Below are positions 1-24,105 of a DNA stretch of 24,105 nucleotides, one piece after another (the first letter of the stretch is position 1; each line of letters begins with the position of its first letter). The position numbers and the translations under genes were made by a program. Under the pieces are notes generated by a model, which worked only from the letters and a program-made list of their open reading frames with translations, was not told the DNA's origin and did no database searches. Origin of the DNA: a virus; the IMG/VR virus record IMGVR_UViG_3300014839_000004, positions 1 to 24,105 of that record; one strand, written 5' to 3'.

Positions 1-123
1 ACACCGCTCGCTCAGCCACGAACGCCCACGGCGACGGCACTCCGCACAGACGCCCCGCTCCCCTCCCAAACCCAACCCCTCACCCTACGGCCATGCGCCC
101 CGCACCCAACCACCGCGGGCGGC
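1..123. repeat. 123-bp exact terminal direct repeat (circle closure)
   Basis: Bases 1-123 are identical to 23983-24105. The simplest reading is that the contig is a circle of about 23,982 bp with the junction sequenced twice. A true direct terminal repeat of a linear virion genome is the alternative. The integrase and attP in the window favour a circular excised or episomal form. The repeat lies inside the long noncoding region, so no gene is cut. Confidence 0.95.
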
Positions 124-140
124 ATGTCCAGCATGGTGTG

Positions 141-158
141 TTGAACTTGGGATAGGGG
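141..158. repeat. Module shared with 1126-1143
   Basis: An 18-base element starting TTGAACTTGGG is found here and at 1126-1143 with about 16 of 18 bases identical. Both copies lie in the gene-free regions flanking the RHH gene, and both have a GTGTG-rich stretch close by. It is one of several modules showing the two regions are related. Confidence 0.7.
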
Positions 159-197
159 CGCAGGGCTTTCCCTTTTCCCTTGCCTCTCTGGTGGTAA

Positions 198-241
198 GTG
201 CGGACTCTGGCGCGCATAAAAGAAGCCGCCAGAGTCCGCAC
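198..241. repeat. 15-bp perfect inverted repeat
   Basis: GTGCGGACTCTGGCG at 198-212 is the exact reverse complement of 227-241, with a 14-base A-rich loop. No T-run follows on either strand, so it is not a standard terminator. It sits in a stretch with several further short hairpins downstream, which suggests a folded RNA or a cruciform DNA site. Confidence 0.85.
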
Positions 242-314
242 CTTGTTTTCCGGCAAGGTCGGCGCAGTTGCGCCTAAAAGCCTGTGCTCCATGCCGACAA
301 AAACGCCGTGATTG

Positions 315-342
315 TAAAGAACATTGAAAGACACGAACACAA
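315..342. repeat. Module shared with 861-888
   Basis: A 28-base element (beginning TAAAGAACATTGAAAGA) recurs at 861-888 with 26 of 28 bases identical by eye. The two copies lie on either side of the RHH gene in the same orientation, supporting an old tandem duplication of the noncoding region. Confidence 0.8.
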
Positions 343-394
343 CTTCATCGTTCCTCATCGTTTCCGCAACTACGCGCACACCTCAATATCAACC

Positions 395-430
395 TTGACA
401 ACAACTTGATTATAGGTGTATATTATAGAT
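395..430 (+). promoter_or_regulatory. Promoter and likely operator of the RHH gene
   Basis: TTGACA at 395-400 and TATATT at 419-424 (18-bp spacer) form a good sigma70-type promoter. CTTGATTATA at 405-414 lies between the boxes and matches exactly one arm of the perfect inverted repeat at 1358-1383. Here the second arm (421-430) is degenerate but keeps the same 6-base spacing. The ribosome site AAGGAGA is at 431-437. The small DNA-binding protein encoded next is the obvious candidate to bind here; that is inference. Confidence 0.75.
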
Positions 431-446
431 AAGGAGATACAAAAAC

Positions 447-641
447 ATGGAAGATCAAGCACCCTACACCGTCAAAAAACAAGGCGGAGCCAGACCAGGC
501 AGTGGAAGGCCAGCATTCCTCAAAGGTGGTAAATATGTCCGCATCTACATTGATACCAAGACCGAAAAAGCACTCAAACAAATCCACCCAAACCGATCCA
601 AAGCCATCCGCATCCTTGCCGGTACTGATCCCCTCGAATAG
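447..641 (+). CDS. Small ribbon-helix-helix-like DNA-binding protein
   Basis: 64 residues. The N-terminal third has the basic Gly/Arg/Pro motif GGARPGSGRP, seen at the start of many small phage and plasmid DNA-binding proteins. It is followed by a pattern fitting a MetJ/Arc ribbon-helix-helix fold: a strand (KYVRIYID), a helix (TEKALKQI) and a second helix (NRSKAIRILA). The start follows AAGGAGA by nine bases. The gene is monocistronic: it has its own promoter and a terminator whose stem contains the stop codon. It probably acts as a dimeric repressor of its own promoter and of the promoter at 1358-1383, which shares its operator-like sequence; that role is inferred. An AT-hook-like accessory protein is the alternative. 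Confidence 0.8.
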   Translation: MEDQAPYTVKKQGGARPGSGRPAFLKGGKYVRIYIDTKTEKALKQIHPNRSKAIRILAGTDPLE

Positions 642-653
642 AGGGGATTTTTG
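628..653 (+). terminator. Rho-independent terminator overlapping the RHH stop codon
   Basis: ATCCCCTC (628-635) pairs perfectly with GAGGGGAT (641-648) around a GAATA loop and runs straight into TTTTT. The stop codon TAG (639-641) lies in the loop and stem, so the RHH mRNA has almost no 3' UTR. Confidence 0.93.
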
Positions 654-667
654 TTGCCAACCACAAA

Positions 668-791
668 CCATACACTTCTGTACAAGCACTTCAGGTATCG
701 TGTGCGCTTTGGATTGCCGCCCGGCAGAACACCGGCGGACAACCAAAGAAAGAACAAGAACACTCGCACACCATACCTTCAGCCAAACACA
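668..791. repeat. Two-block dispersed repeat, copy A (pairs with 23205-23362)
   Basis: Block 1 (668-706) matches 23205-23243 at about 33 of 39 positions. Block 2 (749-791) matches 23320-23362 at about 39 of 43 positions. Orientation and order are the same, but the spacing between blocks differs (42 versus 76 bases). The tail of block 2, TTCAGCCAAACACA, appears again near 23599-23612. High identity outside any reading frame suggests selection on RNA or DNA, or a recent copy of a dispersed host repeat. Confidence 0.8.
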
Positions 792-860
792 GAACGGCAC
801 AGCGGACGTGTGGGAAGCGCACCCACGCGACCGCACTGCCACTTTCACAAAGACCAGCGG

Positions 861-888
861 TAAAGAGCATTGAAAGATACGAACACAA
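861..888. repeat. Module shared with 315-342
   Basis: Second copy of the 28-base element, differing at two transitions. It follows block 2 of the dispersed repeat in this copy of the noncoding region. Confidence 0.8.
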
Positions 889-1125
889 AGACCCGCGTCT
901 GACAACCAATCTGCTACCAGGGTTCCATTTCGGCAGCACTGGATAGGATAGCGCAGGGCGGACGAAAAGCAAGGGCGGAAGAACGCCGTCCCTTCGGGCA
1001 GACCCATTGCTTTTCTCGGAGTACCGCCGCCTATCTGCGCTTATCGTTTTGTTGTGTGCCTCCATTCCACATCCAACTCTGAAAGTAAGAACTAAAAAGC
1101 GGTAACGCAAAGACCGCAAAAGATA

Positions 1126-1143
1126 TTGAACTTGGGTAAGGGG
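1126..1143. repeat. Module shared with 141-158
   Basis: Second copy of the TTGAACTTGGG element; see 141-158. A C-rich stretch follows on the + strand. Confidence 0.65.
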
Positions 1144-1357
1144 GAACTCATTGCAGACCCCCCTTCCCCAAACCCCATCCCCTCGGCTAGTGTGTGGTGT
1201 ATGGTGTGTTCCGACCAACTTTGTCCGGTTTACTGTTCTGCTCCACCCTGGGCGCTCTCTTTCCCCTCCGCCCTATCAGCGGGCGCGCGGACCTGCTGGC
1301 CGCCATCGTCACTTATGGTTTTATATACATATATTCTAATCTAACTCTAACCTTCAT

Positions 1358-1386
1358 CTTGATTATATTGCCTTATAATCAAGTTC
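1358..1386 (+). promoter_or_regulatory. Palindromic promoter/operator of the early operon, probably leaderless
   Basis: CTTGATTATA (1358-1367) and TATAATCAAG (1374-1383) form a perfect 10-bp inverted repeat with a 6-base centre. The right arm contains a consensus -10 box, TATAAT (1374-1379). The next gene starts with ATG at 1387, where transcription would be expected to begin, and no ribosome site is present, so the mRNA is probably leaderless. The -35 region (about 1351-1356) is weak, which would fit control by a bound protein. The left arm recurs exactly at 405-414. Confidence 0.75.
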
Positions 1387-2001
1387 ATGATAACCAATCA
1401 ATCAAATCCCACCCCCGCCCCGCTTGCGGCTACCGTCTATTTTGGTGGTACGCGTTCCCTGCCTCCCTCCGCTTTTCCCCTTGTCGCTGATGTGGTTGAC
1501 GCTTTTCTCACTAGCGGCTTTTCCTTGTCTGTGGGTTGTGCTATTGGCGCCGATGCCGCCGTTATACAAGCCGTTCTCCTTCGTCCCTCATCGTTTCCGC
1601 GTGTGACCATTCGCGCCGCTTTTGACGCCTCCGGCTCTGGTTCATGGTCTGCCTCCGCTGTTGATCTTGTCCGCCTTGCCGCTTCGCGTGGTATCCCTGT
1701 TGTTTGGTCTAGTCCTTCGCTTCTTCGGGCGCGACTTGTTGCGCGCCTTATGGCGCGCTCGCGTGCTGGCCTTGTGGGCGCTTCCTTTGCCGTTTTCTTT
1801 GCGCCGGGCAATGGTTCGCTCAAAGTGGCACAGATCGCCGTCAATCAAAATATTCCCGTTTTCGCTTATTCCCCGCTCCGTCCCTCCGCCCCTCCGCGTG
1901 ATTGTGCTGGCGTTTGGGCTCAAGCCTCCCTTTTTGGCGTTTTAGGATTGCCGCCCTGCTGGCATTGGAACCCTGCTCAATTGGTTCTTCCATCCGACTA
2001 G
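1387..2001 (+). CDS. SLOG/DprA-like Rossmann-fold nucleotide-binding protein
   Basis: 204 residues. It has the layout of the SLOG superfamily (DprA, LOG, cpYpsA): a first strand with GGTRSL (residues 20-25), a glycine-rich SVGCAIGADAA (48-58) typical of the nucleotide-binding turn, and a C-terminal FFAPGNGSLKVAQIA (137-151) with a following strand NIPVFAY. SLOG proteins bind nucleotides or nucleotide-like signals. In mobile elements they are predicted to take part in phage-host conflict, or like DprA in ssDNA handling. Which applies here cannot be told. The start at 1387 fits a leaderless mRNA. Codon use is strikingly T/C-ending (GCC, TTT, CTT, TCC) compared with the A-ending style of the next genes, so this gene may have been acquired separately. 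Confidence 0.7.
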   Translation: MITNQSNPTPAPLAATVYFGGTRSLPPSAFPLVADVVDAFLTSGFSLSVGCAIGADAAVIQAVLLRPSSFPRVTIRAAFDASGSGSWSASAVDLVRLAASRGIPVVWSSPSLLRARLVARLMARSRAGLVGASFAVFFAPGNGSLKVAQIAVNQNIPVFAYSPLRPSAPPRDCAGVWAQASLFGVLGLPPCWHWNPAQLVLPSD

Positions 2002-2052
2002 CTACTGCCGCTGGAGCGTTTCCAGTGGTTAAAAAAAAAGGAACCTATCAAT

Positions 2053-2295
2053 ATGATTATTACTTTCCGCCTTTCTCCCCCGCACATCCAAGCCCCCAAA
2101 GATGCTACCGTCAAAATCTATGCACGCTCAAAACTGACAGGCGCTCTTTACCAAGTCGAAACCGGATACCGCGTAAATGGCCTCATCCTACTCCGACCCA
2201 TCCCCAACCAAAACTATAAATGCTTCACACGAACCCCCGCGCAAATCAAGGAAGCCTTTTCCCTGACCGCTTACGCCACAGAGGAAACCAAATGA
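2053..2295 (+). CDS. Hypothetical 80-residue early protein
   Basis: 80 residues, no recognisable family. Predicted beta-rich N-terminal half (IITFRLSPP, VKIYARSK), no membrane segment. Start chosen at 2053, after AAAAGGAACC. It lies 51 bases after the SLOG gene, separated by an imperfect hairpin (about 2007-2028) and a run of nine A residues, with no promoter or terminator visible. It is probably in the same operon. Its stop overlaps the next start (ATGA), so the two are translationally coupled. Confidence 0.75.
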   Translation: MIITFRLSPPHIQAPKDATVKIYARSKLTGALYQVETGYRVNGLILLRPIPNQNYKCFTRTPAQIKEAFSLTAYATEETK

Positions 2296-2618
2296 GAGTA
2301 CACCCCACCAACCAACCCGCCCCAACCATCCAACGCCAACCCCGCCCAGGGCCTATCATCATCCGTGACGAGATAATCCTACATCGTGACTTTTGCGAAG
2401 CACATTTTGCAGATGACCATTGGCTAAGCCAAGATGGTACATGCTTCGGTAATGACCGAAGCGAAGCAGAGAAAACCAGCCTTGAAATGTATTACTACTC
2501 AGGACACAAAGGCAACGGGAATTATAGCTATCGCCTACGCTATGAGTACACCCGTTTACCCACCATGCAAGAAACTTTTTTTGACTATCTCACAAAACAA
2601 CACGATAACGCCGAATAG
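2292..2618 (+). CDS. Hypothetical 108-residue early protein
   Basis: 108 residues. The ATG at 2292 overlaps the upstream stop as ATGA and is preferred over an in-frame ATG at 2220 buried in the previous gene. The N-terminal 25 residues are Pro/Arg/Gln-rich. The remainder (IIRDEIILHRDFCEAHFADDHWLSQDG and onward) is acidic and aromatic and looks globular. No family recognised. It sits just before the J-domain gene in the early operon. Confidence 0.7.
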   Translation: MRVHPTNQPAPTIQRQPRPGPIIIRDEIILHRDFCEAHFADDHWLSQDGTCFGNDRSEAEKTSLEMYYYSGHKGNGNYSYRLRYEYTRLPTMQETFFDYLTKQHDNAE

Positions 2619-2628
2619 AAAGGTAATC

Positions 2629-3165
2629 ATGTCACATTTCACGAACTGCCAAACAATGGACGAAGCCACCCGCGAATACAAGCGCGTGATCTTCTCAGTA
2701 CACCCCGACCGCCGACCCAAAGACGAACAGGAAACCGCCACCCGCGAGACCCAAGAACTTAACGCCGAGTTTGCAGACTTCTGCGCCCACTTCGCCGCCC
2801 ATGCCGCCCGCCAACGTCAGGAAGCCGCCCACGCCGAAGGCAAGAAAAGCGCCGCAGACTTTCACGACATTGACGGATTGACGGAAATCCTCCGCCAGAA
2901 AATCGAAGCCGCCCTTAACATGGGCTTGAATGTCGAATTATGCGGTTTATGGGTTTGGGTAACCGGAGAGACCAAAGCGCACAAGGAAGAATTGAAGGCA
3001 CTTGAATTCAAATGGGCACACAAAAAAGCCGCGTGGTACTTTGCCGGTGTGCCATCTTTCAACCGCTCGGAAAAATCGCTTGACGCCATCCGCGCTATGT
3101 ACGGCTCGCAGAAATTCGAGAAGCGCCAAGACCGCCAAGAAGATTATGAAAGCCTGTCAGCATGA
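2629..3165 (+). CDS. J-domain (DnaJ-like) protein
   Basis: 178 residues. A short J-like domain fills the N-terminus, with YKRVIFSVHPDRRP (residues 17-30) carrying the HPD signature (25-27) that stimulates DnaK ATPase. A charged helical middle (about 35-75) follows. The C-terminal domain has ELCGLWVWVTGETKAHKEEL (103-122) and a KWAHKKAAWYFAG core, a domain I associate with J-like proteins of phages and integrative elements. Such proteins presumably recruit host DnaK, for instance to remodel replication or repressor complexes; that role is inferred. The start at 2629 follows GAAAGGTAATC and matches the normal J-domain start better than the upstream in-frame ATG at 2434. The stop overlaps the next start. 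Confidence 0.8.
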   Translation: MSHFTNCQTMDEATREYKRVIFSVHPDRRPKDEQETATRETQELNAEFADFCAHFAAHAARQRQEAAHAEGKKSAADFHDIDGLTEILRQKIEAALNMGLNVELCGLWVWVTGETKAHKEELKALEFKWAHKKAAWYFAGVPSFNRSEKSLDAIRAMYGSQKFEKRQDRQEDYESLSA

Positions 3166-3404
3166 CTACAAACTTTGAAACATGGATGGAACAAGCCAGA
3201 CTCCACGCCCGCTCAATCGCGGGCGTGGAACTGGATGATATGCCAGACCAACTATATTATGACATGTACTCAGATGGATTGACCCCCGCCGACGCCGCCC
3301 GCGTAGTGCTGGAAGATGAAGGCATCGAAATAATGGACGATGAAACAGCCAGCCAGTACACACAAGAATTTGACGACTTCACAGACGCCGACCCAGGATT
3401 ATGA
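3162..3404 (+). CDS. Hypothetical small acidic protein
   Basis: 80 residues, very acidic (Asp/Glu-rich throughout, ending in DDFTDADPGL), with no Lys. Start overlaps the J-domain stop (ATGA) and its own stop overlaps the next start, so it is tightly coupled in the early operon. Small acidic early phage proteins are often DNA mimics or inhibitors, but nothing here proves that. No family recognised. Confidence 0.7.
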   Translation: MTTNFETWMEQARLHARSIAGVELDDMPDQLYYDMYSDGLTPADAARVVLEDEGIEIMDDETASQYTQEFDDFTDADPGL

Positions 3405-3946
3405 CCATGACCGAGAAACCAGACCTTGCCCAATTGACCATAACTCTAGCCGTTGAAATGACGGCTAGTACAGGCGAACTTTGGCGCGCCGACATTGACC
3501 CCGAAAGATGGAGTAACCACATCCACACAGACGACGCCTATATTAGCTTGTCGATTGACGGCTACTCCGCCCCCTATCATCTCAAAGCATGGGCAACCAC
3601 CCCGCGCGGCATTACTTCTCTCATTGACCATGAAGTTATTTCAATGAGTATTGACCGCCAACCCACATCCCTCGCCGCAGACATCAAACGCCGCCTACTT
3701 CCCCACGCGAAAGAATATTTGATCGAATGCAAACAACATCAAGACCGCATAGACCAACAAACAAGAAAGGAAAACTTAATCCGAAAGGCACTATCAAAAT
3801 ACTTACGTTATGTCGATTGGAACAAATCATTTTACAGCGCAAACGATAAAATCCACTCCGTGGAAATCCGCACTAATAATATAGAAATGCGCTTGACGGT
3901 TACACCCGCCGAGGCAATCAAAGTCTGTAAACTCCTGAAAGGATGA
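3401..3946 (+). CDS. Hypothetical 181-residue early protein
   Basis: 181 residues, no family recognised. Predicted mixed alpha/beta N-terminal half (about 10-90), a charged helix (about 98-130: HAKEYLIECKQHQDRIDQQT) and a C-terminal strand-helix unit (VEIRTNNIEMRLTVTPAEAIKV). No signal peptide or membrane segment. Starts in an ATGA overlap; a second in-frame ATG two codons later (3407) is equally possible. Part of the early operon. Confidence 0.75.
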   Translation: MTMTEKPDLAQLTITLAVEMTASTGELWRADIDPERWSNHIHTDDAYISLSIDGYSAPYHLKAWATTPRGITSLIDHEVISMSIDRQPTSLAADIKRRLLPHAKEYLIECKQHQDRIDQQTRKENLIRKALSKYLRYVDWNKSFYSANDKIHSVEIRTNNIEMRLTVTPAEAIKVCKLLKG

Positions 3947-3950
3947 AACC

Positions 3951-4166
3951 ATGCAACCCCTGAAAGTAACAATCACCATAAAGACCAATACGCCCGCTTT
4001 CTTTGACAAGACCCGCGCAGAATTGGCGCGCATCTTAGAGACACTCTCCCTATCCGTCAATTATGGAAACCAAGAACTTTGGGAAGGCACACAATACCCC
4101 ACCTTCGACGCAGACGGGCGCACCGTAGGAACACTGACAACCAAAGAATTAAAAAAGAAAGGATAA
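3951..4166 (+). CDS. Hypothetical 71-residue early protein
   Basis: 71 residues, starting four bases after the previous stop with GAAAGGATGAAACC ahead. Predicted beta-alpha-beta layout (KVTITIKTN, helix FFDKTRAELARILETL, strand LSVNYG) and a basic tail (KELKKKG). No family recognised. The next gene follows after two bases. Confidence 0.7.
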   Translation: MQPLKVTITIKTNTPAFFDKTRAELARILETLSLSVNYGNQELWEGTQYPTFDADGRTVGTLTTKELKKKG

Positions 4167-4168
4167 GA

Positions 4169-4570
4169 ATGTCAAACCCAATCGCCCCAACAACTTTACT
4201 TGACGACTTGCATCCCGCCCGCTTCCTTAAGGTTACAGACCTCTTGGAACGCTGGCACGTCCAGCAAATCACTGTCACCATCTCCCGCATGACCAACGAG
4301 GAGACCATCCCCAACCCGAAGGACATTGACCCCGACACGCACAAACCTCGCGTGATCGTTCAACCCGTTCTATACTTCCAAACCAAAACGGGACCAGAGT
4401 TCCCGCGCGGTTACCTCCTGTCAGCGGGCGCCGACATTGCCGCCCTCAAAACCTCCACCTCCGCGCATACCGTCGCAGACCTGATCGGGAAAAAAATAAT
4501 CATCCGCGTGGGTGAATGGAAGCATAAAGCAGTTTTACGCATTGACCCAACCAAACCGGAAGGACAATAG
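4169..4570 (+). CDS. Hypothetical protein, possible OB-like phage accessory protein
   Basis: 133 residues, starting at 4169 after AAAGGATAAGA. It has a helix with a Trp (LLERWHVQQITVTI), a strand-rich middle (RVIVQPVLYFQ), and SAGADIAALKTSTSAHTVAD followed by LIGKKIIIRVGEWK. The order 'small residues, A..L, G-K-x-I-x-x-x-V' resembles a widespread family of small phage proteins found near recombination or ssDNA-binding genes. The resemblance is by eye and weak. No membrane segment. Next gene follows after two bases in the same operon. Confidence 0.7.
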   Translation: MSNPIAPTTLLDDLHPARFLKVTDLLERWHVQQITVTISRMTNEETIPNPKDIDPDTHKPRVIVQPVLYFQTKTGPEFPRGYLLSAGADIAALKTSTSAHTVADLIGKKIIIRVGEWKHKAVLRIDPTKPEGQ

Positions 4571-4572
4571 CC

Positions 4573-4797
4573 ATGACCAAGAAAGAACGTGAAGCCCTCG
4601 CGCAATTCATGCGCCTTGTGATCTACCAAATCCATCCCAACATCTCAGAGTATGGAATTGAAACCATGCGCCAGGCAGAATATAGCAAAGGTGACGGATT
4701 TGAAGGAACAATTTACCAAGACAACGAATACTTGCAACAAGCTTATTACATGGTTCAATGCCTTGAAAAAATCTCTCAAAGGAAGGAAAACCTATAA
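4573..4797 (+). CDS. Hypothetical 74-residue helical protein
   Basis: 74 residues, mostly helical by composition (REALAQFMRLVIYQ, EYLQQAYYMVQCLEKISQ). No family recognised. It follows the previous stop by two bases and ends in a TAATG overlap with the next small gene. Confidence 0.65.
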   Translation: MTKKEREALAQFMRLVIYQIHPNISEYGIETMRQAEYSKGDGFEGTIYQDNEYLQQAYYMVQCLEKISQRKENL

Positions 4798-4958
4798 TGC
4801 CCGTTTGCCCACACCTGCACGTCAAGATTTTGACCATCCGTGTCGCATGTGAGACGCAGGATCAACCCGCCGAATGGGAATCGATTGGCGAATGCCAAGA
4901 TTGTGGTAAGCATATGGACGTGGACAACATCCCCGACGAGGCAACAATCACCAATTGA
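4797..4958 (+). CDS. Small Cys/His protein, possible zinc-binding (53 aa)
   Basis: 53 residues, read by hand from the ATG at 4797 (TAATG overlap with the previous stop) to TGA at 4956-4958. It has CPHLH near the N-terminus (residues 4-8) and ECQDCGKH (32-39), so a Cys-x-His...Cys-x2-Cys zinc site is plausible. A WESIGECQDCGK pattern of this type is common in small phage proteins that end early operons. It is the last gene before the strong terminator at 4975-5007. No specific function can be given. Confidence 0.7.
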   Translation: MPVCPHLHVKILTIRVACETQDQPAEWESIGECQDCGKHMDVDNIPDEATITN

Positions 4959-4974
4959 TATACTTCACTCACCA

Positions 4975-5007
4975 ACTCCCCACCGTACAAGGTGGGGAGT
5001 TTTTTTA
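4975..5007 (+). terminator. Strong Rho-independent terminator ending the early operon
   Basis: ACTCCCCACC (4975-4984) pairs perfectly with GGTGGGGAGT (4991-5000) around a six-base loop, followed by a run of T residues to about 5007. It lies 16 bases after the last small gene. Confidence 0.95.
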
Positions 5008-5019
5008 TTCCATGGATCC

Positions 5020-5361
5020 TATCGCCATCCCCGACGATGTACGATCGCCCACACCACCAAAAACAACGATGCTGGCCAACATCGCCAGGCATGACTATAC
5101 CGGTAACTATCGCCAGAAACAGCGAGCCAGGGCCTATCACCAGAACCAGCGATGCAGGATCCAATCGCCAGAAATGACGAGCCTCGATGACGCCTTGGCC
5201 AGCACCACCAGAAAAGGCGATACCTGGGCCACCGTCAGAAATAGCGATGCGATATCACCACGCCATAAACGGCGATGCGATCGAAGACACCGCCAGGAAC
5301 AGCGATGCTGCAGCACCGTCAGCCATGACTATGCCGGCACCCTCGCCAGAAATGGCGATAC
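5020..5361. repeat. Array of about 12 degenerate 27-bp tandem repeats
   Basis: Units with the consensus core (T/C)CGCCAGAAACAGCGATG start at about 5021, 5052, 5080, 5108, 5135, 5163, 5203, 5230, 5256, 5288, 5314 and 5341, so the spacing is mostly 26-28 bases. Many units hold a short dyad, for example TCGCC AGAAAT GGCGA at 5343-5358. The unit recurs four times inside the SH3 lipoprotein gene (8952-9055), where it encodes the Thr/Ser/Pro linker, and once at 19828-19857. Here no frame stays open across the array. It may be a decayed linker-coding stretch or a protein-binding iteron array (origin, partition or integrase arm sites). Confidence 0.8.
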
Positions 5362-5390
5362 TTGAGCAACAATATCCAATTCAGATCCGC

Positions 5391-5416
5391 AAAAAATCGC
5401 GCCGCCTTGTGGCGGC
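5391..5416 (-). terminator. Minus-strand Rho-independent terminator
   Basis: GCCGCC (5401-5406) and GGCGGC (5411-5416) form a tight hairpin with a four-base loop. On the minus strand it is followed, after GCGA, by six T residues (the A-run at 5391-5396). No good gene on the minus strand feeds into it, so a short minus-strand RNA may start somewhere in 5420-5600. Confidence 0.7.
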
Positions 5417-5549
5417 ACTTCGTGGTTGCCGTTGACGTTTGACTCTATGACTGTAAGCTCGTGCAGGCTTTTGGGTTGGCCTTCAAATTCGTTTCTGTAA
5501 GTGCCCACACTGACGGCTTCGCGCTGGGCTTGGGGTTTGCCACCCACCC

Positions 5550-5585
5550 TTGACTTATTTCCTAATTTGCGTACAATACGCAAAT
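5550..5585 (+). promoter_or_regulatory. Leaderless promoter with palindromic operator
   Basis: TTGACT (5550-5555) and TACAAT (5572-5577) are separated by 16 bp. ATTTGCGTA (5565-5573) and TACGCAAAT (5577-5585) form a perfect 9-bp inverted repeat centred on the -10 box. The ATG of the next gene begins at 5584, six bases after the -10 box, so the transcript must start at or next to the start codon. A dimeric protein bound to the palindrome would block polymerase directly; the encoded HTH protein is a candidate autorepressor. Confidence 0.85.
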
Positions 5586-5805
5586 GAAAAACAGCGATCC
5601 ACAAGAGTTATCGACAAAGCAAGTCGCTAAAACGCTTCGTTGTTCAGTCCGTACCATCGTAAATCTGTATCAAGCCGGACATTTTCCCCATGCCTACAAA
5701 CTCAACCCCGATGCACGCAATAGCCCGTTACGCATCCCTAAGTCGGACGTGGATAATTACATCACTCACCAACGCTCGACTATGCCAGCCAACAACCGAA
5801 GCTGA
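5584..5805 (+). CDS. Excisionase/AlpA-like helix-turn-helix protein
   Basis: 73 residues. LSTKQVAKTLRCSVRTIVNL (residues 9-28) is a MerR/HTH_17-type helix-turn-helix. It is followed by YQAGHFPHAYKLNP and the wing RIPKSDVDNYI, the usual layout of excisionase and AlpA family proteins that bind DNA near attachment sites or act as small regulators. It lies 640 bp from attP and points toward the convergent integrase, so a role as recombination directionality factor or lysogeny switch fits; that is inferred. Translation starts at 5584 on a leaderless mRNA with an operator-like palindrome over the -10 box. Confidence 0.85.
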   Translation: MKNSDPQELSTKQVAKTLRCSVRTIVNLYQAGHFPHAYKLNPDARNSPLRIPKSDVDNYITHQRSTMPANNRS

Positions 5806-5818
5806 ACTCAATGAGCAA

Positions 5819-5896
5819 TTGGTCGGGATTAAATATGCTTTGTTCTTCTACGGTCTGGTGTTGTTGTTGCTAGTGCCATTTGTGGAGATAAGATGA
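5819..5896 (+). CDS. Possible tiny membrane peptide (TTG start)
   Basis: A 25-residue reading from TTG at 5819 is almost entirely one hydrophobic helix (KYALFFYGLVLLLLVPFVEI) and ends in an ATGA overlap with the next gene. The overlap suggests translation passes through this frame, but the start is unclear: no ribosome site is visible, and the only in-frame ATG (5690) lies deep inside the HTH gene. It may be a coupling leader peptide or chance. Confidence 0.25.
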   Translation: MVGIKYALFFYGLVLLLLVPFVEIR

Positions 5897-6114
5897 CGCA
5901 ACAAGAATTTAATCTTCAAGAACTTTATAAAACATCTTTGAGTAATGCTTTGTTGCATCATTTTCTTGCGATGGTTGAATTAGGCGAGATTTCTTTTGAA
6001 GACGCGATGGTTGCTGCTGTTCTTGCATTGATTGAAGCCAATCACAAGCTTTCGAAAGAGCTTGTTGACCAGTATATACATAAATCCCCCCCCGTGGTGA
6101 TCAGACCTAATTAG
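5893..6114 (+). CDS. Hypothetical 73-residue helical protein
   Basis: 73 residues, starting after GGAGATAAG at 5893. Helical, with alternating hydrophobic patches (LYKTSLSNALLHHFLAMVEL, EDAMVAAVLALIEANHKL). Not clearly membrane-spanning. No family recognised. It lies between the HTH gene and attP, so with the HTH gene it forms a two-gene integration/regulation operon on +. Its codon use is more A/T-rich than the early operon. Confidence 0.65.
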   Translation: MTQQEFNLQELYKTSLSNALLHHFLAMVELGEISFEDAMVAAVLALIEANHKLSKELVDQYIHKSPPVVIRPN

Positions 6115-6135
6115 TCATTCGCCACATTCGCCCCC

Positions 6136-6176
6136 TAAAAACGGAAAGAGAGCCGGTTACAGCCAGCCCTCTCTCC
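6136..6176 (-). terminator. Terminator for the integrase transcript
   Basis: On the minus strand GGAGAGAG-G-GCTGG pairs with CCGGC-T-CTCTTTCC around CTGTAA as an almost continuous 14-bp stem with three G-U pairs. GTTTTTAGG follows. It lies beyond attP relative to the integrase gene, so in the excised circle the integrase mRNA runs through attP before stopping. After integration the gene would be cut off from this terminator. Confidence 0.7.
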
Positions 6177-6188
6177 AATGGGTAAGCG

Positions 6189-6277
6189 AAAGGTTATCGC
6201 AGAACCTTTACAACTTACACAGGTGCCCCTGGCGGGATTCGAACCCACAACCAACTGCTTTGGGGTCAGGTTCTGCG
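6189..6277. repeat. Inverted repeats around the attP core
   Basis: CGCAGAACCT (6198-6207) and AGGTTCTGCG (6268-6277) are perfect 10-bp inverted copies flanking the tRNA-like segment. A second, nested pair AAAGGTT/AACCTTT (6189-6195, 6203-6209) overlaps the left arm. They could be integrase or excisionase binding sites. The spacing is wider than a usual core site, so arm-type sites are more likely. Confidence 0.6.
6222..6263 (-). other. attP: 3' half of a tRNA gene (anticodon loop to CC)
   Basis: Read on minus, the segment from about 6263 to 6222 matches the 3' half of a tRNA: end of an anticodon loop (CCAAA), anticodon-stem strand GCAGT, variable loop TGGTT, T-arm GTGGGTTCGAATCCCGC, acceptor strand CAGGGGC, discriminator A and CC. 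No 5' half is present (no GCCCCTG upstream), so it is an attachment site rather than a working tRNA. The loop would place CCA as anticodon, suggesting tRNA-Trp as the host target, although the A discriminator is unusual for bacterial Trp. It lies about 30 bp past the integrase stop codon. Confidence 0.8.
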
Positions 6278-6290
6278 CCTTGATTTTACT

Positions 6291-7145
6291 TCATTTTGCC
6301 AACCTCCCAACTGGCAAATATTGACGTGTAGCTTCCAATTCCAAATCCCCTATATAGTGGTCAAGCACAGCGTCACTTTTCCATCCACCACCCGCCTTTA
6401 CCACATTCTTCGGCGCACCGGCCAACGTGGTCAGGCTCGCATAAGACCGTCTGAACATATGGGGTGAAATGTGAAAACCCACCTTCTTGCTCCAATGTAG
6501 CATGATAGTTTTCAATCCCTCCCGCGTAAGCGATTGTCCCTTATGCGAATGTTGAAAGCCCACAAACAACGTCTGCACACCAAGCGCGGGTTGTCTCACG
6601 TCAATCCATGCCCTAATAGCATCAGCAGTTTCGGGACTGAAAGTTTTCCAAGCCCACTGCCCGCCCTTGACCAAAGCAAACAGCTTGCATTGACCTAAGT
6701 CCACATTCCCCAACTCCAACCGACATAACTCCGTTGCACGCAAATTGCAATCCAGCGCCACATACACCAACGCCCGATCACGCAAACCCAACACGGTCTG
6801 AATATTGAACATTGCCACCAACTGCATGACCTGTACACCAGTCAGTCGTGGTTGCGGTGACGCAGTAATCCGCTTCACCCGGGCAATCAAGGCCGGATGA
6901 CCCACCCCATACTCCCAACTCAAAAACTTTCGAGAAACGCACAACGCGACATATCGTTGTGAATTCCCCCACTCGGGCCGCTCAACAAACTTTAGCAAGT
7001 CCGCCGCACTCAATTCACCAAGCAAAGGAAGCTCGATCAATTGAAGCAAGACGCGGCGATATGTATCCTTCGTCGTTTCAGCAAACGGGAACGACGCAAG
7101 GAAGTTCATCACTTGCACTTGCAAGTGAACCAACAAATGTATCAT
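6291..7145 (-). CDS. int: Tyrosine recombinase (phage integrase)
   Basis: 284 residues, the normal size for a compact phage integrase. The N-terminal SAM-like core-binding domain covers about residues 10-90 and the catalytic domain about 100-280. Catalytic residues visible are R136 (NLRATEL), K160 in the beta-hairpin (ALVKGGQ), H229 and R232 (PHMFRRSY), W255 in place of the second His (GGGWKSD), and the nucleophile Y264 (LDHYIG). The start at 7145 has GAGGTGA just upstream on minus. The gene faces the HTH gene and ends next to the tRNA-like attP, the standard arrangement for integration into a tRNA 3' end. It would catalyse integration and, with an excisionase, excision. Confidence 0.96.
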   Translation of the reverse strand: MIHLLVHLQVQVMNFLASFPFAETTKDTYRRVLLQLIELPLLGELSAADLLKFVERPEWGNSQRYVALCVSRKFLSWEYGVGHPALIARVKRITASPQPRLTGVQVMQLVAMFNIQTVLGLRDRALVYVALDCNLRATELCRLELGNVDLGQCKLFALVKGGQWAWKTFSPETADAIRAWIDVRQPALGVQTLFVGFQHSHKGQSLTREGLKTIMLHWSKKVGFHISPHMFRRSYASLTTLAGAPKNVVKAGGGWKSDAVLDHYIGDLELEATRQYLPVGRLAK

Positions 7146-7312
7146 TTTTCACCTCACGGCATTGGCAGGCTTGGATGACCCCACGCCTGATGATGTAACC
7201 GACGCCCAGGAACGTCGGAACAATGAACCGACCGCCCACCCGCAGGAGCCTATCAAGCCACGACAAGCGGACGGTCAGCCAACAATATTTTACACCACAA
7301 GGAGCCTATCAA

Positions 7313-8110
7313 ATGAACAAACTTTTCAAGTCCATCGGCCTGATTGCTTTTTACATCATGGCAATCGGCCTACTCGTGTACGCTGGAAGTCGCTCACTCG
7401 ACTTCATCCAGTCCACCCTGCCCGACAATCAAAAACTCATCGGCTTTTTAGGCCTGCTTGCCACGGAAGGCGGTGCGATTATCTGGCTTGTCATCTTTTT
7501 GAAGCAAGCCGGTGGCACCCCTCAAAAAACAATCGCCGCCTTGATTGCAGTCGTGGATATGTGCGGCAGTATCGGCCTATTCACCATTGACACACTCTAC
7601 CGCTCAGGCCAGACCGGCCAAATCACCACACTCTCACAAGACGACATCCGCAATGTGATCCTAATGCTCAGCGGATTGATTGGCCTAAATCTGATTGCTG
7701 TTTTCTTCTTCCATATCGTGGAACCTGAAAACATGCGGAAGATGCGGGAAGATGCGGCGAAGGATGCGGTGCAAGATGCACTGCTGAAGCACATCGAAGA
7801 CAATGCCGAAGAAATAACTGTTGAAATGCTACCGGCTCTTTATGCCCAATGGTCTGCTGACTTCAAGAACATGTATTCGGATATTGGAGCCTTTGGCCTC
7901 GGACACTTCCACAACAAACCCATTCCCCCACTTGCCGTTGACCCCGAGCAAGGCTTCGTCAAAAAGGCCGCAGATACAACCACCATCCCCGCCCTATCAA
8001 AGACACCCGATTGGATGGTGAAAGCATTGGCAGAAGCTGGAGCATTTGACCAACGCAAACCAGAAACGGACATGCCCTCCATGGGCGACGACACCTTTCT
8101 TGATGACTGA
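7313..8110 (+). CDS. Four-TM membrane protein of unknown function
   Basis: 265 residues. Four predicted membrane helices lie in the N-terminal half (about 7-24, 41-63, 72-92 and 113-136). A cytoplasmic, charged, helical tail of about 125 residues follows and ends in an acidic stretch (GDDTFLDD). The start at 7313 follows AAGGAGCCTATCAA. An upstream in-frame ATG (7223) would add a basic 30-residue leader and is less likely; a near-copy of the ribosome-site leader (GGAGCCTATCAA) occurs at 7246. It is divergent from the integrase and first in an accessory operon. No family recognised. A superinfection-exclusion or membrane-anchoring role is possible but unproven. Confidence 0.8.
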   Translation: MNKLFKSIGLIAFYIMAIGLLVYAGSRSLDFIQSTLPDNQKLIGFLGLLATEGGAIIWLVIFLKQAGGTPQKTIAALIAVVDMCGSIGLFTIDTLYRSGQTGQITTLSQDDIRNVILMLSGLIGLNLIAVFFFHIVEPENMRKMREDAAKDAVQDALLKHIEDNAEEITVEMLPALYAQWSADFKNMYSDIGAFGLGHFHNKPIPPLAVDPEQGFVKKAADTTTIPALSKTPDWMVKALAEAGAFDQRKPETDMPSMGDDTFLDD

Positions 8111-8246
8111 TAGCAAATATATTCCGTGTGCTGGATGCGGCCAACTCATGTACCGCGGACGCAATGGCACACGGAAATACCACAGTCCGGCTTGCAAACA
8201 AAAAGCCTACCGCATCCGTCATCGTTACGCCGACATTGAAGCGTAA
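8103..8246 (+). CDS. Small zinc-finger-like protein (47 aa)
   Basis: 47 residues from the ATG at 8103, which overlaps the end of the previous gene by eight bases. CAGCG (Cys-x2-Cys), then YHSPACKQKAYRIRHR with another Cys and His, looks like a one-finger zinc ribbon with a basic C-terminal helix, a layout common in small phage and plasmid proteins. An in-frame ATG further up (8046) would sit inside the previous gene. Probably nucleic-acid or protein binding; the precise function is unknown. Confidence 0.65.
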   Translation: MTDSKYIPCAGCGQLMYRGRNGTRKYHSPACKQKAYRIRHRYADIEA

Positions 8247-8299
8247 CAGCCGCCACCATCTCGCCTGGGAGACAGCCGGCACCACCACCAAGGAGAATG

Positions 8300-8713
8300 A
8301 TGTCAAGAAAACCGCTCGTAATCACAGCCAGCCAAATCCAAACCTCGCGCTCCCACTGGTACGCATATCACTTTGACCAGCACAAACTGTTCAACGCCCT
8401 GCCTTTGGACGACCAACGCACCTATCAGGCAATCAACACGTCACTCACTCCGCCCCAAATGACCATCTTTGGCGGACTTGCCCACGATTGGCCGCCAGTA
8501 CAGACGTTCCAAATGGCCGCGCGCTATCACCTGAATGTTGAACTTCTCAACTGCTGGTATCTCTCGGATGAAGGTTGGCAGGCCTTCCAAGAGCTTTGGA
8601 CCAGTCTGCCCGAACCGGTTGGAGAGTTGTACACAGAGGCATGTGTACAACTGGCCGAGTTGTACCCCTTGTCCACAGACGAACCCGTCAAGATCCCAAC
8701 CAAAAACCACTAA
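8300..8713 (+). CDS. Hypothetical 137-residue protein
   Basis: 137 residues. Of two adjacent ATG codons (8297, 8300) the second is better spaced from AGGAG at 8291-8295. Aromatic-rich and soluble (SHWYAYHFDQHKLF, LLNCWYLSDEGWQAFQELW). The middle (QAINTSLTPPQMTIFGGLAHDWPPVQTFQMAARYHL) could form a helix-turn-helix: 'TPPQMTIFGGLA' followed by 'PVQTFQMAARYHLN'. That would make it a possible DNA-binding protein, but the fit is weak. The 3' end of the gene contains a perfect inverted repeat built on TTGTAC (8625-8652). Confidence 0.65.
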   Translation: MSRKPLVITASQIQTSRSHWYAYHFDQHKLFNALPLDDQRTYQAINTSLTPPQMTIFGGLAHDWPPVQTFQMAARYHLNVELLNCWYLSDEGWQAFQELWTSLPEPVGELYTEACVQLAELYPLSTDEPVKIPTKNH

Positions 8714-8865
8714 ATCCGAGTTGTACCCATCCGTACACAATTGCCCACAGGCAAGGATGGGTACAACTTCAGTACAACTTCAAAGGAGCCAAGCATGATC
8801 ATCCCTCTATCTAAAAAGTTTTCCGTCCGCCAATTGCACCGGACTTGTACCCCTTGTACACAGCC
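8625..8865. repeat. Cluster of TTGTAC-based inverted and direct repeats
   Basis: Within 240 bp there are AGTTGTACAC/GTGTACAACT (8625-8634, 8643-8652, perfect inverted), AGTTGTACCC (8658-8667), the hairpin at 8719-8768, two tandem GTACAACTTCA copies (8761-8771, 8772-8782), and TTGTACCCC and TTGTACACA near 8846-8864. The cluster spans the end of one gene, the spacer and the start of the next, so it is not explained by coding. It resembles an iteron or operator cluster. No replication initiator is recognised in the element, so an origin role is only a hypothesis. Confidence 0.7.
8719..8768. repeat. 14-bp plus 5-bp hairpin with an 8-base bulge
   Basis: AGTTGTACCCATCC (8719-8732) is perfectly complementary to 8755-8768. 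Directly against the 3' arm lies an inner hairpin TTGCC-CACA-GGCAA (8741-8754), leaving GTACACAA (8733-8740) as a one-sided bulge. It starts five bases after a stop codon but has no T-run, so it is not a normal terminator. It could regulate the downstream lipoprotein gene or be a DNA site. Confidence 0.85.
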
Positions 8866-9295
8866 CCTACTACGACAGACTAAGATCATTCTCTCAATAT
8901 TGACCCTGCTCATTACTTCCCTCGCGTGCATGGAAACCACACCCCAGGGCACACCACCAGAAACAGCGATAGGATATCCAATCACCACAAACAGCGATGC
9001 TGCAACATCACCAAGCTTGACTATGCCGGCAGCCTCGTCAACTCCGACGATGTTGGCCACATGGACAACACCTGCACCCATCGGCACTCGTTATCCTTTG
9101 CCGTGCATGATGGTAATAGCCAGTAAGTCATTATGGCTACGCGATGCACCAGCAGGAAGCGCAATCGGTTGGTATCCATATGGTACAGTGCTGGAAGTGA
9201 TCGGCCAGCCGGTCGACGGTTGGCTTATGGTACAGACCGAGACGACCGAGGGATGGGTGTCTCAAGATTGGGTGACTTCCACAACTTGCCCATGA
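8795..9295 (+). CDS. SH3-domain lipoprotein or membrane-anchored protein
   Basis: 166 residues. A basic N-terminus precedes a hydrophobic segment (residues 31-44, IILSILTLLITSLA) and Cys45, a plausible but imperfect lipobox (TSLAC). Residues 46-100 are a Thr/Ser/Pro/Ala-rich linker encoded by four copies of the 27-bp repeat that also forms the array at 5020-5361. The C-terminal SH3-like (SH3_3 type) domain covers about 107-160 (SLWLRDAPAGSAIGWYPYG, GWVSQDWV). Such domains often bind cell-wall material. The start at 8795 follows AAAGGAGCC; the earlier in-frame ATG at 8741 lies inside the hairpin. It is likely a cell-surface lysogenic-conversion protein. Confidence 0.8.
   Translation: MIIPLSKKFSVRQLHRTCTPCTQPLLRQTKIILSILTLLITSLACMETTPQGTPPETAIGYPITTNSDAATSPSLTMPAASSTPTMLATWTTPAPIGTRYPLPCMMVIASKSLWLRDAPAGSAIGWYPYGTVLEVIGQPVDGWLMVQTETTEGWVSQDWVTSTTCP
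8952..9055 (+). repeat. Four coding copies of the 27-bp repeat
   Basis: Units start near 8952, 8980, 9007 and 9033 (26-28 base spacing) and share ACCAGAAACAGCGAT-type cores and the phrase TTGACTATGCCGGCA with the noncoding array (compare 5326-5339). Translated, they give the PPETAI, TTNSDAA, SLTMPAA linker pattern. One frame of the array (5187-5435) gives the same NSDAA...TMPA pattern. Confidence 0.75.
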
Positions 9296-9600
9296 AAACT
9301 CACCTCATCCATCCCAAGACCCCACGCAAACTCAAATCCGCCTATCGCAAGGCCGGATACAAATATCACCGACTTGCTCAGGAGATCGGCGTCAATGTGA
9401 AATATCTTTACGCCCTCATCCACTACGGACAAGAGCCAAGCAATGAAGCCATCCGGCTAAAACTTTTCCTTCCGCGCCGGCCACGTAAACCGCGCACACC
9501 ATCTCAGCCCCGACCGCCGCTTCCCGAATATGAGCAGAGATGGCGCAGGCTGACCAAGGAACAGCGCGACCAATTCAAAAAATCTTTATTCAAGGAGTAA
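9292..9600 (+). CDS. Putative helix-turn-helix regulator
   Basis: 102 residues; the start at 9292 overlaps the lipoprotein stop (ATGA). Residues 16-50 (AYRKAGYKYHRLAQEIGVNV, then KYLYALIHYGQEP) fit a Cro/C1-type helix-turn-helix with 'LAQEIGVNVKYLYALI' as helices 2-3. The second half is very basic and Pro/Arg-rich (LPRRPRKPRTPSQPRP) and ends in a charged helix. Likely a DNA-binding regulator, perhaps of this accessory operon or a lysogeny repressor. Its operator is not identified; the TTGTAC cluster nearby is a candidate. Confidence 0.7.
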   Translation: MKTHLIHPKTPRKLKSAYRKAGYKYHRLAQEIGVNVKYLYALIHYGQEPSNEAIRLKLFLPRRPRKPRTPSQPRPPLPEYEQRWRRLTKEQRDQFKKSLFKE

Positions 9601-9604
9601 CGCA

Positions 9605-9910
9605 ATGTCCATCCTTTCCCAAATGCTCAATGATATGGTGATTGACGCCCTCGCACAGAGAAACCGTCCCTTCACACGCAAACTCAGTAATGGCTTGCAT
9701 ATCACCATCACCAACATCGGTGATGAATTCGCTCTAACCATCTCACGCGACAACGTATATCCATCCTTGAACGAATTCGTTACCGTGCTCAATCACTGGC
9801 CGTATTTTCTTGAAACCAAAGAACAACCCAATCAAGAGATGGAGCGCGGGCGTAAGTGCTTGAAAGCCAAAATCACAAAGATAGGCCTAAATCAATTGAA
9901 GTTCGCTTGA
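9605..9910 (+). CDS. Hypothetical 101-residue protein
   Basis: 101 residues, start five bases after the previous stop with AAGGAG at about 9592. N-terminal helix (ILSQMLNDMVIDALAQRN), a strand pair (LHITITNIGDEFALTISRDN), a helix around NEFVTVLNHWPYFLE, and a basic tail. No family recognised. The strand-loop-strand layout is echoed in the next gene's product (VTFSLAFQHLVVRVDW), so the two may be distant relatives. Confidence 0.7.
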   Translation: MSILSQMLNDMVIDALAQRNRPFTRKLSNGLHITITNIGDEFALTISRDNVYPSLNEFVTVLNHWPYFLETKEQPNQEMERGRKCLKAKITKIGLNQLKFA

Positions 9911-9921
9911 AAGGAGCAACC

Positions 9922-10179
9922 ATGTACCAAACCTATCAAATTATCAAAACTCTTGAATTCAAAATAGGGGATAAGGCAATGGTCACGTTCAGCCTTGCAT
10001 TCCAGCATCTTGTCGTCCGCGTAGATTGGCCGCAGAATATCCATTTCGAAATCCGCCTGCGTGAAATGCAACTGGTTGGCACCAACGATCAAGACCTCAT
10101 CGCTCATCTGGTCTATGAAGCCCGCCACGCTCATATGAAAGAAATGAAAAAGCTTGCGGAGATGGTAAGCAAACCATGA
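9922..10179 (+). CDS. Hypothetical 85-residue protein
   Basis: 85 residues from the ATG at 9922 after AAAGGAGCAACC; an earlier in-frame ATG (9856) lies in the previous gene. Strand-rich first half and a C-terminal helix (AHLVYEARHAHMKEMKKLAE). No family recognised. Last gene of the accessory operon; the terminator at 10204-10232 follows. Confidence 0.65.
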   Translation: MYQTYQIIKTLEFKIGDKAMVTFSLAFQHLVVRVDWPQNIHFEIRLREMQLVGTNDQDLIAHLVYEARHAHMKEMKKLAEMVSKP

Positions 10180-10203
10180 TGGTAGACAACATTCCGCAAA
10201 GCC

Positions 10204-10232
10204 AAAGCCCCTCGGAAAAACCGAGGGGCTTT
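10204..10232. terminator. Hairpin terminator between convergent genes
   Basis: AAAGCCCCTCGG (10204-10215) pairs perfectly with 10221-10232 around AAAAA. Each strand ends in only three T residues (CTTTG), but the 12-bp GC-rich stem lies exactly between convergent operons. It probably stops transcription from both sides. Confidence 0.85.
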
Positions 10233-10273
10233 GTCGTTCAGGTCCGCACCACCATATTCGATGGTGACTAATT

Positions 10274-10960
10274 TCAGCGATCGCCAGCACCCGCAAATTC
10301 AGCGATGACACTCAAAATCGCAAACCGTTCGAGCGCAGGCATGGACTTGAGACGTTCTGCCCAACGTATCTTCTTACGCTTGATCCGCTCACGCTCCCGA
10401 AAATTTTCCCCAAGATACGAGTAATCATGCAATTCAAATGGCTCTGGATAATTCATCCATAGCCATTCAGTCGCGGCAAACCCGCCGCGCGTCATGGCCT
10501 GAAACGAGATCGAGCGCCAGTCCTTCAACTCATGCGCATACAACTCCGACCAATAACCCGAAAGCATGACCATACAAGGCAGTGACTTCAAGACCACCAG
10601 CAATTCGAGATGATCATCGTCGCTCATCATCTCGTGTTTATAGATGGCCTGCTTGCATGACCTCGTAGAGCCAAGATAAGGCGGGTCGGCATAGACCAAC
10701 TCACACCCCTTATAGTTGTAGGCTTTCAAAAAGGATATCGCATCATCACAAACGACGTGGACACCAGGAAGAGCACATTTGATTTTGTTCGTACACCTCA
10801 CATCCATATCTATAGCGATACTGCATGCCGCAGGCCGTTTCAACCGCATCACCGCACCCGAACCAAGAAACGGCTCGATGTACACGTCATGCGGCGGCAT
10901 CTGGTTGATGATTTTCTGATAGGTTCCAGCCCCATTCTTACCACCAGGATAATTTGCCAT
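10274..10960 (-). CDS. dam: D12-class DNA adenine N6-methyltransferase
   Basis: 228 residues. ANYPGGKNGAGTY (residues 2-14) and EPFLGSGAVM (29-38) form the N-terminal AdoMet-binding motifs typical of the D12 (Dam/M.MunI-like) class. VYADPPYLGSTR holds the DPPY catalytic motif (near 90-93). The protein is somewhat shorter than the E. coli enzyme. It transfers a methyl group from AdoMet to adenine N6; its target site cannot be read. Phages use such enzymes to escape host restriction or time regulation. The start at 10960 follows GGAGGTAGC, with a good promoter ahead. No cognate restriction endonuclease is present. The last codons overlap a TCGCCAG...CAGCGATGA stretch that faintly resembles the 27-bp repeat. 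Confidence 0.93.
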   Translation of the reverse strand: MANYPGGKNGAGTYQKIINQMPPHDVYIEPFLGSGAVMRLKRPAACSIAIDMDVRCTNKIKCALPGVHVVCDDAISFLKAYNYKGCELVYADPPYLGSTRSCKQAIYKHEMMSDDDHLELLVVLKSLPCMVMLSGYWSELYAHELKDWRSISFQAMTRGGFAATEWLWMNYPEPFELHDYSYLGENFRERERIKRKKIRWAERLKSMPALERFAILSVIAEFAGAGDR

Positions 10961-10976
10961 GGCTACCTCCGACCCT

Positions 10977-11005
10977 ATTATCGTCAGAAAATGCGATTAT
11001 GTCAA
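10977..11005 (-). promoter_or_regulatory. Promoter of the methylase gene
   Basis: On minus, TTGACA (11005-11000) and GATAAT (10982-10977) with a 17-bp spacer form a near-consensus sigma70-type promoter. AGGGTCGGAGGTAGC leads to the ATG at 10960. The methylase is therefore independently and probably strongly transcribed. Confidence 0.88.
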
Positions 11006-11077
11006 GCTCGGATGGGGCAGGCTGATCCTCGATTTTCCAATCACATCATTTGGCGTTTCTTTGATAAAATCAGGGGG

Positions 11078-12445
11078 ATGATTAGCAAAAAGCTCTTGTT
11101 TCGAACGCTGTTTGCACTTCTGCTTTTGGCAGGGTTATTAGGGGCTGTCATCGTTCCGTCGCTTGCATCTGTTGGACATATGCCACAATTGGTAAATAAC
11201 CCCAATCCATGTACATCAAGTCTGCAACTGGTCATCAACGAAGTCGGTTGGATGGGAACTTCGTCAACGAATACAGGCGATCAGTGGGTGGAATTCTATA
11301 ATCCAGGTGCCTCTCCACTTAACTTGAGCGGCTGGACATTTACTATTGTGGATACCAGTACGGATATTCCTCTGGATGGGACGAAGACCATCCCTGCTCA
11401 TGGTTATTTTCTGCTTGCGAATATTAAGGATGAGTTTAAAGACGTTACGATTGACCAAGTCGACTCCAATTTGAGTCTCACGCCCGATGGCGAAATTTTG
11501 CAGTTGACCAACTCAGGGTCATTGATTGATCACGCTAATTGGTGGGATGGGTATTGGCCGGCAGGTATTGCATCCAACTCGATTAGAAAGCTTGCTTATT
11601 CCAGCATGGAACGCTATTGTCCTCCTAGCGGAATTATTTCCGCCGATAGTCCATCCGCCTGGGTCACCTTTGCCGGGCCAACCGCGAATACGCCGCTGGA
11701 TCGTAACGGTAACCATGTTCGTGGCACTCCTGGACGCCTGAACTGGGCTTCTCCCCCCGTGACTGAAACGCCTACCCCAATACCACCAACTCCCCGTAAA
11801 CCGACCCCTACCATTGCGCCAACCCCTATCCCTGCTGTTGTGATCAATGAAATACTGCCGCGTCCCGGATCGGATTGGAATGGGGATGGGGAGATCAATA
11901 ACGGGGATGAGTTCATCGAGGTGGAGAACCTGGGGCCGGGTATTGCCACTTTAACGAATTGGACATTACAGGTTAATCCGAATAATGGCAATGGTAGCTA
12001 CACCATCCCCAGCCTGCAATTGCCACCTAATGGGCGGAAGGTCTTTTTCGGATCAAAGACGCAACTCTTACTTAAAGACAGCGGGGAGACCGTGACCCTG
12101 ACGAATACAAGCGGCGTGGTCGAAGATGCTTTTACCTATCCGGCCATACTGCAACCGGATGACTCGTGGTGCCGGATGCGGGATGGTATCGGACCGTGGC
12201 AGGATGGATGTTTCCCGACGCCAGGACTTGAGAATTCGTTGAGCGGGGTTTCACCAAACGCTCCGCCAACTCAACCAGGACAATATCCACCATGCAACCT
12301 GCCGGATACTGCGCCAATTGAGTTTGTCCTTGGGGAATGTTATAGTCCTGGCGGGGGTATCTATAATCCGGATTATTGGAACGGGACTTCGGAACCCTAT
12401 TGGATCCCTGATCCGAACAGCAAGTTTCCAACGCATATTCAATAA
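11078..12445 (+). CDS. Secreted protein with two lamin-tail (LTD) domains
   Basis: 455 residues. A signal or anchor segment lies at residues 5-31 (LLFRTLFALLLLAGLLGAVI). The first LTD-like domain is about 49-200 (LVINEVGWMG, WVEFYNPGASPLNLSGWTF). A Pro/Thr linker (226-253, TPTPIPPTPRKPTPTIAPTP) separates it from the second LTD at about 254-385 (VVINEILPRP, EFIEVENLGPG), which contains an EF-hand-like DWNGDGEINNGDE loop. A Pro/Gly/Tyr-rich tail ends the protein. LTD domains are common in extracellular bacterial proteins and in some nucleases; no nuclease domain is visible here. The start at 11078 follows AGGGGG. It stands alone between the methylase and its own terminator, with host-like codon use, so it looks like an acquired lysogenic-conversion ('moron') gene. 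Confidence 0.85.
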   Translation: MISKKLLFRTLFALLLLAGLLGAVIVPSLASVGHMPQLVNNPNPCTSSLQLVINEVGWMGTSSTNTGDQWVEFYNPGASPLNLSGWTFTIVDTSTDIPLDGTKTIPAHGYFLLANIKDEFKDVTIDQVDSNLSLTPDGEILQLTNSGSLIDHANWWDGYWPAGIASNSIRKLAYSSMERYCPPSGIISADSPSAWVTFAGPTANTPLDRNGNHVRGTPGRLNWASPPVTETPTPIPPTPRKPTPTIAPTPIPAVVINEILPRPGSDWNGDGEINNGDEFIEVENLGPGIATLTNWTLQVNPNNGNGSYTIPSLQLPPNGRKVFFGSKTQLLLKDSGETVTLTNTSGVVEDAFTYPAILQPDDSWCRMRDGIGPWQDGCFPTPGLENSLSGVSPNAPPTQPGQYPPCNLPDTAPIEFVLGECYSPGGGIYNPDYWNGTSEPYWIPDPNSKFPTHIQ

Positions 12446-12452
12446 TAAAAGA

Positions 12453-12478
12453 GCTGACGAAAGTCAGCCTTTTTTTAT
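12453..12478 (+). terminator. Rho-independent terminator of the LTD gene
   Basis: GCTGAC (12453-12458), GAAA tetraloop, GTCAGC (12463-12468), then C and a run of seven T residues. It separates the LTD gene from the late operon. Confidence 0.95.
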
Positions 12479-12570
12479 TTCAAACGGGTGTAACCACCCC
12501 TGCATTATCGTCATCTTTGACGATGCTTCCCTCTTGCAAACACAAAAAACATACGTGAAAATACGCATTA

Positions 12571-12617
12571 GCCTAGAGTCGCCCGCATTGACTCTAGGCC
12601 AGTCTTTAAATGCGGGC
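12571..12617 (+). promoter_or_regulatory. Interlocking inverted repeats (possible pseudoknot) ahead of the late operon
   Basis: GCCTAGAGTC (12571-12580) is perfectly complementary to 12590-12599. Its whole nine-base loop, GCCCGCATT (12581-12589), is perfectly complementary to AATGCGGGC (12609-12617), giving an H-type pseudoknot topology. With no spare base between the two 5' strands, both helices cannot be complete at once, so partial pairing or a switch is more likely. The ribosome site GGAGG (12631-12635) of the first late gene follows 13 bases later. A translational or transcriptional control element for the structural genes, or a DNA operator, is inferred. Confidence 0.75.
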
Positions 12618-12643
12618 GACCGGGCGGAATGGAGGTACTTCAC

Positions 12644-13192
12644 ATGGAAATTTGGACACTCAAAACACAGGCGGAACTCAAAATGCCGAAGGTCAAAGTC
12701 GGGACCTTCAACGCCGTCGGCGGCCACGGTCAAACCAACTGGGTCCAACTCGGTAACACCGAGATGGATTGGATTAAGTCCATCGGTGACAATCTCAAAC
12801 TTTGGACGCGGGTATATACCCCGAAAGGCTCAATCTACTTGTCGCTCAAGGACAAAACCATCATGAATTGGCCTGTCATCTTGCTGGCTTCCGCCGACCC
12901 GAACAAATACGACCGCCAGCAGATCGGCGTTCTTCAATACAACGCCAAACATACGCAATTCCGCGCCGCAGGCATTCCCAAATGCTCAAGTTACAACGGC
13001 TATTCACTGGAAGAACAGCCATGGCTTTTCCCATTCGCATATTCCATCTATCCCAATGGTTCGACCGGTCTAACTTGGAACGGGATGTTATTTGCAATGC
13101 CCATCTTCGACCCCGAAGGCGGCTTCAAAGTCTCAAAAGGCTGTAAACCTTTGTGGTATCCGGTCAGCTATCTCTACGGACAAATCGCATGA
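12644..13192 (+). CDS. Hypothetical protein, first gene of the late operon
   Basis: 182 residues from the ATG at 12644, eight bases after GGAGG; an alternative ATG at 12629 would overlap that ribosome site. Rich in Trp, Tyr, Gly and Lys with alternating strand patterns (SIYLSLKDKTIMNWPVILLA, PWLFPFAYSIYPNGSTGLTW), so probably a beta-rich fold. No signal peptide. No family recognised. Its place just before a coiled-coil membrane protein and the small terminase is where some phages keep structural or DNA-packaging accessory proteins. It overlaps the next gene by ATGA. Confidence 0.75.
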   Translation: MEIWTLKTQAELKMPKVKVGTFNAVGGHGQTNWVQLGNTEMDWIKSIGDNLKLWTRVYTPKGSIYLSLKDKTIMNWPVILLASADPNKYDRQQIGVLQYNAKHTQFRAAGIPKCSSYNGYSLEEQPWLFPFAYSIYPNGSTGLTWNGMLFAMPIFDPEGGFKVSKGCKPLWYPVSYLYGQIA

Positions 13193-13485
13193 CCGTCGAA
13201 GAAGACTCTCTCGAAAAAATTCGCCAACTTGAAAGCAAAGTTGTTGAACTCCAATTAGCAGCTTTGCAAAAATCCGCAGACGATCACGAACACCGCTTAC
13301 GCACGATGGAAGAAACAGCCAGCGCTCTACATCCATTGCCAACAGTCGCAGACGATCATGAACGACGATTACGCCTCGTCGAAAAAACAGTCACCCGTTT
13401 CAATCTCTTAATCTCACTCACACTAGGCGGCGGATTGTTGTCATTAGTCAATCTAGTGAACACACTCTACGCTCTCAAACGATAA
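13189..13485 (+). CDS. Coiled-coil protein with C-terminal membrane helix (XhlA-like)
   Basis: 98 residues. A coiled coil (about 5-75) contains a duplicated segment, ADDHEHRLRTMEETAS and ADDHERRLRLVEKTVT. One membrane helix follows at about 73-92 (LLISLTLGGGLLSLVNLVNT). This matches the size and layout of hemolysin XhlA-like proteins that work with holins, but the position before the terminase is unusual for lysis. Start and stop are coupled to neighbours (ATGA and TAATG). A membrane tether for packaging or lysis accessory protein are both possible. Confidence 0.7.
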   Translation: MTVEEDSLEKIRQLESKVVELQLAALQKSADDHEHRLRTMEETASALHPLPTVADDHERRLRLVEKTVTRFNLLISLTLGGGLLSLVNLVNTLYALKR

Positions 13486-13826
13486 TGCCAGGCAAAAAAG
13501 GCAATAAGAATGCCTCCAAGCACACCATTTATTCAAGCTTCATTGCAGTGGTGGATAGTGACGAACTCGCTGCCATGCCGAAAAACAACTTCGTCAATGA
13601 ACTTGACCTTGCGCGTGCTCAAGTTGTTGTACGCCTTAACAAACGCAATGCCGCGACCGATCCCGATCTCGAAATCAAGTATGACATGGGCGCACGCGCG
13701 TATCTGCAAATGATTATCAACGCCATCATTGAAAACACCACCCACCGAGAGACCGAAACCATGCGCTTCACATCTCTTGCCGAAGCCATGCTCAGTGAAA
13801 ACGATAGGCAAAAATGGAAACGGTAA
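13485..13826 (+). CDS. terS: Putative small terminase subunit
   Basis: 113 residues. The basic N-terminus GKKGNKNASKHTIYSS (residues 3-18) is the signature opening of many small, HTH-containing terminase-small-subunit-like phage proteins. The rest is helical with an acidic/basic C-terminus (SENDRQKWKR). It lies directly before, and overlaps by 13 bases, the large terminase gene. Expected role: recognise phage DNA and hand it to the large subunit. It starts in a TAATG overlap without its own ribosome site. Confidence 0.75.
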   Translation: MPGKKGNKNASKHTIYSSFIAVVDSDELAAMPKNNFVNELDLARAQVVVRLNKRNAATDPDLEIKYDMGARAYLQMIINAIIENTTHRETETMRFTSLAEAMLSENDRQKWKR

Positions 13827-15313
13827 TCACCCGCTCAGCAACAGAACTCCGCCAGGAAAAGGAAGCTGCCCGAAATCTGAAACATTTCGCACAGCATCTT
13901 TTAGGCATCACACTCCGACCCTATCAACTCGAAGCGGGCAACGCCATTATCAAATCCGTTGCCAATCGTGACGGTAAAACCTTCGTGATCATTTTTTCCC
14001 GACAATCCGGCAAGGATGAACTCCTTGCCAACCTGCTCTTATTCCTTTCCATGCGCTTTTACTATTGGGGTGCGGATATGGTCTGTGCTCAACCCACCTT
14101 CAAGCCGCAGACGATCAACGCCATGGAACGATTAAAGAAACGCGGCGTGATCTTTGGACGCAATCTCACACGCACAGCCGGTTACATCATGCGCATGGGT
14201 CAAGCCCGCATCTCGTATTTTTCCGCAGAGCCAGCCGCTAACCAGGTCGGAGCCACCGCCGACCGCCTGCTCATCATGAACGAAGCCCAGGATATTGCCA
14301 TCAGCGTTTACGACAAACGCTTTTCACCCATGGCCGCCAGTGGAAACGCAACCAAAGTTTTCAGCGGCACATCTTGGACATCCGACACACTTCTCTCTCA
14401 AATGGCAAAGATTGCGAAAGAAGAAGAACGCAAATTCGGCGGTAAACAGTTCTTTCTCGTGAACTGTCAAAAGGTTGGTAAGGTCAACGCATGGTATAGA
14501 ACACACGTTCAAAACGAGATCAAACGCATGGGACGCCAGCATCCGTTCATAAAGACGCAATACTTTTGTGAAGAGATTGACGCCCAGGCCGGTATGTTCA
14601 ATGCAGGCCGCCGCGCGCTGATGATTGCTGATCAACCCTCGCAGGAAATGCCAACACCATGGCATTTGTATGCCTTTCTCATTGACGTGGCTGGACAGGA
14701 TGAAGCCGAACTCGACCTTGAAGGCCTCGGTAACCCAGGCCGTGACAGTGAAACGCTCGATATTGTGGACGTTGACCTATCCGCACTCGAAACCATGCTC
14801 AAACCCACGTACCGCGTAATCAAACGCTTCGAATGGACGGGCGAAAAGCACACCACCATATACGGCAAGATAAAAGCTCTTGCCGATATTTGGAAACCAC
14901 AGCACATCGTTATTGACGCCACCGGCGTAGGTGAAGGTCAGTGGTCAATGCTTGACCAGTCGTATCCCACCCAGGTTATTCCCGTCAAATTCACGTCCCA
15001 ATCAAAAAGCGAGATCGGATGGGGATACCTCGCCATCATCGAAACAGGCCGCTTCCATGATTGCGATCCGAACAACACCGTAAACGTTCAATACGACAAG
15101 TGCCAATCCGAAATCCTGCCAGGTCCAACCAAACTCATCCGCTGGGGCGTGAAGGATGGCACACGCGACACGGAAGGCGAACTCGTCCATGATGACTACA
15201 TTCTTGCGGACTCGCTTACCGCCATTCTCGACGATCTCGACTGGCAAATCACCAGTCCCACCCTCATCACCAAACCGATTGACTTCCTTAAGCAGGAAGA
15301 AAGGAATTTCTAA
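13814..15313 (+). CDS. terL: Terminase large subunit
   Basis: 499 residues, normal size. The N-terminal ATPase has the Walker A SRQSGKDE (62-69) and Walker B RLLIMNEAQD (151-160), in which Asn156 sits where Asp is usual, and a coupling-like FSGTSWTSD near 183-191. The C-terminal RNase H-like nuclease has acidic residues at D291 (FLIDVAGQDE), D368 (IVIDATGVGEG) and D460/D461 (HDDYILAD). It drives DNA into the prohead and cuts concatemers. Overlaps the small subunit gene (start) and the portal gene (stop/start), so the three are one translational unit. Confidence 0.93.
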   Translation: METVITRSATELRQEKEAARNLKHFAQHLLGITLRPYQLEAGNAIIKSVANRDGKTFVIIFSRQSGKDELLANLLLFLSMRFYYWGADMVCAQPTFKPQTINAMERLKKRGVIFGRNLTRTAGYIMRMGQARISYFSAEPAANQVGATADRLLIMNEAQDIAISVYDKRFSPMAASGNATKVFSGTSWTSDTLLSQMAKIAKEEERKFGGKQFFLVNCQKVGKVNAWYRTHVQNEIKRMGRQHPFIKTQYFCEEIDAQAGMFNAGRRALMIADQPSQEMPTPWHLYAFLIDVAGQDEAELDLEGLGNPGRDSETLDIVDVDLSALETMLKPTYRVIKRFEWTGEKHTTIYGKIKALADIWKPQHIVIDATGVGEGQWSMLDQSYPTQVIPVKFTSQSKSEIGWGYLAIIETGRFHDCDPNNTVNVQYDKCQSEILPGPTKLIRWGVKDGTRDTEGELVHDDYILADSLTAILDDLDWQITSPTLITKPIDFLKQEERNF

Positions 15314-16698
15314 TGCTCGCCCGCTTCTTCAAATCGCAAATCCAAAAGGAAGTCAAACGTCAGGTCGCTCTAACTGTAACCGAGAACGACAATACCTTTT
15401 ATCCGCAAGACCAAACCGCCAACCGCGACCGAGTTGAAGCCAGTCGCATCGACAATATCAACAACGCTTTACTGGCTTGGCGCGTCAATCCCATTGCCCG
15501 CCGTCTCATCGAATTGACCAATGAATTTGTACTTGGGGCAGATGGTATCCAATGGTCATGCAACCATAAACGCACTGCAAAATTCATTGATGAATTTTGG
15601 AACCATCGGCTCAACCAAATCAACATACAAGCCAGTGATTGGCTCGACGAACTCTCGCGCAGTGGCGATCTCCTTTTCCTGTGTACCGTGGACGATACAG
15701 GTATGGTATTCGTCCGCGCTCTACCAGCCGAACAAATCAAGGACATTCAAACCCGTCCAAATGATTGCCGCCAGGAACTTTCCTACATTCCGTTCGATAC
15801 GGAAACAACACCCTATCCAGCCTACGATCCAATCAGCACCGAACAAAAGCTCTTTGTACTCCACTATGCCATAAATCGCCCAATCGGTTGCTTATGGGGA
15901 GAAAGTGATCTCGGTCACATTCTTAAGTGGATTGGCCATTATTCCGCATGGCTTGAAAACCGCGCCACGCTCAATCGTTTCCGCAATGCCTTTATGTTCA
16001 TTATCAAAGGCAAATTCAAAAACGACCAGGACAAGAAAAAACGCCAGGCCGAACTCAATACCAACCCGCCACAGCCAGGCAGTGTGCTCGTCACCGATGA
16101 GAGCGAAACATGGGACGTGATCAGTCCAAAATTGGAAGCCAACGACGCTTCCAATGACGGCCTCGCACTCAAAAAGCATATTGCATCCGGCGCAGGTATC
16201 CCCATGCACTTCCTTGCCGAACCCGAAGGTTCCACTCGCACCACCGCCGAGTCCGCAGGTACACCCACTTTCCGCCGCTTTGAACAGCGTCAGAAGTTCT
16301 TTCTCTGGATGCTAAATGACCTGCTTGAAACCGTAATCACTGTTCGCAAACGTGTTGATCCCTTGGTCAACCCCAAAGCAACCATTGACTTACGCGGCAA
16401 TGATATCAGCGAACGGGATAACACTTCCCTTGCCCTCGCCGTCACTTACATTGAGCAAGCATTCGGTGATCTCTATGACCGCCATCTCATTAACGAACAG
16501 GAATTCATGCGTATTGTCTATCGCTTCGGCGGTGAAGTCCTTGACAGTGACCAGACCATCCCCCAGGGCATCCGCAAGGACATCAATAAGCCCGCCCCAG
16601 CTGGCACCACCAAAAGCGGCGTGCCACTTCCAAAAGACACAAAACCAAATATCAACAAGGATACTGGCGAGGTTACACCGCCAGGTGAAAACCAATGA
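15313..16698 (+). CDS. Portal protein
   Basis: 461 residues. The N-terminal part, RVEASRIDNINNALLAWRVN with PIARRLIELTNEFVLG, is typical of phage portal proteins. The middle has ARTLNRFRNAFMF-like clip/stem helices, and the C-terminal third has EGSTRTTAESAGTPTFRRFE, a motif found near the crown in many portals. A Pro/Lys-rich disordered tail follows. It forms the dodecameric DNA channel at the capsid vertex. Position between the large terminase and protease-capsid genes is the standard head-gene order. Starts at 15313, overlapping the terminase stop. Confidence 0.88.
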   Translation: MLARFFKSQIQKEVKRQVALTVTENDNTFYPQDQTANRDRVEASRIDNINNALLAWRVNPIARRLIELTNEFVLGADGIQWSCNHKRTAKFIDEFWNHRLNQINIQASDWLDELSRSGDLLFLCTVDDTGMVFVRALPAEQIKDIQTRPNDCRQELSYIPFDTETTPYPAYDPISTEQKLFVLHYAINRPIGCLWGESDLGHILKWIGHYSAWLENRATLNRFRNAFMFIIKGKFKNDQDKKKRQAELNTNPPQPGSVLVTDESETWDVISPKLEANDASNDGLALKKHIASGAGIPMHFLAEPEGSTRTTAESAGTPTFRRFEQRQKFFLWMLNDLLETVITVRKRVDPLVNPKATIDLRGNDISERDNTSLALAVTYIEQAFGDLYDRHLINEQEFMRIVYRFGGEVLDSDQTIPQGIRKDINKPAPAGTTKSGVPLPKDTKPNINKDTGEVTPPGENQ

Positions 16699-16901
16699 AA
16701 TCAAAAACAAGCGCCCTCGACCGGCGATTGAAATATCATGACCCATTTTGCACCTTCCATATACACAGCGGCGACCGTCATTGCTCTTGTGGCAGAGATG
16801 AAGCCATTCAAGAGCTAACCAATTTACGCAATCAAATCAAAAAGGAGACCTATGCCCAACAAGAATTTCACTCTCACTTGCTTGTCAGCCAAAGCCACTG
16901 A
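16695..16901 (+). CDS. Small Cys/His protein between portal and protease
   Basis: 68 residues, starting in an ATGA overlap with the portal gene. HDPFCTFHIHSGDRHCSCGR (residues 15-34) contains Cys-x2-His-x-His and Cys-x-Cys, a probable zinc site. A helix, DEAIQELTNLRNQIKK, follows. Small proteins of this type ('CSCGRDEA...EL..LR') occur in other phage head operons. Its last 50 bases overlap the capsid gene in another frame, including that gene's ribosome site. Confidence 0.65.
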   Translation: MKSKTSALDRRLKYHDPFCTFHIHSGDRHCSCGRDEAIQELTNLRNQIKKETYAQQEFHSHLLVSQSH

Positions 16902-18867
16902 AAACGGCTTTGACGTGATCGCCATCTCAGAAGGCGAAGCCAAAGGCCACGGCATTTCATTCAGTGCCGCCGTACTCAAAGACTCAATCAGTCTATGGGA
17001 TGACTTGCCCTGTTTCCTTGACCACCCCGGACTATTCCAAGGCCAATCCGTCCGAGATTTAGCCGGAGCATTCCACAATCCAATGTGGGATGAAGCCGAA
17101 AAGGGCATTCGTCTGCAACTCATCCCCAATGGCCCCGCAGGCCTTGACTTGACCGCCCTGCGTGACGCGGCCAAGACCGATCAAGCCATCATGAAAGCGA
17201 TTGGCTTCTCGGCAGTCCTGCGCTTGCAATACAAGAGCACCGGAGAAGTAACGAAGATCATCAGTGTTGCATCCTGCGACACTGTTATAGATCCCGCGCG
17301 CGGTGGTAAATTCCTCAGCGCGCAATACCCAAAAGGAGGCACTATGAGCAAGATCAAACCAACCGCCGCGCCCGTCATTGAAAAAGATGACGAAGAACTG
17401 GAAGCCGAAAACCAGACCGCGGCCAGTGACGATCCTAACGTCACTGCACTTCAAAACCTGAGCGGAACGCAGGAACAAATCGCTCAGATGAACAACGATG
17501 CGCTGGCTTCGCGCGCTGTCCTGAAACAGATGTGCGCCAATCTGCTGACTACAGGACTGGCCACATCCAAACTGCCTGCTCCTGCCCAGGCACGTATCCG
17601 CCAAGACTTCGAGGCCAAACTTGAAGCCGGACAATTGTTCGAACCCGTCGAACTTCAAACCCGCATTGACGCCGACCGTAAGATGTTGTCCGAGATTTCT
17701 GCGGCCAGCATCGTTCAGGGACCAGGCCGCAGTCTCACGACTGGCATGTTCAACAGCGAGGATCAAATCCGCGCTGCAGTCGAAGATATGTTCGGTGTGG
17801 AGCGCAGCCATGGTCTCGAAACGGTCAAGGCCGCCCGTCTCTCAGGCATCCGTGAGTTGTACTTCCTACTCACCGGAGACCGCCAATTGCGCGGCGGATA
17901 TTATCCTGATGAAATCTATCTGGCCATTACGACAGACTTCTCAGGCTTGGTTGCCAACGTCATGAATAAGGTCGTTGTTAATCAATGGGATCAATTGGGC
18001 AAAGCCGGTTACGACTGGTGGCAGTCCATTGTCCGAGTTGAGCACTTCGAGAGTTTGAACGACATTACGGGTGTCCTGGTCGGAACGATTGGCACTCTAC
18101 CCACCGTGGCAGAACAAGGCGAATATACCGAGTTGCCCATCGGTGATAGCCCTGAAACGGCATCCTTCGTCAAACGTGGTGGATATATTCCATTGACACT
18201 CGAAATGATCGACCGCGATCAAACCCGCAAGCTGGCTCAGTATCCGAAAGAACTGGCAAACTCCGCACTTCGCACCCTCTCAGCCAAAATCGCCGCCGTG
18301 TTCACAGACAACAGCTCCGTTGGCCCCACCATGGCCGATGGTGGCGCATTGTTCAATAATACGGTCGTCACCACCAAAGGCGGACATGCCAACCTATTGA
18401 CCACAGCTTTGACTGCGGCACAATGGGATACCGTGGCCGCCGCCATGTACAACCAACCCATGCTTATCCGTAATGACACCAGTTATTACGGAACGGGTCC
18501 GAAGATGGCACTCGAGCCTCGCTATTGCTTGGTTCCGCGTGCCTTGCGCAAGACAGCCTTTGACGCTTTCTTGAATGCCTGGGATGTAACCAGCGGCGTT
18601 CATTCCGAAAACCTGCTCAAAGGTTTAGTCGTTCCCCTGGTCGTACCCGACTGGACTGATACCAATGATTGGGCAGCCGTTTGTGATCCTGCCATTGCAC
18701 CATCCATCATCGTTGGCGAACGCTTTGGCGTCAAGCCTGAAATCTTTGTAGCCGGTCGCGAGACCGATGCAGCCGTGTTCATGAACGATGAGCACCGGAT
18801 CAAAGTCCGTGACTTCAAGGCCATCTTGGTTCAGGACTTCCGACCGTTGCACAAAGAAAACGTGTAA
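16852..18867 (+). CDS. Prohead protease - scaffold - major capsid protein fusion
   Basis: 671 residues. The N-terminal domain (about 1-160) matches HK97-type prohead proteases (peptidase U35): His58 in FLDHPG, Ser120 in AIGFSA, and VASCDTVIDPARGG (139-152) at the domain end. A charged helical stretch follows (about 165-290), suited to a scaffold (delta) domain. A HK97-fold capsid protein then runs from about 300 to 671, with N-arm/E-loop-like EQGEYTELPIGDSPETASFV and a C-terminal domain ending ILVQDFRPLHKENV. In most phages protease and capsid are separate genes; here they are one frame, with an internal ribosome site at 17331-17346 that could also give a protease-free 507-residue capsid precursor. 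Starts at 16852 after AAGGAG. Confidence 0.9.
   Translation: MPNKNFTLTCLSAKATENGFDVIAISEGEAKGHGISFSAAVLKDSISLWDDLPCFLDHPGLFQGQSVRDLAGAFHNPMWDEAEKGIRLQLIPNGPAGLDLTALRDAAKTDQAIMKAIGFSAVLRLQYKSTGEVTKIISVASCDTVIDPARGGKFLSAQYPKGGTMSKIKPTAAPVIEKDDEELEAENQTAASDDPNVTALQNLSGTQEQIAQMNNDALASRAVLKQMCANLLTTGLATSKLPAPAQARIRQDFEAKLEAGQLFEPVELQTRIDADRKMLSEISAASIVQGPGRSLTTGMFNSEDQIRAAVEDMFGVERSHGLETVKAARLSGIRELYFLLTGDRQLRGGYYPDEIYLAITTDFSGLVANVMNKVVVNQWDQLGKAGYDWWQSIVRVEHFESLNDITGVLVGTIGTLPTVAEQGEYTELPIGDSPETASFVKRGGYIPLTLEMIDRDQTRKLAQYPKELANSALRTLSAKIAAVFTDNSSVGPTMADGGALFNNTVVTTKGGHANLLTTALTAAQWDTVAAAMYNQPMLIRNDTSYYGTGPKMALEPRYCLVPRALRKTAFDAFLNAWDVTSGVHSENLLKGLVVPLVVPDWTDTNDWAAVCDPAIAPSIIVGERFGVKPEIFVAGRETDAAVFMNDEHRIKVRDFKAILVQDFRPLHKENV
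17331..17346 (+). promoter_or_regulatory. Internal ribosome binding site and in-frame start in the capsid gene
   Basis: AAAAGGAGG (17331-17339) lies four bases before an in-frame ATG at 17344, codon 165 of the fusion and exactly at the boundary between the protease and scaffold domains. The encoded start MSKIKPTAAPVIEKDD looks like a natural N-terminus. The site implies a shorter product made in larger amount than the full fusion. Confidence 0.8.
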
Positions 18868-18869
18868 AC

Positions 18870-19145
18870 ATGGATAACGACCCCAAACTGAAGGTGAGGG
18901 CATACGCTCTCGCCGCACAGTTCGACAGCCAACCACTCAAATGGCGTGTTGACCCAGATGGCGCATTCGTGCTCATATTGATGGATGGTCGCAAGATGAA
19001 GTTTGACCAGGAACAAACCAACGCAGCCGAAATTCAGCGCGAAGCGAAGATCGAAGCCAAAGCCGAACACGACAGCGGCAAACCTTCGCCCAAAAAAAAG
19101 AAAAAGAAAGATCAAGCCACTGATGGAGCAATCTTTCCAGCCTAA
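18870..19145 (+). CDS. Hypothetical 91-residue protein after the capsid gene
   Basis: 91 residues. N-terminal half is a small globular alpha/beta stretch (LKVRAYALAAQFDSQPLKW, GAFVLILMDGRKMKF). The C-terminal half is a charged helix ending in a lysine run (SPKKKKKKDQ), like the basic tails of head-completion or DNA-binding proteins. No family recognised. It starts three bases after the capsid stop codon. Confidence 0.7.
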   Translation: MDNDPKLKVRAYALAAQFDSQPLKWRVDPDGAFVLILMDGRKMKFDQEQTNAAEIQREAKIEAKAEHDSGKPSPKKKKKKDQATDGAIFPA

Positions 19146-19192
19146 ACTCGATGACATAGCCAAGTCATCCCATTCAAAAAAGGAGATCAAGC

Positions 19193-19693
19193 ATGACCAG
19201 TAACCAACACATGGCGCAGTGGATTCCGCCAACCAAATTCCACTATGTTACCGGTACGTGGGCAGATGCAGCCGGTCAGGTGTCAGGCACGATCTGCAAA
19301 CACAAGACCGCCAATGCCGAAACCGCAGTCGTCACCATCCCCGTTGAAGTGCAGAGCAATTCCATTGCACTTCAAGGCTCGAAGATTGCCAGCATCGAAG
19401 TTGACTTCGAAGTGCTGGTAGCCGATTGCACCAGCATAGCCGTAACCGTGAACAAGGTCTCGCGCGGCTTGGATACCGCCGTCGCCGTGGTCGCCGCCCA
19501 AACCCAGGGCACCTTGGTTCCCACCCTCGCAAACGCAAAGGTTGTTGACCAACACAAACTCCTCATCCCGTTGGCTACAGCAATCTTCCTGCTCAACACG
19601 GAATATCTGCTCGTTCAATTGTCCTTCGTTTGCCCAGGAACAACCACACTCGATATTTTGGGCGCGGTCGTAAACTACACAGAGCGCAATTAG
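19193..19693 (+). CDS. Putative virion structural protein (possible decoration protein)
   Basis: 166 residues, start after AAAAAAGGAGATCAAGC. Strand-rich with many Val/Thr/Ala and little charge (SIAVTVNKVSRGLDTAVAVV), no membrane segment, ending in LDILGAVVNYTERN. Position right after the capsid gene and composition suggest a capsid decoration or short-tail structural protein; no family recognised. The following hairpin (19688-19714) contains its stop codon. Confidence 0.65.
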   Translation: MTSNQHMAQWIPPTKFHYVTGTWADAAGQVSGTICKHKTANAETAVVTIPVEVQSNSIALQGSKIASIEVDFEVLVADCTSIAVTVNKVSRGLDTAVAVVAAQTQGTLVPTLANAKVVDQHKLLIPLATAIFLLNTEYLLVQLSFVCPGTTTLDILGAVVNYTERN

Positions 19694-19714
19694 CCTTTTC
19701 GATAAAGGCTAATT
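19688..19714 (+). terminator. Hairpin at the end of the decoration-like gene
   Basis: AATTAGCCTTT (19688-19698) pairs perfectly with 19704-19714 around TCGAT, with the stop codon TAG inside the stem. Only a short, mixed T-run follows (TTCCTAAAT), so termination may be partial, giving more capsid-region than tail-region transcript. Confidence 0.6.
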
Positions 19715-19827
19715 CCTAAATCAGGTTGTCATCCGCAGAGTAGCTTGCCGTCTTGAACGTAATGCAAAGTGAGCATTTGAATTCTATGATCAGGCAATAC
19801 CATTGCAAACAAACTATTCTGCGGGCG

Positions 19828-19857
19828 CCTATCGCTGAAACCAGCGATGCAAGATCC
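19828..19857 (+). repeat. Single copy of the 27-bp repeat family
   Basis: The 30 bases here match 5132-5161 in the array at about 25 of 30 positions (shared CCTATC, CCAGCGATGCA and GATCC). The unit forms a perfect hairpin, ATCGCTG-AAAC-CAGCGAT (19831-19848), just ahead of the ribosome site of the holin-like gene. Confidence 0.75.
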
Positions 19858-19874
19858 AAAAACGAAAGGAGATT

Positions 19875-20108
19875 ATGAAATACAATCCGTTCCAAGACCA
19901 GAAATTCTTGACCCTTCTGGTTGATGCTACATGCTTCCTCGCTCTTTACTTCATGGGGAAGTACGGAAGCGTCTCGTTCTTTGATGACGCTAAAACCGTT
20001 TTCGCGACTGTCCAGCCGCTTGTCCTGCTCGCCATTGCCAATATGTTCGTTGGCGATGTTCAAGCCTTGCGCGCAGGCGTAAAGTTGTCGTTCTTCAAAC
20101 CAAAATAA
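19875..20108 (+). CDS. Holin-like small membrane protein
   Basis: 77 residues with two membrane helices (about 11-28, FLTLLVDATCFLALYFM, and 43-62, VFATVQPLVLLAIANMFVG) and a short basic C-terminus (KLSFFKPK). This layout fits a class II holin, but no endolysin is found beside it, and many small phage membrane proteins look alike. The start follows GAAAGGAGATT. It lies between two intergenic hairpins, in a spacer interrupting the structural operon, so its expression may be set separately. Confidence 0.6.
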   Translation: MKYNPFQDQKFLTLLVDATCFLALYFMGKYGSVSFFDDAKTVFATVQPLVLLAIANMFVGDVQALRAGVKLSFFKPK

Positions 20109-20158
20109 TTTTATTGCTGAAGTTCACCCGACTTCAACACTCGTGAGACACATCACAG

Positions 20159-20185
20159 GGGCTTGTTATCTAAAATAACAAGCCC
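20159..20185. terminator. Hairpin after the holin-like gene
   Basis: GGGCTTGTTAT (20159-20169) pairs perfectly with 20175-20185 around CTAAA. A smaller hairpin (TGAAGT/ACTTCA, about 20118-20136) precedes it. Neither has a good T-run on +. They may be weak terminators, processing sites or mRNA-stabilising structures. Confidence 0.5.
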
Positions 20186-20262
20186 TCTGTCAAACAAACA
20201 GGCCAAAGCCGAGTAATCTACCGTCCAAACCAAAATAAGGCCATTCTGAAAGGATTTCACCC

Positions 20263-20886
20263 ATGACAGCAATTGCAGATTTCCGTACTAAAATCTTGGC
20301 ACTTCTGGATGATCCAACCCTCGCCAAATACACCGCCGACCAGGTAGATCAAGCCTTGCGCGAAACTCTCACCAAATACAATAACTACAGACCTGTTCAA
20401 GCAACCTATGTCATAGACGGAACAAATGAACAGCGCATCGAATTGCCATTCGACTTTCCCGCAATTGCCATCATTCGCGTTGAGTATCCATCCGATCCCG
20501 CAAACCCATCAGAAGATGATGCCATCCCGTTCTATGCGTACAAGACAGATGGACACTGGTTTATCGAAACAAGAACCATCTACACCACCGCACAATCCCT
20601 GACCATCTTCTATACCATTTCCAATTACATTGACGGCCTCGATGCAGGTGCAGGCACAAGCATTCCCGCCGAAGATGTGGATATCCTCGCCCTGGGCGCG
20701 GCAGGCTTCGCCGCAATCACGCGCGCCAACTCACGCGCGGAAGCAATCAATCTCGTACCCAATGAAGCGCAGGAACTCAGGGCCATAGCCCAACAATACC
20801 TAAATGAGTTTTCCAACTACTTCGTTACCGAACCCAAGAACATGATCGTTGCAACCTGGGTCTTGGATACGGGTCAAAACTACTAA
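20263..20886 (+). CDS. Putative head-tail adaptor/connector protein
   Basis: 207 residues. The N-terminal helices (FRTKILALLDDPTLAKYTAD, QVDQALRETLTKY) followed by a strand domain and a C-terminal helical region (GAAGFAAITRANSRAEAIN, ELRAIAQQYLNEF) resemble gp6/gp15-type adaptor proteins that bind the portal. Such a protein would close the packaged head and connect a tail. The start follows GAAAGGATTTCACCC; the stop is followed one base later by the next start (TAATG). Assignment is by layout only. Confidence 0.65.
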   Translation: MTAIADFRTKILALLDDPTLAKYTADQVDQALRETLTKYNNYRPVQATYVIDGTNEQRIELPFDFPAIAIIRVEYPSDPANPSEDDAIPFYAYKTDGHWFIETRTIYTTAQSLTIFYTISNYIDGLDAGAGTSIPAEDVDILALGAAGFAAITRANSRAEAINLVPNEAQELRAIAQQYLNEFSNYFVTEPKNMIVATWVLDTGQNY

Positions 20887-21884
20887 TGCGCTCAATCAAC
20901 GCCACACTCAAAGCGGCGATGACATCAGCCGCAGGCATTCCCACGTTTCGCTTTTACCAACAGTCCACCGGCGGCGCGGATCAACATATCTACAACACTA
21001 TCGTAGGCTATGAAATCCAAGGCCTTGAAATGCACGTCAAAGTCCTTGCCACCGATTTTGTAAATCCAACAGCTTTCACTGGCTTCCTCACACGCGGCCT
21101 AAAGATCAACGGTGTTGAGTATCTCCTACCCACAAACTATTATGCCATCATGGATATCCAACTCGATGACAAATTCGCCATCTTCCACTGCAATATCCTA
21201 AATGGCAACAAGATCAACCAGGCCGCCGATGTTGCCGCCTATGTTTTACTCAACAACATCAGATCCTCACACTTTCAAAACCTTCAACCCGTTTATGCCG
21301 CTGACTATACCGAAGGCTGGCCGCTATACCAATTCGCTTCTACCGGCTCCGTGCTTACACTCGGAAATAATCAAATGCTGGTCGGACTTCTTAAACAAAA
21401 GTACGCCACTTACATCTCCGCACACAATGATGTCAGTGGCAGCACGTCCACACAAGAGATCAAGCTTATCTCCACTCACTGGCGCGCCTACAATCTCGCC
21501 ATCCACAGCAATCCATCAGCGAAGAACATCACCTCACTTGTGAATCTCGCTTTAATCCAGAATGTCCCCTACAAACAGTCCTGGATTTGGACAGATGAAA
21601 CCCTCGCCAAACACCGCACCAATGGCACGAATTACCACATCCACAATCTCGGCTTCATGCCCTCGACCGCCACATGGCCGTCCTACACCAGCATGCCCGC
21701 AACCCTCAATCAATTCAAGTTCCTGATTTATCCCGACTTCGAGCTTCTAGACGGAGACAATCTCAATATCACCATGTGTGGCCAGACGTTCAAGAGCATG
21801 GTCAAAATCGCCGAACGCTTCAACTGGCAAGCCAATCAAAAAATCCCTTGGCATATGGAAGTGAGCCAAATCGATGTTACCTAA
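20886..21884 (+). CDS. Putative tail or virion-surface protein
   Basis: 332 residues, no membrane segment or signal peptide. Mixed alpha/beta, rich in Asn, Thr and aromatics (for example HNLGFMPSTATWPSYTSMPA). The C-terminal 60 residues are strand-rich. It lies between the adaptor-like gene and the tail-fibre gene, so it may be a tail hub, nozzle or fibre base. No family recognised. Coupled to the upstream gene (TAATG) and overlapping the next by 11 bases. Confidence 0.7.
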   Translation: MRSINATLKAAMTSAAGIPTFRFYQQSTGGADQHIYNTIVGYEIQGLEMHVKVLATDFVNPTAFTGFLTRGLKINGVEYLLPTNYYAIMDIQLDDKFAIFHCNILNGNKINQAADVAAYVLLNNIRSSHFQNLQPVYAADYTEGWPLYQFASTGSVLTLGNNQMLVGLLKQKYATYISAHNDVSGSTSTQEIKLISTHWRAYNLAIHSNPSAKNITSLVNLALIQNVPYKQSWIWTDETLAKHRTNGTNYHIHNLGFMPSTATWPSYTSMPATLNQFKFLIYPDFELLDGDNLNITMCGQTFKSMVKIAERFNWQANQKIPWHMEVSQIDVT

Positions 21885-22881
21885 CGATAATCACGACAGC
21901 AATCATCTCGAGCTTGACACCACCAACTTTCAAACCTTGCTGAGCAGTGATGACAACAACCTTCAGCAAGCACTCGATGACCTGGATAAACACACTCACA
22001 CAGGCGGCGGCGGGACGTGGGGCTCAATAACCGGAACTCTCGCCAGTCAAACCGATCTTCAAGCCGCACTCGATGCACTCACAGCCGCAATTGCCGCCAA
22101 ACAAAACGCCCTGGGCTTCACGCCACGCACTACACTGGCAGCCGATGCGAATTATTATGTCCGCACCGATGGCAACGATTCGCACGATGGTTCAGCCAAT
22201 GATGCAACACACGCGTTCCTTACCATTCAAAAAGCGATCAACGTCGTCTATGGCACGTTGGATTTAAACGGCCACAACGTGACCATCCATGTGGCAGACG
22301 GAAGCTATGGAGCTGTCAGCGTCACTTCGCCCCAGGTCGGAGCAGGCACAATTCAATTGACCGGCAACACCACCACCCCTGCCAATTGCGTGATCAGTGC
22401 CGCACCAGGCGTCTACGTGAACAATTACGCCATCCTAAATCTCGGAGGCTTCAAGGTACTATCCACCTCAGCCGGTATATCTGCCAGCGGAGGCGCTATC
22501 ATCAATATCAACGGACTCATGGAATACGGCACCTGCTCAACAATGCACATCATCGCACTCGCAGGCGCGCAAATCTACATCACCGCCAACTATAAGATCA
22601 GTGGTGCATCGAATAACCATCTCTACTCCGGCACCGGTGGATTGATTGAATACAACACTCTCACCATCACGATCACTGGAACACCGGCATTCAGCACCGC
22701 TTTCGCCGCCGTCGACTCAACCGGCATGATCCGAAATTGGAGCTGCACCTTCAGCGGAGCCGCCACAGGCAAACGCTACTCCGCCTCCCTCAATGGAGTG
22801 ATCAACACCTTCGGCGGAGGCGCTACCTACTTCCCCGGCAATGCAGCCGGCACCACACCAACAGGCGGACAATACGCATAA
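21874..22881 (+). CDS. Tail fibre / receptor-binding protein with beta-helix
   Basis: 335 residues. Residues about 40-80 contain THTGGGGTWGSITGTLASQT and DLQAALDALTAAIAAKQNAL, a linker pattern shared by many phage fibres. From about 90 to 310 comes a right-handed, pectin-lyase-like beta-helix (YYVRTDGNDSHDGSANDATH, FLTIQKAINVV, repeated N/G-rich strands). The C-terminus FPGNAAGTTPTGGQYA is a recurrent fibre ending. It would bind the host surface, perhaps a polysaccharide; catalytic residues are not identified. It is the last structural gene, followed by the noncoding region. Confidence 0.85.
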   Translation: MLPNDNHDSNHLELDTTNFQTLLSSDDNNLQQALDDLDKHTHTGGGGTWGSITGTLASQTDLQAALDALTAAIAAKQNALGFTPRTTLAADANYYVRTDGNDSHDGSANDATHAFLTIQKAINVVYGTLDLNGHNVTIHVADGSYGAVSVTSPQVGAGTIQLTGNTTTPANCVISAAPGVYVNNYAILNLGGFKVLSTSAGISASGGAIININGLMEYGTCSTMHIIALAGAQIYITANYKISGASNNHLYSGTGGLIEYNTLTITITGTPAFSTAFAAVDSTGMIRNWSCTFSGAATGKRYSASLNGVINTFGGGATYFPGNAAGTTPTGGQYA

Positions 22882-23204
22882 ACATTCCCCCCAAAGAACC
22901 ACCCTGAAAGCTCCTACCGCGTCGCAAGCTCTGACAACTTTTACTGGCTGTTCCCTTCGGGGTCGCGGTCGCAAGCTCTGGACAAAAGCACCAACGGCCA
23001 CGGAAGAACACCGTCACAAGCCGCCCTTTCGTGTGCCGGAAAAGACCCGCACACTAGTTCTCGATCACCCAACCCGATAACTGATCAATCGCCCTTCTGC
23101 CGCCAATCCTTTTCCCATCTTGTCTGCTCCCAGGGTCGGACAGCTTCGCCAACTCTGATAAGGCCTTTCCCGCACGGCGGGACACAATAAAGTTTCTGAA
23201 AGTG

Positions 23205-23362
23205 CCATACACTTCTGTAAGAGCACTTCGGGCGGCGTGTGCGGTTCGTTCCGTGCTGTACAGGCGGGACACTGGCACACAGAACGTAAACGCCAGCCGC
23301 CGTACATCCCTTCACTCACAAAGAACAAGAACACACGCACACCACGCCCTCAGCCAAACACA
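23205..23362. repeat. Two-block dispersed repeat, copy B
   Basis: Blocks 23205-23243 and 23320-23362 match 668-706 and 749-791 in order and orientation (about 33/39 and 39/43 identical). In this copy block 1 is enclosed by a hairpin (AAGTGC...GCACTT) that copy A lacks. Confidence 0.8.
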
Positions 23363-23733
23363 CAAACAAGTACACCGCCTTGTGACTCCGCCAAACGCTT
23401 CGCGGCGGAGCACATAGCGGCATTCTCTGAAAGTGCACAGAACAAGAGCACTTCACACAGAGCGTGACCCATTCCTTCCGCCTCCACTCGCTCATAAACG
23501 TTCCACTTAGCTACGTTCGACGTACACTCACTCCGCGCCGTTCCACATCTCGCTCCTTCCGCCTCCCTCCTGGGTAGATCAAGCACCACGCACTGTGTTC
23601 AGCCAAACACAAGAACGCCGTCAGGCTTCGGATTACCTCAGCCGCACGGCACGATCAAGAACAATGCGGGCGCTCCCGTCGCCCCGCACCCCGCCGCTGG
23701 GCGGCCATCGGCCTCCCCGTCCCACCTCCCCTC

Positions 23734-23819
23734 GTGCTGACGCCGCGTCCGGTAAGGGTCATTGGTCGGACGGTGCGAGTACGCCCGCCGCCCCCTGCCC
23801 CTCCATGCGGCGTCAGCAC
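23734..23819. repeat. 13-bp inverted repeat enclosing nested hairpins
   Basis: GTGCTGACGCCGC (23734-23746) is perfectly complementary to 23807-23819, with two further inner pairs possible (G-U, U-A). The 60-base interior contains GTCCG/CGGAC (23747-23751, 23767-23771) and GCG-AGTA-CGC (about 23774-23783), so it could fold as a multi-branched RNA junction. No T-run follows; not a terminator. Confidence 0.8.
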
Positions 23820-24105
23820 ATCGGCCAAGAACAACTATATCCATCTCAAACGCAATCAAGATCAAAACCAAGAACGCTCATGCTGTCAGGGCGGACGCTT
23901 CGCGCGCTCAGCGTCACGGGAAGAACGCCCTCGCCCTTCCACATTCGCACGTACACAGATCGGCTTCGACGATGCGGACAGTACACCGCTCGCTCAGCCA
24001 CGAACGCCCACGGCGACGGCACTCCGCACAGACGCCCCGCTCCCCTCCCAAACCCAACCCCTCACCCTACGGCCATGCGCCCCGCACCCAACCACCGCGG
24101 GCGGC

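Follow-up and report, generated by a model that had tools for sequence, protein, structure and literature searches.

A repeated, probably folded noncoding element in a phage cargo locus as a candidate structured-RNA family

Phage morons are promoter-gene-terminator units, and structured flanking repeats lie outside their usual description. Repeats of the REP/BIME and MITE types are intergenic, hairpin-forming and present in several copies. The locus described here, in a window comprising the whole 24,105-bp stretch of a virus record, combines traits of both. Like a moron, a gene at 447-641 has its own sigma-70-like promoter and terminator-like hairpin and is associated with a noncoding region after the tail gene, but it is flanked by structured repeats. 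These repeats resemble REP/BIME and MITE-type sequences in being intergenic, hairpin-forming and multi-copy; however, they are confined to one locus and one orientation, their linkers are more conserved than their stems and they are not dispersed across the genomes searched.

Two further systems offer partial parallels. GOLLD, ROOL and OLE (PMC12286853) are likewise long noncoding structured stretches, partly phage-borne, with helices and conserved single-stranded parts; here, by contrast, short repeated elements take the place of one large fold, the region has no match in Rfam (release 15) at E up to 1, and transcription is putative. Integron attC sites carry an inverse core RYYYAAC and a core GTTRRRY at the ends of a palindrome (PMC3053210). 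They share with our element a conserved pairing of free sequence, an unpaired stem position, a variable terminal part and adjacent exchangeable genes, but the RYYYAAC/GTTRRRY core pair as defined there is absent from all three copies of the element, and there is no pairing between the element's conserved flanks.

The phage genome and the locus behind its tail gene

The first and last 123 bp of the record are identical, and hence the virus genome is a circular unit of 23,982 bp. Gene family searches identified several phage genes in the window, including those listed here with the noncoding regions under study:

6291-7145, - strand: tyrosine recombinase
13814-15313: terminase
15313-16698: portal
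16852-18867: capsid protein
21874-22881: tail gene
22882-24105, on through the circle junction, and 124-446, + strand: left noncoding region, directly behind the tail gene, the cargo locus in relatives
642-1386: right noncoding region

Further phage genes are encoded besides these, and neither a polymerase nor a helicase of the phage could be recognised in the window proteins scanned. The recombinase, situated ~6-7 kb from the array of repeats, gave only generic Xer and phage-integrase model matches, all far below cut-off, including the best of them (NF040815, tyrosine recombinase/integron integrase). Two other features of the genome may be recorded. A long ORF with a Lamin Tail Domain (LTD) lies upstream of the packaging genes (11084-12445). 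At 5020-5365, upstream of a gene for an HTH (excisionase-like) protein (5584-5805), short hairpins of the type TCGCC-AGAAAY-GGCGA form a second array, with at least 8 copies at spacings of ~27-30 nt and more; similar hairpins occur elsewhere in the phage (8955-8998) and once in a relative (L005, ~7761-7785).

The nearest relatives found are an 18,280-bp IMG/VR contig (G001/L005), whose terminase is 83% identical, and a contig (L006) of an Anaerolineae MAG (genome G002). Since these include a phage contig in an Anaerolineae MAG, the host is probably an Anaerolineae bacterium. GenBank phages contained no DNA similar to the left noncoding region of the window. G001 is colinear with the window up to the end of the tail gene. 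Right behind it, at 10977-17888 of L005, follow AbiH, GajB and GajA (Gabija), and then a type II methyltransferase accompanied by an MvaI/BcnI-type restriction endonuclease, in a stretch that fits the contig either as all phage or as partly flanking chromosome. Between the Gabija group and the restriction-modification group, the final 45 nt of the tail gene occur a second time (15808-15852). On a chromosomal contig of G002 (C155), two copies of the tail-gene end, 92-96% identical to those of the relative, bracket one uncharacterised gene and precede another. Given the defence genes and the tail-gene-end repeats in relative and chromosome, the locus looks like a cargo hotspot with contents shared with the chromosome. 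The relative carries other cargo after its tail gene, and its contig stops too early for a counterpart of 447-641 to be located reliably. In the window, the 64-aa gene 447-641 appears to be the cargo of this locus.

As separate observations on these borders, the last 45-55 nt of the tail gene form direct repeats bracketing cargo both in L005 (10902-10946 and 15808-15852) and in L036 (11681-11726 and 12369-12423), with nearly fixed left borders, as a possible attachment or cassette site. L005 also contains two similar noncoding stretches around CGCAGAGTAARCCCG (~11929-11965 and 15690-15755), possibly another intergenic repeat. Moreover, GGGGTCGCGGTCGCAAGCTC(T/C) or a close variant is common to the phage noncoding region (22958-22978), the relative's cargo region (L005 17895-17915) and a host contig (L038 471-506).

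The 64-aa gene and its surroundings comprise the following:

395-424, + strand: promoter-like TTGACA-18-TATATT, 11/12 consensus, with CTTGATTATA (405-414) in the spacer
447-641, + strand: 64-aa gene without a family match
627-649, + strand: terminator-like hairpin, which overlaps the 64-aa gene's stop codon, then T-rich TTTGTT
1358-1383, no strand assigned: palindrome CTTGATTATA-TTGCCT-TATAATCAAG, just before the gene 1387-2001, candidate operator shared with 405-414

We accordingly describe 447-641 as a predicted autonomous promoter-gene-terminator unit; its own promoter and terminator within a phage genome, both of them consensus matches only, are what defines a moron. Its protein, which the sequence-only reading took for a ribbon-helix-helix (RHH) regulator, matches nothing in Pfam, PHROGs, NCBIfam or the PDB sequences; a low-confidence model (pLDDT 60), in which a helix comes after a strand, is only compatible with that fold, so the name is a guess. 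The same reading had pointed to a sequence at which both noncoding regions end, and this is real: CTTGATTATA has three exact copies in the genome (405-414 on the + strand, 1358-1367 on the + strand and 1374-1383 on the - strand), all of them at the starts of the genes 447-641 and 1387-2001. Tolerating one mismatch brings the number of matches to 5, whereas the shuffles average 0.89 and none contains as many as 5. As it occurs only in the promoter spacer of 447-641 and in the palindrome before the next gene, it is a likely candidate for an operator common to both promoters. The protein of 1387-2001 has sub-threshold DprA-like matches only and a poor fold prediction (pLDDT 48).

Three copies of an element with a compensated stem

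The sequence-only reading had placed the 64-aa gene between two diverged copies of a noncoding unit of 0.7-1.5 kb sharing four modules. We compared the left and right regions using 200 dinucleotide-preserving shuffles to set the chance level (best score 27.4 bits). Three of the modules exceed every shuffle, and these blocks have an identical order in both regions, but the fourth (141-158/1126-1143) scores 24.7 bits and is at chance level; consequently, the supposed swap of the last two modules falls away. Between the blocks, the only other similarity above the shuffles is a weaker 20-nt piece (23598-23617/778-796, 29.2 bits). No long unit is duplicated: common to both regions are only one 29-nt block and the true repeat, an element of 134-186 nt present in three differing copies, all on the + strand. 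Two of these, L1 and R, correspond to the copies first seen, and the third, L2, had been missed; the weaker 20-nt piece is its 3' end. The copies, their parts and the shared blocks are:

23199-23366, + strand: copy L1, with 5' flank AAAGTGCCATACACTTCTGTAAGAGCACTTC, stem P1, inner hairpin domain, linker and 3' flank TCAGCCAAACACA
23230-23243, + strand: 5' arm of stem P1 of L1, GGGCGGCGTGTGCG, pairing with CGCACACCACGCCC at 23336-23349, 12/14 positions paired
23205-23246 and 668-709: shared block, 45.5 bits, 83% over 42 nt
23320-23365, + strand, and 749-794: shared block, 61.7 bits, 89% identity over 46 nt; in L1 the A-rich linker AAAGAACAAGAACAC, the 3' arm of P1 and the 3' flank
23430-23615, + strand: copy L2, with P1 formed by ACACAG-A-GCGTG / CACGC-A-CTGTGT, the same flanks, linker GATCAAGCAC and a long inner domain
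662-795, + strand: copy R, with P1 at 693-706 / 765-778 and inner hairpin CTTTGGaTTGCCGCC/GGCGGaCAACCAAAG
314-342, + strand: 29-nt block GTAAAGAACATTGAAAGACACGAACACAA, 44.6 bits and 93% identity over 29 nt to 860-888
860-888, + strand: second copy of the 29-nt block
198-241, no strand assigned: separate strong hairpin, a perfect 15-bp inverted repeat with a 14-nt loop

L2 was detected within the window by a covariance model built from L1 and R (E 8e-5), and a refined model (R2) found no fourth copy. L2 and R bracket the 64-aa gene, R beginning ~12-20 nt downstream of its terminator. Altogether ~2.3 kb of noncoding DNA is retained in this 24-kb genome. It is strand-oriented: across the two regions, the + strand has 14 occurrences of the linker motif AAGAAC and the - strand has 0 (shuffle mean 0.76, maximum 3). 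ARAGORN found no tRNA or tmRNA. The mean folding z over the noncoding region as a whole is near that of coding DNA, the hairpins being local.

Each copy comprises an outer stem of 11-13 pairs with a 1x1 mismatch at the same place, conserved flanks and linker, a stem of variable sequence and a variable inner domain. The conserved linkers and flanks are AGCACTTC, which precedes P1 in L1 and R, GAACAAGARCAC and TCAGCCAAACACA; the inner hairpins of L1 and R are unrelated, each copy having its own. Between L1 and R the 5' arm of the stem differs at 4 positions and the 3' arm at 3, yet 3 pairs changed on both sides are still Watson-Crick, a fourth goes from mismatch to pair, and the C.C mismatch stays in place. 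In the alignment of the three copies, all from one genome and with the pairing of L2 not fully independent because its search model already held the stem (the 20-nt flank match at 29 bits is separate), 97.3% of the cells pair, and both-sided change affects 7 of 13 pairs with not one changed on a single side. When the helix is shifted by 1-3 columns as a control, only 0-2 such pairs are left. Pairing this good is obtained by random placement of the same substitution numbers with P ~8e-4 for R versus L1 and P ~4e-4 for L2 versus R. The stem arms are identical between copies at only 3-5 of 12 letters, compared with 13-14 of 15 for the 3' flank and 8-10 of 10 for the 5' flank AGCACTTC. The minimum-energy structures of L1, R and L2 each contain P1.

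The helix is thus kept through compensatory changes across three copies in one genome, which is what marks a structured RNA element. With 7 of the 13 pairs compensatory and none changed one-sidedly, the fold is probably maintained, and since it is kept while the stem sequence varies, the element is probably functional and under selection. Every changed pair is of the Watson-Crick type and no G-U step is seen, a pattern as compatible with DNA as with RNA. Conserved unpaired linkers combined with freely changing stems have the look of either a folded RNA or a folded DNA strand.

Occurrence in other genomes

Three scans were made: a pattern search of 396 class genomes, a DNA search of 400 genomes from the order and a covariance-model search of 396 class genomes. 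No complete homologue was found among Anaerolineae genomes, IMG/VR (by patterns) or GenBank phages, and clearly related sequence is present in only one of the 396-400 class or order genomes, namely G002, the MAG that also holds the contig of the nearest phage relative. Its contig C201 matches 36 nt of the window (23190-23225) at 100%. The element is represented there by its 5' part alone, in two copies 247 nt apart, and the gene downstream of them encodes TIR and pentapeptide-repeat domains. Contig C155 contains a weaker piece of 34 nt at 85%. Isolated one-mismatch pattern matches in three other genomes and a 22-nt DNA match in an apparent coding sequence of one genome are as expected by chance. 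A family search added one weak 26-nt match in another genome (G320), and a genus search gave no match to the element.

Several candidates were set aside. Matches at C136, C40 and C268 of G002 and in G063 and G081 lie in apparent coding sequence and were attributed to chance, as were, from the sequence around the sites, the four unrelated IMG/VR contigs retrieved with a degenerate 5' pattern; two other element patterns gave no IMG/VR match besides the window, and a gapped one gave none. On the 396-400 genomes searched, the possibility that these are ordinary host repeats present in hundreds of loci is dismissed, as is a repeat dispersed across host genomes, with partial copies in G002 only. As far as can be seen, the element is confined to this phage lineage and to the genome containing its relative.

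What the element may be

The best explanation, to which we give a probability of roughly 40%, is that the element represents a new candidate structured-RNA family in a phage cargo (moron) locus. It would work as RNA, since transcription running through the tail gene and the 64-aa gene would also cover the copies, which come after these genes on the coding strand. In each copy, an outer stem of free sequence would enclose a variable inner hairpin domain and be accompanied by conserved single-stranded linkers, with P1 paired and AAGAACAAGAACAC unpaired in the proposed transcript. Recognition may rest on the linkers AGCACTTC, GAACAAGARCAC and TCAGCCAAACACA, with the inner domain providing the variation. 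We infer RNA rather than DNA as the acting form, along with any target or partner protein; RNA is favoured on two grounds: conservation falls on unpaired linkers that are strand-oriented, and the copies follow genes on the coding strand. Against this, the region as a whole has an unremarkable mean folding z, and R sits behind a terminator-like hairpin, so that its transcription would need read-through or another promoter.

Copies that mark the borders of exchangeable cargo might instead act as DNA, as recombination or landing sites folding as single strands like attC, with the 64-aa gene as a captured cassette. The bracketing of a promoter-gene-terminator unit by L2 and R, the cargo hotspot at the same locus in the relative and the presence of the element's 5' part next to a TIR gene in a host chromosome all suit such sites, as do the 45-55-nt tail-gene-end repeats with nearly fixed left borders that bracket cargo in the relative and the chromosome, and the encoded tyrosine recombinase, whose action here is putative. 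However, no copy of the element is found at the cargo borders of the relative, and the attC core pair is missing; we regard this possibility as somewhat unlikely. A passive REP- or MITE-like hairpin repeat, selfish or neutral, could also keep its arms complementary by template switching (quasipalindrome correction). Compensation by Watson-Crick pairs without one-sided steps is what arm-to-arm correction would yield, the host genome has fragmentary copies, and the phage contains another hairpin-repeat array (5020-5365). Yet such correction leaves unexplained why conservation is highest in the unpaired linkers and flanks; moreover, a repeat found beyond the phage in 1 of ~400 genomes, by its 5' part only, is hardly dispersed, and a 24-kb genome retains ~2.3 kb of noncoding sequence. 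We therefore hold a passive repeat to be unlikely.

The sequence-only reading had offered a long structured RNA, an origin or a regulatory leader; the structured element is supported, whereas the origin is not. A replication origin or partition site regulated by the 64-aa protein would accord with a noncoding, repeated, hairpin-rich region beside a small putative DNA-binding protein and with the lack of a recognised polymerase or helicase among the scanned proteins. There is, however, no DnaA-type box anywhere in the window, no GC-skew sign change at the region and no short iteron array in it, making this very improbable. It is also conceivable, if distinctly doubtful, that the element belongs to an undescribed class, in which a phage-borne folded RNA or single-stranded DNA hairpin, its conserved linkers flanking a stem of free sequence and a variable inner domain, would organise or mark the cargo locus behind the tail gene and be exchanged with chromosomal defence loci of the host.

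Returning to the preferred structured-RNA reading, the element is a folded sequence supported by compensation, with no relative in Rfam, from viruses of a bacterial class about which little is known. In a related phage, the same place is taken by Gabija, AbiH and restriction-modification genes. Acting as RNA, it would constitute a new family of phage RNAs; as a recombination hairpin, it would help to account for the swapping of defence genes between such phages and their hosts.
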